Assembly (NCBI GenBank): GCA_025353765.1
Contig: JANXOD010000016.1
Coordinates: 1-64,000, forward strand
Reading direction: 5' to 3'
Source of the DNA: Sphingobacteriales bacterium
GTDB taxonomy: Bacteria > Bacteroidota > Bacteroidia > Sphingobacteriales > Sphingobacteriaceae
Length of the DNA stretch: 64,000 nucleotides
The translations under genes were made by a program, and so were the position numbers. Positions 1 through 64,000 of this stretch are shown here, piece by piece. Below the pieces are notes generated by a model. It worked only from the letters and a program-made list of their open reading frames with translations. It made no database searches and was not told the DNA's origin. Each line of letters begins with the position of its first letter. The first letter of the stretch is position 1.

Positions 1-2535
1 CGGTACCACCAGATGCATTTGTTCATTCACCAACTTGGTATTATCGGCCTTGGTTAATTCCTTGTTATAAGTTAGGGGCCCTTTTGGAAATGCTTTATCT
101 TCAGAAATCTCTATCACCCATTTATTTTCATAATTAGGGTATTGTATCTCTTTAGTAATTCTACAGGGCCAAGGATTAATCTCAACCGCTTCCTGGGCAG
201 GGATAGAAATGAGCCGTTCTTGGGGTGAAGGCCCCAGACCAACTGCATAAAAAGCATCCTGAACGGAATGCAACTCGAGGGAGTTTTCGCCATACACAGC
301 CGTAACATCCTGCTCTACAGAATGGACAAAACCACTAAAATCCATAATGGCTCCCTGTGGAACCTCCATTACAGTACGCCACACTATCTTTTCGGCCTCC
401 TCGGCACCAATACCCACTACCGAATAGAGAGGTTTTGTATCATCTTCATCTGGGTAACCGCTTCCACCTTGAGATAAAAGATAGAACCAGAAATTCAGTA
501 TGTTCGCATTCAGGATTGGATCAGCAGCTAATTCATCATAATATTTCCCTTTATAATAGCTCGGTTGGTCCCTTGATTGAGGATATGCAAAGCTTCGCAA
601 ATAATCAGTACCATTATACAAATCTTCTCCGATAGTCCAAACGGGCGGCTTGTTTTGAGCAATAAGTTCCTTGTTTTTAATGCTAAGTCCAATAATATCT
701 CCAAAACTTTTACATACAGAGGTAGTTTCATCTGAAACATCCGGGTGTAATTTTAAATATGCCAAGGCATATCCAATCTCAGAGCCTACCAAGTCTATAC
801 TCACAAGAGGCATAGAATTGGTACCTCCATCATAATAGAAACTCTTACCGTAAGTATCAAATCCGGCAGGTATTGTTCCCTCATTCTGAAGATAAGAATG
901 AATAGAAATATTCCCTTGGCCGTCTAAACCAATAAATGCATGTTTTTCAGAAAGGTACAAAGCCGATTTTTCGCTAAATGAATGTATTGATACTGCTGCT
1001 TTTGAACGGGCTGTATCATTATATAAATCAAATACACCATCACCATCAGCATCAATGGCCTCTTCAGTATTGTCCTTAGAATCCACATAAAGGGTCTCAA
1101 TACCAGGCATAGTAGCTGTAGGACAAGTTTTTAACATATATATAGGAAATTCTTGATTGGGCTTCTTGATAATGCTATTATCAAGAATACTGGTTGCCAA
1201 AGTTCCGGTAAAAGTAACTAGGCCATTATACCAACTCTGGGCTTTCAAGCTGATTTGACCATCGGGGCAAATTGGACTGGTAATTGTTTCCTTAAAATTT
1301 TGGGGTAATACTCCTATAGCAAACCAGGCATCATGTACCGCTATGTATTCGGGGCTTCCAAATCCAGGATGTTCAGCTTCATGTACTGTCATAAATTTAG
1401 CAACATCAGTAAAGCCATTAATTTTACCTCCCCAAATTGTATCTGTATAGGTAGCAAAAAGGAGTTGGGCAGCTTTTTGCATTGCTGTAAAAGGGCTCTT
1501 ATCTAAAGCTTCAACACGGTAAAATGACTTATTATAATCTTCATCAAGATGTCCCATTTTTCCTACAGATAATTTATGTAACCAACTTAAAGTAATTGAA
1601 GCATTTGTTGCAATGCTATAACTTTTATCATTGTAGGGTTTATACAAAAGTCCTTTATAGGTATTAGGGCGCCCGGCTGCTTTTAAATCATCAATAGAAA
1701 ATATAGAACCATTGCCATCACCACTCATAAACCATGATATTGATTCGCCTTTTTCCTGCCTATAATAATTTCTTGCTACTAATTCCGAGGCATAGGCTAA
1801 ACCTTCATCTAGTTCTGCCACTTGCATATTTAACTTATAAGCACCATCCTTATTGAAACTTGAGTTCCATAGCATCCCATGCATCATTTCATGGCCAATC
1901 ATATCTAAACCTACATTAGGAATTTTATTAATTACATTATAATTAAGGGTGCTTTTCTCCGGAAGAAAATAAGCCAATGTAGTTGGCTTTAAAGATGTAT
2001 CCGATCTTAGAAAAGAAATAATTGGCTTTTTTCCGGCACTATCAAGGCCTTTCCAGTTATATAACTTATAGTTCATCGCCATTATATATTGGGTGCCCCA
2101 ATAAACACTTACCGCCATTTGGCTGGTAAAGGGAGAATTAATAACAGGTGTTAACGTATTAATATTTTTTACTGCAATAAACTCTGAAGAAGTAATAGGT
2201 GTAGGGTTTACAAATTGCATTTCTTCCGTATCAGTATGGCCTACTACTCCTATCATCGGAGCGAATGGATCATAAATATCATTCCCTCTTTCCAGTATAG
2301 ATGCATAGTAAGTAGAATTAGCAGGATTTGGATTGTACCAAAAAGTAACAAAACTTACCTTACCGTTATAATAGCTTTCTGCACTATTAATAAAAGGTTT
2401 AGGATCAAAGATAGTTCCCATATAAGCTGGTACCTGGGCATAAACCTTATTATTAAGTAACAAAAAACTAAATACGATTAGAAAAGCAATCATTAATTTT
2501 CTAGCTAATGTTGAGAGAGAAAGATATGTTTCCAT
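1..2535 (-). CDS. Secreted M4-like (thermolysin family) metalloprotease with two M4-type modules, partial (C-terminus beyond window)
   Basis: An open frame of 845 codons runs from ATG at 2535 to the window edge with no stop. Residues 1-34 form a signal peptide ending in VYAQ. The first module (about 140-410) has the zinc motif HEMMH at 215-219 and a downstream LDEGLAYASE whose Glu244 is the likely third zinc ligand, followed by an M4 C-terminal signature (HDAWFAIGV, 401-409). The second module (about 485-767) repeats the fold: SIDLVGSEIGYA at 579-590 sits where the HExxH helix should be, NILNFWFYLLSQGG (678-691), SVVGIG (705-710) and a closing VQDAFYAVGL (758-767). The second zinc site is lost, and neither module keeps the VHxNSG catalytic His. 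Exported peptidase is the likely role; a type IX sorting tail would be in the missing C-terminus. The family is clear; activity is uncertain. Confidence 0.8.
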   Translation of the reverse strand, partial: METYLSLSTLARKLMIAFLIVFSFLLLNNKVYAQVPAYMGTIFDPKPFINSAESYYNGKVSFVTFWYNPNPANSTYYASILERGNDIYDPFAPMIGVVGHTDTEEMQFVNPTPITSSEFIAVKNINTLTPVINSPFTSQMAVSVYWGTQYIMAMNYKLYNWKGLDSAGKKPIISFLRSDTSLKPTTLAYFLPEKSTLNYNVINKIPNVGLDMIGHEMMHGMLWNSSFNKDGAYKLNMQVAELDEGLAYASELVARNYYRQEKGESISWFMSGDGNGSIFSIDDLKAAGRPNTYKGLLYKPYNDKSYSIATNASITLSWLHKLSVGKMGHLDEDYNKSFYRVEALDKSPFTAMQKAAQLLFATYTDTIWGGKINGFTDVAKFMTVHEAEHPGFGSPEYIAVHDAWFAIGVLPQNFKETITSPICPDGQISLKAQSWYNGLVTFTGTLATSILDNSIIKKPNQEFPIYMLKTCPTATMPGIETLYVDSKDNTEEAIDADGDGVFDLYNDTARSKAAVSIHSFSEKSALYLSEKHAFIGLDGQGNISIHSYLQNEGTIPAGFDTYGKSFYYDGGTNSMPLVSIDLVGSEIGYALAYLKLHPDVSDETTSVCKSFGDIIGLSIKNKELIAQNKPPVWTIGEDLYNGTDYLRSFAYPQSRDQPSYYKGKYYDELAADPILNANILNFWFYLLSQGGSGYPDEDDTKPLYSVVGIGAEEAEKIVWRTVMEVPQGAIMDFSGFVHSVEQDVTAVYGENSLELHSVQDAFYAVGLGPSPQERLISIPAQEAVEINPWPCRITKEIQYPNYENKWVIEISEDKAFPKGPLTYNKELTKADNTKLVNEQMHLVVP

Positions 2536-2800
2536 GAGTTAATTGCAGTAAAAAATATTGTTATTAAAGAAGAAAAAGATCATTAGAATTAGTTGGTTTT
2601 ATAAAAAAAGAGCAAGAATATGGCCATTAAATCCATTTACTGTAAAAAATCAATATTTAAGTTTTACCGAAGCACCAGATAATAAGAAATAGCATACAAA
2701 AGCACAGTTAAATAGGCAAAGGCAGCAAGAAGTCAGCAATCTCTATACTCTTTAAAATATTTTATTTATCATATAAACTTATCATGCTTTGGAAAATCTG

Positions 2801-2808
2801 TACGTTTG
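2801..2808 (+). promoter_or_regulatory. Candidate -7 promoter element of the E1 dehydrogenase gene
   Basis: TACGTTTG fits the Bacteroidota -7 consensus TAnnTTTG and ends 6 bases before the ATG at 2815. No good TTTG lies 19-21 bases upstream, so the -33 box is weak. If used, transcription would start at or very near the start codon. It also argues against the in-frame TTG at 2806, which lies inside this element. Confidence 0.5.
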
Positions 2809-2814
2809 CAGTCT

Positions 2815-4809
2815 ATGAATTTTAACCGACTAAATCTGGATGATAGTACCCTGCTGAAATTTTACAAGCGTTTACTAAAGCCCCGCATGATCGAGGAGAA
2901 AATGCTTATTTTATTGCGTCAAGGGCGAATAGGCAAATGGTTTTCGGGCATTGGTCAGGAGGCTATTGCTGTTGGAACAACCCTTGCCATGCAACCGGAT
3001 GAGTATATTTTGCCTATGCATCGCAATTTAGGTATATTTACAAGCCGGCATATTCCGCTATCAAGGTTAATGGCGCAATGGCAGGGAAAAATTTCAGGCT
3101 TTACCAAAGGCCGCGATCGTTCTTTTCATTTCGGTACCCAGGAATATAAAATTGTGGGAATGATCTCTCATCTCGGACCGCAATTAGCCTTGGCAGATGG
3201 CATTGCCTTAGCGGATGTTTTAAAGCAGAATAATAAAGCAACCCTGGTTTTTACAGGAGAAGGAGCTACCAGCGAAGGCGATTTTCATGAAGCCTTAAAT
3301 GTAGCTGCTGTATGGGATTTGCCAGTAATATTCATTATAGAAAATAATGGTTATGGCTTATCAACGCCAACAAATGAGCAATACCGGTGTGAACGATTAG
3401 TGGATAGAGCCATAGGCTATGGAATGGAAGGTCGCCGTATTGACGGGAATAATGTACTGGAAGTTTATAATACCATTCATGAACTGGCCACAGACATTCG
3501 CCAAAAACCAAGGCCTGTCCTAATTGAATGTATGACTTTTAGGATGCGTGGCCACGAGGAAGCATCGGGGACAAAATACATCCCACAGGAATTATTTACA
3601 GAGTGGGCTAAAAAAGATCCGGTTACTAATTTCGAACAATATTTAATAGAATTAGGCATTTTAAACACCAACCTGATTACTGAGATTAAAGCTGATTTTA
3701 AAAAAGAAATTGAGCAGGATATTGAGCAGGCCTTTGCTGAAGATGATGTGAAAGTGAACACAGAAACCGAAATGGAAGATATGTACGCTGATTTTTCAAC
3801 TTCTCAAATTTTTGATATTTCGACTCTGCAATCTTCCGGTCAAAAATCGGAAAAACGTTATTTGGATGCTATTAGTGATGGACTAAGGCAAGGAATGCAG
3901 AAATATTCCAACCTAGTTATTATGGGGCAAGATATTGCAGAATATGGCGGCGCTTTTAAAATTACACAGGGTTTTGTAGAAGAATTTGGAAAAAGCAGAG
4001 TACGCAATACACCCATTTGCGAATCTGCTATAGTTGGTACGGCATTAGGCCTGTCTATAAATGGTTACAAAGCCATTATGGAAATGCAATTTGCTGATTT
4101 TGCTACCTGCGGTTTCAACCAGATCATTAATAATTTGGCTAAAACACATTACAGATGGGGAGAAAAAGCCGATGTGGTTATTCGTATGCCTACGGGTGCA
4201 GGAAGCGGGGCCGGACCTTTTCATTCGCAAAGCAACGAGGCTTGGTTTACTAAAACTCCGGGTTTAAAAGTTGTTTATCCTGCTTTTCCGGCAGATGCTA
4301 AAGGGTTATTACTCGCTGCCATTGAAGATCCTAATCCGGTTCTCTATTTTGAGCATAAATATTTATATCGTGGGATCTCAGAAGAGATCTATGATGATTA
4401 TTATATCATAGAAATAGGAAAAGCAAAACTCCTTAAAGCAGGTGAACAGATAAGTATTATCACTTACGGCTTAGGTGTGCACTGGGCATTAGAGTATGCA
4501 GAAAAACATCCCGAACTACCTATTGACCTTTTGGATTTGCGCAGTTTACAGCCCTGGGATAAAGAGGCAGTTGAAACATCCGTAAAGAAAACAGGAAGAG
4601 TTCTCATCTTGCATGAAGATACCTTAACAAGTGGATTTGGAGGTGAAATTAGTGCCCATATTGCCGAACATTGTTTTGAATATTTAGATGCTCCGGTTAT
4701 ACGATGTGCAAGTTTAGATACTGCAATTCCCATGAGTAAAGCTTTAGAAGATAATTTTCTGGCTAAATCACGTTTGCATGAAGATATCAGTCGCTTGCTG
4801 AATTATTAA
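2815..4809 (+). CDS. Alpha-ketoacid dehydrogenase E1, fused alpha and beta subunits (branched-chain type)
   Basis: A 664-residue thiamine-diphosphate enzyme performing oxidative decarboxylation of a 2-oxoacid as the E1 part of a dehydrogenase complex. The N-terminal half (about 1-310) is E1-alpha, with the ThDP motif beginning GEGATSEGDFHEALN and closing with ENNGYGLS. A linker rich in acidic residues leads to E1-beta (about 345-664), recognised by MGQDIAEYGGAFKIT, the FADFATCGFNQI helix and GPFHSQSNEAWF. The fused form is usual in Bacteroidota and is generally annotated as 2-oxoisovalerate or general dehydrogenase E1; substrate cannot be read from sequence. I chose ATG 2815 over TTG 2806 because the latter overlaps a promoter-like element. 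No E2 or E3 gene is in the window, so the complex is assembled from genes elsewhere. Confidence 0.9.
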   Translation: MNFNRLNLDDSTLLKFYKRLLKPRMIEEKMLILLRQGRIGKWFSGIGQEAIAVGTTLAMQPDEYILPMHRNLGIFTSRHIPLSRLMAQWQGKISGFTKGRDRSFHFGTQEYKIVGMISHLGPQLALADGIALADVLKQNNKATLVFTGEGATSEGDFHEALNVAAVWDLPVIFIIENNGYGLSTPTNEQYRCERLVDRAIGYGMEGRRIDGNNVLEVYNTIHELATDIRQKPRPVLIECMTFRMRGHEEASGTKYIPQELFTEWAKKDPVTNFEQYLIELGILNTNLITEIKADFKKEIEQDIEQAFAEDDVKVNTETEMEDMYADFSTSQIFDISTLQSSGQKSEKRYLDAISDGLRQGMQKYSNLVIMGQDIAEYGGAFKITQGFVEEFGKSRVRNTPICESAIVGTALGLSINGYKAIMEMQFADFATCGFNQIINNLAKTHYRWGEKADVVIRMPTGAGSGAGPFHSQSNEAWFTKTPGLKVVYPAFPADAKGLLLAAIEDPNPVLYFEHKYLYRGISEEIYDDYYIIEIGKAKLLKAGEQISIITYGLGVHWALEYAEKHPELPIDLLDLRSLQPWDKEAVETSVKKTGRVLILHEDTLTSGFGGEISAHIAEHCFEYLDAPVIRCASLDTAIPMSKALEDNFLAKSRLHEDISRLLNY

Positions 4810-4853
4810 ACTCAATACAATACTGAAGAATCTATAAACAATGGGAATTTCTG

Positions 4854-5462
4854 TTAACCTACAGCCATCACCTCTGCCAGAGGATTGAATAAATAAACCA
4901 ATCCCGTTTTTACTTCTACACAACGGTATCTTTTCCGTACCAGGCTTTCTTTTCTGAATATTTTGCCGCTTTTCATAGAGAACAAAGCATTGTGTCCAAT
5001 TTTTTCAACATGCACTATTCCATCAGCCTTCGTATCATATTGCTGAAGCACTCTGAATAAATTCAAATCTGTACAGCTGGACGCGGAAGGGTTTTCGAGA
5101 TAATTGATGATCGCTGTTTTTATATCCTGCGGAAAAACTTCAGTCTCAAAAAAAGGTTTCATCATTCTTTTGAAATTAGCTTTCCACTCGGCTCCGTGTG
5201 GTTTAGCTTTGCGCTTATGCTCATTCCAGGTAAGTAAATGAGCAAATTCGTGTACCGTAGTTACCAAAAAAGCAAACTGGTTTAAATTATAATTGACAGA
5301 GATCCGGTGGCCTTCGTCTTTAAAAGGAGGCCGATAATCGCCATATTTAGTATTACGGCTGCGGGATACTTTAAATTCGCATTGGAAATAATCTATCCAT
5401 CGTGCTATTATTGGAGCAGCGCCGGATGGTAAATACCTTTCGAGTATGTTTACTTTATCCAA
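4854..5462 (-). CDS. SprT-like zinc-metalloprotease domain protein
   Basis: 202 residues with the SprT-family zinc motif HEFAHLLTW (HExxH) at about 73-81 and a following KPHGAEW that supplies the third His. C-terminal about 60 residues are basic and beta-rich, as in other bacterial SprT-like proteins. Start is TTG, 4 bases after the feoB stop, so it is probably translated from the feoAB transcript; no ATG exists before the conserved region. Bacterial SprT-like proteins have no settled function; the domain is shared with eukaryotic Spartan, which degrades DNA-protein crosslinks, but that role is not shown for this group. Confidence 0.85.
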   Translation of the reverse strand: MDKVNILERYLPSGAAPIIARWIDYFQCEFKVSRSRNTKYGDYRPPFKDEGHRISVNYNLNQFAFLVTTVHEFAHLLTWNEHKRKAKPHGAEWKANFKRMMKPFFETEVFPQDIKTAIINYLENPSASSCTDLNLFRVLQQYDTKADGIVHVEKIGHNALFSMKSGKIFRKESLVRKRYRCVEVKTGLVYLFNPLAEVMAVG

Positions 5463-5466
5463 GGAT

Positions 5467-7581
5467 CTATTTTAACAGCTGATATGTAATTAAGCTTGCA
5501 ATATAAGCCAGAACAGTCATGTAAGCAAATTGAATAGTGGGCCATTTCCAGTGTTTTGTTTCACGATATACCACGGCAATAGTGCTCATACACTGCATCG
5601 CGAAAGCATAAAAGATCATTAATGAAAATGCAGTAGCTGTAGTAAAAACGGGAAGCCCGGTATCGGGATTTCGGGCACTGTGCATTTTTTCACGCACCGA
5701 TGCCAAGTGTGATTCATCCGAATCTACACTATAAATAGTTGCCATCGTACCCACAAAAACCTCTCGTGCAGCAAACGATGTGATTAAGGCAATTCCAATT
5801 TTCCAGTCGAAGCCTAAGGGTTTTATCGCAGGTTCAATAGCTTTGCCCAATATACCTGCATAAGAATTTCCCAGCCTTGCAGATTCTTTTAAAAGACCTA
5901 ACTGTTGAGCTGAATATTTTTGAGTATAAACCGGAGACTGATATTGGCTTTCAATTTTTTCAAACCGGCCTGATGGTCCGTATGAAGCCAAAACCCACAA
6001 TATAATCGAAACTGCAACAATTACTTTCCCGGCCTCAAAAACAAATGTTTTTACCTTCTGATACATGGTTAAAGCAATATTATTCCATCTTGGCATCCGG
6101 TAAACCGGTAGTTCCATTATAAAATAACCCCGTTCGCGTGAGCGGATGATTTGCTTCATTGCCCAGGCAACTATAATGGCACTTACTATACTAAGCACAT
6201 ACATCGCCATTAAGGCAACTCCCTGAAGGTTAATAAACCACCATACTTTTTTATCGGGAACTACTAATGAAATTAACAAAGCATAAACCGGTAAGCGGGC
6301 AGAACAGGTAATTAAAGGAGTAACCATAATAGTGATCATCCTGTCCTTCCAATTCTCAATGTTTCGGGCACTCATAATAGAGGGTACCGCACAAGCAAAA
6401 CCGCCAATCAGCGGGACAACAGATTTACCGCTTAAGCCAACCTTACGCATGATTTTATCCATCATAAACGTAACCCGAGACATATAGCCTGTATCTTCCA
6501 GAATTGAAATAAATGCAAAGAGTATTGCTATTTGTGGGATAAAAACAAGCACTCCACTTAAGCCTGCTAAAACACCATCCAAAAGTAAATTAGTAAGTAC
6601 TCCGGCCGGAAGTAATTGATGGCCTGTATTGGCTAACCAAACAAATAATTGTTCGATTAAGCCCATGGGATAGGCAGACCACGCAAAAATAGATTGGAAA
6701 ATTAAAAAAAGAATGGCAAAAAATATAACAAAGCCAAATACTCTATGAGTAAGTACTTTATCTATCCGGTTACTTATGGTTTCCTGTAAAGGGTCTGCTT
6801 TAAAGTGAATGGTATCAAATAATACATCGTTAATAAAATTATAACGTGTTATAGTTTCGGTAGCTTGAGATTTTTGAGACTGAAATGAAAATTCCTGTTC
6901 GATTTCTTCTATTCTATCGCTTTGCTGGACTGTTAAAAAGCTCAATTGCTCATGCTGATGTGCCAGTTGTAAAGCGATATAAGGTATATCTATCTGCATT
7001 TCTAAACAGATCTGTTGAACCAATTGGGGAGCTAAAGCTTCTACTTCTATAGAATCAACCTGTAAAGGGATTTTACTGGCATGCGTTATCGTTTGTTTTA
7101 GCTCATCTATACCTTGTGCATTCCGGGCTGAAATTGGGATAACTTGTACACCCAGTTTTGAGGCAAGCTCATCTACAGAAATTTCAATGCCCGACCGTTC
7201 AGCCAAATCCATCATATTTAAAGCAATGATGATAGGTATTTTAAGATCGGCAACCTGTGTATAAAGAAGTAAATTTCGTTTGAGGTTTGAGGCATCTGCC
7301 ACAAAAATGATCAGATCCGGATGCGCACTATTGCTTTTATCGGCAAGAGCTTCCATTACAATACGCTCATCTCTACTTTTAGGATAAAAACTATATGTTC
7401 CGGGAAGATCTATTATTTGAGCAATTCGCCGATCAGGAAGTTTACAAAACCCTGTTTTCTTATCAACAGTAACACCAGGAAAATTTCCAATTTTCTGATT
7501 TAATCCGGTTAAAACATTAAAAAGTGTAGATTTTCCAGAATTAGGGTTTCCAACAAGAGCAATTTTTAAATCAGCATTCAC
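5467..7581 (-). CDS. feoB: Ferrous iron transport protein B
   Basis: 704-residue inner-membrane Fe(II) transporter with an N-terminal G domain: G1 GNPNSGKST (11-19), the FPGVTVDKKTG switch region, G3 DLPGTYSF (58-65) and G4 NMMD. A helical linker (about 170-270) is followed by two Gate repeats and multiple membrane helices (about 275-700), including the conserved stretch FACAVPSIMSAR. Length matches the family. Start is GTG, 3 bases downstream of feoA, so the two genes form one operon. Also co-directional with the SprT-like gene. Confidence 0.96.
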   Translation of the reverse strand: MNADLKIALVGNPNSGKSTLFNVLTGLNQKIGNFPGVTVDKKTGFCKLPDRRIAQIIDLPGTYSFYPKSRDERIVMEALADKSNSAHPDLIIFVADASNLKRNLLLYTQVADLKIPIIIALNMMDLAERSGIEISVDELASKLGVQVIPISARNAQGIDELKQTITHASKIPLQVDSIEVEALAPQLVQQICLEMQIDIPYIALQLAHQHEQLSFLTVQQSDRIEEIEQEFSFQSQKSQATETITRYNFINDVLFDTIHFKADPLQETISNRIDKVLTHRVFGFVIFFAILFLIFQSIFAWSAYPMGLIEQLFVWLANTGHQLLPAGVLTNLLLDGVLAGLSGVLVFIPQIAILFAFISILEDTGYMSRVTFMMDKIMRKVGLSGKSVVPLIGGFACAVPSIMSARNIENWKDRMITIMVTPLITCSARLPVYALLISLVVPDKKVWWFINLQGVALMAMYVLSIVSAIIVAWAMKQIIRSRERGYFIMELPVYRMPRWNNIALTMYQKVKTFVFEAGKVIVAVSIILWVLASYGPSGRFEKIESQYQSPVYTQKYSAQQLGLLKESARLGNSYAGILGKAIEPAIKPLGFDWKIGIALITSFAAREVFVGTMATIYSVDSDESHLASVREKMHSARNPDTGLPVFTTATAFSLMIFYAFAMQCMSTIAVVYRETKHWKWPTIQFAYMTVLAYIASLITYQLLK

Positions 7582-7584
7582 TTA

Positions 7585-7800
7585 TTATAGCAAAATTATG
7601 GTTGAAGCTTCATGCTTCCGCAGACTTAATTGATAACCCGAAACAGTGACTGCAATCGGATCTCCAAGAGGTGCAAAACGCTCTACAACAATGCATTCTC
7701 CTGGTAAACAACCCATCTCCATCAATTTAACTGACATTTCTAAATCGGTAAACTCTTTTATAATACCTTTTTGACCTGGTTTAAGTTGCGAAAGATTCAT
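7585..7800 (-). CDS. feoA: Ferrous iron transport protein A
   Basis: 71-residue SH3-like FeoA protein, a cytoplasmic partner needed for FeoB-dependent iron uptake. The family pattern is visible: MNLSQLKPGQKGII at the start, MEMGCLPGECI in the middle and PIAVTVSGYQLSLRKHEA near the end. It is the first gene of feoA-feoB with a 3-base gap. A full TTTG/TAnnTTTG promoter lies immediately upstream. I saw no convincing Fur box. Confidence 0.94.
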   Translation of the reverse strand: MNLSQLKPGQKGIIKEFTDLEMSVKLMEMGCLPGECIVVERFAPLGDPIAVTVSGYQLSLRKHEASTIILL

Positions 7801-7820
7801 GTTATACTTTAAGGTTATCC

Positions 7821-7852
7821 CAAAAATATAGCTTATTTAAATTAAATCCAAA
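7821..7852 (-). promoter_or_regulatory. Promoter of feoAB
   Basis: Reading leftward, TTTG (7849-7852), a 20-base spacer, then TATTTTTG (7821-7828), matching the Bacteroidota TTTG-N19/21-TAnnTTTG consensus. It leaves a leader of roughly 14 bases before the feoA ATG at 7800. Confidence 0.65.
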
Positions 7853-8006
7853 TAAGGATAGGCTTTAATTGTAATAATCGCCGTGAATACTGACGGTTTA
7901 TTTTTTATGCAGTAGTATTTGCTGACTAAAATGCGGGCAATTACACTTTTTTTTAAAAATACCGCAAGACGTTAGGCCTATTAGAATGAAAAATAAGCAC
8001 AAAAAC

Positions 8007-8402
8007 TTAGATTGATTTTTCATTTGAATGGGCTCTATGCAAAAGAATATAACTGAAAATCCCCATTCCAACGCCAATCATATCACAGAAGAAATCCCAC
8101 CATTCGGCAGAACGGTACGTGAATACTTTCCATTGAAGTAGTTCTATACCTCCGCCTAACATGGCCGTTATAAAAAGTATTTTCAATATGGTGATGGTAC
8201 GATAATTATAACTTGATTGTTGCTTTATCTTACCAAAGAATAATAATACCGTAAGAACAAAGAAAAAACCGGTATGAACCAGTTTATCAAAGCCCTCAAA
8301 TACAGGAACACCCTTAGTATCCGACATTGGGATATTACATAAGACTAAAACAATAATAGCCCAAATAATGGCTAAATATTGATGCTTAATGGTATTAAGC
8401 AT
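8007..8402 (-). CDS. VanZ-like membrane protein
   Basis: 131 residues with three to four predicted membrane helices (about 10-27, 44-62, 73-95, 105-122) and the VanZ-like pattern FDKLVHTGFFFVL followed by GGGIELLQ and a WWDFFCDMIG motif. VanZ-like proteins are small integral membrane proteins; the prototype confers teicoplanin resistance, but most chromosomal members have no known role. Start ATG overlaps the gcvH stop (TAATG), so the pair is translationally coupled. Confidence 0.85.
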   Translation of the reverse strand: MLNTIKHQYLAIIWAIIVLVLCNIPMSDTKGVPVFEGFDKLVHTGFFFVLTVLLFFGKIKQQSSYNYRTITILKILFITAMLGGGIELLQWKVFTYRSAEWWDFFCDMIGVGMGIFSYILLHRAHSNEKSI

Positions 8403-8782
8403 TAGGCGCCAACTTGCGTTTTATAATCATCTGCAGATAATAAACCGCCCATTTGAGAAGCATCTGAAAGTTCAATTTTCACCATCCATCCATCGCCATA
8501 AGGATCGCTATTAACCAGTTCTGGATGTGTGTCTAATTTCTTATTGATCTCAGTTATTTTACCCACGATTGGCATAAACAAGTCGGATACCGTTTTTACA
8601 GCTTCTACCGTGCCGAAAACCTCATCCTTGCCTACTTCTTTGCCCAGCGTATTAATATCTACATATACAATATCGCCTAACTCATGTTGGGCAAATTCAG
8701 TAATTCCTACATAAGCATGATTGCCTTCTACACGTACCCACTCGTGATCTTTGGTGTATTTTAATTCGGATGGAAAATTCAT
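8402..8782 (-). CDS. gcvH: Glycine cleavage system H protein
   Basis: 126-residue lipoyl carrier that shuttles the methylamine group between the P, T and L proteins of glycine cleavage. The lipoylation site is the Lys in [11 protein letters not shown], and the N-terminal KYTKDHEWV is the standard family start. P, T and L genes are not in the window. It follows sprA with a 64-base gap that contains its own consensus promoter, so it can be expressed apart from sprA, and it is coupled to the VanZ-like gene. Confidence 0.96.
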
Positions 8783-8800
8783 ATTGATTTTTTATTTGGT

Positions 8801-8831
8801 CAAATTTAGAACTATGCACCACACTTGCAAA
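8801..8831 (-). promoter_or_regulatory. Promoter of gcvH
   Basis: Reading leftward: TTTG (8828-8831), exactly 19 bases, then TAAATTTG (8801-8808). This is a perfect Bacteroidota consensus promoter and lies 18 bases before the gcvH ATG. Confidence 0.7.
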
Positions 8832-8846
8832 GTGTTTAGTATTTAT

Positions 8847-11800
8847 TTATTGTAATGTAAATCTTAAACTTACTCCAAAATTGCTAAAAGAGGTATTAAA
8901 CGTTTGAGAGGTATAAGGTTTGGTTACATTACCATCATAAAACATGCGAATATTAAATCTTTGATTTAATACGTAATCTACAGAAGGCCTTACGGTGATA
9001 TTTTTAGCACCCGATGAAACCTCTGCATCTTCTACATCTGCACGGTAGATCACTGTTTTGCGATCTGTAAGAGCAAAATCAACCTTAAAATTCATATCAT
9101 TATCCAGTTTTACCGTTTTGAATAATCCAAAAGGGAAACGAAATTTTGTAGTACGGTAACCCATTCCAAATACTACTCCACTTTCTTTTTGCTGAGCTAA
9201 CTGACTGTTAGATAAACTAAGGCTTAACGTTCTGGATTGGCGATACTCAAAATTGGTAGTTATATTGTTTTTAAACCTCACATCTACGCCCAAAAGAGGT
9301 ACAAACTGCTCGGCTAACGTAATTTGAGAAAATTGATAAAGTGGAAGAAAATCGCCGTTGACATCTCTCACACTTACCGCTCCATTAGTTTCCTGATAAC
9401 GCACCAATGAATTAAATCCGTTTACATTATAAGTAGAACGATAAGAATGATTAATATCAACGGAAGCAAAAATCTCATTAAAGAACTCATATTTAGTTAG
9501 GCCGTTATATGATATGCGCCAATTAGGTATAGGAATCTGGGGGAAACGGTTAAGTTTGATATTGTTAGCATCTTTACCTGTATAAGCTGCCAGAAATGAA
9601 GCAATTAAAACATCCTGAGAGTTTTTTCCATACCCATCTGCAAAGCCATCCGTTGTACCAACCGAATTAGGGTTTTGCCCGGCAATTCGTTTTGATATAA
9701 TAGACCGGTTATTTTCAAATTGTGTAAATAAACTTGATGAATTATTGCTTTTATTGTCTTTACTAAATGCGGTTAACAGTGAAAAATACGATATACTAAA
9801 ATCACCGGTAGTAACCGGGCTTAAGTTTTCGAAACTATTGTCTACAGGCAAAAATCTAAAATTAGTAGAATAGTTAAAACTGCGGCTACGCAAGGCTGTT
9901 AATTCAATACGGAGATCTTTAAACGGTTCTAAAGTTCCACGAAAATTAAGATCTTCTTTATAGGTTGTGACATATAATTGGCTGAGTAATGGATCGTTTG
10001 TGATCCATCCATTAGCTAAAGCCCGCCCGCGTATATCCCGCTGACTTCCAAAAACAAAATCATAACCGGGAGCATCCGAATAAAAATCTTGCCCCAAAAA
10101 TGTTGATTTTGGAATATAACCTGGTAAAAATGTGCCTTCTGTACGAGTGTAAGAGCCACTAACATTTTTTATACCTGTTAAAAAATTAATGAAAAATTTC
10201 CCCAGATTATCTTCGTTTTTGGCATCATTAGCTTTTCGCACAAATCCAAGTTTATTGTAAAGCGATGCAAAGCTCAGCGTTGGATTTACTTGAATAATAC
10301 GGCTGTTCTGTATTGTGTTTCCAAAATTAATAGTGGGATCATGCAGTGTAATTAAGGGCTCGCTTTGCCAGTTAAAACTGCCGCTGTAACGGGTTGAAAC
10401 AGTTATAAAATCTAAACCGGGTATTTTATTAATAGGCAAATTATAGGTTACATTAAACGTATGGTTATAGTCTGTAGTTCTACCCAATTTTTTTAAATTT
10501 TGCCAGATCGTATCTCTAACCAAACCAGTAATACGGCCATCGGGCTCATCTATGATTGAATTATTAGAGGCATTAAAATCTATTTGCATAGATTTTGTTA
10601 AACTCCAACTAAGGCCGTACACACGAGACATCTGGAAGTTTTTATTGAAATTTGTATTAAGAGGCAGAAAATTAGCAGGGTCATTATTGCGCAATGTATT
10701 TTCAGAATAAAGGCGATTTACATCTATGCGGAAATTAAATAACGATGGCAGCAGGCTAAAATTAAAATCACGGATTAAAGAGAATTTCTTTGATTTGATC
10801 AATTTTTCAAATGGAGTAAATGATTTTGACTGATTATTATAACTATAAGCTAAGCCGGCTTTATATGTTTTTTGCAATGAAAGTTCATTAATAAAGTCAT
10901 GATGATTAGATTCATTATAAGCATAAGTAGCACTCCAATTTTCAATATCCCAAGGGTGATTTTTACTAGATGAACCTGTTTTAATCTTCCTCACATTCGT
11001 AAAATTAATCCCTCTTCGTACAGTATAATCCTGCGCAATACGAAGTATAGAATCACGCTTGTCCTTAGGAGAATTAGCTAATGCCGTTTTTAATTCAATA
11101 TCTGGTGTTTGCGGATCATATTGAGGAGTACTGATTTGTGTTGAATAATTAACATATACCGGCAATTTAATCCCAGATTTTTTAGGCAAAAACTTTCCTA
11201 ATTCAATACTGGAAGAAACATCAAAAGAAACATTATCTGCACGGTTTCGCTCACTTACACGTTTATCTATGGAGCCAAAACCAACAGTACTTTTACTGCC
11301 CGATACGGTGACATCACCTAAATCTGCAAGCCTTGCACTTAACCTGGCGTTGGCGGCCCAGCCTCCTCCTTCATCAAAATCTGTGAGGCGAAGTTCATTA
11401 AACCAAACTTGTGCAGCTTTATCTAAGCCATCATCCCCAGGATTTGCCGGATTTGTAAGTGGATTTCTAACACCTAACATATATACACGAACTTTACTCA
11501 AATCCGGTTGCCCAAGCACAGTAATAGTATTTGCACCATCTTTATATGTGAAAGGCTTATTAGAAGGCCAGTTAGCATTATTACGAGCTGTTTTAGCGAT
11601 CTGAAATAATTTTAATTCTATATCAAGTTTATTTTGATCAGGCCAGATAGAATAAGGGTCACTCGTACCCGGATTTGTTACTTTTAAAGGAATATTATAT
11701 TCATAGTAGTTATCCTGATTATCAGATCCCACTCGAATGAACGCACTTACATCATTATCTTTTAACTGATCTCCCTCAGCATGAATAAACATTTCCATGT

Positions 11801-14800
11801 GCCCATAGGACCGGAAATCATTATATGTGGTACGAAAAGCTGCTCTGCTATAACCGTCACGCAGTTGTTTCACATCTACGGTTAAGGACTGCTCATTTTG
11901 TTGGGTATTGCCCTGGAAATTACTAAAATCGCGTTCCCGCGTGATACCTGGCGGCACTACATAAGGTATAGGTGTGCGCTTTCCATTTTCTTCAATATTT
12001 ACAGTTCCAACATCCAATATAGATTTATCTAAGCCAGGATTTCCTAATGCCGGATCTGCAATAGCTTTAGCCGGATTATTTTCTGCATTATATCGGCGCC
12101 ACTCTCCTCTAACTAATTGTAATTTAGCAAAGCGCATGATGGTGGTGTCTGCAAAATCTGTCATGAACATGCGCATAAAGCGAATGGACTTAAAATCCTG
12201 AATATTTCCTACTTTGTCTTGGAACTCGGCAATTGGTATTTTAAACTGAATCCATCGCTCATTTCCTTTTTTACCATTTGCTAATGTCACGATAGTGTTT
12301 ACAATATCAGCAATATGATTTTGGCCAACCGTTGCTAAATCCTGCGGCCGCATTGATACCTTGTATTGAAAATACTCATCAGCCTGAGTAGAGTTATTAT
12401 CGCGGTTAATATCTTCTCCATCTGGCAAGGAAGTAGAAGCAGAATTATCTATTCCTGTTTGAGCAAGCGATTGCTGAGTAGTTTTGGAATTACTTTCTGT
12501 ACCATTATATTTTTCGTACCGCTTTAAAATACCTGCGTTAATTTGATCTAAATTCGATCCCCTGTAGTATTGATAGTCATCTGATGCCGGATCTTCGTTT
12601 AAAACGGAAGCAGCCTGGGAGTTTATTTGGGCCTTAACTGTATTTAAGAAATCTGCAAACTGTTGCTGTTCATTTGCATCACTTAACCCATCTATACCCA
12701 CATCTTGAAATTTCCTGGAATCTGGGTTATTATCAAATGCCTGTATTACGGGTTGAAGTTTTGAGACTCTGCCCCAAACAGTTTGATCTGTTTTAGTGAG
12801 GTCACCATCAGCAGGAAGACCATTTTCTAAACTCTTTCTCCCATCCTTTAATATATCTTCAGAGATGTTTCCTAGGTTAAAATATAAATCTCCACCTTGA
12901 CTATTAGCTTTATATAAGAATGGATCAAGCACCCACATTTCAATAAACTCAATATTTAATGATTCAAAATCATTGGATTCCAATTTCCTGAATATTCCGC
13001 CCCAGCGACTCTTAGGATTTGCTAATGTTCCATCAGGATTTAAACCGGTTGTTGTAAAATTATAAGGGCCACGTAAAGTGGGATAATATGCAACATCGAA
13101 TGTAGGAAGCGTTACAGGTTGCCCTGTAGAGGATTCTTTAAAAGGAAAAACTTCTTTCTCCAATACTTCACGAGTATAATAATTAGATAACTCTGTTTTG
13201 TTTCCTTTAATATTAGGAGGTGTGGTTGTATTACTGGTGAAAAAAATGGGATCTATACTGTAATAGGCCATTCTGGCACGATTATAACCATATTCCAGGT
13301 TGTCTGTCAATTGAGCTTCGGGGAATAATTGCGGTGTACCGGATATTTGCCAGCTAATCGCACTTTTAACATCAATTAAAGATCTGCTGCCTTCGAAATC
13401 ATCCAGGTAACTGGTACCATTTTTACTTCCCGCAAAGTCGAGGGATTTTGGATGTCCCGGAACCAAATTGGCATATTCGCCTGTAAGTGTAATAGTTGAG
13501 ATTTCTTTGGTATTGATGAAAGGTATTTTATCAACCATCCTGGTAAGCCAGCGAGAATTTGAGGTATAATTTCCATCTATACCCCAAATAGTATTAGATA
13601 TAGATTCTTCCCCAATATTTACTTTTTGGCTTAGTGGTTTTTCGGTAAGGTTCATGAACGTACCGCCCAAATTAAATTTAGGGTTTACTTTATAATCAAA
13701 CCGGGCTCCTGTTAATGATCTTTGTTGTAAGCCAAAAAGTTCATTATTTTCCATTTTTATACGGATCGGTTGCCCCGAATTTAATAAAGCCTGGTTTAAA
13801 ATCCGGACACGCCCAATGTTATAATCCACTGTAAAATCAACACCTTCCTGTAATGGCAATGTACCGGCAGTAACCTGTACCGAACCCTGCGGAATATTGA
13901 TGGCATTTAATTGAAACTCAGAACTCGATTGTGATTGATATGTACCACTGATAACATACCTGTTTAATTTTGGGAAAAGCTGTTGAGCAACAACTTTAGT
14001 TGAATCATAAAGCGGCTGAAATACATATTTCGCAATTAAATTATCCTCTGCACCTGCAACAAAACCTGGTTTATCAGGAGCCGAGGGTTTAAATATCAAA
14101 TCAGAACCAAAAGGTTCTATAACAGGGAAAGTAATTCGTCCGTTTAAAGGATCAATGGTAACACCTTCAATAAAATCAAAATAACCATCGGCCTTACGAT
14201 CATTTTGTTGATTAAGATTGTCTAAGTCGGTTAACTGAAGCCATAATTTTCCTGTGGTCTTTGATCCCTCTGTAATTTGGGGTTTTTCTACTCCAGAATT
14301 TTCATCAAGCCTGAAAATATTCATCCGGAAATCAGTACGGCTAACCTGGTAAGCGCCTAAAGAATAGATATTCTTCATCATTAAATCCCAGGTTGGGAGT
14401 TTTGTTTTTAATGTTTCGTTTTTCAGCAACTTCACAAACAAAACTTTAGGAATTTCATTATCTACCGGAATATCTGTTGAAAACTCTCCTACCTGGTATT
14501 CAACTCCATTTATAGTATAGCGAAAAGCAACAGCCAGGACTTCATCTGTATTTAAAGAAGTATTTAAAGAGATATAACCCAATTGATGATTAAGGGTAAA
14601 TTCCTTATCAGTAAGTTTTCGGGCGTATGTTAATTTAGCAAAATTATCTGTTCCGCCATTTGCCTGAAAGTAATTAATCGCATCATTAGAGTTTGTAAGT
14701 CTTGAGTTGGGGGGCAAATTTTGCAAAAGATTATTAGATTGCTGTGTATAACCGGGACCTTTAAAACCTGCAGGCAGAACCGAAGTCCCTCCCTGTATTT

Positions 14801-15893
14801 GAACCTTATTATAAGGATCATTTTCTGCCAGATCTAAAAATGCTAAAACATCCCGGGAATCAACGGTACTACTTGTTTTGTTGGTTATCCAAACTTCTAT
14901 TTTGGTGATATTAATACCTGAGGTAACTATGGGGATTTTAGCCAATGCGGTATTATAGTTATCTCTAAAATATTGGGCTAAAAAATAATGCTTATTAGCT
15001 TCATAACTATCCGCTGAAATTCTAAAGTCGTTCTGTTGAGATCCATTAGTTATGGTTATTTCTTTCTGCTGTGATTTTTGTTGTGAAAAAACCGTGGTAA
15101 CATTTAAACGCCCGAACTGAAGTTGTGTTTTTAACCCGAATAAAGCCTGGCTACCTGTTATTAAACTCGAACTTAAGGGCAAACTCACATTACCAGCTTC
15201 AATTTTTTTAACTATATCATCTTCTTTGCCGGTATAATCTAATTTAACCTGATTTTCAAAATCAAATTGGGCTTCTGTATTATAATTAGTGCTGATTTTC
15301 AGGTTTTCGCCAATTTTACCCACTACGTTCATTTGAATTTTCTGATTAAAATCAAAATTTCCCTGAACGCGTTGACGTTCATTAAATAGCGGATTTTCAT
15401 TGCGATTTATCCGTCCTGCAAAGGTTAGTTCTGCACTTCCCTGCGGGCGAATATCTATAATTGAGCCTCCAAAAATGCGTTCGAATGCTTTGCTGTTTAC
15501 TTTAACCTGCGGAATAAAGCCTGGTTCACGGGCTTCGGCTAATGGTAAATTTGAAAGCTCTCGCCAATAATTATGTTTAATTAACTCGCTTTCATACCGT
15601 TCATATTCATCAATAGTTAAATATTGGGGAGCACGATATAAATGATCACCAATTTTTTCACGAATAACATATTTTTTTGTGAGGGGGTCAAACTCTATGC
15701 TCTTTTGAGTGTTTGAAGTATTAGGAAGTGAAAATCCAGTTTGAGGCCAAATTGGCAAAGTTTCGCGAAAGGGATTAATAAGTTTAGAAGTATCAATTCT
15801 AGCAACATTATTTTGTGCTATGGCATTTCCACCAAAAAAAATGAAGAAAAATAGAAATACCTTTAGTAAGGAAAAAGTAAAATGCTTTTTCAA
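8847..15893 (-). CDS. sprA: Type IX secretion system outer-membrane translocon SprA (cell surface protein SprA/Sov)
   Basis: A 2348-residue protein of the size and composition of SprA, the giant 36-strand beta-barrel that forms the T9SS outer-membrane channel. The start is TTG at 15893; there is no upstream in-frame ATG, and the encoded signal peptide (KKHFTFSLLKVFLFFF to about residue 26, NAIAQ) begins directly after it. The sequence is a long run of alternating beta-strand patterns with a final aromatic strand (SNFGVSLRFTLQ), typical of a barrel closing strand. It follows ruvA by 23 bases in the same direction. SprA works with PorV (48.7-49.9 kb here), which plugs or receives substrates at the lateral gate. 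Gliding motility in this organism is possible but not implied by SprA alone. Confidence 0.95.
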   Translation of the reverse strand: MKKHFTFSLLKVFLFFFIFFGGNAIAQNNVARIDTSKLINPFRETLPIWPQTGFSLPNTSNTQKSIEFDPLTKKYVIREKIGDHLYRAPQYLTIDEYERYESELIKHNYWRELSNLPLAEAREPGFIPQVKVNSKAFERIFGGSIIDIRPQGSAELTFAGRINRNENPLFNERQRVQGNFDFNQKIQMNVVGKIGENLKISTNYNTEAQFDFENQVKLDYTGKEDDIVKKIEAGNVSLPLSSSLITGSQALFGLKTQLQFGRLNVTTVFSQQKSQQKEITITNGSQQNDFRISADSYEANKHYFLAQYFRDNYNTALAKIPIVTSGINITKIEVWITNKTSSTVDSRDVLAFLDLAENDPYNKVQIQGGTSVLPAGFKGPGYTQQSNNLLQNLPPNSRLTNSNDAINYFQANGGTDNFAKLTYARKLTDKEFTLNHQLGYISLNTSLNTDEVLAVAFRYTINGVEYQVGEFSTDIPVDNEIPKVLFVKLLKNETLKTKLPTWDLMMKNIYSLGAYQVSRTDFRMNIFRLDENSGVEKPQITEGSKTTGKLWLQLTDLDNLNQQNDRKADGYFDFIEGVTIDPLNGRITFPVIEPFGSDLIFKPSAPDKPGFVAGAEDNLIAKYVFQPLYDSTKVVAQQLFPKLNRYVISGTYQSQSSSEFQLNAINIPQGSVQVTAGTLPLQEGVDFTVDYNIGRVRILNQALLNSGQPIRIKMENNELFGLQQRSLTGARFDYKVNPKFNLGGTFMNLTEKPLSQKVNIGEESISNTIWGIDGNYTSNSRWLTRMVDKIPFINTKEISTITLTGEYANLVPGHPKSLDFAGSKNGTSYLDDFEGSRSLIDVKSAISWQISGTPQLFPEAQLTDNLEYGYNRARMAYYSIDPIFFTSNTTTPPNIKGNKTELSNYYTREVLEKEVFPFKESSTGQPVTLPTFDVAYYPTLRGPYNFTTTGLNPDGTLANPKSRWGGIFRKLESNDFESLNIEFIEMWVLDPFLYKANSQGGDLYFNLGNISEDILKDGRKSLENGLPADGDLTKTDQTVWGRVSKLQPVIQAFDNNPDSRKFQDVGIDGLSDANEQQQFADFLNTVKAQINSQAASVLNEDPASDDYQYYRGSNLDQINAGILKRYEKYNGTESNSKTTQQSLAQTGIDNSASTSLPDGEDINRDNNSTQADEYFQYKVSMRPQDLATVGQNHIADIVNTIVTLANGKKGNERWIQFKIPIAEFQDKVGNIQDFKSIRFMRMFMTDFADTTIMRFAKLQLVRGEWRRYNAENNPAKAIADPALGNPGLDKSILDVGTVNIEENGKRTPIPYVVPPGITRERDFSNFQGNTQQNEQSLTVDVKQLRDGYSRAAFRTTYNDFRSYGHMEMFIHAEGDQLKDNDVSAFIRVGSDNQDNYYEYNIPLKVTNPGTSDPYSIWPDQNKLDIELKLFQIAKTARNNANWPSNKPFTYKDGANTITVLGQPDLSKVRVYMLGVRNPLTNPANPGDDGLDKAAQVWFNELRLTDFDEGGGWAANARLSARLADLGDVTVSGSKSTVGFGSIDKRVSERNRADNVSFDVSSSIELGKFLPKKSGIKLPVYVNYSTQISTPQYDPQTPDIELKTALANSPKDKRDSILRIAQDYTVRRGINFTNVRKIKTGSSSKNHPWDIENWSATYAYNESNHHDFINELSLQKTYKAGLAYSYNNQSKSFTPFEKLIKSKKFSLIRDFNFSLLPSLFNFRIDVNRLYSENTLRNNDPANFLPLNTNFNKNFQMSRVYGLSWSLTKSMQIDFNASNNSIIDEPDGRITGLVRDTIWQNLKKLGRTTDYNHTFNVTYNLPINKIPGLDFITVSTRYSGSFNWQSEPLITLHDPTINFGNTIQNSRIIQVNPTLSFASLYNKLGFVRKANDAKNEDNLGKFFINFLTGIKNVSGSYTRTEGTFLPGYIPKSTFLGQDFYSDAPGYDFVFGSQRDIRGRALANGWITNDPLLSQLYVTTYKEDLNFRGTLEPFKDLRIELTALRSRSFNYSTNFRFLPVDNSFENLSPVTTGDFSISYFSLLTAFSKDNKSNNSSSLFTQFENNRSIISKRIAGQNPNSVGTTDGFADGYGKNSQDVLIASFLAAYTGKDANNIKLNRFPQIPIPNWRISYNGLTKYEFFNEIFASVDINHSYRSTYNVNGFNSLVRYQETNGAVSVRDVNGDFLPLYQFSQITLAEQFVPLLGVDVRFKNNITTNFEYRQSRTLSLSLSNSQLAQQKESGVVFGMGYRTTKFRFPFGLFKTVKLDNDMNFKVDFALTDRKTVIYRADVEDAEVSSGAKNITVRPSVDYVLNQRFNIRMFYDGNVTKPYTSQTFNTSFSNFGVSLRFTLQ

Positions 15894-15916
15894 ATCTTCA
15901 AATAATTGGATGGTAA

Positions 15917-16501
15917 TTATAAACTTTTCAGGGCAATTTTTATCAATTGTTCTACTGATAAAGTTTCATTTCCTGATTTAATTGCTAAATCTATAGCTTT
16001 TTCTGCAACGTTTTTTGTAAAGCCTAACATAACCAATGCAGATAACGCTTCTTCTTTCGCTGTAGTATGCAATGGCATAGAAATTAATGTGTCCGGACCT
16101 TCCTTCTTTAACTTATCCTGTAGTTCTAAAATCATTCGTTGAGCAGATTTAGGCCCAATTCCTTTAATTCGTTGTATCAAAGGAACATCTCCCTGAACAA
16201 TAGCAGTTTGGATTTCGGCAGGAGTAATAGATGATAAAATCATACGTCCGGTATTAGGCCCGATACCAGATACTGAAATAAGGTGTAAAAACAACCGCTT
16301 TTCTCCTTCTTCAAAAAAACCATATAAAGTATGCGCATCTTCTTTTACATGAAGCCATGCAAATAATTTACATTCTTCTTTATCCTGTAATGCGGCATAA
16401 GTATTCAAAGAAATATTAATATGATAACCTATACCAGCCGCTTCTATAACTACATAAGTAGGGCATTTGAAAGTTAATTTACCTTGAATATAAGCATACA
16501 T
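15917..16501 (-). CDS. ruvA: Holliday junction branch migration protein RuvA
   Basis: 194 residues; binds four-way DNA junctions and recruits the RuvB helicase. The N-terminal OB fold starts [11 protein letters not shown]; two helix-hairpin-helix motifs are visible at SVSGIGPNTGRMIL (about 77-90) and IKGIGPKSAQRMI (about 112-124); the C-terminal RuvB-binding domain runs from about 145 (EEALSALVMLGFTKNVAEKA). Its ATG overlaps the maeB stop by one base (TAATG) and sprA follows closely, so it sits in the middle of a maeB-ruvA-sprA run. As I recall, this neighbourhood recurs in other Bacteroidota. Confidence 0.96.
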   Translation of the reverse strand: MYAYIQGKLTFKCPTYVVIEAAGIGYHINISLNTYAALQDKEECKLFAWLHVKEDAHTLYGFFEEGEKRLFLHLISVSGIGPNTGRMILSSITPAEIQTAIVQGDVPLIQRIKGIGPKSAQRMILELQDKLKKEGPDTLISMPLHTTAKEEALSALVMLGFTKNVAEKAIDLAIKSGNETLSVEQLIKIALKSL

Positions 16502-18831
16502 TATTCAGCAGATTTACGTATGCGATTAAAAATACCTTTTTTACGTACTGCTTCGCCCAAGCTCTTTTCTTCTTTTGTTTGTGCATCGACAACCGCAATA
16601 GTTACCATATTTACAATTTCACGTACCGAACTTCCTAATTGTAAAACATGTACGGGTTTTTTCATACCCAATAAAATTGGCCCAACTGCTTCAGCATCTC
16701 CTAATTCCTGTAATAATTTATAAGCAATATTACCTGATTCTAATGTTGGAAAAACTAAAACATTTGCCGGTGCTCCGTTTAGGATACTGAATGGAAAATT
16801 ATCTTTTAACAAATTGGGATTTAAAGCAAAATTAGCCTGCATATCTCCGTCTACTACAACTTCCGGATATTTTTCATGCAGTATTTTTACAGCCTGCCGC
16901 ATTTTTTCTGGTACAGGTCCTTCATTAGAGCCAAAGTTAGAATAGGATAGCATGGCAATACGTGGATGGATATTAAATTTTTTGACAGAACGATCAAGTA
17001 ATATGGTAATATCTACCAATTCTTCTACTGTTGGATTTACGTTTACGGTTGCATCTCCAAAAAAAACAGGGCCTTTTTTAGTAAGCATCATATACATCCC
17101 GGCTACACGGTTAACACCGTCCTCGGTACCAATAATTTGTAAAGCAGGTTTTATAGTAGATGCATAATTTTTAGTCAAGCCGGATATTAAAGCATCTGCT
17201 TCGCCAAATTGAACCATAGAAGCACCGTAATGATTACGATCACGCATTAATTTTTTAGCTTCAAACAAGGTTATTCCCCTACGTTGACGCATTTGAAATA
17301 GATGTTCTGTATATTGAGCTGCTTTACTATTTTCCTCAAGCGGATCAATCATCAAAACACCCTCAAGCTCCAATTCATTTTCATTTATAATTTGTTTGAT
17401 ACGCTCTTTATTACCCAATAAAATAGGAATTGCGATACCATCATCCTTTACTATTTGTGCTGCTTTTAATATTTTATAATTATCTGCTTCTGCAAATACA
17501 ACACGTTTTGGTGATGATTTTGCTTTATTTGTTACCGCACGAAGCAATTTATCATCCATCCCCAAACGGGTTTTTAATTCTTCTTTATAAGCTTCCCAAT
17601 CTGTTATAATTTTACGGGCAACGCCAGATTCAATAGCTGCTTTGGCAACAGCGGGCGATACCGCGGTAATTAAGCGAAAATCTATAGGCTTTGGGATGAT
17701 ATAATCTTTACCAAATTTTAAATTCTTGATATTGTAAGCCATATTTACAGCTTCGGGAACGGGCTTTTTTGTTAGCTCTGCAATAGCTTTAACAGCCGCA
17801 ATTTTCATTTCTTCATTTATCGCGGTAGCTCTAACATCCAATGCTCCACGGAAAATATAAGGAAACCCCAATACATTATTAACCTGATTTGGATAATCAG
17901 AACGGCCTGTAGCCATGATCATATCTTTACGGGTACTAATGGCTAATTCATATCCTATTTCCGGATCCGGATTGGCCATCGCAAAAACAATTGGGTTTTT
18001 AGCCATCGTTTTCAACATCTCTACTGTTAAAACATCGGGAGAAGAAAGTCCGATAAAAACATCAGCATCCTTCATTGCTTCTGTAAGCGTATTTATTTTA
18101 CGGGGAGTGGCAAACTCTGCTTTAGTACCTTCCAATTTATCCCGATCAATACGGATAACGCCGGTACGGTCAAGCATCACAATATTTTCTCGCTTTGCAC
18201 CTAAACTAACGTAAAGGCGTGTACAGGAAATAGCTGCTGCACCAGCTCCGTTTACTACAATTTTAACTTTATCGAGCTTTTTTTTCTGAATTTCACAAGC
18301 GTTAATCAATGCGGCAGATGAAATAATAGCAGTTCCATGCTGATCATCATGCATTACCGGAATGCTCATTTCCTCTTTGAGCCTGCGTTCAATTTCAAAA
18401 CATTCCGGAGCTTTAATATCTTCCAGGTTAATCCCGCCGAAGGTGGGTTCTAAAGCCTTTACTATATTTACAAACTCATCAATATTCTTTGTGTCTAACT
18501 CTAAATCAAACACATCAATATCTGCGAATATTTTAAAAAGTATGCCCTTACCTTCCATTACTGGTTTTCCAGCTTCGGGACCAATATCGCCAAGGCCTAA
18601 TACAGCAGTTCCGTTACTGATAACAGCTACTAAATTCCCCTTAGCGGTATATCTATAAACGTCTTCTTTATTTTCAGCAATTTTTAAACAGGGTTCTGCT
18701 ACGCCAGGCGAATAAGCTAACGCCAAATCACGTTGAGAATTGGTGGGTTTCGTAGAAACGACTTGGATTTTCCCCGGACGTCCTTGTGAATGGTAATCCA
18801 GTGCATCTTGCTTACGATTAGTTTTACTCAT
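16501..18831 (-). CDS. maeB: NADP-dependent malic enzyme with C-terminal phosphotransacetylase-like domain
   Basis: 776 residues. Oxidatively decarboxylates malate to pyruvate with NADP. The malic enzyme domain (1-430) contains [10 protein letters not shown], the acidic metal site [10 protein letters not shown] and a Rossmann segment [12 protein letters not shown]. The remaining part (about 435-776) is a phosphate acetyltransferase-like domain ([32 protein letters not shown]) that is regulatory, not catalytic, in MaeB proteins. I start at ATG 18831; an in-frame TTG at 18849 would add six residues not expected in the family. A TAATTTTG -7 element (18854-18861) lies 22 bases upstream. Confidence 0.95.
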
Positions 18832-18853
18832 TTTGAGAAATTGGTGCAAGCGG

Positions 18854-18861
18854 CAAAATTA
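18854..18861 (-). promoter_or_regulatory. Candidate -7 element upstream of maeB
   Basis: TAATTTTG read leftward fits TAnnTTTG, 22 bases before the maeB ATG. No TTTG is found at the proper distance upstream, so only half of the consensus is present. It would head the maeB-ruvA-sprA run. Confidence 0.4.
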
Positions 18862-19254
18862 CAATTCTTTTCGGAATTGAGTTTAAGAAAATCTTAGTAG
18901 TTGCAATTGGGAGTTTTTATAAAAAATATTGAAAAGCGGAAGACAAATCTCAACTTTTTTTAAATAAATTAACATTTGGAATAATTTCTCATTTTAAAAA
19001 ATTATCCTCATTTTTTATCTCAAATAATGAGATAATCTGTATATTTAAGAGATTGTTATGGATAGTCGGGTTTAATTCTATCTAAAATATTCATTCTAAG
19101 AATAGCCGGATTCAGACTGCCATTCTTGTGGCATCTTCAGTATAAATGTTATACTATATGGGGATATCTATCATATACTTTTAGTATTAGTCTCCTGTCT
19201 TACATTTATATAAAAACTAACAATTTATTGTGTATGATAAAAATTACATATAAA
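18862..19254. other. Divergent AT-rich intergenic region
   Basis: About 440 bases separate the divergent maeB and VKOR-fusion genes. No ORF with coding character is seen. It is strongly AT-rich, contains one clear inverted repeat (19015-19035) and the beginning of a promoter for the rightward gene. The sudden length and AT content fit a boundary between housekeeping DNA and the accessory cassette to the right. Confidence 0.5.
19015..19035. repeat. Perfect 8-bp inverted repeat
   Basis: TTATCTCA (19015-19022), a 5-base spacer, then TGAGATAA (19028-19035). A partial related sequence (TTTCTCATTTT) occurs about 30 bases upstream. Could be an operator for the cassette at 19.3-23.1 kb; no poly-T tract, so not a terminator. 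Confidence 0.4.
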
Positions 19255-19280
19255 TTGACATATATTAAATATTAAATTTG
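19255..19280 (+). promoter_or_regulatory. Candidate promoter of the VKOR-fusion gene
   Basis: TTG (19255-19257) and TAAATTTG (19273-19280) with a 15-base spacer, shorter than the usual 19-21. The -7 box is a full match and lies 19 bases before the ATG at 19300. Confidence 0.45.
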
Positions 19281-19299
19281 CAGAATTAATTACTTGTAA

Positions 19300-20913
19300 A
19301 TGAATTTAACGACTAAGCTATCCTATCTTAATCCATTATATATGCATGAGCCTGTATCATTTACTTTATTCCAGTTTTTAAAGAAGCAGGGAATTAAATT
19401 AAATAATGATACTCTTCAGCAAGAATTAAGTCAACATCCTTACTATCCAAGTTTATTAAGTATTAGTGATGTTTTGAATGGGATGGGTATACCGCATGAG
19501 GCTTACCAAATAGGTATAGATGCATTTCTTAAGAATTTTCACAAACCCCTATTTACTCATTTAAAAATACAGGGAAAAGAAATTTTTGCTGTAATTGAAC
19601 ATTATGATGGTGATAAACTCAAGATTATAACCGAAAAAGCAGAAACACAATGGTACTCTAAAGAAGAATTCGAAAAAATATGGAACGGTGTTTTACTTGA
19701 ACTTACTAACGAAGAAAAATCGCATTTAACTACCACCAATAATCAAAAGGAAATTTACCCATCGCCAGTTAAATATGGTGCTTTTGCTTTTGCTTTATTT
19801 GTCTTAGGGTATTTGATTTATTTAAGAACGCCCTTATTCTCTATACAGCAAATTATTTTTTTTGTACTCAATTCTGCCGGAATAGTCATTTCATGGATAT
19901 TAGTTTTACAACATTTGAATAAAAACAATATACTGGTTAAACAACTCTGTCAAAGTAAAACACAGGAAGGCTGTGACTCTGTACTAAACAGCAAAACTTC
20001 TCAAATAACTTCATGGCTAAGTATAGCAGAGGCCGGATTGATATACTTTACAGGTGCGACTTTATCCGTCCTACTTTTTAGTACTCCTATATTTTATTTT
20101 TATTTGGCTTTAATTGCTCCACTTTACTCTTTATATGCCATTTATATCCAGGCTTTTGTTTTAAAGGAATGGTGTCGTTTATGTATGGGAATTCATGCTA
20201 TAGTATTTACTAGCTCTATTTTTGTATTGGTATTTGACAGAACCCTTTTTTCAATACTGGCTTGGCCAGGCATCCCTCAATTTATTGTTTTCTTAATTCT
20301 TATACCCGCATGGCTAATTATCAATACTATTCTTAAAAAGATAATAGAAAGAGGGCATTATAAGCAGGAATACCTCCGATTTAAAGTAGACCCTGAACTG
20401 TTTAAATGCTGTATGAATAAACAGCCTAAAGTTAATATCCCAAATGAACTAAAAGTATTCTCCATTGGTAATTTAGAAGCTGAACATGAACTAACTTTTG
20501 TTTCTAATCCCTTTTGTGGCCCATGTGCCGAAGCTCATAAAATTATTGAAGAATGGCTACAATATGGCGATTTAGACTTTAAAATCACTGTTATTTTTTC
20601 ACATGCTAACGATGAACAGGACCGGAACAAACAATTTGTGGAATGGATTTCTGGAATAACTGCTAAGGAGCAATTTAAATCTGTATTACACAATTGGTTT
20701 AATTCTGATAAAAAAGATTTTTCAGCTTGGGCGAGGAAATTGCAACTGAACAAAACAGATTTAAAATATGATACAGAGGTCCTACAGAAATGGATGGATA
20801 TGGCTGAAGTAAAAGCTACACCTACTTTCTTTATCAATGGTTACCGCTTATCAAAAAAGTATCAATTAGAAGATATTAAATACCTGATTACAGAAATAGA
20901 ACCAATTGCTTAA
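19300..20913 (+). CDS. C39-peptidase-like / vitamin K epoxide reductase / thioredoxin fusion protein
   Basis: 537 residues in three parts. Residues 1-140 resemble a C39 bacteriocin-leader peptidase fold (HPYYPSLLSISDVLNGMGI, then a DGDKLKII strand) but contain no Cys, so it cannot be an active cysteine peptidase; leader binding is possible. Residues about 155-345 are a VKOR membrane domain with five to six helices, loop cysteines C217 and C225, and the active CxxC in EWCRLCMG (292-295). Residues about 380-537 are a thioredoxin/DsbA-like domain with CGPC (406-409) and a cis-Pro region KATPTFFING. VKOR-Trx fusions make disulfides in exported proteins. The gene is followed by a six-Cys double-glycine peptide, its likely substrate. 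Architecture is seen directly; the substrate link is inferred from adjacency. Confidence 0.88.
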   Translation: MNLTTKLSYLNPLYMHEPVSFTLFQFLKKQGIKLNNDTLQQELSQHPYYPSLLSISDVLNGMGIPHEAYQIGIDAFLKNFHKPLFTHLKIQGKEIFAVIEHYDGDKLKIITEKAETQWYSKEEFEKIWNGVLLELTNEEKSHLTTTNNQKEIYPSPVKYGAFAFALFVLGYLIYLRTPLFSIQQIIFFVLNSAGIVISWILVLQHLNKNNILVKQLCQSKTQEGCDSVLNSKTSQITSWLSIAEAGLIYFTGATLSVLLFSTPIFYFYLALIAPLYSLYAIYIQAFVLKEWCRLCMGIHAIVFTSSIFVLVFDRTLFSILAWPGIPQFIVFLILIPAWLIINTILKKIIERGHYKQEYLRFKVDPELFKCCMNKQPKVNIPNELKVFSIGNLEAEHELTFVSNPFCGPCAEAHKIIEEWLQYGDLDFKITVIFSHANDEQDRNKQFVEWISGITAKEQFKSVLHNWFNSDKKDFSAWARKLQLNKTDLKYDTEVLQKWMDMAEVKATPTFFINGYRLSKKYQLEDIKYLITEIEPIA

Positions 20914-21114
20914 ACCCTCGGGCAATTAAAAAATGTGAGGGACATCGGTTAAACTAAAATTTAACAACAAAATAGATAATCTTTAAGAATGGAGACAACT
21001 CCTTGAAGTTAAATTTAGAAACAAAAGGTAGATGATAGCCCAGGGGCAATCTAAAACAGGCAATAACCTGCCAAAAGGTGAAATAGTTTATTAATTTAGT
21101 TAATTAAAAACAAA

Positions 21115-21306
21115 ATGGAAACAGAAAAATTAGTTTTTAAGGATATTAAGAAGATTCTTAAACGCGATGAAATGAAAAAAATTATGGGTGGCAGTGGCTC
21201 AGGTTGCGCAAATGAGTGCTCCGGAGATAGCAGAGTTTGCCCGGGAGGCCAGTATTGCCGTGAAGTTGCCTGCGGCGGTCAAACCATTTATTGGATGTGT
21301 TATTAA
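21115..21306 (+). CDS. Double-glycine leader peptide precursor with six-cysteine core
   Basis: 63 residues. The leader (1-26) ends RDEMKKIMGG, the classic GG processing site for C39 peptidases. The 37-residue core is Gly-rich and hydrophilic with six Cys at core positions 5, 9, 16, 22, 27 and 36, enough for three disulfides, or two disulfides plus modified Cys. It lies 200 bases after the VKOR-Trx fusion and has its own terminator. I do not recognise a named family for the core. Likely product: a secreted, disulfide-bonded peptide, possibly a bacteriocin or signal. Confidence 0.8.
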   Translation: METEKLVFKDIKKILKRDEMKKIMGGSGSGCANECSGDSRVCPGGQYCREVACGGQTIYWMCY

Positions 21307-21333
21307 TTAAACTATCTAGTTTATTATAATAAT

Positions 21334-21372
21334 AAAAACTGAGTTTTCGATGTATTCGGAAACTCAGTTTTT
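21334..21372 (+). terminator. Rho-independent terminator after the six-Cys precursor
   Basis: A 13-bp perfect stem (21334-21346 with 21360-21372; core AAACTGAGTTT) with a 13-base loop; the right arm ends in a run of seven T. It separates the precursor gene from the downstream glycosyltransferase-like gene, so the precursor can be made in excess of the enzymes. Confidence 0.85.
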
Positions 21373-21426
21373 TATTTATGATGCTTCAATAACTAGTCGA
21401 GCTACTTATACCTCACATATTTCTAT

Positions 21427-23094
21427 ATGAAAATAATACAAACGTTTTGGTCTTGCAAGCAGTCTAATTTGCTGAATTTTAATGCTGGCTGGATAGCTCC
21501 TGAGTATAATTTGATGTCATGGGCATTAAGTTGTTTGCAATTAAGGCAGTATTATGAAGATGTCACTCTATATTCTGATACCACTTCGGCTAAAATGTTA
21601 ATTGATATCCTTAAACTACCTTATACTAATGTGGTTTGTAATTTGGATTCCTTAAATCATTATCATAAAGATCTTTGGGCAATGCCTAAAATACATACAT
21701 ATTCTCAGCAAGAAACTCCCTTTTTACATGTAGATGGAGATGTTTATATATGGAAAAAATTTGAAGATACATTACTTAATAGTAGTTTAATTGCCCAGAA
21801 TTTAGAAGCTGCTACAGATTATTATGGCAAAATAATAACTTCATTAGAAAGAGAATTGGCTTTTTTCCCAAAAGAGATAATGGCTGAACGCAAGCTTAAC
21901 AGTGAAGTATTCGCTTACAATGCTGGCATTTTGGGTGGTATCAATTATCCATTTTTTAAACAATTTGCTGAAAAAGCCGTTGAATTTGTTGATAATAATA
22001 TCTCCTGTTTAGAGAATATAAACATCACTGATTTTAATCTTTTTTTTGAGCAATATCTATTCTATTGCTATGCAAAGCAGAAAAATTTAGAGGTAAATGT
22101 TTTATTATCTGATACAATTGGTGATAATGAATACATTAATTTCGGAGACTTTTGTGATGTTCCTTATAACAAGCAATACCTGCATTTATTAGGATCATAT
22201 AAGAGAAGCAAGCAAGTTTGCCAACAATTAGCAAATCAACTACGAAAAGAGTATCCAGAATATTATTACAGAATAATTTCCCTGTATAAACAAAGTAATA
22301 CGTCTCTATTTATAGATCATTATGCCGATCTAAAAAATCCGTCTGAGCAGGATTTGGTATCCCGCTACAATACATTAAATAATAAATTTCTAAAAGATAA
22401 TTTATCACATGAAGACTTTATAAGAGAACAAAAATACAAAAATGATGAAATACCATGCTATAGAACTGATTTTTTAGAACAATTAATAAATTCAGCAGGG
22501 TTCACTTCGATCATGTCAGAACATTTTATTCACAACAATATTCCTCCACAAAAAGATAGAGACTATGATTTAATTTTAAAAGACCTGAAAGAATTTGAGA
22601 CTACTATCATTCACATTCAAAAAACTAAATTCCATGCTTTATCTAAAGAGTATTTCTATTTGCGAGATATTCATGCAACACACTACGCTCGTTTACTCTT
22701 TGAGCATACAGAACATATTCATGAAAAAGTTATTGTAAGTGATGATTTAATAGAAAAGATTAAAAGTAGATATGATTGGAGCAATATTGAAACTAATGGA
22801 ACTTTAAGTAATTATAAAACCATTCAACAATTAGCTCAGCCTCCGGGAAACATCTACACTATCATCATACCAGAATCCACCCGAATAGGATATTCCCTGT
22901 TAAACATAGATGAACTTGATTCCTTAATATTGACAACCATACAAAATCCGATATCTATCGGGAATTTCTTAAACCAAATGAAACCGTTTTTTGATGAAGA
23001 GGATTTAAAAGCATCGCAATCAGAATTTGAAGAATTGATATTGGGAAGGGTTAAAATGGGACTTCAAAATAAAACTATTAGAGTTTTACAATAG
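21427..23094 (+). CDS. DUF6734-like glycosyltransferase-fold protein with C-terminal winged-helix-like domain
   Basis: 555 residues. The N-terminal 270 residues look like a GT-A sugar-nucleotide transferase: an early IQTFW/NAGWIAPEYNL segment, then PFLHVDGDVYIWKKFE (about 97-112), whose DGD is placed like a metal-binding DxD, then YNAGILGGINYPFF. I believe this is the family called DUF6734, often near double-glycine peptides in Bacteroidota, but that is recall. The C-terminal part (about 485-554; INIDELDS-type helix, ILTTIQNPISIGNFLNQM, LGRVKMGLQNKTIRVL) has the pattern of a PqqD/RRE-like winged helix that binds leader peptides; this is an inference from pattern. Position after the precursor suggests it modifies that peptide. 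No transporter follows. Confidence 0.7.
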   Translation: MKIIQTFWSCKQSNLLNFNAGWIAPEYNLMSWALSCLQLRQYYEDVTLYSDTTSAKMLIDILKLPYTNVVCNLDSLNHYHKDLWAMPKIHTYSQQETPFLHVDGDVYIWKKFEDTLLNSSLIAQNLEAATDYYGKIITSLERELAFFPKEIMAERKLNSEVFAYNAGILGGINYPFFKQFAEKAVEFVDNNISCLENINITDFNLFFEQYLFYCYAKQKNLEVNVLLSDTIGDNEYINFGDFCDVPYNKQYLHLLGSYKRSKQVCQQLANQLRKEYPEYYYRIISLYKQSNTSLFIDHYADLKNPSEQDLVSRYNTLNNKFLKDNLSHEDFIREQKYKNDEIPCYRTDFLEQLINSAGFTSIMSEHFIHNNIPPQKDRDYDLILKDLKEFETTIIHIQKTKFHALSKEYFYLRDIHATHYARLLFEHTEHIHEKVIVSDDLIEKIKSRYDWSNIETNGTLSNYKTIQQLAQPPGNIYTIIIPESTRIGYSLLNIDELDSLILTTIQNPISIGNFLNQMKPFFDEEDLKASQSEFEELILGRVKMGLQNKTIRVLQ

Positions 23095-23142
23095 TTTTAG
23101 CAAATAGAATATTGCCTCGTTTTAACATGTCAAAATACCAAC

Positions 23143-24534
23143 TTACCCTCTATTAATCTTTAAAATTTTGCCGGGCTGAACATTAGATTTTTTCAATCCA
23201 TTTAAAGCTTTCAACTTGGATACTGTTGCTCCTTTAAATTTTTCGGCAATTTCTGATAAGGTATCTCCAATTTTAACTCTATAAGTAAGGTATTTTGTAG
23301 CCTCCTTGTGGTGGATTAAAGTTGTAGAAGAGTTTAATTTAATAATTTGTCCCGGTACAACTCTGGTGGTTTTTAAGTGATTCCAAACTTTTAAATCCTG
23401 AACTTCAACGCCGTATCGGTCGGCTACCTCATTTAATGTTTCACCCCTTTTAAGTTTATGTGAGGCCGGTTTAGATCTGTTATTACCTACATCATCTCGC
23501 GTACTTGCAGTAATGATTTGTACTTCATCCTGATTATTTAAAACCTCGTATAACGAAGCATATACTTTCTTATCCACCAAAGGAATAACAAGACGCTTGG
23601 GGAAATCTATTGAACCATTGATAAATTGTTTTTTATAGGATGGATTTAAAACAGTTAATTCTTTTATATCTAAATCAGCAGCTTTAGCAATACTTGCTAA
23701 GGGGATCATTTTATTTACCTCAATAACATCCGTAAAAATATTAAAATTAGGCGTCGTTGGTATAATATCATGCTTCATGTAATAATTCATTGCATAAGCC
23801 GTAGCAATAAAGGCAGGAACATAATTTTGGGTTTCTTTGGGAAGATAAGATCGTATGGCCCAAAAATTTGCTTCCCCACCAGCACGTGCAATAGCCCTGG
23901 TTACTGCACCCGTACCACAGTTATAAGCGGCAATAGCCAATAACCAATCCCCGAGTCTATTATATGCATCTTTAAAATATAGTGCTGCCGCATAGCTTGC
24001 CTTTACCGGATCTTTGCGCTCATCCACATAATTATCCATAACCAAACCATATCCTTTGGCTGTGGTATACATAAACTGCCATGGCCCCAGTGCTCCCGAA
24101 TGTGAAACTGCATGTGGATTCAAAGCAGACTCTATAATGGAAACAAACTTAATTTCATCAGGAACACCTACTTCCTTTAATGCTTTTTCAAATATTGGGA
24201 AATAGTATTTAGATAATCCAACCATTCTGCCAATTTGATCTTTGCGTTTAGTAACATATAAATCTATATACGTCTGTACATGCTCATTATATGTTAATGG
24301 GATGCCACTTTGTAAAGAATCTAATCTCCTTTTATAAACCAGGTTTTGATACGATGATAAGGGATTAACATCAATTGGGGGCACGAATAATAATGTATCT
24401 GAAACAACATCCTGTGATTTTTTAACCTCTGTAACAACTATTAAATTAGACTTGGGTTGACTTCCTCTAGTAATTGCCATCGTTGAAATAGCAATCAATA
24501 TGAATGTGGCTGTAGCCAGTATTTTTCTAATCAT
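23143..24534 (-). CDS. Membrane-bound lytic murein transglycosylase D-like protein with two LysM domains
   Basis: 463 residues. A signal peptide (1-about 20) is followed by an SLT domain (about 100-260) with the catalytic Glu in IIESALNPHAVS and the family motif GALGPWQFMYTTA, and AIAAYNCGTGAV. Two LysM peptidoglycan-binding repeats end the protein: HKLKRGETLNEVADRYGVE (about 363-405) and YRVKIGDTLSEIAEKF (about 420-462). It cleaves the glycan strand of peptidoglycan with 1,6-anhydro end formation. It is transcribed leftward, convergent with the cassette to its left, and is separated from upstream gatA by a terminator. Confidence 0.93.
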   Translation of the reverse strand: MIRKILATATFILIAISTMAITRGSQPKSNLIVVTEVKKSQDVVSDTLLFVPPIDVNPLSSYQNLVYKRRLDSLQSGIPLTYNEHVQTYIDLYVTKRKDQIGRMVGLSKYYFPIFEKALKEVGVPDEIKFVSIIESALNPHAVSHSGALGPWQFMYTTAKGYGLVMDNYVDERKDPVKASYAAALYFKDAYNRLGDWLLAIAAYNCGTGAVTRAIARAGGEANFWAIRSYLPKETQNYVPAFIATAYAMNYYMKHDIIPTTPNFNIFTDVIEVNKMIPLASIAKAADLDIKELTVLNPSYKKQFINGSIDFPKRLVIPLVDKKVYASLYEVLNNQDEVQIITASTRDDVGNNRSKPASHKLKRGETLNEVADRYGVEVQDLKVWNHLKTTRVVPGQIIKLNSSTTLIHHKEATKYLTYRVKIGDTLSEIAEKFKGATVSKLKALNGLKKSNVQPGKILKINRG

Positions 24535-24568
24535 ATTCTTTAGATTATGATAAATATCTTTTAATATT

Positions 24569-24594
24569 AAAAAATTAGCTTTACGGAAAGCTAA
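24569..24594 (-). terminator. Rho-independent terminator after gatA
   Basis: Read leftward: TTAGCTTT (24594-24587), loop CCGT, AAAGCTAA (24582-24575) and then six T (24574-24569). Lies 11 bases after the gatA stop. Confidence 0.85.
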
Positions 24595-24604
24595 GCTAAT
24601 AAGT

Positions 24605-26032
24605 TTAAACTACTTTTTCCTTGAAATATTTTGCGAACGCTAAAAGTTCTGCCTCGCCAAAACGCCTTCCTAAAAGCTGCAATCCTATCGGAAGGCCATT
24701 TTTATTATTTCCAACAGGCAGGGATATGGCAGGTAAACCCGCTAATGATGCTTGTACTGTAAATATATCTGCAAGATATTTTACTACTGGATCTTTACTT
24801 TCTTCACCAATTGCAAAAGCAGTGGTTGGCGTTGTTGGCATTAGAATAAAGTCATATTCTTTCAAAATTTCATCCGTTTTATCTCTGATAAGCCTGCGCA
24901 CTTTTTGAGCTTTAGGATAACAAGCATAATAATCTGCACTAAGAACGAAAGTACCCAGCATAATACGTCGTTTTACCTCAGTACCAAATCCCTCGGAACG
25001 TGATTTTTTATACGTTGTTTCCAGATTGTATGCATTTTTACTTCTATATCCGTAATGCACTCCATCATATCTTCCCAAGTTGGAAGAAGCTTCGGCCATG
25101 GTTAATATATAATAGGTAGGTACTATATAATCAAGGTATTTGAAGGATACAGCCTCTACTATGTTTCCTTTGGCTTGCAACTGCTCAATACTACTTTTAA
25201 AAACATTTCCGATTTCGATATCCAAGCCGGGAGCATTTAATATTTCCGGGAAATAGGCTACTTTTCTTTGCCTTTCTTTAAGAGCTAAATTTTTAGAATA
25301 AGCTGGAACAGGCCTGCTGGAAATGGTACTGTCATAATCATCGGTTCCTGCTATAACTTCCAGTAACAGGGCAGCATCTCCAATAGATTTGGTAAGCGTA
25401 CCAACCTGATCAAACGAAGAGGCGTATGAAATTATACCATGCCTGGAAACACGGCCATAACTGGGCTTTAATCCTATTATACCACAAAAAGCAGCAGGCT
25501 GTCGTACAGAACCACCCGTATCAGTTCCTAATGTTGCTAAACATAATCCGGCCTGAACTGCAACTGCTGATCCACCAGACGACCCACCAGAAACTTTTGT
25601 AGGATCTGCATAATTTTTCACCGAACCATAAATAGATGTTTCATTAGAGGCTCCCATAGCAAATTCGTCACAATTAAGGCGGCCAATAATGATAGCATCT
25701 TCTGCGATTAAACGTTCAACTACAGTGGCTGAATAAGGAGAAACATAATCTCCCAAAATTTTTGAACAAGCTGAAACTTTATGATCACGATAGCAAATGT
25801 TATCTTTAATTCCAATAACCATTCCGGCTAATTTCCCGGCTGTGCCCTTCTCAAGTTTTTCCTGAACCTCAATTGCAATAGCTCTGGCTTCATCAGTAAA
25901 AACTTCTATAAAAGCATTTAAATGCTGATGATTTTTAATTTGTTTAAGATAATGCTCTAAAACCTGGGGCATTTTTAACGTACCCTGGTGTATTGCGTTC
26001 TGTATTTTAGTTAGTGATTGGAAACCTTCCAT
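24605..26032 (-). CDS. gatA: Asp-tRNA(Asn)/Glu-tRNA(Gln) amidotransferase subunit A
   Basis: 475 residues, the glutaminase/amidase subunit of GatCAB, which converts mis-acylated Glu-tRNA(Gln) or Asp-tRNA(Asn). The amidase signature is complete: catalytic Lys in GIKDNICY, the GGSSGGSAVAVQAGL loop with both Ser, and TDTGGSVRQPA. The C-terminal region has LPAISLPVGNNKNGLPIG. gatB and gatC are not in the window, as is common in this phylum where gatA stands alone. Flanked by terminators on both sides, so it is likely monocistronic. Confidence 0.94.
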   Translation of the reverse strand: MEGFQSLTKIQNAIHQGTLKMPQVLEHYLKQIKNHQHLNAFIEVFTDEARAIAIEVQEKLEKGTAGKLAGMVIGIKDNICYRDHKVSACSKILGDYVSPYSATVVERLIAEDAIIIGRLNCDEFAMGASNETSIYGSVKNYADPTKVSGGSSGGSAVAVQAGLCLATLGTDTGGSVRQPAAFCGIIGLKPSYGRVSRHGIISYASSFDQVGTLTKSIGDAALLLEVIAGTDDYDSTISSRPVPAYSKNLALKERQRKVAYFPEILNAPGLDIEIGNVFKSSIEQLQAKGNIVEAVSFKYLDYIVPTYYILTMAEASSNLGRYDGVHYGYRSKNAYNLETTYKKSRSEGFGTEVKRRIMLGTFVLSADYYACYPKAQKVRRLIRDKTDEILKEYDFILMPTTPTTAFAIGEESKDPVVKYLADIFTVQASLAGLPAISLPVGNNKNGLPIGLQLLGRRFGEAELLAFAKYFKEKVV

Positions 26033-26087
26033 TCGTGGCAGGGTTTATAAAAAGATAAGACTAAGGTATAAATGTACAGGAAATAAT

Positions 26088-26129
26088 AAACCTCATAACA
26101 TTCCAATTGATGGTAATACTATGAGGTTT
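26088..26129 (-). terminator. Candidate terminator between tatA and gatA
   Basis: Inverted repeat AAACCTCATA (26088-26097) / TATGAGGTTT (26120-26129), 10 bp perfect with a 22-base loop. The T run after it is short on the minus strand, so efficiency is uncertain. Confidence 0.45.
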
Positions 26130-26162
26130 TAGTATAAAACTATTTACGTTGCAAAGCAAATT

Positions 26163-26330
26163 CTAGTTGCTTTTGTGATCTTCCTTTTTTTGATCAGTAT
26201 CGCCGTTTTGGGCATCTTTAAATTCCTTAACGCCACGACCCATGCCACGCATTAATTCCGGGATTTTTTTACCCCCAAATAATAATAAGATCACAACTAC
26301 TATAATGATGATTTCCGGAGTTCCAAGCAT
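26163..26330 (-). CDS. tatA: Twin-arginine translocase TatA/TatE family protein (55 aa)
   Basis: 55 residues: [20 protein letters not shown] is the single membrane helix ending in the FGxKKIPEL hinge, followed by an amphipathic helix ([14 protein letters not shown]) and a short charged tail. This is the complete TatA architecture, at the short end of family length. TatA forms the pore for folded, twin-Arg-signal proteins. It sits directly downstream of a second TatA-type gene, both leftward. No tatC in the window. Confidence 0.9.
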
Positions 26331-26362
26331 GATTTAAGAATAAGGTATTTAATATAATTTAA

Positions 26363-26647
26363 TTAATGAGTTGTAGATTCTGACTTATTAGCATCTATTG
26401 GCTCTGATGTGTTTGGTACCGGAGGTTTTGCAAGCTCTTTATCTTCATCAGGATTAACACTATTTATATTACGGTGAATCTCTTGTTTAACACCTTCGGA
26501 TGCATCTTTAAACTCACGGATACCCTTTCCTAAACCTCTCGCTAATTCAGGAAGTTTTTTGCCTCCGAATAATAATAAGATAGCAAACATGATCACCAAC
26601 ATTTCTGGTGTACCCATGTTTAAAAATAATAATGTGGAACTATACAT
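26363..26647 (-). CDS. Second TatA/TatB-type Sec-independent translocase protein
   Basis: 94 residues with the same plan as its neighbour: [20 protein letters not shown] helix and hinge, amphipathic [20 protein letters not shown], then a longer charged tail with Pro-rich end. An in-frame ATG ten codons in (26617) would give MGTPEM, also plausible as the start. The longer tail might suit a TatB-like role, but Bacteroidota TatA proteins vary, so the A/B assignment is open. A TATATTTG -7 element is 25 bases upstream. Confidence 0.88.
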
Positions 26648-26672
26648 TTTTCAATGATTTAATTAAAGTGTA

Positions 26673-26707
26673 CAAATATAAACAATTTCAGTGTTCAAAA
26701 GTTCAAA
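26673..26707 (-). promoter_or_regulatory. Candidate promoter of the tatA pair
   Basis: Read leftward: TTTG (26704-26707), 23 bases, TATATTTG (26673-26680). The spacer is slightly long. Lies between the EnvC-like gene stop and the second TatA gene. Confidence 0.4.
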
Positions 26708-27973
26708 TTAGTTTGCCAACCAGGCTGAAGGATCTACAGGATTTACCCCTTTCCATATCTCAAAATGAACTTCTGTTGTTCCATCATTAGGGTCAGTTAT
26801 TACCGTACCGATAGTTTGCTTTATTCCAACTTTTTGGCCAACAGATACACTTACAGATCGTAAATTAGAATAGGTTGTAAAATACTCCCCATGACGTATC
26901 ATAACTACGTATGAACCACCCACATTAAATACCTTTCTAACCTCCCCGGAAAAAACAGCCCTTACCGACGAGCCTTGTGCTGTTTTAATATCTACGCCAT
27001 TATTTTCTAAAGTTACATTTGAGCCATAACTATGCCTGCCAAATCCTTCAGTGATAAATCCACTGGCAACGGGGTATGGCAATCTTCCACGATTTCCTAA
27101 GAAGTCTGATGATAATTTTGCAGATTCGGGAGTAGCAGCCAATATACCTGAGCCTTTTGAAACAGTTTTAACTGCAGGCGCCTCTCTATTCTCTGCTTTT
27201 GCTTTTGCAGCTGCAGCACGTGCTACAGCTTCTGCCCTTTTATTTTCTTCTTCAATTTCCCGCCTGATCGCATTTTGAATGGCTCTGTTTAATGTGGCTG
27301 TTTCTTTCTGCTTTCGGGTAATTTCTTTTTTCAGGTCTTTTTCCTGCTTGCTTAAGCCTGTTAATACCTTCGATTGATTATTTTTTTCTTTACCCAGTGT
27401 TTGCTTTTCCTTCTCCTGGCTAGTTAGCAAATGATTTTTCTCCTGTTTATTTTCATCAAGTTCGACGATTTTTATATGCAGGTCTTTTTGAGTTTTCTGA
27501 ATATAATCAGCTTGCTTTTTGCGATACTCTCCAACTTGTTGCAAATATTTCAACCGTTTATAAGCCTGGTTAAAATCCTGGGAAGCAAAAATAAACATAA
27601 GTTTATTATAGGCGTTCTGGTTTTTAAAAGCAAACAAAACCATAGCTGCATATTCTTTTTTCAGTTGGTCTAACTGAGATTGTAAAGAGTGAACCGTATT
27701 AGTATTATCAGATATCTGATGGTCCAAAAGGTGCACTTCAGAATTTATAGTATTAATCTTCTCTTCACGCAGGTGTATCTGTGCATTTAAGGTTTTAATT
27801 TGCTTTAAAGATAGGCGCTTACTACTTGATGTCTGGTTAAGGCTTTTGTTGAGCGATTCTATTTCGCGGGTTAATGCATCTTTACGACGTTTAAGCTCAG
27901 AACTGTTTTGCCCAAACGCCTGACTTGCAATACTAAAAACAACAAGAAATAGAAAAAACTTTAACACCTTCAT
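26708..27973 (-). CDS. EnvC-like murein hydrolase activator (coiled coil plus degenerate M23/LytM domain)
   Basis: 421 residues. A signal peptide (1-about 22, SIASQAFGQ) leads into long coiled coils (about 25-250) rich in Lys/Glu/Gln, then an M23 LytM domain (about 295-421). The M23 motifs are eroded: NNGVDIKTAQG has Asn where the first zinc His should be, while VHFEIW keeps one His. This matches EnvC, which activates amidases by binding instead of cutting. It lies in a leftward run dut, TPR, DUF4292, EnvC-like. A role in daughter-cell separation is inferred from the family. Confidence 0.88.
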   Translation of the reverse strand: MKVLKFFLFLVVFSIASQAFGQNSSELKRRKDALTREIESLNKSLNQTSSSKRLSLKQIKTLNAQIHLREEKINTINSEVHLLDHQISDNTNTVHSLQSQLDQLKKEYAAMVLFAFKNQNAYNKLMFIFASQDFNQAYKRLKYLQQVGEYRKKQADYIQKTQKDLHIKIVELDENKQEKNHLLTSQEKEKQTLGKEKNNQSKVLTGLSKQEKDLKKEITRKQKETATLNRAIQNAIRREIEEENKRAEAVARAAAAKAKAENREAPAVKTVSKGSGILAATPESAKLSSDFLGNRGRLPYPVASGFITEGFGRHSYGSNVTLENNGVDIKTAQGSSVRAVFSGEVRKVFNVGGSYVVMIRHGEYFTTYSNLRSVSVSVGQKVGIKQTIGTVITDPNDGTTEVHFEIWKGVNPVDPSAWLAN

Positions 27974-27993
27974 TGGCGCAAATGTATCTAAAT

Positions 27994-28779
27994 TTAATTT
28001 TTCACCGAAAATCTTTTCGGAACAGTAAATGGAAAATCAAGAACTTCATCAATTCCAATTTTAGTATATCGCAAATCTATCTGGATATTTTTATTTAAAG
28101 CCTGCGATTTTAAGTTAACCAAATGAGGAATTTCACGCCCGGAAACCGAGCTAAAATCTCCGTAATAAACCACTAGATTTTGGTTAGCATCCTCATCCTT
28201 TAAATTAGCCTGAAGCACTTTATTACGTTCATTAAGTTGAGTACTATACATTAAATTTTTTAACACTCCGCTTAATGTAGCCCGATTTCCCTGCATTACC
28301 AGTTCAGCTTTTTTGGTCACAAATTCTGAGATAGTATTACCAACCAGTATGGATTGTAAAGTACGAAAGTTGATTTGATCATTAGTAAACTCATAAATAT
28401 AGCTGAATGGCTTTTTGATGTAAATACCATCCATTCGGTTTAATATTTTTACACTATCAGGAGTAATAACAGCTCGGGCTACTTCTAATCCGGCAACAGC
28501 AGTTATGGATATCCATATCATCTGATCCTTTTTAATCCGGATATTCATGCTTACATCGTTGCTGTTATTATTAATATTCAAATCTGCTTTCGCCTTAATA
28601 GATATGGATTGAAAATCTGCCTGGCCTTTATTTATATCATCCAGTTTATCCTTTATATCTACTTTAATTACAGGAGCATTAGAAACGGAGGGGCCTAATA
28701 TTTCCTTATGGGCTTTGCAACTTATCATACCTAAGACTAAAAAAAATATCAGCGCTTTATTCCACATATTTTTTCTCAT
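27994..28779 (-). CDS. DUF4292 lipoprotein
   Basis: 261 residues with a lipobox LGMISCKAHK (Cys at about 21), so a membrane-anchored lipoprotein. The body is beta-rich with the pattern of the DUF4292 family, which is related in fold to LolA/LolB-type lipid-binding proteins (SISIKAKADLNINNN, AVAGLEVARAVITPDSV). An internal ATG (28767) gives MWNKALIFF and is also possible. The start overlaps the preceding TPR gene by 23 (or 11) bases, showing translational coupling. Function not established; lipoprotein handling is a guess. Confidence 0.82.
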   Translation of the reverse strand: MRKNMWNKALIFFLVLGMISCKAHKEILGPSVSNAPVIKVDIKDKLDDINKGQADFQSISIKAKADLNINNNSNDVSMNIRIKKDQMIWISITAVAGLEVARAVITPDSVKILNRMDGIYIKKPFSYIYEFTNDQINFRTLQSILVGNTISEFVTKKAELVMQGNRATLSGVLKNLMYSTQLNERNKVLQANLKDEDANQNLVVYYGDFSSVSGREIPHLVNLKSQALNKNIQIDLRYTKIGIDEVLDFPFTVPKRFSVKN

Positions 28780-30496
28780 TAATTTTATGATCTAACTGAT
28801 TTGATTTTGCACCCGCTGCTTTGGCTTTTTCCCATTGTTCAACAGCTTTATCTTTTTCCCCCAATTGATATATGATATCGCCGTAATGTTCTATTTGAAC
28901 TGCACTATTATTTTTATCGTGATTAATTGCTTTTTCTATCCAGTTACGTGCTTCTTCATACTTTTTTAAATGGAATAAGATCCAGGCATAAGTATCTTCT
29001 AAAGAAGCATTATTTGGGTCAAGCTGATTCGCATGCTTTGACATTTTTTCAGCCTTCTCTAAACTTTCACCTCTTAACGTTAAATAATAGGCATAATTGT
29101 TTAAGGCATAACTGTTGTCAGGATTAATCTCTAAAGCTTTTTCATAAGCCTGATCCGATTCTTTATAGCGTTTAAGTGCATTATACGAATCACCTAAACC
29201 AGAATATACCTGTTCCAATACTTCCTTATCTTCTGTTTCCAGGCCTGCTACTTGTTTAAAATAAGATACAGCCTGCTCATGTTTGTGAACTTGGGTATAA
29301 GCAATACCGGTATACAAATATAAAGGAGCCTGATTTGGAAATATGGCCAAAGCAGCATCGCCATCAATAATAGCCTGGTTAAAATTATTCTGATTAATAT
29401 CTATACGTAAGATCTGCTCCCATATTTGGTAAACCTGATCATTAAGTTTTAAGGCTTTACGATAGATTTCTTCTGCTTGGGGATACTTTTGTTCCTGGAA
29501 GAGTACATCGCCATAAACAGCGAAAGTTTTAGGCTCATCCGGATGCGTTTTTACCATAATAGACGCTAATTCATCTGCATAAGCCCTTGCTTCGGCATCC
29601 GCAAATAAAGGAAAAAACGAAAGCACAATACGCACCTCTTCATCCACACTTAAATTCGGATCAGTGAAAGCTACTTTTAATTCAACAAAGGCATCCGAAA
29701 AACGATTTAATTCTCTGTAATTATCAGCTAAGCCTAAACGGACCATCGCATTAGCCGGATCAATAATTTTTGCCTTTTGCAAAATACCAACAGCCTTATC
29801 ACGATTACCAGATTTGGCATATATCTCTGCTAAATTCAGGTAATTTCGTAAATCATTCGGGTTAGCCTGAATTTGTTTTTCTATTTCTGCCGCCACTTTA
29901 TCGGGCTTACCCTGCTGCATGAATGCACGTTGACGAGCTTCCAATAAATCGTCCGATAGCCCAAACTGCTGCTGAATAGCATCATAAACCACCAATGCAT
30001 CATTTGCTCTATTTTGAATGAGCAAAGCACTGGCCTTATCAAAATAATAATCTTCATTATCGGGGGATATTCTTATTAATTCATCAAAAACGGGCAGTAA
30101 TTGTGCAATATCATTCGTTTTTTTATAAATCTCTGCGAGTAAAGCCCAATACCAAATATTATCGGGAACAACAGTAACTGCATTTCGTACCAGGTGCTCT
30201 GCTTCTTTATCTTTATCCTGCAAATGATAAATATTGCCTAATTCATACATGGCAGCATCGTTAGCGGGATCTATTTGTATCACCTGTTTAAAATAATCAG
30301 CAGCTAGCTCATCATTTTGAATCATTTTTTCACGCAATCCGTCAAAGTAAAGTTGCTTTACCAAATTGCTATCTGCAAGACTCAAAACCTTACCGGTAAC
30401 AATAATGGCTTGCATTTTATTAGGCTTTACTTTTTGTGCAAAACAGGTCAAAACAGAAATTGTAAACAGGAAAAATAATATCGTGCTTCTATACAT
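28757..30496 (-). CDS. Tetratricopeptide repeat protein, exported
   Basis: 579 residues from ATG 30496. I discard the upstream extension because MYRSTILFFLFTISVLTCFAQ is a clean signal peptide or lipoprotein-like signal and the extension overlaps dut. The rest is tandem TPRs, for example NDAAMYELGNIYHLQDKDKEA, YNALKRYKESDQAYEKALEI and NPDNSYALNNYAYYL, about a dozen units. A periplasmic scaffold is likely. It starts 2 bases after dut and overlaps the DUF4292 gene; the pairing suggests a shared envelope function. Confidence 0.85.
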   Translation of the reverse strand: MYRSTILFFLFTISVLTCFAQKVKPNKMQAIIVTGKVLSLADSNLVKQLYFDGLREKMIQNDELAADYFKQVIQIDPANDAAMYELGNIYHLQDKDKEAEHLVRNAVTVVPDNIWYWALLAEIYKKTNDIAQLLPVFDELIRISPDNEDYYFDKASALLIQNRANDALVVYDAIQQQFGLSDDLLEARQRAFMQQGKPDKVAAEIEKQIQANPNDLRNYLNLAEIYAKSGNRDKAVGILQKAKIIDPANAMVRLGLADNYRELNRFSDAFVELKVAFTDPNLSVDEEVRIVLSFFPLFADAEARAYADELASIMVKTHPDEPKTFAVYGDVLFQEQKYPQAEEIYRKALKLNDQVYQIWEQILRIDINQNNFNQAIIDGDAALAIFPNQAPLYLYTGIAYTQVHKHEQAVSYFKQVAGLETEDKEVLEQVYSGLGDSYNALKRYKESDQAYEKALEINPDNSYALNNYAYYLTLRGESLEKAEKMSKHANQLDPNNASLEDTYAWILFHLKKYEEARNWIEKAINHDKNNSAVQIEHYGDIIYQLGEKDKAVEQWEKAKAAGAKSNQLDHKINEKKYVE

Positions 30497-30498
30497 AA

Positions 30499-30930
30499 TT
30501 ACAAACCTGTATGGCCATATCCTCCTGCACCGCGTACAGTTTCGGCTAATACGTTTACTTCTTCCCAATTTACCTGCTCATGCCTTGCTATAATCATTTG
30601 TGCAATACGGTCGCCATGCTTAATTTCAAAATCCACGTCCGAAAAGTTGATCAACAATATTTTAATTTCTCCCCGATAATCCGCATCAATGGTTCCCGGT
30701 GAATTAAGAATGCTAATACCATGTTTTAACGCCAATCCGCTACGTGGGCGAATTTGAGCTTCAAAACCTATCGGTAGCTCCATAAATAATCCGCTTGGAA
30801 TTAAGTTGCGCTCCATCGGTTTTAATACAATCGTTTCCAAAAGGTTTGCACGAATATCCATCCCTGCGGATGCTTCGGTTTCATATTTAGGCAAACTATT
30901 ATCTGATTTATTGATGATACGGATAGTCAT
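30499..30930 (-). CDS. dut: dUTP diphosphatase
   Basis: 143-residue trimeric dUTPase that hydrolyses dUTP to dUMP and pyrophosphate. Motifs are complete: AGMDIRA (motif 1), [12 protein letters not shown] (2), [13 protein letters not shown] with the catalytic Asp (3), GDRIAQMI (4) and [10 protein letters not shown] (5). Typical length. First gene of the leftward run dut-TPR-DUF4292-EnvC-like. Confidence 0.96.
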
Positions 30931-31046
30931 ATTATAGTATTGAGACTAAATTTAGATGCTATTTATGAGTATTTAAATCAAATATCAGCTTTAAATCTTT
31001 TCTTTTTCTATAAAATGCAATAATTATCCATACCTAATATACTGTC

Positions 31047-31235
31047 ATGTTAGATTTTATGGAGTACCCATACAACTGTATAATACCATCACTAAGCTTT
31101 ACGGAGTACCTATATAACTGTATACCGCCAACGCTAAATTTTACGGAGTACTCATACAATTGTATAATGCCATCGTTAAATTTTATGGAGTACTCATACA
31201 ACTGTATAATGCCATCGTTAGGTTTTACGGAGCTT
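31047..31235. repeat. 42-bp tandem repeat, about 4.5 copies
   Basis: GGAGTA/GGAGCT anchors occur at 31061, 31103, 31145, 31187 and 31229, exactly 42 bases apart. Units are imperfect; each contains a variant of ATACAACTGTATAAT, itself nearly palindromic. Because 42 is divisible by three and units lack stops, the array stays open in one frame on each strand. It fills the gap between dut and a flippase gene. Confidence 0.9.
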
Positions 31236-31300
31236 ATAGACAGTGTCTGCAACCTTTATTATTGCAGCCGCTAGATTCATAACTGCGTCCGCCGGATATC

Positions 31301-32800
31301 CTATTTCAAACCTAAAATCACTTTTAAATCTTTTCTTTCCATATAAAATGTAATGATAACAAATAACAGTAAAAGTCCATTTCCGATATAGATATTCCGG
31401 TTAAATAAAACAAAGGATATAAATACTAGGATTACTGAAGCTATAAGATAAGTGATGTTTTTCTTCAGATTATATGGTATTGGATAATTTTTATGGCCCA
31501 TCCAGTAGGATAAAACCATCATAGTTGCATAAGCTATTAAAGAAATCCAGGCAGATGCCATATAACTGTACTGAGGAATAAAGATCACATTCAAAACAAT
31601 GGTAAGTAAGGCCCCGATACCCGAAATATATAAACCAAAGCGGGTTTGATCGGATAGTTTATACCATATAGATAAATTCATATAAATACCCAGACTAACA
31701 TATCCGAATAAAAGAATAGGTACCACCCTCAATCCCGACCAGTAAATAGCCCGCTGCGCTTCATTACCTTTAATAAAGTATTTTAAAATATCAATATTAA
31801 CCACTAATGCAATAAAAATAAGGCATACCGCGATTACAAAATAATTCATAATGCGTGCGTATGTTTCCTTCGCATTTTTATTTTTAGAATGACTAAAAAA
31901 GAAAGGTTCTGCACCTAAGCGAAATGCCTGGATGAAAATGCTTAAAAATATAGCCAGTTTGCAACAAGCCCCATAAATCCCTACCTCTTGCTGACTGATC
32001 TCTTTCGGTAACAGGTTTCCCAAAAGTATTTTATCCAGGTTTTCGTTAATAATAAATGAAATATTAGCCACCAATACAGGCATACTATATAATAGCATTT
32101 CTTTAATGAGCTTGCCATCATACCGTAACTTAAGTTTTAAAAGCTCGGGTACTAAAAATAATAAAGTGATTAAACTGGCTGTCAGGTTAGAAATAAACAC
32201 ATACCCTATCCATTTAGGCTTATACCAACCGGCTAGAAGTTCAGCTCCCGGTCCATTGGATTTAATAAGGTATGGAATAAGATATAGAAATAAAAAGTTA
32301 AGGCCAATAAAGGTGAATATGTTAATGAGTTTAATTGTAGCATATCGTGTGGGCCTGCCATCAGCACGTAATTTGGCAAAAGGTATCACGGCCAATGCAT
32401 CAGCTACTAAAATATAAATGAAATATTTTACATACCGTGCAAAATCCGAGTTAACATCCTTCCCATGCTGCATCCATGCTGCAATATCATCTACAAAAAA
32501 AACGGTGAAAAGTAAAAATATAAAAGCAGCACTGGCTACCGCGATGAATGTATTGCTATAAACTTTCTCTTTATCATCCTCATATTTGTTTTGATAACGA
32601 AAGAAAGTAGTCTCCATTCCAAATGCAAGAACGGCATTAAGCATAGAAGCCCAACTATATAAATAAGTGAAAATACCATAAACTTTAGCTGCATATAATC
32701 TTACATATATGGGTGTAAGAATAAAATTAAGCAATCTTGCTATGATAGTACTTACACCGTAAATGGCCGTTTGTGTGGCGAATTTTTTAACGTTAGACAA
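31301..32800 (-). CDS. Oligosaccharide flippase family protein (Wzx/MATE-like)
   Basis: 499 residues with 12-14 membrane helices throughout, starting FATQTAIYGVSTIIARLLNF, the standard N-terminal helix of polysaccharide biosynthesis flippases, and GIYGACCKLAIFLSIFIQAFRLGAEPFF mid-protein. Such proteins move lipid-linked glycans across the inner membrane. Substrate unknown; no glycan genes are adjacent. Starts 29 bases after the acylphosphatase gene in the same direction. Confidence 0.88.
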   Translation of the reverse strand: MSNVKKFATQTAIYGVSTIIARLLNFILTPIYVRLYAAKVYGIFTYLYSWASMLNAVLAFGMETTFFRYQNKYEDDKEKVYSNTFIAVASAAFIFLLFTVFFVDDIAAWMQHGKDVNSDFARYVKYFIYILVADALAVIPFAKLRADGRPTRYATIKLINIFTFIGLNFLFLYLIPYLIKSNGPGAELLAGWYKPKWIGYVFISNLTASLITLLFLVPELLKLKLRYDGKLIKEMLLYSMPVLVANISFIINENLDKILLGNLLPKEISQQEVGIYGACCKLAIFLSIFIQAFRLGAEPFFFSHSKNKNAKETYARIMNYFVIAVCLIFIALVVNIDILKYFIKGNEAQRAIYWSGLRVVPILLFGYVSLGIYMNLSIWYKLSDQTRFGLYISGIGALLTIVLNVIFIPQYSYMASAWISLIAYATMMVLSYWMGHKNYPIPYNLKKNITYLIASVILVFISFVLFNRNIYIGNGLLLLFVIITFYMERKDLKVILGLK

Positions 32801-32829
32801 GTTTTGCTTTTATATATACGGGCTTAAAA

Positions 32830-33111
32830 TTACAGTGATTTCTTTTTTAGAATTTCAAAATTACGATAGTTTTTTACATCCGTTTCTGTGGTGTCTATTT
32901 TTTCTACTATCGCCTTATCAGAGCCTTTTTGGCAGAATTCTAAAAACAACTCTAAAGAAAAATCATCCCCTTCTGCTTCAATCAATACAGTACCATCATC
33001 TTGATTTGTTGCAAACCCTTTAATACCCAGCTGATCTGCAACTGCTTTAATGGTGGCCCTGTAAAAAACACCCTGTACCTTGCCACTTACTGTTATATTT
33101 AAATGTTTCAT
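32830..33111 (-). CDS. Acylphosphatase
   Basis: 93 residues from ATG 33111 (MKHLNITV); an upstream in-frame start would overlap the preceding gene and add nothing conserved. The family signature GKVQGVFYR with the catalytic Arg and GFATNQDDGTVLIEAEG with the catalytic Asn are both present. Hydrolyses carboxyl-phosphate bonds such as acetyl- or carbamoyl-phosphate. Lies 7 bases after the nitronate monooxygenase gene. Confidence 0.92.
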   Translation of the reverse strand: MKHLNITVSGKVQGVFYRATIKAVADQLGIKGFATNQDDGTVLIEAEGDDFSLELFLEFCQKGSDKAIVEKIDTTETDVKNYRNFEILKKKSL

Positions 33112-33118
33112 TAAAAAA

Positions 33119-34063
33119 TTAAAAATGCACCTCACTTATCTTTTGCTTTTGATCAAGAAACTCTTGCCATATTTCTTGTAATATTACTGCTGCTGGTTGT
33201 ATTTCATGAATAGCGACTGCAATCTGCCCAATTTCTAATTCCCCTTCGGTCATATCACCTTCAAACATTCCCTTCTTAGCACGACCACGGCCTAATAACT
33301 GTGTAAGCTCCTCGCGGTTGGCGCCTTTTAATTCGGCCTGCTCAACCAGTTTAAAAAATTCATTCTTTAATAACCTTACGGGGATTAATGATTTCATGCT
33401 GAGTTTGGTATCTCCTTCATCAGCATGAATAATTGCATTTTTAAAATTAAGATGGGCCGATGATTCCTCAGATGCTGCAAAACGTGATCCGATTTGAACA
33501 CCATCGGCACCTAAAGCAAAAGCAGCAAGCATAGATTTACCGCTTGCTATACCTCCAGCAGCAATAACCGGAATGCTTATAGCCTCTTTTATTAAAGGTA
33601 TTAAACATAAGGTAGTGGTCTCCTCTCGTCCGTTATGGCCGCCTGCCTCAAACCCTTCTGCAACAACTGCATCAGCCCCACTATCTTCTGCTTTTTTAGC
33701 AAATTTAGTATTGGCAATTACATGCACTACAGTAATATCCTTTTGTTTTAAATAGTTGGTCCAGATTGCAGGATTACCGGCAGAAGTGAAAACAGTTTTC
33801 ACCTTTTCATCTATGATGATCTGCATGATCTGATCAATCTCCGGATAGAGCAAAGGCACATTTACACCAAATGGTTTATTGGTAGCTTGTTTGCATTTCT
33901 GAATATGTTCTTGCAGAGTTTTCGGATGCATAGAACCTGCGCCGATTAAACCCAGACCGCCCGCATTAGAAACGGCCGACGCTAAACGCCAGCCGCTGCA
34001 CCAAACCATTCCGGCTTGTATAATAGGATAATTAATTCTGAATAATTTGTTAATTGGATTCAT
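33119..34063 (-). CDS. Nitronate monooxygenase (2-nitropropane dioxygenase/FabK-type flavoprotein)
   Basis: 314-residue FMN TIM-barrel protein. Starts INYPIIQAGMVWCSG, with AGGLGLIGAGS, VAEGFEAGGHNG and the FMN phosphate loop PVIAAGGIASG, ADGVQIGSRF. The family oxidises nitronates or, as FabK, reduces enoyl-ACP; sequence alone does not distinguish them. Followed closely by acylphosphatase and a flippase. Confidence 0.87.
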   Translation of the reverse strand: MNPINKLFRINYPIIQAGMVWCSGWRLASAVSNAGGLGLIGAGSMHPKTLQEHIQKCKQATNKPFGVNVPLLYPEIDQIMQIIIDEKVKTVFTSAGNPAIWTNYLKQKDITVVHVIANTKFAKKAEDSGADAVVAEGFEAGGHNGREETTTLCLIPLIKEAISIPVIAAGGIASGKSMLAAFALGADGVQIGSRFAASEESSAHLNFKNAIIHADEGDTKLSMKSLIPVRLLKNEFFKLVEQAELKGANREELTQLLGRGRAKKGMFEGDMTEGELEIGQIAVAIHEIQPAAVILQEIWQEFLDQKQKISEVHF

Positions 34064-34107
34064 TGCTGTAAAATTGAGCTTTTACAGTCACATGAGCAAC
34101 ACATTAC

Positions 34108-35283
34108 TTATAACAATTTTTTGACCTTCGATTCTGCGCTTAATGTAAAATCCTTTACGTCTGTTATTAAATTTAATCCCGGAGTTTTTCCTTCTTCAAT
34201 TGAACCGAAATCGCGATCTATTCCTAAAAATTTAGCTCCGTTAAGAGTTGCCCACTTAAGAGTTGTAAGAAGTGGAATAGATGGAAAATTCTTAGTTATA
34301 GTTTGAATTTCGGACAACATACAAAGCTTATCATTCGATGCAAGGCTATCTGTACCAATCGTAATATTAAAATCATCGAACATAAACATATCTACCTTAG
34401 GCAATCTGTTTTCTATATACAAATTTGCATTCGGGCAAAAACACCAGTTAATATCGCGGCCAAAACGACGAACAAAATATACATCCTTTAAACTGGTATA
34501 TGTATTATGAACAAGTAATATTTTTTTGCCTTTGGGAATTAATGGAATGATAGACTGCAAAGAATCACGAGCCTGTGGCTTATAAAATTCAATATCTAAA
34601 TTCATGTCTTTATAAAAATCAATGAACTCGCCGGATTTATACCTGTAAAATTTATTCTCCTCTTCACTTTCCTGATTGTGAATAGTTAACAAATTCTTTT
34701 CTTTATTACTATATTCCCGAATCTCTTTAAATAGTTCTTTACAAACCGAATAGGATGCATGCGGAGCGACAGAAGCTGCTAAAGGAGCAAATTGCCCTTT
34801 TAACTCTAATCCTTTATCAAATACCTCCTTTGCTTTTCCAGGTTCAAAACCTATAAGTTCCACAAATGTATGATAGTAGATAGAACTCTTAAGCTTAACC
34901 TCTTTTGATAAAGCATTGTTTACATTATCGCCAACAGCAACAATACCATTTTCAACCATGATTTTATCTGCCTTAACCATCGCCTCTACAACTTTCTTTT
35001 CGTCCGCTTTGCGTTCCGCCATAACAGACTTAATAAAAGAAATAAGGCCCTTATTTTTAGGAAATTTTTGATGTAAATGCGAAAGTTCTAAATGGCAGTG
35101 GGTATTTACAAAGCCTGGAACAATTATTCCTTTATGCTTTTCAATAGGCTCTATAATAGTGCTTGCGCTTTCTCTGTCATAAATCTTAATAATTTCGCCA
35201 CTTTCATTGACAGAAACAACACCTTCTTTGATTGGTTCTCCTGATACGGGTACCAAATAGTCTGCAGAAAAAAATTTTATCAT
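34108..35283 (-). CDS. Amidohydrolase family protein (nucleoside/aminofutalosine deaminase-like)
   Basis: 391 residues in the metal-dependent hydrolase superfamily: HxH in VNTHCHLELSH (about 59-69), a later metal His in TIHNQESEEE and the metal Asp in IGTDSLASND. The N- and C-terminal beta-sandwich segments (GVVSVNESGEIIKIY; IEEGKTPGLNLI) are typical of the MTA/SAH and aminodeoxyfutalosine deaminase branch. A menaquinone (futalosine) role is possible, but no mqn genes are nearby and I would not assign one. Divergent from rlmN. Confidence 0.82.
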   Translation of the reverse strand: MIKFFSADYLVPVSGEPIKEGVVSVNESGEIIKIYDRESASTIIEPIEKHKGIIVPGFVNTHCHLELSHLHQKFPKNKGLISFIKSVMAERKADEKKVVEAMVKADKIMVENGIVAVGDNVNNALSKEVKLKSSIYYHTFVELIGFEPGKAKEVFDKGLELKGQFAPLAASVAPHASYSVCKELFKEIREYSNKEKNLLTIHNQESEEENKFYRYKSGEFIDFYKDMNLDIEFYKPQARDSLQSIIPLIPKGKKILLVHNTYTSLKDVYFVRRFGRDINWCFCPNANLYIENRLPKVDMFMFDDFNITIGTDSLASNDKLCMLSEIQTITKNFPSIPLLTTLKWATLNGAKFLGIDRDFGSIEEGKTPGLNLITDVKDFTLSAESKVKKLL

Positions 35284-35450
35284 TATTCGTCTATAAAGAT
35301 CCCCAGAATCTTTGATGTTAAGTTTAATTGTTTAACGAATAGGCAGCGTTTAAAGTTACTATAAAATATTGTTTCTAATATAGTGCCACTTTTATCATTA
35401 TACAAAAAATAATAAATTAATTACTGATAGCTAACCTAAATCTTGAATTG

Positions 35451-35458
35451 TATCTTTG
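35451..35458 (+). promoter_or_regulatory. Candidate -7 element of rlmN
   Basis: TATCTTTG fits TAnnTTTG and ends 4 bases before the GTG start at 35463, giving an almost leaderless transcript. No TTTG at the right distance upstream. Confidence 0.45.
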
Positions 35459-35462
35459 CAAA

Positions 35463-36512
35463 GTGAGTAGCAGTTCAGCAAAAATAGATATCCGTAATTT
35501 ATCCATAGATAGCCTTAAACAGCATTTTATAGATATGGGGCAACCCGCCTTTAGAGCTAAGCAAGTGTATGATTGGCTATGGGCAAAATCTTGTACAAAT
35601 TTTGATGAAATGAGCAATGTACCAAAATTGTTACGTGAAAATCTAAAGAATGTGTATTTAATTAACAACATAAAAATTGACCAATCGCAGTTTAGTACCG
35701 ATAGAACAATTAAAAATACTTTTAAATTATATGATGGAAATATTATTGAGGGTGTCCTAATTCCTGCTACCGAAAGGATGACTGCATGCGTAAGTTCTCA
35801 GGTTGGTTGCAGTTTAACCTGCAAATTTTGCGCAACCGGCTATATGGAAAGAAAGCGCAACCTGAATCCTGATGAGATTTACGATCAGGTAGTATTGATT
35901 GATAAACAGGCGAAAGAAAACTACCTGATACCATTAACCAATATTGTGTACATGGGAATGGGTGAACCTTTATTAAATTATGCAAATGTGCTCAAATCTA
36001 TTGAGCGTATAACGGCAGAAGATGGCTTAAACATGGCAGCCAAACGCATTACGGTTTCAACAGCGGGTATAGCTAAAATGATTAAAAAGCTAGGTGATGA
36101 TCAGGTTCGTTTTAACCTGGCGCTATCATTACATGCTGCTAATGATGAAAAGCGAAATAAAATTATGCCTATTAATGAACAAAATTCTCTTAAGGCTCTT
36201 GCCGAAGCTTTAAAGTATTATTTTTCAAAAACAAAAAATCCTCTAACCTATGAATATATTGTTTTCGATGATTTCAATGATAGTTTGCAGGATGCTATAG
36301 AATTGGCCCAATTTTGTAAACATATTCCATGTAAAGTGAATATCATTGAATACAATCCCATATCATTTGCTAATTTTCAAAATGCGGCCATAGATAAAAT
36401 TGAAATTTTTGCAGATTACTTGAAAAAACAGGGAATTACAACTAATATCAGGCGTAGTAGGGGTAAAGATATTGATGCCGCCTGCGGGCAATTAGCTGTC
36501 AAAGAAAAATAG
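35463..36512 (+). CDS. rlmN: Dual-specificity 23S rRNA/tRNA adenine-C2 methyltransferase RlmN
   Basis: 349 residues from GTG 35463; a TTG at 35448 precedes the promoter-like TATCTTTG and is unlikely. Radical SAM enzyme that methylates A2503 of 23S rRNA and A37 of some tRNAs. The cluster motif is CSLTCKFCATGY (CxxxCxxC), and the methyl-transfer Cys is near the C-terminus (DIDAACGQLA). GMGEPLLNY binds SAM. comF follows 23 bases downstream on the same strand. Confidence 0.95.
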   Translation: MSSSSAKIDIRNLSIDSLKQHFIDMGQPAFRAKQVYDWLWAKSCTNFDEMSNVPKLLRENLKNVYLINNIKIDQSQFSTDRTIKNTFKLYDGNIIEGVLIPATERMTACVSSQVGCSLTCKFCATGYMERKRNLNPDEIYDQVVLIDKQAKENYLIPLTNIVYMGMGEPLLNYANVLKSIERITAEDGLNMAAKRITVSTAGIAKMIKKLGDDQVRFNLALSLHAANDEKRNKIMPINEQNSLKALAEALKYYFSKTKNPLTYEYIVFDDFNDSLQDAIELAQFCKHIPCKVNIIEYNPISFANFQNAAIDKIEIFADYLKKQGITTNIRRSRGKDIDAACGQLAVKEK

Positions 36513-36535
36513 TTCTATCTATAATTATCTACCAA

Positions 36536-37234
36536 ATGATTATAAAACGTGGTTATTTTCAAGATTTTATATCTTTATTTTTCCCCGAGCTTTGTGTGGG
36601 ATGCAATAAGAATTTGTTTAAAAATGAACACATTATTTGCACCAACTGCATTTACCATCTGCCTTATACCAATTTCCATGAAGATGATAAAAATAAAGTG
36701 GCCAAACAGCTTTGGGGGCGCTTTCCATTTGTTCAGGCGGGAGCTTATTTGTATTTCAGGAAGGGAAGTAAAGTGCAAAATATCATGCATCAGCTTAAGT
36801 ATAACAATAAGCCCGAAACCGGATTTAAAATGGGTGAACTTTATGGCCATTCATTAAAAAAATCGCCGAATTGGCAGCTGCCTGATATGATAATCCCGGT
36901 ACCTTTGCATCCTAAAAAATTAAAAAAACGCAGTTATAACCAAAGTGAATATATCGCTAATGGCATGGCTTCGGCACTAGAAATCCCGGTATTAACACAC
37001 CATTTGATACGTGCTGCAGATACATCAACACAAACTCGAAAATCCAGATTTGCCCGTTATGAAAATTTAAAAGAAGCATTTAAAATTAAAAATCCGGAAC
37101 AATTCCATCAAAAACATATACTTTTAGTTGATGATGTAATAACTACAGGCGCCACATTGGAATCATGCAGTTTAGTTTTGCTTGAGCTTGAAAACGTAAA
37201 AATTAGTATTGCTGCCATCGCTTTTGCAGAATAA
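36536..37234 (+). CDS. ComF family protein (phosphoribosyltransferase fold)
   Basis: 232 residues. The N-terminus has a zinc-finger-like CVGCNKNL...CTNC (about 20-37), then a PRTase domain with RSYNQSEYIANGMA and the PRPP loop LLVDDVITTGATLES near the end. ComF is tied to DNA uptake in competent bacteria, but in many genomes its role is untested. Situated between rlmN and a lipoprotein gene on the same strand. Confidence 0.9.
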   Translation: MIIKRGYFQDFISLFFPELCVGCNKNLFKNEHIICTNCIYHLPYTNFHEDDKNKVAKQLWGRFPFVQAGAYLYFRKGSKVQNIMHQLKYNNKPETGFKMGELYGHSLKKSPNWQLPDMIIPVPLHPKKLKKRSYNQSEYIANGMASALEIPVLTHHLIRAADTSTQTRKSRFARYENLKEAFKIKNPEQFHQKHILLVDDVITTGATLESCSLVLLELENVKISIAAIAFAE

Positions 37235-37256
37235 AATAATTTAAAGATTTATATTG

Positions 37257-38648
37257 ATGCGTATCTTCTTATTATTTGTAGTACTTATAGGTTCCCTATT
37301 ATTTTCAGCTTGTAATAAGGATGGTATTTTTACAGTAGACCCTTCGGCAAAACTTTCTTTTTCTACAGATTCCATTCTTTTTGATACCCTATTTACATCA
37401 ATAGGCTCAACTACCCGGCGACTAAAGGTTTTCAATCCCAATAAAAAAGCAGTTCATATTTCTCAAATTAAACTTGGTGGAGGCAATACATCTTCTTATC
37501 AGATAAATATCAATGGACATCCTATCAATCAGGTTAATGGAATAGATTTATCTGGCAATGACTCTCTTTACGTATTTGTAAAAGTGACCATTAACCCAAC
37601 TAATGCAAACCTTCCTTTTGTTGTAGCAGATTCTATACTATTTCAAACTAACGGTAATCTGCAACAGGTTCAACTTGAGGCTTATGGTCAAAACGCCGTT
37701 TTTGTTAATGAAAAAATGATAACTCAAAATACAATATGGGATAAAACTCTTCCTTATATTATTATGAATCCTATAGTAGTAAATGAAAATGTGAAGCTAA
37801 CCATAAAAGAGGGTGCAAGAGTATATTTTCATAAAGGTGCTAAGCTGGATGTTGCCGGATCACTACAGGTAGAAGGCTTAAAAAATGACACAGTAACTTT
37901 TACCAGCGACAGGCTTGAGCGTATTTATCAGGATGAGCCCGGACAATGGAATGGAATACATTTTCTAAATACGAGCATAAATAATCAACTGAATTTTACC
38001 CTTATTAAAAATGCATTGATTGGCATACAGGTAGACCAGCTTTCTACGAATAATAATCCAAAACTATTGCTTACTAACTGTATTATTAAAAACATGGAAG
38101 TAACTGCTCTGGCTATGTTTAGTACCAATGTAACAGCTTTTAATAATTTAATTTACAACTGCGGTCAATTTCTAATTTATGGCATTGGAGGTGGTAATTA
38201 TAATTTTAAGCAAAATACTTTAGCCGCCATCAATATAAATTTTGCAAGACAAACCCCTGCTGTATATTTTGCAGATTTTTCCACTCAAAATAATTCTACC
38301 TCAACAGCTTTACTACAAATTGACTTAATCAACAATATTATTTGGGGTAGTTTGGATGAAGAATTAGCTATTGACAAAAAGGGAGCATTAGCAATAGGCC
38401 TTAATTTAACCAACAATTTGATTAAAACGAATACATCATCTTTTAGCGGTAATGGGAATATTATAAACGAGAATCCTTTGTTTTTAAACTCCCGCAATGA
38501 AGATTATATGTTAAGTGCAAACAGTCCATGTATAAATAAGGGCGCTGATTTAACTTCTGACCCTTATTTTAATTCTTATTTAATAAAAGATCTTAAGGAT
38601 AACACACGATCATTCCCTTCAGAATTAGGATGTTATGAATCCAATTAA
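37257..38648 (+). CDS. Lipoprotein with parallel beta-helix repeats
   Basis: 463 residues from ATG 37257. A lipobox follows a short hydrophobic run (LLFSACNKDG; Cys at about 19). About residues 170-400 have right-handed beta-helix (pectin-lyase-like) character, with Asn/Ile-rich turns such as LLLTNCIIKNMEVTALAM and LINNIIWGSL. The C-terminal SPCINKGAD and LGCYESN are usual end motifs of such Bacteroidota surface proteins. Substrate unknown; no sulfatase or polysaccharide-utilisation genes adjoin. Convergent with the glycosyltransferase gene downstream. Confidence 0.82.
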   Translation: MRIFLLFVVLIGSLLFSACNKDGIFTVDPSAKLSFSTDSILFDTLFTSIGSTTRRLKVFNPNKKAVHISQIKLGGGNTSSYQININGHPINQVNGIDLSGNDSLYVFVKVTINPTNANLPFVVADSILFQTNGNLQQVQLEAYGQNAVFVNEKMITQNTIWDKTLPYIIMNPIVVNENVKLTIKEGARVYFHKGAKLDVAGSLQVEGLKNDTVTFTSDRLERIYQDEPGQWNGIHFLNTSINNQLNFTLIKNALIGIQVDQLSTNNNPKLLLTNCIIKNMEVTALAMFSTNVTAFNNLIYNCGQFLIYGIGGGNYNFKQNTLAAININFARQTPAVYFADFSTQNNSTSTALLQIDLINNIIWGSLDEELAIDKKGALAIGLNLTNNLIKTNTSSFSGNGNIINENPLFLNSRNEDYMLSANSPCINKGADLTSDPYFNSYLIKDLKDNTRSFPSELGCYESN

Positions 38649-38657
38649 TACAATGAT

Positions 38658-39557
38658 CTATTGAAACTTAGCTTTCGCAAATCTTAAAATCCGCTGCCAT
38701 ATACTGCCTTTCCGTTTTGTAAGAAAATGCTTAATAGTATGATAGGCCTCTTTATTTTCCTCAATTTTATCGGGAAAATAAGAGATTAGATTAGGGTTTA
38801 TAGCCACATTATAAATATCATTAGTTCCGGAATGAACGCCAGAACCATCATGCCCAATATTATTAACTAATGATCGCGATGGATTTAATGTCAAGCCATT
38901 TTTAAGGAAAACAGAGGCATACCAACGTATTGCCCAAGAATTATTCCTGCCCGATTTGAATTCATTCATCTGCTTCCAGTAGTTCATTTTGCCTTCAATA
39001 GAAAACTGATTTATCTTCTCTTTATCAAATTGCTTTATTAAAACTTCAATATCAGGTTCAAAATATTGCCAGGCTCGCTGCCAGGTAGCCCAGCCCCAAC
39101 TGGTTGCAGTACGATAGAAGAAAGTTTCAGGAAGATTTTCGGCTTTTACCGGATACATGTACGCTCCAACATGCATTACCTGATCTTTATTTTGATAATG
39201 CTCTAATGCATCATTAAAATATTGCAAAGTATGTTCAGATGTAATAAGATCATCCTCAAAAACAATTACCTTAGCATATTCTTTTACCAATTTTGAAACC
39301 CCATCTATAATAGAATCGGCCAGGCCAAAATTTTTGATGCGATTTATGATTTCTACTTTTTTAAACCCATCTACATTTTTTATTAGTTCACGTACCTGAT
39401 TAACTGCTTCTTCATCTTTTGCCAGACGAGGAGCATCAGAAAAAATAAAGAGCTTAGATTCTTCTGCAAGTTTATTTTGCTGCAAAAATTTGATGGTCCG
39501 GCGAGTATGCTCAGGCCGGTTGTATACAAATAAAGCAATAGGAGCCAGATTTTGCAT
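38658..39557 (-). CDS. Glycosyltransferase (GT2/GT-A-like)
   Basis: 299 residues. Starts IALFVYNRPEHTRRTIKFL, a sugar-nucleotide-binding pattern, with the DDL motif in VIVFEDDLITS (about 97-107) and TSWGWATWQRAW typical of this family. Start ATG 39557 overlaps the stop of the upstream methyltransferase by one base (TGATG). Last gene of a leftward glycan cluster flippase - methyltransferase - methyltransferase - glycosyltransferase. Confidence 0.85.
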   Translation of the reverse strand: MQNLAPIALFVYNRPEHTRRTIKFLQQNKLAEESKLFIFSDAPRLAKDEEAVNQVRELIKNVDGFKKVEIINRIKNFGLADSIIDGVSKLVKEYAKVIVFEDDLITSEHTLQYFNDALEHYQNKDQVMHVGAYMYPVKAENLPETFFYRTATSWGWATWQRAWQYFEPDIEVLIKQFDKEKINQFSIEGKMNYWKQMNEFKSGRNNSWAIRWYASVFLKNGLTLNPSRSLVNNIGHDGSGVHSGTNDIYNVAINPNLISYFPDKIEENKEAYHTIKHFLTKRKGSIWQRILRFAKAKFQ

Positions 39558-40333
39558 CACTTAAATATATGGATATCTGTTGCTGTTTTTGTAAAAATGG
39601 TATATGCGTTACTAAAAGCCTCTTTTTGCTTTTTACCTGAACTAATACATATAATTTTTTTGATATAGTATTCCAGGTCTATTCTGAAGGAAGTGACTAT
39701 GCTTTTTGTCTTTTTTTGGTTGATAAACGTATTGAATTTTGTTACCTTGGGCTCTATCATAGAAATTTTGTCATTGATTATTATAAACCCTTCTGATTTT
39801 AGCAAAAAACGTAAAGATGTTGGAGTATACACGTTGATATGCCCATAATCTAAAAAATGCTTCATCCTATTATCTATGCCATACCGATAATCTTTTGGCA
39901 CTTCAATGATTTGAAATTTTGAAACACGTTTTAACTCCCGTAACAGCATTCGCTCAAATTCCACATGCTCTAATACATGAGATAATATCACCAGATCAAA
40001 CTCGTTATCAGCAAATGGAATACGATATCCATCAAACGTTTTAACAGATTTTAAAGACTTAAGTTTTTGTGCTTCTATTAAATCTACTCCGCTTTGAGCT
40101 ATTTCCAAAGCATATAATTCAGGTGCAAAATTCCATTCATCCAAATATTTTAAAATACTGCCGTCGCCTGCTCCAACTTCCAGCACTTTTTTAAATTTCT
40201 GACCTTTGCAAACATCCGCTATGTTTTTGGCTTTATATCTTGCTCCCAATAAACGCCATTGATCATTATGAGATTGATAAAAATTATCATAAGCAGACTT
40301 AACACCCGAGTTTATTATTTGAGGATTATCCAT
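39557..40333 (-). CDS. Class I SAM-dependent methyltransferase
   Basis: 258 residues. SAM-binding motif I is VLEVGAGDGSILKYL (about 49-63), motif II/III region has LVILSHVLEHVEFERML, typical of small-molecule methyltransferases found in glycan clusters. The C-terminal part lacks known domains. 3 bases after the preceding methyltransferase gene, overlapping the glycosyltransferase. Confidence 0.85.
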   Translation of the reverse strand: MDNPQIINSGVKSAYDNFYQSHNDQWRLLGARYKAKNIADVCKGQKFKKVLEVGAGDGSILKYLDEWNFAPELYALEIAQSGVDLIEAQKLKSLKSVKTFDGYRIPFADNEFDLVILSHVLEHVEFERMLLRELKRVSKFQIIEVPKDYRYGIDNRMKHFLDYGHINVYTPTSLRFLLKSEGFIIINDKISMIEPKVTKFNTFINQKKTKSIVTSFRIDLEYYIKKIICISSGKKQKEAFSNAYTIFTKTATDIHIFK

Positions 40334-40336
40334 TCT

Positions 40337-40981
40337 TTATATACCTAAGCAATTATCCTTTTTGTAAAAAACCGAGGTTGACTTTCTATAAAACAATCCC
40401 GGAGAAATGCCACTGAAAGAAAGATGTTTGAATTCCTGTTGAATTAAAAATTTAATAGCTGGAGAATATTCTTTTCTTTCAGAATCATCCAAAATTAGTA
40501 CTCCCCCATCAGTAAGGGCAGAGATTGATTGAATGCAACAATTAACCCTATCACGTCCATCCACAATGATTATATCCGATTTAGAACCCATACTTGCTGG
40601 CATTTTGCTGTATTCTCCATTTTTTTCTAGTTTACAAAAAACCATTTCAGAATTTAGTGGCTTTGATGCCGATATTTTTTCAAACCAAGCTTTATCATGT
40701 TCTACCGATAATACCTTAGCAGCATGTTTTGCATAAAAAAAAGTTGAATTACCAGATCCAAATTCAAATACTGTATGATTTTTGGTAAGTCTTTCACTAA
40801 TAAAATCAATAAACGAATAGGTTACCCAAGGAATTGGTTCCCCATGTTCATCTATAGGTGATTTTGAATTATAGGCATTAAACCAACCTATATCTGCCAA
40901 ATAACCTTTTACGCCAAAAGATAGCAAAGACCGCACCTTTGAGAACTTCATTAAACTTAAATATGAATGTTTCCTTTTCAT
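40337..40981 (-). CDS. Class I SAM-dependent methyltransferase-like protein
   Basis: 214 residues from ATG 40981, which overlaps the flippase stop (ATGA). A longer reading frame upstream lies inside the flippase gene and is discarded. SAM-binding core is VFEFGSGNSTFFYAKHA and VLSVEHDKAWFEKI; DIIIVDGRDRVNCC and GGVLILDDSER follow. Similar proteins occur in cell-surface glycan clusters; substrate unknown. Confidence 0.8.
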   Translation of the reverse strand: MKRKHSYLSLMKFSKVRSLLSFGVKGYLADIGWFNAYNSKSPIDEHGEPIPWVTYSFIDFISERLTKNHTVFEFGSGNSTFFYAKHAAKVLSVEHDKAWFEKISASKPLNSEMVFCKLEKNGEYSKMPASMGSKSDIIIVDGRDRVNCCIQSISALTDGGVLILDDSERKEYSPAIKFLIQQEFKHLSFSGISPGLFYRKSTSVFYKKDNCLGI

Positions 40982-42297
40982 CGTTTGTAAACTTTTTGTA
41001 TCAATGAAATTAAAAATAATGACTTTAGCATCATTACACCTTGCTGTCTTGTATGAGGGAATAATAATATTGAAAATGTAGCCACACAGTAAGCTATAAG
41101 TGTAGCTATTGATGCTCCAACCCCGGCATATAATGGTATAAGCCATATATTCAGCAAAATATTAACTAAAGCACCTAAAGCTGTGCGCATAAATGAGGTA
41201 AGTGTAAATCCTTCAGCAAGTAAAAATTGGCTGCTGGCACTTCCTAAAAAAACAAAAATACCAGACCAAATATGAATGGAAAGCATAGTACCTGCACCTT
41301 CGTATTGATTGCCATAAAGCATGTTAATAATAAAATTGGCACTTAAGCTGACTACAATGGCCACTGGTATACTAATGGCAACTAATAAATCATATAAATT
41401 TTGTAAACGTATATAATAGCGATTCAAATCTGTTTTACGAGCATTTATAATTGCTGGAAATATAGAAGTAACGATAGCTACCGGAATAAAATACCAGGCT
41501 TCACTTATTCGGGCGGCGGCACTATAAATTCCGACAGCTCTACTACCATGCATTTTAAGCATTACCTGATCAATCTGCATATAAAATGAGATCATAACCG
41601 CAGTAAAAATTAAGGGCCATGATTTATTCAATAATGATCGTGCTCTTATCCAATTAAATTGCCATTGGAAAACCTGAAATCCTTTTTTTTGATAGATTAT
41701 GATAAGACCTGTTGCCAATATAAATCCATCTGCTACTAAGGCGAATGCAAAATATATCACAGGCAATTTTAAAATAATAAAAAGAATTTTAACGCTTGCT
41801 GATATTACGAGACATACATTTTGAACCTGAACAACAAATTTAGATTGAACCTGCGACTGAAAATAGGAATCGATAATATTAAATGATTTAAATAATGATA
41901 CTAAGGAGCACAAAGCTATTAAAACACCTAACGATATTCCGGGACTGGGAGAAAAACTTCTAAATAATAGATATATGATAACAGAAAGAGGCACAAGTAT
42001 AAAGTTTACGCCGATCCGCAACCAAAACGATGTACCTAAGATTTCATCTCTTTTTTCCGGAAACTGAATAATTTCTCTGATGATAAAGCTATCCAGGCCC
42101 AAAGTTCCAACTGCGGCAAATATTGCAGTAAAAGCAATTGCAAAACTTAAGTCACCAAAAGAAGATGGCCCCAGATAGCGGGCAATAATAAACCCGACAA
42201 TCATACTAAGCACTCTGCCAAGCATCAGCCAAACTGTATTTTTAAAATACTTTTGAAAAGCTTCCGGGTCAAAACCTGAAATGGCTGGTATTTTCAT
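40978..42297 (-). CDS. Flippase (oligosaccharide flippase/Wzx family)
   Basis: 439 residues with about 12 membrane helices. The N-terminus FKNTVWLMLGRVLSMIVGFIIARYLGP is the classic flippase start, and GIYSAAARISEAWYFIPVAI lies mid-protein. First gene of a four-gene leftward glycan cluster with overlapping stops and starts, so a single transcript is likely. A second flippase sits at 31.3-32.8 kb. Confidence 0.88.
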   Translation of the reverse strand: MKIPAISGFDPEAFQKYFKNTVWLMLGRVLSMIVGFIIARYLGPSSFGDLSFAIAFTAIFAAVGTLGLDSFIIREIIQFPEKRDEILGTSFWLRIGVNFILVPLSVIIYLLFRSFSPSPGISLGVLIALCSLVSLFKSFNIIDSYFQSQVQSKFVVQVQNVCLVISASVKILFIILKLPVIYFAFALVADGFILATGLIIIYQKKGFQVFQWQFNWIRARSLLNKSWPLIFTAVMISFYMQIDQVMLKMHGSRAVGIYSAAARISEAWYFIPVAIVTSIFPAIINARKTDLNRYYIRLQNLYDLLVAISIPVAIVVSLSANFIINMLYGNQYEGAGTMLSIHIWSGIFVFLGSASSQFLLAEGFTLTSFMRTALGALVNILLNIWLIPLYAGVGASIATLIAYCVATFSILLFPHTRQQGVMMLKSLFLISLIQKVYKR

Positions 42298-42486
42298 CAG
42301 AATAAATCGTTCTTTAATGGTGATGAAGCTATCATGAGGGTGAAATTATCTTATTCTCTTTTATGAGCTGCTGCTCATGATGGTTTCATCTGTAAATAGA
42401 TATGAGTATGGAGACTATAATTTACTGCACCCCTATTAATTTGCCAAACTCGTATTCATCTTATAACAAATGTATAAAAAAGAAAA

Positions 42487-42506
42487 GGCTCAGCGAATGC
42501 TGAACC
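42487..42506 (-). terminator. Terminator after typA
   Basis: Read leftward: GGTTCAGC, loop ATTC, GCTGAGCC, an 8-bp stem with one mismatch, followed by TTTTCTTTTTT. Lies 25 bases past the typA stop. Confidence 0.75.
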
Positions 42507-42530
42507 CTTTAGTGCGTATTTGAAATAAAA

Positions 42531-44342
42531 TTATTGATTAACAAATTTCTTTGCATTGATTTTGCGTTCATTCTCGGTAAGGTAGATCTTCCGTAAGCGC
42601 ATACTTTTAGGAGTTATCTCAATATATTCATCAGCCTGGATATATTCCATAGCTTCTTCTAATGAAAATTTAATCGCGGTAGCAATACGTGCATTATCAT
42701 CTGTTCCTGATGCCCGCATATTGGTTAAAGGTTTTCCCTTAACTACATTTACTACCAGATCATTATCACGAATATGTTCGCCCATAATTTGCCCTTCATA
42801 AACCTCTACACCGGGTTCAATAAAGAAACGTCCACGGTCCTGCAATTTATCTATTGAATAAGCCGTAGTCGATCCTTTTTCCATGGATACTAATACTCCG
42901 TTTAAACGAGCTGGAATTGTACCTTTCCAAGGCTCGTACGCTTTAAAACGATGTGCCATGATCGCTTCACCTGCTGTAGCAGTTAATACATTATTCCGTA
43001 AACCAATAATACCACGTGCAGGAATCTCAAATTCTAAATGTTGTAAATCTCCTTTAGGTTCCATAATTAACAACTCACCTTTACGCTGAGTTACCAATTC
43101 AATTACCTTACCCGATACTTCGCCGGGTACATCAACAATTAATGTTTCAATGGGTTCACACTTAACGCCGTCTATTTCTTTAATGATTACTTGCGGCTGG
43201 CCTACCTGTAATTCATATCCTTCACGGCGCATGGTTTCAATTAATACCGATAAATGAAGAATACCTCTGCCATAAACCAGGTAAGAATCAGGGGAATCCG
43301 TTTCAAGAACCTTAAGAGCCAGATTTTTTTCCATCTCCTTATACAGGCGCTCACGTAAACGTTGTGAGGTAACAAACTTGCCTTCTTTACCGAACATAGG
43401 TGAATTGTTAATGGTAAAAAGCATATTCATCGTTGGCTCATCAATTTTGATAAACGCTAATGGTTCCGGCTTTTCAAAATCTGCAATAGTATCACCAATA
43501 TCAAAACCTTCAATACCAACAACGGCACAAATATCACCTGATTTAACCTCGGCAACTTTAATTTTACCTAAGCCTTCAAACGTGTATAGTTCTTTAATTC
43601 TTGATTTCTGGATAGTTCCGTCGCGTTTTACTAATGAAACCGGTTGGTTTTCTTTAATGACACCACGAGCAACACGTCCAACAGCAATACGTCCAACAAA
43701 AGAAGAATAATCTAATGAAGTTATTTGCATTTGCAAGGTCCCTTCAAAAGTTGGTGCCGGCGGAATAAATTCCAAAATTGCATCTAATAAAGGTGTAATA
43801 TCTTCACTTGGATTTTTCCAGTCTGTACTCATCCATCCTTGTTTGGATGAACCATAAATAACAGGGAAGTCCAATTGATCCTCTGTAGCCTCAAGGTTAT
43901 AAAAAAGCTCAAAAATTGATTCGTAAACTTCTTCCGGGCGGCAATTTTCTTTATCTACTTTATTAACAATAACAATTGGCTTTAAGCCGAGTGCCAATGC
44001 TTTTTGCGTTACAAAACGTGTTTGTGGCATAGCGCCTTCGAAAGCATCAACTAACAGTAATACGCCATCAGCCATCTTTAAAACCCGTTCAACTTCACCA
44101 CCAAAATCGGCGTGACCAGGTGTATCAATAATATTAATCTTAATATCCTTATATTGAACAGAAACGTTTTTAGAAACGATAGTAATACCACGCTCGCGTT
44201 CCAAATCGTTGTTATCCAGAATTAAATCTCCTGTTTCCTGGTTATCACGAAACAAATTTGTTTGATGTAAAATTTTATCAACCAACGTGGTTTTACCGTG
44301 GTCAACGTGTGCGATGATCGCTATATTTCTAATATTTTGCAT
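42531..44342 (-). CDS. typA: Ribosome-associated translational GTPase TypA/BipA
   Basis: 603 residues. The G domain has G1 AHVDHGKTT (11-19), G3 [11 protein letters not shown] and G4 [12 protein letters not shown]-like domains III and V follow, and the C-terminal BipA-specific domain includes [20 protein letters not shown]. Works in 50S subunit assembly and stress/cold adaptation. Length fits the family. Own -7 element (TACCTTTG, 44369-44376) and terminator, so monocistronic. Confidence 0.96.
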
Positions 44343-44368
44343 TAAAAAACTACTTTATAACATTTTTG

Positions 44369-44376
44369 CAAAGGTA
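44369..44376 (-). promoter_or_regulatory. Candidate -7 element of typA
   Basis: TACCTTTG read leftward, 26 bases before the typA ATG. No TTTG at the correct distance, so only the -7 box is supported. Confidence 0.4.
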
Positions 44377-44421
44377 GCTTTTTAAATTTGAAAAAGCAGA
44401 GTTGGGAAAATCTGAAAATGG

Positions 44422-44455
44422 ATTGACAATTATAACTTAACAAAAAGTAACTTTG
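44422..44455 (+). promoter_or_regulatory. Candidate promoter of the Cys-rich mini membrane protein
   Basis: ATTG (44422-44425), 22 bases, TAACTTTG (44448-44455). The -7 box ends 4 bases before the ATG at 44460, suggesting a leaderless message. Confidence 0.5.
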
Positions 44456-44459
44456 TATT

Positions 44460-44621
44460 ATGGAAATACAGGAAATTATAATGATAGCCTTATTTACAGC
44501 AGCTTTATTTTACGTAGGCCGCCTTATTTATAAAAGCCTGCATACCAAAAAAGGCTGCGGGAGCAATTGTAAATGCGGGGTTGATTTTTCAAACATTAAC
44601 GTTCCTGATTCTAAATCTTAG
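44460..44621 (+). CDS. FeoB-associated-type Cys-rich mini membrane protein
   Basis: 53 residues: one membrane helix (about 5-22, IIMIALFTAALFYVGRLI) and a short tail with KKGCGSNCKCG (31-40), a three-Cys cluster. This is the layout of the small Cys-rich proteins often encoded beside feoB. Here feoAB is 37 kb away. A metal- or redox-related role is inferred from the family only. Preceded by a full promoter-like element; the large GH18/NodB/GT2 gene starts 53 bases downstream. Confidence 0.75.
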   Translation: MEIQEIIMIALFTAALFYVGRLIYKSLHTKKGCGSNCKCGVDFSNINVPDSKS

Positions 44622-44674
44622 CTTCATATTCCCTTCATATACTTTTATCTATGTTTGCATAGAATAAAGTATCT

Positions 44675-47600
44675 ATGAATAGCAGGCAAATTTTTCACAC
44701 ATCATCTCCTAAAAGATGGAATCAATTTAAATGGTTAAGCCGCATAATTTTAAGTTTGATTGCTTTTGCTTTAATATCTGTTACCATTACTATCTTTTCC
44801 AAACAGTATCCTAAATTACCCAATCTTAATGCTGCGCTTTCCTATTCAAAGAAAGACCTGGAACAGATCAAACAATCTGCTAAATACACTCAATTTAAAA
44901 TTCAGAAGGCCAAATTAATTGCATTAGAAAAAGATAAAAAGAGGCATAAACTTTTACATCCCGACAATAAAAATCGTATTAATGTGGGTTTCTTTGTAGA
45001 TTGGGATGCACAGTCTTATACTTCTTTAAATGACCATATTGATAAATTGGATATGGTTATCCCTGAGTTCTTCTTTTTAAAACCTGGCACTGATTCTCTG
45101 CTTTCTGTAATAGATAAGCCAGTAATTGCCATGGTTAAAAAGCATCATAAGAAACTAATAGCTACTATAAAGAACTTCACTGCTAAAGGTTGGGATGGAA
45201 ATGCTCTTCATTACATTCTTCGCTCTGATGCACGTAGAACTCATTTTATTAATCAGATCCTTCTCCAACTACAAAAATATCAGCTAGATGGTATAAATGT
45301 AGATTTTGAAGAAATGGTAGAAAAATCAGACGAGCCCATAATTGCCTTCCAAAAACAGCTGTACGAAACATTACATGCTAAAGGATTTATTGTTACTCAG
45401 GATGTAACACCGGATAATGAAGATTATAATATTAGGGTTTTACAAAATTATAACGATTATATTTTCTTAATGGCTTATGATCAGCATACTGAATTGAGTA
45501 ATCCAGGAGACATATCTCATCAGGAATGGGTGGAAGAAAGATTAGATAAAATTTGCAGTGAAATTCCAAGTGAAAAAGTAATATTGGCTATTGCAGGTTA
45601 TGGTTTTGACTGGCCTAAAAATAGCGTTGGGAAAAGTGTTACTTACCAACAGGCAATAAGTATTGCTCAACAGAATCACAGTAAAATGATTTTTGATGGA
45701 GTTTCAGGAAATCTTCATTATTCTTATACTAATGCCCGGAATATCGAGCATACTGTTTATTTTACGGATGCAGCTACCAATTATAATATTATTCGCTTAG
45801 CAGATGATTGGGCAACTGCCGGCGTAGCTTTATGGCGTTTAGGTTCTGAAGATCCTCGTTTATGGAAATTGTTAGGCAAAGACCTTTCTATTGATACGCT
45901 TAAGAAAACTCCCCTTGATACCCGTATTCTAACTAAAATAGAGTTGAATGATCGCGTTGATTATTCTGGTGATGGGGAAATTTTGGATCTTATCTCCATT
46001 CCTGCTGATGGAAAGCTTACAGTTAAAATTGATCCGATAAGTCAAATGATCGTAGACCAGCAATATATAGAGCTACCCACAAAATATGTGATCAATAAAT
46101 TTGGCCAGGCCGATAAAAAGGTTATTCTAACTTTTGACGATGGCCCGGATCCAACATATACTCCTCAAATATTAGATATTTTAAAAAAGAAAAAAGTGCC
46201 AGGAACCTTCTTTGTTGTCGGAGTTATGGCAGAGCAAAACATCCCTTTACTAAAGCAGATCTACGATGATGGCTATGAGATTGGTAATCATACCTTTTTC
46301 CATCCGGATCTTTCTAAAGTAAGTAAAACAAGAGTCATCTTTGAATTGAATGCTACACGTAAATTAATTGAATGCGTTACAGGAAGAAGCACTATTCTTT
46401 TTAGAGCCCCTTTTAATGCAGATGCCGAACCTCAAACTATTGCGGAGGTTCTTCCTGTTGCACAAAGCCGGGCGCAAAATTATATAAATGTAGGAGAGTC
46501 AATTGATCCGCAAGATTGGCAACCAGGAGTATCTGCCGATAGTATTGTTGCCCGTGTTGTTGCCCAACAGGATAAAGGCAGTATCATTTTATTTCACGAT
46601 GCAGGAGGTGACCGATCTGCTACAGTTGCAGCATTACCACGTATTATCGATTATTATAAGAAAAAAGGTTATCAATTTATTACCGTAGCCAGTATTCTGG
46701 GTAAAACAAAAGCCGAAATTATGCCCGCTATTGTAGATGATGCTGATTCGGGCATTATGGGTAGCGCTGATACATTTTTTGTAGTATCATTATTTTACGG
46801 CAGCTGTGTTTTATTTTATGTGTTCACTATTGCCATTATCCTTGCCTTTATACGCATTTCAATTGTTGCTTATCTGGCATTACGAAAATATAGTCAAGAA
46901 AAAGGAACGAACCTTACTCTACAAAATCCTTTGCCACCTGTAAGCATTATTATTCCCGCATATAATGAAGAGCTCACAGCAGTTAAAACTATAGAGAGTT
47001 TGCTCAGAATGAATTATCCATTCTTTGAAATACTATTTGTGGATGATGGTTCAACAGATCATACACTTGCGAATGTTACTAAAGTTTTCTCTGGCGATAC
47101 CCTGGTTGAAATTGTGAGCAAAACAAATGGAGGAAAGGCCTCTGCTTTAAATTTTGGCATTACTAAAGCTAAATATCAACATTTGGTATGTATAGATGCT
47201 GATACACAACTACACCCAGATGCCATCAGGAATCTGATTGACTGTTTTGAAAATGAAGATATTGGAGCTGTTGCCGGAACCGTGAAGGTAGGGAACGAAA
47301 CCAATTATCTTACCAAATGGCAAGCTATTGAATATATCACAAGCCAGAATATGGACCGCCGGGCATTTGATATGCTAAACAGTATTACAGTTGTTCCGGG
47401 AGCAATAGGTGCTTTCCGCAAAGATGTAATTAAGGAAGCCGGGGGGTTTACAAGCGATACACTTGCTGAAGATTGCGATTTGACAATGCGTATTTTAAAG
47501 GCAGGGTATATTGTTAGAAATTGCTCAAAAGCCATTGCATATACAGAAGCTCCTGAAAAATTTCATCCTTTTTTGAAACAGCGTTTCCGCTGGAGTTTTG

Positions 47601-48088
47601 GTGTTATTCAAAGTTTTTGGAAAAACCGTGATGCCCTATTAAACAAAAAATATGGTTATTTTGGAATGGTTGGGATGCCAAATATTCTTATATTTCAGAT
47701 TATTCTTCCTCTTTTTGCGCCATTGGCTGATCTATTTATGCTTATTGCAATTACAAGTGGTCTTTGGAATTTAATATCGGCAGGAAATTTACATTTATCT
47801 ACTCTTCAAAGCACATTCTCACTAAGTACCAGTTTTGGACAAGTACTTATTTATTACCTGATTTTTGTAATTGTAGATATTCTCTTTGCCATGCTGGCTT
47901 TCCGGTTGGAAAGAGAGCAATATAAAAAACTAATATATATAATCCCCCAACGTTTTTTATGGCGGCAGTTAATGTATTATGTGCTTCTTAAATCTATCCG
48001 TAAAGCACTTAAGGGTGAATTAAGCGAATGGGGAGCTTTAAAGCGTACCGGGAATGTAAAGAGTATTGTACTTAAGGAAAGAGCTTAA
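44675..48088 (+). CDS. Three-domain polysaccharide enzyme: GH18-like, NodB deacetylase and GT2 glycosyltransferase
   Basis: 1137 residues. A membrane helix (about 22-41) anchors an outside GH18-like domain (about 100-410) with the catalytic pattern DGINVDFEEM (D205, D210, E212). A NodB polysaccharide deacetylase follows (about 480-690): LTFDDGPD, GNHTFFHPDLS and LFHDAGGDRSAT. After another membrane helix (about 705-735) comes a processive GT2 domain (about 753-985): VSIIIPAYNEE, DADTQ, EDCDLT and QRFRW, then C-terminal membrane helices. This combines synthase, deacetylase and glycosidase on one chain, analogous in logic to PgaC plus PgaB of PNAG synthesis. Product is likely a beta-linked aminosugar polymer; polymer identity is inferred. 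Confidence 0.9.
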   Translation: MNSRQIFHTSSPKRWNQFKWLSRIILSLIAFALISVTITIFSKQYPKLPNLNAALSYSKKDLEQIKQSAKYTQFKIQKAKLIALEKDKKRHKLLHPDNKNRINVGFFVDWDAQSYTSLNDHIDKLDMVIPEFFFLKPGTDSLLSVIDKPVIAMVKKHHKKLIATIKNFTAKGWDGNALHYILRSDARRTHFINQILLQLQKYQLDGINVDFEEMVEKSDEPIIAFQKQLYETLHAKGFIVTQDVTPDNEDYNIRVLQNYNDYIFLMAYDQHTELSNPGDISHQEWVEERLDKICSEIPSEKVILAIAGYGFDWPKNSVGKSVTYQQAISIAQQNHSKMIFDGVSGNLHYSYTNARNIEHTVYFTDAATNYNIIRLADDWATAGVALWRLGSEDPRLWKLLGKDLSIDTLKKTPLDTRILTKIELNDRVDYSGDGEILDLISIPADGKLTVKIDPISQMIVDQQYIELPTKYVINKFGQADKKVILTFDDGPDPTYTPQILDILKKKKVPGTFFVVGVMAEQNIPLLKQIYDDGYEIGNHTFFHPDLSKVSKTRVIFELNATRKLIECVTGRSTILFRAPFNADAEPQTIAEVLPVAQSRAQNYINVGESIDPQDWQPGVSADSIVARVVAQQDKGSIILFHDAGGDRSATVAALPRIIDYYKKKGYQFITVASILGKTKAEIMPAIVDDADSGIMGSADTFFVVSLFYGSCVLFYVFTIAIILAFIRISIVAYLALRKYSQEKGTNLTLQNPLPPVSIIIPAYNEELTAVKTIESLLRMNYPFFEILFVDDGSTDHTLANVTKVFSGDTLVEIVSKTNGGKASALNFGITKAKYQHLVCIDADTQLHPDAIRNLIDCFENEDIGAVAGTVKVGNETNYLTKWQAIEYITSQNMDRRAFDMLNSITVVPGAIGAFRKDVIKEAGGFTSDTLAEDCDLTMRILKAGYIVRNCSKAIAYTEAPEKFHPFLKQRFRWSFGVIQSFWKNRDALLNKKYGYFGMVGMPNILIFQIILPLFAPLADLFMLIAITSGLWNLISAGNLHLSTLQSTFSLSTSFGQVLIYYLIFVIVDILFAMLAFRLEREQYKKLIYIIPQRFLWRQLMYYVLLKSIRKALKGELSEWGALKRTGNVKSIVLKERA

Positions 48089-48118
48089 TAAAGAAATAGA
48101 TATTGAGCAGGACCGATT

Positions 48119-48601
48119 TTATTTATTTTTTTCGATCAGGCAAACTGCATAAGCTACAATGCCCTCCTGCCTGCCAATAAAACCCATGGTTTCATTTGTG
48201 GTAGCTTTTATAGAAATGTCTTCGTCCCTGATACCACTTGCATTTGCGATGTTTGTTTTCATTTCAGAAACAAAAGGATTTATCTTAGGAGCTTCAAGGC
48301 AGATCATAGCATCAATATTACCAATTGTCCAACCTTTATCCTGTAGGAGTTTAACGCATTCACGAAGTAATATCAGACTGCTAATTCCTTTCCATCTTTC
48401 ATCTGTATTAGAGAAATGATATCCTATATCACGCAGGTTAGCTGCACCGAGTAAAGCATCACATATAGCATGAACTAAAACATCAGCATCCGAATGCCCA
48501 AATGCGCCCGAATGATGTTCTAAATTAACACCTCCTAAAACAAATGGATGTTTTTCTTTTAATTGATGAACATCAAATCCAAAACCTACCCGTATTTTCA
48601 C
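48119..48601 (-). CDS. ispF: 2-C-methyl-D-erythritol 2,4-cyclodiphosphate synthase
   Basis: 160 residues, a homotrimeric zinc enzyme of the MEP isoprenoid pathway. Family motifs: GFGFDVHQL (metal Asp/His), GHSDADVLVHAICDAL, and TTNETMGFIGRQEGI. Start is GTG; no better ATG is present. Situated downstream of porV in the same direction; convergent with the three-domain polysaccharide gene. Confidence 0.96.
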   Translation of the reverse strand: MKIRVGFGFDVHQLKEKHPFVLGGVNLEHHSGAFGHSDADVLVHAICDALLGAANLRDIGYHFSNTDERWKGISSLILLRECVKLLQDKGWTIGNIDAMICLEAPKINPFVSEMKTNIANASGIRDEDISIKATTNETMGFIGRQEGIVAYAVCLIEKNK

Positions 48602-48699
48602 TGTGTAAAAGATTTATTAAACTTTACCGAAGCTGGAATAAGAGGTATAGCTAAACAAATTAACATATACTAAAAGCTAAAGTATAAAACTTAGTTAAT

Positions 48700-49869
48700 T
48701 TATTTAGTTGCAGCAACTTGTTGGTCAAAATTAAAAAACAGAGAAAAGCGAAGCGTTTGTGCTAAGGGACTTTTTTGTTGATTAGCCAATAGATACGCAA
48801 AGTCTAAATTAAAAACGTTGTATTTTAAACCGGCTCCTACAGTAAGATATTGTCTGTCACCTTTTGTTGGATGCTCATAAAAATAACCTGTACGAACTGC
48901 AAACTGCTGATTATACCAATATTCTGCACCTAATGAATAACTAATTTCATGAAGTTCTTCAGAAAATCCACCAGGAGCATCATTAAATGATCGGAAAATA
49001 CCTGCCGGAACTGACACTCCCGTTGTCTCTTTGCCACTTATTACATTACCATTTGCATCCCGTATAGGGCTCGTAGGCACCAATAATTTATTTAGATCAA
49101 GAGCTATAGTAAACTTATTATAATCATCCAGATTAAGAGTAGTTGCTGCTCCTAACTTCATATTTGTAGGTAGAAATGATTTTTCAGCAGCATCTGAATA
49201 ACTTACTTTAGTACCAATATTTGATATATTGATACCAAATGCTAGCTCTGCATCCTTACCCGAAATTACAGTTCCCTTTTTAAAATAAGCGGAAACATCT
49301 GCTGCTAAAGCAGTTGCTGGTTTTATTTCCTGCCCGTTAAATTGACCATTACTTAAACTCGATCTAATATAGCGTAGGGTTGTTCCCAACGAGAAGTTAT
49401 CATCCATTTGACGGGCAAAAGTTCCATCAATAGCGAATTCATTTGGACTATATAAACCAATGTCATTTTTTGAATTATCTGTTAATTGTATAGAACCATA
49501 CGAAAAGTACCGCAAAGAACCTCCAATTGTATTTCTACTATCTAAACGATGATATACCGATAAATAACCTAAATCAATATCTGGTACCAAATTTCTCAAC
49601 CAAGGTGTATAAGAAACTGAAAAACCAGTTGGCTTATCTATAAATGCTAATTTAGCAGGATTCCAACTTATTGAATTGGCATCAGGAGATATAGCTACAC
49701 CTACATCGCCCATAGCAGCAGATCTGGCATCAGGGGATATCAATAAGAAAGGAGCGGCTGTTTGTATTGTATTTGAACTCTTTCCGTCACTTTGTGTTTG
49801 TGATTTTGCCGGAAAATAAATTATGAGCGTTAATGCTGTAATAGAAATGAGGAAATGTTTATTGACCAT
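48700..49869 (-). CDS. porV: Type IX secretion system outer-membrane protein PorV (LptO)
   Basis: 389 residues with signal peptide (about 1-22, FPAKSQ) and a 14-stranded FadL-like barrel. The N-terminal region APFLLISPDARSAAMGDVG is highly diagnostic for PorV/PorQ-family proteins, and PWLRNLVPDIDLGY follows. PorV binds SprA's lateral gate and carries cargo to the PorU attachment enzyme. It is divergent from gldJ, and ispF follows downstream. PorU, which adjoins porV in Flavobacterium as I recall, is absent from this locus. Confidence 0.93.
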   Translation of the reverse strand: MVNKHFLISITALTLIIYFPAKSQTQSDGKSSNTIQTAAPFLLISPDARSAAMGDVGVAISPDANSISWNPAKLAFIDKPTGFSVSYTPWLRNLVPDIDLGYLSVYHRLDSRNTIGGSLRYFSYGSIQLTDNSKNDIGLYSPNEFAIDGTFARQMDDNFSLGTTLRYIRSSLSNGQFNGQEIKPATALAADVSAYFKKGTVISGKDAELAFGINISNIGTKVSYSDAAEKSFLPTNMKLGAATTLNLDDYNKFTIALDLNKLLVPTSPIRDANGNVISGKETTGVSVPAGIFRSFNDAPGGFSEELHEISYSLGAEYWYNQQFAVRTGYFYEHPTKGDRQYLTVGAGLKYNVFNLDFAYLLANQQKSPLAQTLRFSLFFNFDQQVAATK

Positions 49870-49876
49870 AATATAT

Positions 49877-49884
49877 CAAAAGTA
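49877..49884 (-). promoter_or_regulatory. Candidate -7 element of porV
   Basis: TACTTTTG read leftward, ending 7 bases before the porV ATG, so a leaderless or near-leaderless transcript. The -33 box is not evident. Confidence 0.4.
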
Positions 49885-50292
49885 AAGATTTTTCGTTTAA
49901 AAATAACTTCAGTGCTTAATTCAATTTAATAATTAAATATTTAATTATTCAACTTAGTCAGCAGAAAGAAGTAAACGTATTATAAATGATATAAGTATAT
50001 ACCTCTGTAAATTTTATTTATAGTCAACCTCAGATCCTCTTTTAATACAATCTTTAAAATCAGAAGATAGAATAGGAGATTTTCAACTCTACATTAAAAT
50101 ATTTGATATAATCAATGTGACATCCTATTCTTATTAATGGCCGATATTCTTATAATAAATTAATGCACCTAACGTTTGAAATACAAATTAAAAAATAAAC
50201 GAATTGTAACCATTTGAGAGGTTTTTCGTTTTAAATAGTAAACTTAAAATAAAGTAACAATACTAGTTTATTTTATAAATGCGCTAATTAGG
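49885..50292. other. Divergent porV-gldJ intergenic region
   Basis: About 400 bases, very AT-rich, no coding potential seen on either strand. It holds a 22-base perfect palindrome (49928-49949) and ends at the gldJ promoter. Confidence 0.5.
49928..49949. repeat. 22-bp perfect AT-only palindrome
   Basis: Composed only of A and T and self-complementary over 22 bases, centred near 49938. Could be a protein-binding site or a chance AT hairpin; no T-run terminator features. Confidence 0.35.
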
Positions 50293-50323
50293 TTTGGCAT
50301 ATTATACGAATTTAGTATTTTTA
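50293..50323 (+). promoter_or_regulatory. Promoter of gldJ
   Basis: TTTG (50293-50296), 19 bases, TATTTTTA (50316-50323), 7 of 8 matches to TAnnTTTG. Leaves about a 20-base leader before ATG 50351, and argues against the in-frame TTG at 50294. Confidence 0.5.
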
Positions 50324-50350
50324 GCAATTAATGCTCATTTATATTTGGAA

Positions 50351-51997
50351 ATGAAAAGAACTTCAATATTTTTTACCATAGGTTTACTATCCATTGGTTT
50401 ATTAGCAATTTCTTGTAAAGGCAAGAAAAGTAGTGGTGCCGCTGTATCTTCAAAAACAGGCATGAAGTACAATGATAAATATAATGGCGGTTTTGAAGTA
50501 AACAAAAAAGTGAAAGAAGGTCCTGGTGCAGGGTTAGTTGCTATAGAAGGTGGCACTTTTGTGATGGGAGGAAGCTTAAACCAAGATTTGTCGTATGAAT
50601 ACGACAATGTGCGCAGAAGAGTAACGGTAGCTTCTTTTTATATAGATGAAACAGAAGTTGCGAATGTAGACTGGTTAGAGTATCTATACTGGATCCAAAC
50701 TAAGTTTCCTGAAGATAGAGAATATTATTATAACGCTTTACCAGATACCTTGGTTTGGAGACAACCCTTATCATATAACGAGCCTTATGTGAACAATTAC
50801 CTTCGCCATCCAGCCTTTCAAGATTATCCAGTTGTAGGAGTAACCTGGGAGCAAGCCAATGCATATTGCGAATGGCGTACAGATCGTGTTAATGAAGAAA
50901 TTTTGAGAAGTAAAGGATATTTGGCAGATTATAAAACCTTAGCCGAAGGTGGAAAAAGTAAAGGCAAAGGCAAAGCCGGAGCTGCAACTACAGCCGCTGC
51001 CGGTACTCCAACAGAGCCATTTAATACAGATATTTATCTAAATGGCCAATATCGTGGGGAAGGAATTGATGGTAAGAAAATGAAGAAGGATTTAAGTCCT
51101 TCTACAGCAGCAGCATTAGCTTCTGCTCCAAAGGGCAAAGGTAAAAGTGGTGGCCCGGTTAGAACAATCCGAATAGAAGATGGGGTGTTAAAACAAGCTT
51201 ATCGTTTACCAACAGAAGCAGAATGGGAATATGCCGCTTTAGCGTTAGCCGGGAATACTAAATATGAAAATATCTCTGATGGCAAAATATATGCATGGAA
51301 TGGTTTAGGTGTACGATCTGCAGATAAGAAAACACAGGGTATGATGTTGGCTAATTTCAAACGTGGAGAAGGCGATAATATGGGTATAGGAGGATATTTA
51401 AATGATAAAGCAGATGTTACAGCTCCAGTTAGAAGCTATATACCAAATGACTTTGGCTTATATAACATGTCTGGAAATGTGAATGAATGGGTTGCAGATG
51501 TTTACCGTAAACTTTCTTTCGAAGATTTTGAGGATTTCAACCCTTTTAGAGGAAATGTATATGTTAATAAAAGTTTAGCAGATAAGAGTAAGGGGATATA
51601 TGCAAAAGATAAATATGGACGTCCTATTCAAGAACCTACAAAATCAGGTAAAAAACAAAAATGGGCAGAAGTTCAAAATGATCAGACAACAAAGAAAGAT
51701 TCTTTAGCAAAACTAGAAAAAGCTTACAATCCAGATTTTCGTGGCCATTTAGATACTGTGAATCAGAATTTATATGGAGTTACTACCTTAGTGAATGACA
51801 AATCAAGGGTTTATAAAGGGGGTTCTTGGAATGACAGAGCTTATTGGTTAAATCCTGCTACCCGCAGATTTATGGCACAGGATGAAGCAAGCGCAGAAGT
51901 TGGTTTCCGTTGTGCCATGACCATGGTTGGTGCACCTGAGATTAACTCTAAAGGTAAACCAGAATTTACGGCCCAGCCCTCAAGAGCAAAAAAATAA
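50351..51997 (+). CDS. gldJ: Gliding motility / T9SS lipoprotein GldJ
   Basis: 548 residues from ATG 50351. Lipobox LLAISCKGKK (Cys at about 22). The body is a formylglycine-generating-enzyme-like (SUMF1/EgtB) fold: EGGTFVMGG, FYIDETEVANVDWLEYL, NNYLRHPAFQDYPVVGV and the closing SWNDRAYWL. GldJ is a structural lipoprotein of the gliding/T9SS apparatus; GldK is the closest alternative, but the LPDTLVWR and NNYLRHPA block matches GldJ best in my recall. A Lys/Gly/Ala-rich low-complexity insertion (about 217-275) interrupts the fold. Followed by a strong terminator. Confidence 0.9.
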   Translation: MKRTSIFFTIGLLSIGLLAISCKGKKSSGAAVSSKTGMKYNDKYNGGFEVNKKVKEGPGAGLVAIEGGTFVMGGSLNQDLSYEYDNVRRRVTVASFYIDETEVANVDWLEYLYWIQTKFPEDREYYYNALPDTLVWRQPLSYNEPYVNNYLRHPAFQDYPVVGVTWEQANAYCEWRTDRVNEEILRSKGYLADYKTLAEGGKSKGKGKAGAATTAAAGTPTEPFNTDIYLNGQYRGEGIDGKKMKKDLSPSTAAALASAPKGKGKSGGPVRTIRIEDGVLKQAYRLPTEAEWEYAALALAGNTKYENISDGKIYAWNGLGVRSADKKTQGMMLANFKRGEGDNMGIGGYLNDKADVTAPVRSYIPNDFGLYNMSGNVNEWVADVYRKLSFEDFEDFNPFRGNVYVNKSLADKSKGIYAKDKYGRPIQEPTKSGKKQKWAEVQNDQTTKKDSLAKLEKAYNPDFRGHLDTVNQNLYGVTTLVNDKSRVYKGGSWNDRAYWLNPATRRFMAQDEASAEVGFRCAMTMVGAPEINSKGKPEFTAQPSRAKK

Positions 51998-52012
51998 TTC
52001 CGGTAATATATG

Positions 52013-52057
52013 AAAGCAAAAGAGTGCTTACCAATTTGGTAAGCACTCTTTTGCTTT
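52013..52057. terminator. Bidirectional terminator between gldJ and the biotin carrier gene
   Basis: A 20-bp perfect stem (52013-52032 with 52038-52057; core GAGTGCTTACC) and loop AATTT. The arms carry A and T runs, so it works for both converging genes. Confidence 0.9.
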
Positions 52058-52104
52058 ATAAGCCTTAAAGGATACAGTTTGTTTCCTAACTATTACTAAT
52101 TAAA

Positions 52105-52605
52105 TTATTCGAAAAGAATCATTACCTGGTTTTTTTCGAGCTTATCAGTAGCTTTCACCTTAATTGATTTAATAGTAACATCTGCAGGAGATTTAATGAT
52201 ATTTTCCATTTTCATCGCTTCCAGTACCAATAAATTATCACCTTTTTTTACCTCATCACCTTCGGAAACCAGAATCTTTAAAACTAAGCCAGGCATTGGT
52301 GCTTTTAGATCAGATATTTTAATACTATTTAGGTTATCTAAGCCTAATTGATGCAGAAGGTCATCAAACTGATCCTTTATGTTAAGTTTGTATGTATTTG
52401 AATTTACTTTTATGATACAAGTTTTATCAGCCTTATTTACCTCAACAATTTCTACCAGGTACGATTTATTCTGATGCAGTACATGTATTGTTCTCTCATT
52501 AACCTGATGTGTATCCGCAGAAAACGTCTTCGCATTGATGCTTATACCACTTTTATCAGTTTGGACTTCAAACGCATACTTATCATTAACCTTGATCTTA
52601 AACAT
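52105..52605 (-). CDS. Biotin/lipoyl attachment protein (acyl-CoA carboxylase carrier type)
   Basis: 166 residues. The C-terminal biotinyl domain (about 95-166) has MPGLVLKILVSEGDEVKKG and EAMKMEN, whose Lys is the biotin site. The N-terminal 90 residues are beta-rich and unassigned. It is a carrier for an acyl-CoA carboxylase whose other subunits are not in view. Starts 2 bases after the DUF4159 stop, same direction. Confidence 0.9.
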   Translation of the reverse strand: MFKIKVNDKYAFEVQTDKSGISINAKTFSADTHQVNERTIHVLHQNKSYLVEIVEVNKADKTCIIKVNSNTYKLNIKDQFDDLLHQLGLDNLNSIKISDLKAPMPGLVLKILVSEGDEVKKGDNLLVLEAMKMENIIKSPADVTIKSIKVKATDKLEKNQVMILFE

Positions 52606-52607
52606 AA

Positions 52608-53267
52608 TTATTGAGTTAGTGCATATTGGACAAGATTAGCTCCCATTTTTAAAGCTTTTTGACGGGTTTCTTCTGTATCTCCAGCATAAGTCCCGAAATC
52701 TTCCCAGCCATTTCCCAAATCGCATTCATAAGTATAATAACAAACTATTCTGCCCTGATAAACAAGCGCAAATCCTTGCGGCCGTTTGCCATCATGCTCA
52801 TGTATTTTAGGAAGTCCTCCAGGAAATTTAAATTTTTGATTATAAACCGGATGATTGGGTGGAAGTTCAACAAATTCAAGCTCCGGAAAGACCTTTTTCA
52901 TTTGCGGACGAATAAATTTATCCAGTCCATAATTATCATCAATATGCAAAAAACCTCCGCCTGTAAGGTATTTCCTCAAGTTTTGTACTTCCTGATCTGA
53001 AAACGTTACGCTGCCATGTCCGGTCATATAAACAAAGGGGTAATTAAAAATATCAGAACTCCCTACCTCTACAGTTCCTTCTTCATCATCAAAATTGGTT
53101 CCTATATTTTTATTGCAAAATTTAATCAGATTAGGTAATGCTGTTCTGTTGGCATACCAATCTCCACCGCCATTGTACTTAAGCTTTGCCATTTTATAGG
53201 TGGGCGAAGTAAATGAAAACATTGCAAAAGCAAACGATAACAGAAGATATATTTTTATTAGTTTCAT
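52608..53267 (-). CDS. DUF4159 domain-containing protein
   Basis: 219 residues with a signal peptide (about 1-20). The body contains AKLKYNGGGDWYANRTALPN, FVYMTGHGSVTFS and GGFLHIDDNYG, the DUF4159 pattern, which has a Rossmann-like class I glutamine amidotransferase appearance (DDNYG) but no clear catalytic Cys-His pair. Start overlaps the rsmE stop (ATGA). Periplasmic role unknown. Confidence 0.85.
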   Translation of the reverse strand: MKLIKIYLLLSFAFAMFSFTSPTYKMAKLKYNGGGDWYANRTALPNLIKFCNKNIGTNFDDEEGTVEVGSSDIFNYPFVYMTGHGSVTFSDQEVQNLRKYLTGGGFLHIDDNYGLDKFIRPQMKKVFPELEFVELPPNHPVYNQKFKFPGGLPKIHEHDGKRPQGFALVYQGRIVCYYTYECDLGNGWEDFGTYAGDTEETRQKALKMGANLVQYALTQ

Positions 53268-53965
53268 CTGTTCAGAAAATTAACCTCAAAACACGCTTCT
53301 AATGCTGCTGTTTCTGTACGCAATCTGGAATTACCTAAAGTGATGGGTAAAAAACCTGAACTTATAGCAAGTTCTGTTTCAGTAGAAGTAAAATCACCCT
53401 CGGGACCTACAGTAATGAGATATTTTGATTTTGAAATCACAAGATCTTTTAATGATTTTTTAGGACTATCTATACAATGAGCTACAAATTTCTGACTAGA
53501 GTTATCTAAAGTAATAAATTTCTTAAAACTTATGGGTTCATTCAATTTGGGATGATATGCTTTTATAGATTGCTTAACCGCAGAGGTTATTACTTTATTT
53601 AAACGATCCCATTTTACTTCTTTACGTTCCGAGCGCTCACAAATTAAAGGGGTGATCTCATCAATGCCTATTTCAGTGGCTTTTTCGAGAAACCATTCAA
53701 ACCGTTCTATATTTTTGGTGGGTGCAACTGCAACATGTAAATAGTGATTTCGTTTGCCAAACTCCTGCTGAACAGATAAAATTTGGAGTTCTGTTTTTTT
53801 AGGGTGAGTATTTGAGATTATTGCTTTATAATATCCCCCTTTTCCATCAACCAGGTAAATCTCATCATCTTTTTGCAGGCGCAAAACTTTAGTACAATGT
53901 TTACTCTCCTCTTCATTAAGAGTATAATTATCAGATTTAATATCGGGAGTATAGAAAAGATGCAT
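53264..53965 (-). CDS. rsmE: 16S rRNA (uracil-1498-N3)-methyltransferase RsmE
   Basis: 233 residues. N-terminal PUA-like domain (HLFYTPDI, SKHCTKVLRLQKDD), then a SPOUT knot with ITVGPEGDFTSTE and LGNSRLRTETAALEA, the trefoil SAM site. Methylates U1498 of 16S rRNA. Overlaps the DUF4159 gene; follows the CBS transporter-like gene by 21 bases. Confidence 0.94.
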   Translation of the reverse strand: MHLFYTPDIKSDNYTLNEEESKHCTKVLRLQKDDEIYLVDGKGGYYKAIISNTHPKKTELQILSVQQEFGKRNHYLHVAVAPTKNIERFEWFLEKATEIGIDEITPLICERSERKEVKWDRLNKVITSAVKQSIKAYHPKLNEPISFKKFITLDNSSQKFVAHCIDSPKKSLKDLVISKSKYLITVGPEGDFTSTETELAISSGFLPITLGNSRLRTETAALEACFEVNFLNR

Positions 53966-53986
53966 GGCTTCTAATCCTGCTTTTGT

Positions 53987-55312
53987 TTAATGAATATCAA
54001 CGATATCATCCTTATTAATGACGAGCTCTAATTTCACAGACTCCACATTCTGTTCCGCTTTTTTTAGAATGGTAAAGTTATAGCCATTAAACTCTTTGGT
54101 TTCTCCAACTTCGGGGATTTTACCAAAAATCTCGCTCACTAAACCTGCAACGGTATCATAATCTCCATCTTCCGGCAAATCATGCGGCAAATATTCATTA
54201 ACATCATAAAGAGAAGCTGTGGCATTAATAATAAATTCTACATCAGACACCTTATCTACAATTGGTTTTTCCTCATCATATTCATCCTGTATTTCACCAA
54301 CCAATTCTTCTACGATATCTTCAAGCGTAACCATACCGGCAGTACCGCCAAATTCATCCAAAACTATCGCAATTTGAATGCGTTTTAATTGCAATTCGCT
54401 TAACAGATCATTTATTTTTTTAGTCTCCGGAATAAAATAAGGTTTACGGATAATATCCTTTAAAATACATTGCTGATGACTTGCTAAAAGGGGTAAAATA
54501 TCTTTCGCATGAACGATTCCAACAATTTTATCAATAGTTTCGTCATAGACCGGTACACGTGAATAGCCTTCTTTGATCAAAATATCAAGCAATTCTGCAT
54601 GTGGCGTATTCAATTCTATCCCGGATATTTTGGTACGCGGAACCATAATGTTTTTAACAACACGTTCATTAAAATCAAACACATTTTTAATCAATTCATG
54701 CTCTGTGGTATCTAATGCGCCACTTTCTTTACCCTGGTCTAATAAATATTGTAATTCTTCAGAACTATGATGTGCTTCATGCCCGCCTAATGTGCTTATG
54801 CCAAACATTTTTAATACCACATTGGCAAAGCCGTTTAAAAGCACAATAAAAGGACGAAAAACCAAATAAAAGAAATGTAAAGGCAAGGCAATAATCATCG
54901 TGGTATTTACCGGCCGCTGTATCGCTATCGATTTTGGAGCAAGTTCGCCAAATACAATATGCATAATGGTAATCACACTGAAAGCAATAATTGGCGCAGC
55001 TGTTCCGGAGAAAGAAGCAACAAGCTCTGGCCCTGCACCTAAAGCTGTTAGCACATTGTGCAAAATATGCTCCATTACAGCTTCACCAACCCATCCTAAG
55101 CCTAATGAAGCAAGCGTAATTCCTAATTGTGTGGCGGCCAAATATCCATCCAAATGCTGGGTGATATGTTTTGCAATCCTAGCTACACGGCTTCCACTTT
55201 TAGCTTTTATTTCTATTTGAGAAGCTCTTACCTTAACCATAGCAAACTCAGCTGCTACGAAGAATCCGTTCAGAAATACAAGAAAAAACGTAAGAAATAT
55301 TTGAAAACCCAT
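53987..55312 (-). CDS. CNNM/CBS-domain membrane protein (hemolysin C/CorC family)
   Basis: 441 residues. N-terminal DUF21/CNNM transmembrane domain (about 1-190; GFFVAAEFAMVKVR, TIMHIVFGELAPKS), two CBS domains (about 205-325; NIMVPRTKISGIE, YSRVPVYDETIDKIVGIVHAKD), then a C-terminal CorC/HlyC domain (about 340-430; DYDTVAGLV). Family members affect Mg2+/Co2+ homeostasis; no toxin function is implied by 'hemolysin'. Starts 4 bases after ppa. Confidence 0.92.
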   Translation of the reverse strand: MGFQIFLTFFLVFLNGFFVAAEFAMVKVRASQIEIKAKSGSRVARIAKHITQHLDGYLAATQLGITLASLGLGWVGEAVMEHILHNVLTALGAGPELVASFSGTAAPIIAFSVITIMHIVFGELAPKSIAIQRPVNTTMIIALPLHFFYLVFRPFIVLLNGFANVVLKMFGISTLGGHEAHHSSEELQYLLDQGKESGALDTTEHELIKNVFDFNERVVKNIMVPRTKISGIELNTPHAELLDILIKEGYSRVPVYDETIDKIVGIVHAKDILPLLASHQQCILKDIIRKPYFIPETKKINDLLSELQLKRIQIAIVLDEFGGTAGMVTLEDIVEELVGEIQDEYDEEKPIVDKVSDVEFIINATASLYDVNEYLPHDLPEDGDYDTVAGLVSEIFGKIPEVGETKEFNGYNFTILKKAEQNVESVKLELVINKDDIVDIH

Positions 55313-55316
55313 GTTT

Positions 55317-55859
55317 TTATTTGTTAACGAAAGTAGATTGGTATAATTCCAGGCTTTCTGCGATTACTTTATATGCATAACGCTTACCCAGCAAGTGTTC
55401 TATAGTAACCTTTTTTTGTTCTAATGATTTATAATCCTTAAAAAAACGAACAATTTCTGTCATGGTATGCGGAGGCAGTTCGGCCAGATCTTCTATATAA
55501 TTTACAGAAATATCATTTTTGGCTACCGCAATGATTTTATCATCCTGCTCGCCATTATCAACCATGTGCATGACCCCAACTACTTTAGCTTCAACAATAG
55601 ACAAGGGATAAACATCTACAGAACATAAAACCAAAATATCTAAGGGGTCTTTATCATCGCAATACGTTTGCGGAATAAAGCCATAATTTGCCGGGTACAT
55701 TACTGATGAAAATAATACCCTATCCAATTTAATTAAACTGGATTCTTTATCGATCTCGTATTTTGCTTTTGAACCTTTTGGGATTTCGATGATTGCATTG
55801 ACGATATTAGGAATGTCTTCGCCGGGAGAAACAGTATGCCACGGGTGGTCTTTACTCAT
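55317..55859 (-). CDS. ppa: Inorganic pyrophosphatase (family I)
   Basis: 180 residues. Hydrolyses pyrophosphate to phosphate with Mg2+. Active-site segments: [28 protein letters not shown] (the DxxDxxD metal motif) and KDPLDILVL. Start overlaps the dedA-like stop by 8 bases. Cytoplasmic. Confidence 0.95.
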
Positions 55860-56526
55860 ATTTATCTACTTGATTTAACTCCTCTTCTTCACTCTTATCT
55901 CCACCAATTTTTCTTTTTAAATAGGTAACGATAAGTGGTATTGTGGTTATAGTAATGAAACCAATAATGATATACCACAGGTAATCATCAATTTGATTTT
56001 CAAATCTACGACCAAGAAAGAAACCTAGCAAAGTTAAAGATGTAATCCATAGAAATGCACCTATTATATTATAAAAAGCAAATTTTTTGAAATCTAATTT
56101 AACAACACCTGCAACTATGGGTGCAAAGGTTCTAACAATAGGGATAAAACGACCCATAATAAGCGCAAAGGCACCTTGCTTTTTGTAATAAATTTCGGCT
56201 GCTTTTAAGTATCGTTTCTTAAAAAAGAAGGAGTCTTCCCGGTGATATAGCACAGGTCCTGTTTTCTTTCCAAACCAATATCCCACAAAGTTTCCGGCAA
56301 CCGCAGCGGCTATTAAACCTGCGAGTAGGATATAAATATTTACATCTAACCTGTTTCTGGCCACAAAAATACCCGCCATAAATAATAGATAATCTCCCGG
56401 AAGAAAAAAGCCAAAAAATAATCCAGTTTCTGCAAATATTACGAAAAGCAAGACATAAAAGCCTCCTTCATGGAGCAATTTAACCGGATCAATAAGGTGT
56501 TGCAGGGAATCCCAGATCTCGTGCAT
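55852..56526 (-). CDS. DedA family membrane protein
   Basis: 224 residues with about 5 membrane helices. The DedA/SNARE-associated signature is visible in [28 protein letters not shown] and [17 protein letters not shown]. DedA proteins are thought to flip undecaprenyl phosphate or phospholipids. Heads a leftward run dedA-ppa-CNNM-rsmE-DUF4159-biotin carrier. Confidence 0.92.
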
Positions 56527-56653
56527 AAATTGAATAAGGGTTAAAGCTATAAATATTTATATAAGGCTGTGTTTAAAAACTGTAAATATATAGGAAGTCC
56601 AGATGAACGAGTTAATTCTAAATACTAAAATCTAAGTACTAAATGCCCCTTCA

Positions 56654-58033
56654 TTAAAATAAATTGGATATAAACCCGGGATAAACTCCCAATAAGATAG
56701 TAATTACGGCAGAAAAGCCCAGAACAAAATTGAAATAGGGCGAAGATTGAACTTCATTACGCTCCGCATCTTTAAAATACATCGCTACAATGACTCTCAA
56801 ATAATAGAATATCCCGATAAGGGCATTAATCACAGCTAAAATAACCAGCCAAACCTGATATTCTGTTAGCGCTGTGGAGAACATCATAAACTTACCAATA
56901 AAACCTGCGGTTAAAGGTATACCGGCTAAAGAGAGCATGGCAATAGTTAACGTGAAAGCGAGAAATGGATTTCGTTTTGCCAGTCCGTTAAAACTATCGA
57001 AATTATCAGAACCGGTTTGTCGTTTCACTAATATTAAAACCGCAAAGGCAATGATGGAAGCTACCGAATAGGCTGTTGCATACACAAACACCGCGTTTGC
57101 AGAGCTTGCACCCAAAGCCACGATAGCAAACATCATATACCCGGCATGTGAAATACTCGAAAAAGCCATCATCCGTTTAAAGCTATTTTGGTATAGAGCG
57201 GTTATATTTCCAATGAATAAAGTAATGACCGTGATCACCAATAAAGCGGGCATCCAGAAATCATGTAAGGGTGCGAAGCAAGTTAAAAACAATCGCAGAA
57301 AGGCAGCAAAACCAGCAGTTTTAACTACTGTACTCATAAATGCAGTAATTAAGGTAGGCGATCCTTCATACACATCGGGTGTCCAGAAATGGAAAGGAGC
57401 TACACCCACTTTAAAACAAAGGCCGATGACCATTAACATTAATCCGCTATAAAATAATGGAGAAATGCCTTTTGGATTAGAAATCACGTATTCTTTAATC
57501 ACACCCAGATCAAAAGATCCGGTACTTCCGTAGATTAAGGTGATGCCAAATAGTAAAAATCCGGTAGAAAAAGCACCCATTAAAAAGTACTTTAACGCAG
57601 CTTCATTAGATTTAAAATCCCGTTTACGAATACCGGCCAGAATATATAAACTCACAGACATGATCTCTATCCCGATAAAAAGCATGGAGAGATTATGGTA
57701 AGATACCATTACCACAATACCTGCAAGCGCAAAAAGAATAATGGTATAATATTCAGCTACATGCTCGCTAATGCGTTCGAAATAGTCTTTGGATATAAAC
57801 AGGATGAGTATAGTAGAGAAAATACAGATAGAAGTAAACGCAACCGCGAAATTATCAAACAGCATCATACCACTATAAATGGGCTGTACATTGGTATTCC
57901 ATTCATTAATACTTAAGCCCAACGCAGCTAATAAACCAATTAAGGTGACCGGCAAAAGCACATTTTTAGCCTTAAACAGGCCTAAGTAAAGAACAACAAT
58001 AGCTAAAACAGATAGGGTTATTAATGGGATCAT
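56654..58033 (-). CDS. nuoN: NADH-quinone oxidoreductase subunit N
   Basis: 459 residues, about 14 membrane helices, antiporter-like subunit of complex I. Signature helix regions: YFLMGAFSTGFLLFG, FKVGVAPFHFWTPDVYEGSP and MMAFSSISHAGYMMFA. Functional Lys and Glu are in place. It should adjoin nuoM, but 3.3 kb of accessory genes intervene; a TACATTTG -7 element is 80 bases upstream. Confidence 0.95.
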   Translation of the reverse strand: MIPLITLSVLAIVVLYLGLFKAKNVLLPVTLIGLLAALGLSINEWNTNVQPIYSGMMLFDNFAVAFTSICIFSTILILFISKDYFERISEHVAEYYTIILFALAGIVVMVSYHNLSMLFIGIEIMSVSLYILAGIRKRDFKSNEAALKYFLMGAFSTGFLLFGITLIYGSTGSFDLGVIKEYVISNPKGISPLFYSGLMLMVIGLCFKVGVAPFHFWTPDVYEGSPTLITAFMSTVVKTAGFAAFLRLFLTCFAPLHDFWMPALLVITVITLFIGNITALYQNSFKRMMAFSSISHAGYMMFAIVALGASSANAVFVYATAYSVASIIAFAVLILVKRQTGSDNFDSFNGLAKRNPFLAFTLTIAMLSLAGIPLTAGFIGKFMMFSTALTEYQVWLVILAVINALIGIFYYLRVIVAMYFKDAERNEVQSSPYFNFVLGFSAVITILLGVYPGFISNLF

Positions 58034-58113
58034 ACTTTTAAAAAATTCTAATTCTCTTTTACTACCAGTTATCTTCTAAAGTAGAAGACTTTCCGGCTTT
58101 CCTAATTAGCTCG

Positions 58114-58121
58114 CAAATGTA
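58114..58121 (-). promoter_or_regulatory. Candidate -7 element of nuoN
   Basis: TACATTTG read leftward, about 80 bases before the nuoN start. No TTTG at the ideal distance. nuoN is cut off from nuoM by the island, so a promoter is needed here. Confidence 0.4.
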
Positions 58122-58189
58122 CTAAATCAGTTTTTATTTGTGCTAACCCGGGTCCCTTAATTATAGAACCAGTTCTGCCCAGAAGTGAA

Positions 58190-58385
58190 TCAGTTCTGCT
58201 ATTTACTAAACTAGTTGAGTTGGGAAGGTGAACTAGTTCAGCTATTTGCTAAACCAGTTCAGCTTGGAAGAGAACCTACTTTAGTTATTTGCTCAACTAG
58301 TTCGGCTCGGAAGAGAACCTAGTTTAGTTATTTGCTCAACCAGTTCAGCTCGGAAGAGAACCAGTTCAGCTTGGAGGTGACCTAG
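58190..58385. repeat. 43-bp tandem repeat array, about four copies
   Basis: GGAAG anchors lie at 58223, 58266, 58309 and 58352, spaced exactly 43 bases, with a truncated unit after (58373). Units share AACCAGTTCAGC/AACTAGTTCGGC and ATTTGCTCAAC segments. Unlike the 42-bp array it does not stay in frame. These motifs resemble the arms of the adjacent terminator (AAACCGGTT). Confidence 0.85.
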
Positions 58386-58400
58386 TTCTTTAAATTAAAA

Positions 58401-58429
58401 AACCGGTTTGCTAATGAGCTAAACCGGTT
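58401..58429 (-). terminator. Rho-independent terminator after the 153-aa gene
   Basis: AACCGGTTT (58401-58409) and AAACCGGTT (58421-58429) make a 9-bp stem extended by AGC/GCT, with T-rich sequence on the minus strand (TTTTTTAATTT). Lies 35 bases beyond the stop at 58465. Confidence 0.8.
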
Positions 58430-58464
58430 CTCTTTTTATTCAAGCCAATAGCTTGCAAAAAAAT

Positions 58465-58926
58465 TTAAGCTGTTTTCTTTCTGCCTTGTCCCTCAAAACG
58501 TTTAGCAATCTCTGCTACTAATGCTTTAACAGCTCCATCATTTTTAGCTCCTGTTTTAAGATAGCTGTAAACTAAATCAGCCTTTATCATTGCATCAGAA
58601 CCTGCGGCTAGCATGGTATCATTAATACTTTCTAAAAGAGCAGCCAGTTCTATTCGTATAGCCCATAACTGATTTACCAAAACTACATCCTTTGCAAATT
58701 CTGCGGTATCTACATCCGCAGGTATCAAGCCAGGGAAGGATTGTGTACCCTGTAAATTCAGGCTGACATATTCTACACTTTTAGAGCCCATTTTTCGAGT
58801 GTTTTGTCTTTCCTCATTATTGAGGTTAATTACAAATGAAAGTTTTGCTTTAATCTGCCCTACAGAGGCCATTACAGCTGTTTTATCTGCATCGGGTAAA
58901 ACGGCTGAGATTTTGTTTTTAGACAT
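58465..58926 (-). CDS. Hypothetical protein, 153 aa
   Basis: 153 residues from ATG 58926 (MSKNKISAVLPDADK); the upstream in-frame ATG at 58971 adds an unconserved-looking hydrophobic stretch. Mostly helical, neutral to basic, no signal peptide or membrane helix, and a basic tail (GQGRKKTA). I do not recognise a family. It has its own terminator and faces away from the bacteriocin genes. Confidence 0.75.
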   Translation of the reverse strand: MSKNKISAVLPDADKTAVMASVGQIKAKLSFVINLNNEERQNTRKMGSKSVEYVSLNLQGTQSFPGLIPADVDTAEFAKDVVLVNQLWAIRIELAALLESINDTMLAAGSDAMIKADLVYSYLKTGAKNDGAVKALVAEIAKRFEGQGRKKTA

Positions 58927-59193
58927 TGTTTTAAATTTTAGATAGTGAAAAAATAGGATGATTGTTTTCAAATATGCTAAATTAAAACTAATTAAATAAT
59001 AATTATTAAAAATTGTTCTTATGGGAATATATTATACAGCGGTATACTAGTAGAGAGGTCTAAAATCCTTTATCTTTAATATTCAAACAATGAAGGAATT
59101 TTAAAACCAGCCCAAATTTCTTTTGTTTACTATATAAAAGGCTGCTTAAATAATATGAGAAAGCAGTTGTTTCAATTTTTAAAATCTAACGCT

Positions 59194-59358
59194 ATGAAAA
59201 AGTTAACAGTAAATGAGATGAAGAAGGTCAAGGGAGGTAGTAAACTTACCCATGCCTGTTATTATGCACCAGCTGGAGCGTTCTTATCAGAATTGTTTGG
59301 GAACGTAATGACCAAAGCACTTAGCAGAACCTTTATAGGAATCTGTTGGGATAATTAA
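59194..59358 (+). CDS. Double-glycine leader bacteriocin-like precursor 1
   Basis: 54 residues: leader MKKLTVNEMKKVKGG (15 aa, GG cleavage site), 39-residue hydrophobic core with two Cys (core 7 and 36). I choose this start because the next gene begins identically (MKKLTIDEMKKVQGG); an in-frame ATG at 59155 would extend the leader by 13. The core has a CYYAPAGAF start and a GICWDN end, shared in pattern with precursor 2, so the two are homologs. Likely class II-type bacteriocin with one disulfide bracketing a membrane-active segment. The C39 processing transporter is not in the window. Confidence 0.8.
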   Translation: MKKLTVNEMKKVKGGSKLTHACYYAPAGAFLSELFGNVMTKALSRTFIGICWDN

Positions 59359-59392
59359 ATTAACAAAATTAATTTACTTAAAAATTTTCAAG

Positions 59393-59563
59393 ATGAAAAA
59401 GCTAACGATTGATGAAATGAAAAAGGTACAGGGTGGTAAGGTTACAGCCAGATCTTGTATGTATGCAGGTGGTGCTACCACAGTGCTTGCAATTGCTCAA
59501 CAATGGTACGCCGCTGTAGCTGTATGGGGAACAGCGGCAGCGGCAGGTTGTTTTGATAAATAA
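59393..59563 (+). CDS. Double-glycine leader bacteriocin-like precursor 2
   Basis: 56 residues: leader MKKLTIDEMKKVQGG, then a 41-residue core with two Cys (core 7 and 38), SCMYAGGATT at the start and AAGCFDK at the end. Hydrophobic, Ala-rich, small-residue pairs (AGGA) as in two-peptide bacteriocins that use GxxxG contacts. 34 bases after precursor 1, so both are probably co-made. Confidence 0.8.
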   Translation: MKKLTIDEMKKVQGGKVTARSCMYAGGATTVLAIAQQWYAAVAVWGTAAAAGCFDK

Positions 59564-59591
59564 CCATTGCCATTAATAATGCGAATCATAA

Positions 59592-59626
59592 AATCACATC
59601 TGAAGTCTCTGACTTCAGATGTGATT
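59592..59626 (+). other. Perfect 16-bp hairpin after precursor 2
   Basis: AATCACATCTGAAGTC (59592-59607), loop TCT, then its exact complement (59611-59626). A third partial copy, GGTGTGATT, follows at about 59634. No T-run after it, so not a standard terminator; it could stabilise the precursor mRNA or attenuate readthrough into the downstream membrane protein gene. Confidence 0.7.
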
Positions 59627-59656
59627 GAAGTTAGGTGTGATTAATAATTAAAAAAG

Positions 59657-59842
59657 ATGAAATCAATTTCCTGGAATGAAAAAATCGGTGTAGCAGTGTG
59701 CATGTGCATGCTTGTTTACGGCATTTATTTAAGAATAAATAACAATAGTGATTCTAAATTTTTCATCTTAAGTGGAGGAATCTTACTCCTTGGCTATATT
59801 TCATATTTTTTATTTAGAAAAAAAACAAAACGTATTCTTTAA
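59657..59842 (+). CDS. Small membrane protein, immunity candidate (frameshifted tail)
   Basis: 61 residues, two membrane helices (about 10-27 and 36-54): KIGVAVCMCMLVYGIYLRI and KFFILSGGILLLGYISYFLF, charged tail. It is a paralog of the protein at 60439-60669 (shared YGIYL motif and helix order). Translation stops at 59840, but the bases right after continue in another frame as WRSKKPIGDK, matching WRSKKVIGE of the paralog, so a small indel shortened the gene. Small membrane proteins beside bacteriocins are usually immunity proteins; that is inference here. Confidence 0.72.
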   Translation: MKSISWNEKIGVAVCMCMLVYGIYLRINNNSDSKFFILSGGILLLGYISYFLFRKKTKRIL

Positions 59843-59844
59843 AA

Positions 59845-59904
59845 TGGCGAAGTAAAAAACCAATTGGAGATAAAGCTCACTCTTGTATTTACAGTGGTCG
59901 GTGA
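59845..59904 (+). pseudogene. Relic of the C-terminal coding sequence of the preceding membrane protein
   Basis: A 20-codon frame starting TGG CGA AGT and ending TGA at 59902-59904, out of phase with the preceding gene (two bases from the stop to the first codon). It encodes WRSKKPIGDKAHSCIYSGR, of which the first nine residues align to the paralog's tail. Evidence for a recent frameshift, not an independent gene. Confidence 0.65.
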
Positions 59905-59962
59905 ATAGAAAAATCGTCGACCATATATTTGCTTTTGAATTGTACTATTAAATAAATATCAA

Positions 59963-60442
59963 ATGTATTTAACCAAATTTTATGAGAAAACAACAAGCCA
60001 GGGTATTGTGAAATACATATTATCCCTTTTTGTTCTGTCATTCGGAAGTTCGGCTGTTGCCTGGTTTATTATTCTTATTTTAAAAAAACTGAATATCGAA
60101 TTGGATAATACAGAGAAACCCCTTTCACAAATTCCTAAAGGGTTAGGATTATTTTTTATAGTTTGTATTATAACTCCCCTTTTGGAAACCTGGGTTGCGC
60201 AGGTACTCCCTATCTCATTTTTTAAAAGATATTTTAATACTAGAACTGTTGTATTCTTTTCTGCCGCCATATTTGGGTTAATGCATTGGTATAGCATCGC
60301 CTATATGTTAAATGCATTTTTTATGGGGCTTGTTCTTGCCGGGGGGTATATATCATGGAATAAACCCCATATTATTCACCCCTTTTGGATAATCTGCATA
60401 GTTCATGGCTTAAGAAATTTACTCGCATTTATTTTATCATGA
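59963..60442 (+). CDS. CPBP-type intramembrane protein (Abi family)
   Basis: 159 residues, four to five membrane helices. CPBP protease motifs are recognisable but partly eroded: PLLETWVAQ has one Glu instead of the usual EExxxR, FGLMHW supplies the motif-2 His, and VHGLRN the motif-3 His. CPBP proteins occur as bacteriocin immunity or processing factors, matching the location. It overlaps the next gene (ATGA). Confidence 0.8.
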   Translation: MYLTKFYEKTTSQGIVKYILSLFVLSFGSSAVAWFIILILKKLNIELDNTEKPLSQIPKGLGLFFIVCIITPLLETWVAQVLPISFFKRYFNTRTVVFFSAAIFGLMHWYSIAYMLNAFFMGLVLAGGYISWNKPHIIHPFWIICIVHGLRNLLAFILS

Positions 60443-60669
60443 ATAGTATGAAACCAATGTCTGGGGGAGAAATAATATGCATGTCTATATGTATCTACAT
60501 ACTTTTTTACGGGATTTACTTAAACTTACATCATGATGAAGATGCTCTCGCTTTCCTTTTAGGGGGAGGAATACCGCTTTCCAGTTATTGTTTAGGTATT
60601 TTATTAAAAAATATAAAATACCGTTTTTTACAATGGCGAAGTAAAAAAGTAATTGGTGAAAGGGGGTGA
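60439..60669 (+). CDS. Small membrane protein, immunity candidate (paralog of 59657-59842)
   Basis: 76 residues from ATG 60439, overlapping the CPBP stop (ATGA); an upstream start at 60385 is inside the CPBP gene and less likely. Two helices (GEIICMSICIYILFYGIYL; FLLGGGIPLSSYCLGILL) separated by an acidic HHDED loop, then a basic tail WRSKKVIGERG that is intact, unlike its paralog. Two precursors and two such proteins suggest one immunity factor per peptide. Confidence 0.72.
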   Translation: MNSMKPMSGGEIICMSICIYILFYGIYLNLHHDEDALAFLLGGGIPLSSYCLGILLKNIKYRFLQWRSKKVIGERG

Positions 60670-60828
60670 TTTTTATTGGTGAGATTTGATCTTGTGAGGA
60701 TGGAATATTAATAGAAGAACACGCGGCACGTGTGTACCAGCAAAGGAATTAAGAAACAGAAATCAGTTTTAAAAATAAAGTTTGTTGCACATAAACTGTC
60801 AAGTGCAGACACCGACAGCATATTAATT

Positions 60829-61209
60829 TTATGTGAAGGAATAACCCTCTTTTTTATATTTTTCTGGTGTTTCTGTACAAGGAAGCGCAACAGGAATTTT
60901 GAATTTAACTGTACTAATACTGCTATTAGAAGTTTCGTTAGAATTTGAGGCGCCTCCAGAAAATATTCCTATCACCACGCCCAAACCTGCTTTAGTTCCT
61001 TCGCCTTCAGTCACGGTAATAGCAACATTAATTTCAATGTCCTGAACATATCGCCAACCACCGTATCGTAAATATTTGTCGCCTTGGTCGCCAACTGCAA
61101 GCCCTCCTGGATTAATTATAACACCTGTGCCTTTTGTTTCGTCTTGAGCTTCTTTAATTCCTAAACTAATCTCTTTCAGGGTCATCTTGATAAAGTCTTT
61201 TAATTCCAT
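60829..61209 (-). CDS. Trypco2-like domain protein
   Basis: 126 residues. A short helix MELKDFIKMTLKEISLGI is followed by beta strands (IEINVAITVTEGEGTKAG, STVKFKIPVALP) with a disordered Gly/Asn/Ser loop between. This layout matches my recall of the trypco2 domain, a small domain found beside trypsin-like proteases in bacterial conflict systems, though no protease is here. Alternative: an uncharacterised small protein. Faces the bacteriocin genes from the right. Confidence 0.6.
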   Translation of the reverse strand: MELKDFIKMTLKEISLGIKEAQDETKGTGVIINPGGLAVGDQGDKYLRYGGWRYVQDIEINVAITVTEGEGTKAGLGVVIGIFSGGASNSNETSNSSISTVKFKIPVALPCTETPEKYKKEGYSFT

Positions 61210-61368
61210 ATTGCTTATTTGTCAATAAATATTTCCATTGGCTTGATGTCCGAAGTTGTGCTGATTATCATTCGTTGGTCATGTTTGTACCGAAATGCCC
61301 ATTTCTGGCGCAAGCATCCGCTTGTGTCTAATCTTCATCTTCCGCACTTTACAGACTAAATTAACCGA

Positions 61369-62832
61369 CTATTTAAAACCCTGAATTTTACCATTCACCA
61401 CTTCAACCAAATTACTAACAGCAGCTTCTGAAATATGAAGAATAGTTTGGGGATAAACTCCGATGATAATCACTAAAGCACAGATGATAAGCAAGATTGT
61501 TTTTTCTGTTCCATCTATATCGGCAAATAGTGAAGTGTGTTCATTGGTTGTACCTAACATTACTTTTTGATACATCCTGAACATATAAACAGCACCAAAT
61601 ATGATGGTTAAACCGGCAACTGCAGCATACCAGATGCCATACGAATAAACTCCCATTAGCAATAAAAACTCACCAATAAAGCCATTAGTTAATGGTAAAG
61701 CAACGGTTCCTAATAATATGATGAGAAAAGCGATGGCAAACTGAGGTGCAGTTTTAGCAATACCGCCCATTTGACTCAATTCCCGAGTGCCTAATCTCCG
61801 GATGATGATGTCGGCAATAAAAAACATCCCTACTACATTAATTCCGTGATTTAACATTTGGATCATCGCTCCTTGCAAACCCTGTACATTCCAGGCAAAA
61901 ATACCTGCTGCTATTAAACCAACGTGAGCAATAGAAGAGTAAGCAATTAAACGCTTAATATCTTTTTGAGTAAACGCGATAATAGAAGCGTAAACAATTC
62001 CGATAACAGATAAGATCAATACGGTTTGTCCCCATGCGGCAAATCCTAGTGGGGCTACCGGGATTAACCAGCGGATTACACCATAAATTCCCATCTTCAG
62101 CATAATACCTGAAAGTAACATGGTGCCGGCTGTTGGTGATTCCGTATAGGTATCCGGTTGCCAGGTATGAAAGGGGAATATCGGCATCTTAATCGCGAAA
62201 GCCAGGAAGAATGCCCAGAAGATCCAGGCTTGAGTATGAGGATCTAAGTTCAGCTTATAAAATGCCTCTATATCGTATTTATGACCAGGTGTTTGCAGAT
62301 GCAGATAAATGATCGCAATCAGCATGATTAAACTACCGGCAATGGTATAAATAAAGAATTTCAAGTTGATGCGAATACGATCTCCACTACCCCAAAGGGC
62401 GCAGATAAAATAAATTGGGAGTAAAGCGGCTTCCCAACCGATGTAAAATAAGAAGCCGTCTAATGCGGTAAATACAACCAGCAAACCCGCCTGCATGAAA
62501 AAGATTAAGGAATAAAAAGCATTGGGATTTTTCGGTTCCTGTTTAAAGCTTGACAAAATGATGAGAGGCACCAATAAATTAGTTAATAGCAATAATATCA
62601 TGCTGATACCATCAATACCTAATTTAAAATGAATCCCCAAAGCAGGGATCCAGGGATAATCTACAGCAAACTGAGTGGAAGCATCGGCATTAAATTGAGA
62701 TAAAAGCAGAATTGAAAAGGCCAGGGGTAATAAGGATGCGGCCAATGCCCATTTTTTAACAGCAGGCCCTTTTATAAATGCAATTAAAGCACAGAGCAGA
62801 GGAGTTAAAACAACTAAAAATATCTTATCCAT
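61369..62832 (-). CDS. nuoM: NADH-quinone oxidoreductase subunit M
   Basis: 487 residues, about 14 membrane helices, proton-pumping subunit of complex I. Signatures: GIDGISMILLLLTNLLVPL, FYIGWEAALLPIYF, FAIKMPIFPFHTWQPDTYTESP, LIAYSSIAHVGLI and GMLNHGINVVGMFF-type segment. Starts 18 bases after nuoL, same transcript. Next downstream gene should be nuoN but the accessory island intervenes. Confidence 0.96.
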   Translation of the reverse strand: MDKIFLVVLTPLLCALIAFIKGPAVKKWALAASLLPLAFSILLLSQFNADASTQFAVDYPWIPALGIHFKLGIDGISMILLLLTNLLVPLIILSSFKQEPKNPNAFYSLIFFMQAGLLVVFTALDGFLFYIGWEAALLPIYFICALWGSGDRIRINLKFFIYTIAGSLIMLIAIIYLHLQTPGHKYDIEAFYKLNLDPHTQAWIFWAFFLAFAIKMPIFPFHTWQPDTYTESPTAGTMLLSGIMLKMGIYGVIRWLIPVAPLGFAAWGQTVLILSVIGIVYASIIAFTQKDIKRLIAYSSIAHVGLIAAGIFAWNVQGLQGAMIQMLNHGINVVGMFFIADIIIRRLGTRELSQMGGIAKTAPQFAIAFLIILLGTVALPLTNGFIGEFLLLMGVYSYGIWYAAVAGLTIIFGAVYMFRMYQKVMLGTTNEHTSLFADIDGTEKTILLIICALVIIIGVYPQTILHISEAAVSNLVEVVNGKIQGFK

Positions 62833-62850
62833 GTATCTTCCTATGCCTTA

Positions 62851-64000
62851 TTAAAATTTATAAAATCCGTAAACCAGTAAAGCAATTATACCGGCAACCA
62901 TCATAAACAGGTAAAAACCTACATTACCGGCTTGTAATAATCTAAAACCTTTGCTTGCCTCGTTCGCTCCTGAACCTAAACCATTTACTATTCCGTCAAT
63001 TCCGGCTTTGTCCACCACTTTAAAAAAGAAACGTGATAAGGCATCCAGCGGACGAGTAATTAAAGCAGCATAAATTTCATCCACATAATATTTATTTAAG
63101 GAAATTTTTGCTAAAGCATTCCGCTTTACCTGATCTCCAACGGGAACATGTGCATTTTTAACATAGCGGGTATACGCAAATAGTAAAGCCGCTAAAGCTC
63201 CCGCGACGGAAACTCCCATTAATATAAATTCGGTCGTGTGATCTAAACCTGATTCGCCCATTATACTGCTCGATGATCCAAAAACCGGGGATAGAAATCC
63301 GGCCAGCCAATGTTTACCTCCTAATACTTCGGGTATTCCAATAAATCCTCCGATTGCAGATAATACCGCCAGAATGATCAATGGAATAGTCATTGATTTT
63401 GGAGACTCATGCAAATGATGCTCCTGCTCATGTGTTCCTCTGAATGTACCGCTAAACGTTAAAAATAGCATCCGGAACATATAGAATGAGGTGAACACAG
63501 CACCAATTACACCAATTATCCAGAGTATCTTATTATGCTCATATACGTGAGCTAAAATTTCATCTTTAGAAAAAAAACCTGCAAATGGTGGTAGTCCGGC
63601 TATCGCGACGGTTCCAATCATCATCGTTAAAAACGTAATGGGCAATTTCTTTTTTAGTCCGCCCATATGGCGCATATCCTGTTCATTACTCATAGCATGA
63701 ATGACCGAACCTGCACCCAGGAATAATAGTGCTTTAAAGAAAGCATGCGTAATGACATGGAAGAATGCTCCGGTATAGGCTCCTACTCCTAAGCCTAAAA
63801 ACATATATCCCAATTGAGATACCGTTGAATAGGCCAGAACCTTTTTAATATCTGTTTGCGTTACCGCGATGGTTGCTCCTAAAATTGCAGTTGCTAATCC
63901 TATAATTGAAACTACTTCCAGCGTTTGAGGAGCAAGCGTAAAAAGAATGTTTGAGCGGGAAATCATATAAATGCCTGCTGTAACCATGGTTGCTGCATGG
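62851..64000 (-). CDS. nuoL: NADH-quinone oxidoreductase subunit L, partial (N-terminus beyond window)
   Basis: 383 codons to the edge with the frame open past the ATG at 63987; the preceding residues HAAT complete the NuoL motif HAATMVTAGIYMISR, so the true start lies beyond the window. Lys/His-bearing helices (YSTVSQLGYMFLGLGVG, HAFFKALLFLGAGSV) and C-terminal long amphipathic region are present. Largest antiporter-like subunit of complex I, transcribed with nuoM. Confidence 0.95.
   Translation of the reverse strand, partial: HAATMVTAGIYMISRSNILFTLAPQTLEVVSIIGLATAILGATIAVTQTDIKKVLAYSTVSQLGYMFLGLGVGAYTGAFFHVITHAFFKALLFLGAGSVIHAMSNEQDMRHMGGLKKKLPITFLTMMIGTVAIAGLPPFAGFFSKDEILAHVYEHNKILWIIGVIGAVFTSFYMFRMLFLTFSGTFRGTHEQEHHLHESPKSMTIPLIILAVLSAIGGFIGIPEVLGGKHWLAGFLSPVFGSSSSIMGESGLDHTTEFILMGVSVAGALAALLFAYTRYVKNAHVPVGDQVKRNALAKISLNKYYVDEIYAALITRPLDALSRFFFKVVDKAGIDGIVNGLGSGANEASKGFRLLQAGNVGFYLFMMVAGIIALLVYGFYKF

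What the first reader, a model, noticed from the sequence alone, without database searches (positions are those of the whole stretch)
19300..23094. Possible disulfide-bonded, glycosylated peptide cassette: C39-like/VKOR/Trx fusion, six-Cys precursor and GT-like protein with winged-helix tail
Seen: a 63-residue GG-leader peptide with six Cys in a 37-residue core, flanked by a membrane disulfide catalyst (VKOR CxxC plus Trx CGPC) and a protein with a GT-A-like N-terminus (HVDGDVYIW) and a C-terminal segment resembling a PqqD/RRE winged helix. Known: glycocin clusters such as sublancin combine a GG precursor, a peptide glycosyltransferase, thiol-disulfide oxidoreductases and a C39 transporter. 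Inference: this is an independent Bacteroidota version in which the disulfide enzyme also carries a catalytically dead C39-like domain that could hold the leader.
Basis: partly seen in the sequence, partly recalled or inferred. Interest (0 to 1): 0.82.

Follow-up and report, generated by a model that had tools for sequence, protein, structure and literature searches.

The report
Likely sugar-tagged disulfide peptide cassette
A Bacteroidota bacterium carries a three-gene set that most likely makes a small secreted peptide held by three disulfide bonds and marked with a sugar, using a sugar-transferring enzyme with its own built-in peptide-recognition domain; the two halves are known elsewhere, but I found no description of this combination.

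Summary
Observation confirmed. 19300-20913 encodes a C39-like/VKOR/thioredoxin fusion, 21115-21306 a 63-aa GG precursor (26-aa leader, 37-aa core, six Cys), 21427-23094 a 555-aa DUF6734 protein. The C39-like domain lacks its catalytic Cys motif in 44 of 44 distinct fusions; all six redox Cys are invariant.

The fusion plus a Cys-rich GG peptide is a common unit (39 of 51 DUF6734-free loci). The RRE-tailed DUF6734 is an accessory. The genome has two more copies of the cassette; the likely exporter is an orphan PCAT/HlyD pair about 222 kb away.

Two results go beyond the finding. With DUF6734 and fusion both near, the first core residue is Ser, Tyr or Cys in 28 of 30 peptide clusters; with the fusion alone it is S/T/Y in 15 of 62. 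This suggests the glycosylation site. An extra membrane helix and loop charges suggest that the oxidase faces the cytoplasm, where the leader is still attached. Glycosylation, disulfides and leader binding are inferred, not shown.

The parts
19300..20913 (+). C39-like / VKOR / thioredoxin fusion (537 aa)
19300..19716 (+). C39-like domain (about residues 1-139), catalytically dead: profile positions 1-21, with the catalytic Cys (recalled), are not matched
   Evidence: 0 of 44 distinct fusions have the catalytic Cys motif against 36 of 43 PCATs
19768..19824 (+). extra transmembrane helix (residues 157-175) in front of the VKOR core; predicted to invert the VKOR topology
   Evidence: hydropathy; VKOR proteins without a C39 hit have one or no such helix
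19855..20223 (+). VKOR domain (residues 186-308) with loop Cys 217/225 and CRLC 292/295
   Evidence: Cys invariant in 44 of 44
20461..20889 (+). thioredoxin domain (residues 388-530), CGPC 406-409
   Evidence: Cys invariant in 44 of 44
21115..21192 (+). GG leader of the precursor (26 aa, ends MKKIMGG)
   Evidence: TIGR04149-like leader below cut-off (19 of 25 bits)
21193..21306 (+). 37-aa core with six Cys and Ser at +1 (SGSGCANEC...), plus stop codon
21334..21372 (+). terminator-like hairpin between precursor and DUF6734 gene
   Evidence: 17 pairs; 6 terminator-like sites in 18850-23200, 1.7 expected in shuffles
21427..23094 (+). DUF6734 protein (555 aa)
21427..22293 (+). GT-A (GT8-like) domain, residues 1-289; DxD at 103-105, HxxGxxK at 253-259
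22834..23091 (+). RRE-like winged-helix domain (residues about 470-555) at the C terminus

Best explanation
The locus makes a ribosomal peptide with three disulfides and one or more sugars. Most likely order of steps: (1) the precursor is made with a GG leader (shown by sequence and homologs). (2) The leader is held by leader-binding domains on both enzymes: the dead C39-like domain on the oxidase and the RRE on the glycosyltransferase (domains shown by profile and model; binding inferred). (3) The VKOR/Trx part oxidises the six Cys, passing electrons to quinone (cysteines shown; reaction inferred from the family). (4) The DUF6734 GT-A domain transfers a sugar from a nucleotide sugar to the core, most likely to the first residue after GG (Ser here) (fold by model and DxD shown; donor, linkage and site inferred; site suggested by covariation). 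(5) A PCAT/HlyD exporter encoded elsewhere in the genome removes the leader and exports the peptide (orphan pair shown; assignment inferred). The product is probably an antibacterial or signalling peptide (inferred from the class of locus). My probabilities: DUF6734 acts on this precursor 0.8; the reaction is glycosyl transfer 0.8; the oxidase forms the disulfides of this peptide 0.85; acceptor at +1 0.4; oxidase active sites facing the cytoplasm 0.55.
For: GT-A fold: model pLDDT 91.2, pTM 0.91; glycogenin Z 13.0, rmsd 3.6, 204 residues; LgtC Z 11.9, rmsd 4.0, 226 residues; UGGT Z 11.7; Foldseek top glycogenin-2 E 1.3e-4. D103, D105, G167, G170, G171, H253 and K259 invariant in 61 sequences. 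RRE: tail modelled alone, pLDDT 87.1; MibB Z 9.5, TigE 8.6, TbiB1 8.2, TbtB 8.2, MccB 8.1, MadB 7.7, lasso B1 7.5, TglHI 7.0, PqqD 6.4 (that the matched stretches are the RREs of these proteins is recalled). Context: 52 of 63 tailed DUF6734 have a PCAT, C39-VKOR, LanB or GG Cys-peptide nearby, and bare-domain DUF6734 sits by NRPS genes (6 of 7 against 1 of 63, p 3.7e-7), as expected if the tail is for ribosomal precursors. No C39 catalytic motif and six invariant redox Cys in 44 of 44 distinct fusions. +1 residue S/T/Y/C in 28 of 30 against 15 of 62 peptide clusters, p 1.3e-10; inside Sphingobacteriales 10 of 11 against 15 of 61, p 5e-5. Three copies in one genome; orphan PCAT/HlyD on the same contig.
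Against: No biochemical data. 11 of 63 tailed DUF6734 show none of the four RiPP markers counted, and 35 of 63 lack the fusion, so the pairing is not obligatory. The RRE is not recovered by sequence: no PqqD Pfam hit, hhalign against a 5-sequence PqqD profile gives 2% probability, E 0.025, and Foldseek's best E for the tail is 0.025. The tool warns that Z under 8 may be only a common arrangement, and non-RRE winged-helix proteins stand between and below the RREs (NGO1945 8.0, PKMT2 7.2, GdmN 6.7, NovN 6.4, BmdB 6.1, MINA53 5.9, NO66 5.4). The +1 motif was seen before it was tested (post hoc), and the two samples differ in taxonomy; near DUF6734 without the fusion it is only 9 of 13. No exporter lies in the cassette. 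G184, with a relative of the peptide, has no DUF6734 match in its genome, so the sugar, if any, is not needed for the peptide type.
Confidence: 0.62

Rival explanations
1. The C39-like/VKOR/Trx fusion and the six-Cys peptide are the working unit (a plain disulfide bacteriocin or signal peptide), and the DUF6734 gene beside it is a passenger that acts on something else.
For: 39 of 51 DUF6734-free C39-VKOR loci have a Cys-rich GG peptide; G184 has a homologous six-Cys peptide and no DUF6734 match in its genome; DUF6734 also sits in LanB, LanC-like and NRPS loci.
Against: DUF6734 is next to the fusion in all three copies in this genome and near it in 28 of 63 tailed cases; its tail is nearest to RREs by fold; the +1 residue of the peptide covaries with its presence.
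Confidence: 0.15
2. DUF6734 acts on the precursor but is not a glycosyltransferase: the GT-A fold does another nucleotide-dependent transfer, or only presents the peptide.
For: No paper in the searched library names the family (0 papers); GT-A folds are shared with nucleotidyltransferases, e.g. RmlA among the Foldseek hits.
Against: The best matches are glycosyltransferases: glycogenin, LgtC, UGGT, alpha-1,3-galactosyltransferase, LARGE1; DxD is invariant, HxxGxxK invariant or nearly so.
Confidence: 0.13
3. A true glycocin-type cluster acquired from Firmicutes.
For: Same logic of GG precursor, disulfide enzymes, transferase and PCAT, as described for the thg and org clusters in PMC12457901 (introduction and cluster section read).
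Against: The transferase family differs (DUF6734 is the only Pfam family over its cut-off); a VKOR fusion stands in place of separate thioredoxin-like proteins; six Cys with another spacing. The 80 DUF6734 loci kept in the named survey are Bacteroidota by title, plus one Chlorobiota MAG among them (235 were confirmed, 155 not seen).
Confidence: 0.03
4. The oxidase acts on the periplasmic side in the usual VKOR orientation, on the already exported, leaderless peptide, and the C39-like domain has another role.
For: Canonical VKOR-Trx proteins face outwards (recalled); sublancin-type disulfides form outside the cytoplasm (recalled). Hydropathy counts are threshold-dependent: with another threshold one own-genome fusion (L216) scored one helix, not two.
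Against: Exactly two helices precede the loop Cys in 39 of 44 distinct fusions, three in 4, one in 1; K/R sit on the loops with the active sites (4.2 and 2.1 per sequence) and the flanks (3.4 and 5.9), not on the shorter opposite loops (0.44, 0.06, 0.45); 12 VKORs without a C39 hit have 0-1 helix there and 11 of 12 have at most 2 K/R in the loop. An outside C39-like domain could not meet a leader that PCAT has already cut in the cytoplasm.
Confidence: 0.4

Closest known systems
Glycocins (sublancin, glycocin F, thermoglycocin, orniglycocin)
   Same: GG or GK leader, Cys-rich core, dedicated thiol-disulfide enzymes, peptide glycosyltransferase, PCAT export (PMC12457901: abstract, introduction and cluster section)
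   Different: Transferase is GT8-like DUF6734 with an RRE-like tail, not the SunS-type GT2 (recalled); oxidase is one C39-like/VKOR/Trx polypeptide; six Cys; no exporter in the cluster; transferase is an accessory
Bacteroidetocins (class IIf)
   Same: Bacteroidota GG peptide with disulfides, dedicated thiol oxidoreductase, PCAT (PMC6671954 passages)
   Different: The two described there have four Cys, a 15-aa leader, 42-aa core and a 5-TM protein gene; 'glycosyl' occurs 0 times in that text
RRE-glycosyltransferase fusions reported from genome mining
   Same: A glycosyltransferase domain fused to an RRE was noted by RRE-Finder (PMC7470986 passages) and for PF00535 in PMC12710340 (passages)
   Different: PF00535 is a GT2 family (recalled); DUF6734 is not named in PMC12710340 (0 hits); no link to a VKOR fusion or six-Cys peptide is stated in the passages seen
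Glycogenin and LgtC (GT8)
   Same: GT-A fold, DxD, HxxGxxK arrangement (motif recalled); glycogenin sugars a Tyr (recalled), and Tyr is one of the residues found at +1
   Different: About 10% identity over 204-226 aligned residues; DUF6734 has an RRE-like tail
Aeropyrum pernix VKOR
   Same: A VKOR reported to promote disulfides in two compartments through its topology (title in a reference list only; paper not held)
   Different: Archaeal; whether it has any fused domain was not seen

Membership tests
RiPP recognition element (RRE) | winged-helix fold with N-terminal beta strands and three helices, matching known RREs | tested here: met
   nine RiPP proteins at Z 6.4-9.5, five of them above 8; that the matched stretches are their RREs is recalled; non-RRE winged helices score 5.4-8.0
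RiPP recognition element (RRE) | sequence profile similarity to PqqD (PF05402) | tested here: inconclusive
   no Pfam hit; hhalign 2%, E 0.025 against a 5-sequence profile
RiPP recognition element (RRE) | binds the leader peptide | not testable with these tools
   needs binding assay or co-folding
GT-A glycosyltransferase, GT8-like | GT-A fold | tested here: met
GT-A glycosyltransferase, GT8-like | DxD metal/nucleotide motif | tested here: met
   D103 and D105 invariant in 61 sequences
GT-A glycosyltransferase, GT8-like | HxxGxxKPW motif (recalled for GT8) | tested here: inconclusive
   H253 and K259 invariant, G256 at least 90%; the PW part is absent in the window protein
GT-A glycosyltransferase, GT8-like | sugar transfer activity | not testable with these tools
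   needs enzyme assay
Glycocin | SunS-type GT2 transferase (PF00535; recalled) | tested here: not met
   only DUF6734 passes its cut-off
Glycocin | PCAT in the cluster | tested here: not met
   none seen beside the cassette; orphan PCAT/HlyD about 222 kb away
Glycocin | dedicated thiol-disulfide enzymes | tested here: met
   VKOR and Trx domains
Glycocin | sugar on Ser, Thr or Cys of the core | not testable with these tools
   mass spectrometry needed
Bacteroidetocin | four Cys, 15-aa leader, 42-aa core (PMC6671954) | tested here: not met
   six Cys, 26-aa leader, 37-aa core
Bacteroidetocin | adjacent 5-TM protein gene and PCAT | tested here: not met
   no further gene of that kind seen in or beside the cassette (ORF lists)
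C39 peptidase | catalytic Cys motif | tested here: not met
   0 of 44 distinct fusions; 36 of 43 PCATs, where some misses are variants of the motif or miscalled starts

The most novel reading that the evidence does not exclude
A leader-guided cytoplasmic assembly line: an inverted C39-like/VKOR/Trx oxidase, its active sites facing the cytoplasm because of one extra helix, docks the GG leader on a dead protease domain and folds the six-Cys core before export; then an RRE-guided GT8-like enzyme puts a sugar on the first core residue (Ser, Tyr or Cys), giving a peptide with a glycosylated N-terminal residue after leader removal.
Probability: 0.28. Interest if true: 0.82.

Novelty: new variant of a known kind. 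Interest (0 to 1): 0.62.

Why it matters
It would give a function to a Pfam family of unknown function (DUF6734) that turns up in RiPP, lanthipeptide and NRPS loci of Bacteroidota, and add a GT8-like, RRE-guided class to the few known peptide glycosyltransferases. The fusion would be a self-contained, leader-directed disulfide machine in a phylum whose Bacteroides members are said to lack general disulfide machinery (PMC6671954 passage). In a 41-genome sample of the family, 12 of 14 VKOR matches lie in frames of 528-561 aa, the size of this fusion, so VKOR there seems largely devoted to such proteins. The predicted inward-facing orientation makes the place of disulfide formation directly testable.

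Tried and rejected
Sequence search of DUF6734 against the PDB gave nothing; the fold comparison placed it. Search for PqqD by sequence was inconclusive. Search for papers naming DUF6734 gave none; searches combining VKOR with RiPP, bacteriocin or C39 terms gave nothing on point in what was listed (in one search none of the 12 papers listed, of 54 found, contains 'vkor'). These searches cover open-licence PMC papers only. I considered S-glycosylation of an odd Cys: the window core has six Cys, which argues for an O-linked sugar here; but odd-Cys cores do occur near DUF6734 and the fusion (7 of 30 clusters against 2 of 62, p 0.005), so S-linkage elsewhere is open. I considered a shared six-Cys framework: 8 of 92 clusters (30 with DUF6734 and fusion, 62 with the fusion alone) fit a pattern drawn from these same sequences, against a mean of 0.15 in shuffles; post hoc. 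I considered that a tail simply marks all DUF6734: 11 of 95 proteins are bare, 290-307 aa; five of the seven with full flanks are beside a LanC-like gene, and three bare ones have PCAT nearby (L138, L148, L149), so the tail/RiPP link is strong but not absolute. Topology control: 1 of 12 VKORs without a C39 hit (L252) has a charged loop (6 K/R), against the trend; two of the twelve (L235, L236) look near-identical; 'without C39' means no phmmer hit to the window's own C39-like domain, which is not sensitive; 18 frames from loci L212-L253 were usable. An earlier, stricter version of this control gave 7 usable frames.

Rows dropped or moved: 6 of 129 GG peptides judged chance ORFs by eye; the L063 peptide was moved by hand to the DUF6734 group, as DUF6734 is in that locus beyond my 5-kb limit; L107, whose DUF6734 is on the other strand, stayed in the fusion-only group; cleavage sites of L071, L129 and L187 were re-sited. 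Six loci fetched twice and the split gene L087 were removed but not; three doubled fusions were removed but not. The 51 fusion-only loci are from among the better matches, not a random draw; one search found a fusion in 51 and DUF6734 in none of them. The window and the two other own-genome copies are not among the 70 DUF6734 proteins (flanks held were too short or not included). One search stopped with a script error and was rerun.


Full report
What is there. The three genes exist as described. They form a + strand island between genes on the opposite strand (16501-18849 and 23143-24534; by eye a malic enzyme and a lytic transglycosylase, not searched). I saw no exporter beside them. Contigs of two genomes of its family (G134:C8, 1298885 bases; G267:C32, 157934 bases) have the lengths of a named Mucilaginibacter and a named Pedobacter contig, so I take it as Sphingobacteriaceae.

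The same genome has the cassette three times. Contig C6 carries two more fusions and two more DUF6734 genes in about 12.6 kb. Between fusion and DUF6734 lies a GG peptide (L009:8884-9138, eight core Cys; L010:1786-1980, four) and a thioredoxin-family protein. The third copy looks worn: its fusion is split by a frameshift and its peptide ends YWMRY where the window peptide ends YWMCY. The second copy's DUF6734 has an HTH-like end in place of the RRE-like tail (Pfam hits below cut-off).

The 555-aa protein. Residues 1-286 are DUF6734. A model built on 61 sequences has pLDDT 91.2 and pTM 0.91. Its first 289 residues match GT-A enzymes: glycogenin Z 13.0 (rmsd 3.6, 204 residues), LgtC Z 11.9 (rmsd 4.0, 226 residues), UGGT Z 11.7. 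The Foldseek E-values are moderate (1.3e-4 at best). D103, D105, H253 and K259 are invariant in 61 sequences. The tail modelled alone (residues 426-555, 50 sequences, pLDDT 87.1) matches RiPP proteins at the top of the list: MibB Z 9.5 (rmsd 2.3, 86 residues), TigE 8.6, TbiB1 8.2, TbtB 8.2, MccB 8.1, then MadB 7.7, a lasso B1 protein 7.5, TglHI 7.0, PqqD 6.4; that the matched stretches are their RREs is recalled. Winged-helix proteins that are not RREs stand among and below them (NGO1945 8.0, PKMT2 7.2, GdmN 6.7, NovN 6.4, BmdB 6.1, MINA53 5.9, NO66 5.4), and the tool warns that Z under 8 can mean only a common arrangement. Foldseek's best E for the tail is 0.025, to TglHI. Sequence methods do not recover the RRE; RRE-Finder's authors note that pairwise similarity is often missed for fused RREs (passage). 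The case for an RRE rests on fold plus context.

Where DUF6734 occurs. In 300 genomes of the order, 19 have DUF6734 and 122 have a match to the fusion protein (some of the latter are weak or partial). A named scan confirmed 235 relatives among 281 pattern matches and kept 80 loci, by title Bacteroidota apart from one Chlorobiota MAG. Two plasmid records, of Emticicia and Hymenobacter, carry it too. After removing duplicates, 70 DUF6734 proteins have 5 kb on both sides: 63 tailed and 7 bare. Of the 63 tailed, 37 have a PCAT, 28 the fusion and 31 a Cys-rich GG peptide; 52 have at least one of these or LanB; 20 have fusion and peptide, 18 of these with PCAT; 11 have none. Bare ones sit by NRPS genes (6 of 7 against 1 of 63, p 3.7e-7) and next to LanC-like genes (5 of 7 against 2 of 63, p 3.5e-5). 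So the tail goes with ribosomal precursors, as an RRE should, with exceptions (L138, L148 and L149 are bare with a PCAT nearby). Related loci were not down-weighted in these tests.

The fusion. In 44 distinct fusions all six redox Cys are invariant and none has the C39 catalytic Cys motif, which 36 of 43 PCATs show. It is often found without DUF6734: of 51 such loci, 39 have a Cys-rich GG peptide and 30 a PCAT in the stretch held. G184, of the same genus, has a peptide of the same six-Cys type and no DUF6734 match in its genome. DUF6734 is therefore an add-on.

Which way it faces. Exactly two hydrophobic helices precede the loop cysteines in 39 of 44 distinct fusions, three in 4 and one in 1. 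Averaged over the family, K/R per sequence are 3.4 in 20 residues before the first helix, 4.2 in the 33-residue Cys loop, 2.1 in 12 residues at the CxxC and 5.9 in 26 residues after the last helix, but 0.44, 0.06 and 0.45 in the other three, shorter loops (6-10 residues). The same four stretches also hold acidic residues (3.4, 2.1, 0.2 and 2.6). Twelve VKORs without a C39 hit have one helix there (11) or none (1), and 11 of 12 have 0-2 K/R in the loop; L252 has 6. In the same call the six frames from loci with a C39 hit have 4-5 K/R in the loop; four score two helices and two score one (L216, and L225 from the frameshifted copy). With the positive-inside rule (recalled), this puts the C39-like domain, both VKOR cysteine pairs and Trx in the cytoplasm. 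It is an inference from composition only.

The first core residue. From 153 loci searched I collected 129 different GG peptides with at least three core Cys, dropped six as chance ORFs and clustered the rest. The first core residue is S, T, Y or C in 28 of 30 clusters near both DUF6734 and the fusion (17 S, 7 Y, 4 C, no T), in 9 of 13 near DUF6734 without the fusion, and in 15 of 62 near the fusion alone (p 1.3e-10, first against last). Position 2 is enriched in Gly (17 of 30 against 7 of 62, p 8e-6). For S/T/Y/C no other of the first twelve positions comes near +1 (next best p 0.007). Within Sphingobacteriales it is 10 of 11 against 15 of 61 (p 5e-5). Genome G021 shows several kinds: Y at +1 in the locus with DUF6734 and fusion (L060), V and I in its DUF6734-free fusion locus (L179), but A in its DUF6734 locus without the fusion (L052). 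I read this as a likely acceptor site; a preference of exporter or transferase for a start motif is the plain alternative.

Export. The genome has two PCAT/HlyD pairs. One is on contig C10 with genes that look like a grasp-with-spasm cluster (by eye). The other is alone on the window's contig at C20:245307-248996; I saw no modifying gene near it and a scan found no GG peptide of 35-130 aa with an ATG start in the 19.9 kb around it. It is my candidate exporter.

Verdict. It works like a glycocin pathway but is not one by transferase family. RRE-glycosyltransferase fusions have been listed by genome mining (passages), so the architecture as such is not unheard of; a GT8-like DUF6734-RRE enzyme tied to a dead-C39/VKOR/Trx oxidase and Cys-rich peptides did not appear in what ten paper searches listed. 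Glycosylation, disulfides, leader binding and activity remain inferred.

Noticed in passing
L009:11502-12725 (own genome C6): A DUF6734 gene whose RRE-like tail is replaced by a helix-turn-helix end that resembles a recombinase or transposase tail (Pfam HTH hits below cut-off).
   Followed up: partly
L010:1-1555 and 1786-1980 (own genome C6): Third cassette copy appears to be decaying: oxidase split by a frameshift, peptide left with four Cys.
   Followed up: partly
L009:10558-11448: A GH19 chitinase-like gene sits inside the second cassette copy.
   Followed up: partly
L088:8826-9995, L097:8785-9948: DUF6625 (PF20330; Pfam for L088, phmmer for L097), possibly another transferase, stands near DUF6734 in some loci (9 of 63 tailed).
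   Followed up: partly
L058, L062, L097, L133, L136: A bare DUF6734 stands next to a LanC-like protein of about 600-680 aa inside or near NRPS genes; an unusual pairing (Pfam run only for L058 of these).
   Followed up: partly
NC_018749.1:25925-27547 and NZ_CP053909.1:109874-110791: DUF6734 genes on plasmids of Emticicia oligotrophica and Hymenobacter sp..
   Followed up: no
L162 (own genome C10): A small contig with a PCAT/HlyD pair and genes that look like a grasp-with-spasm (graspetide-type) cluster (by eye).
   Followed up: no
window 8847-15893: A 2348-aa ORF that looks like SprA of the type IX secretion system (by eye).
   Followed up: no
L070 and L161: By eye, the orphan PCAT/HlyD pair of the own genome lies in a GNAT/ThiE neighbourhood; the same neighbourhood in G184 is about 5 kb from the C39-VKOR gene and lacks the pair.
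   Followed up: partly
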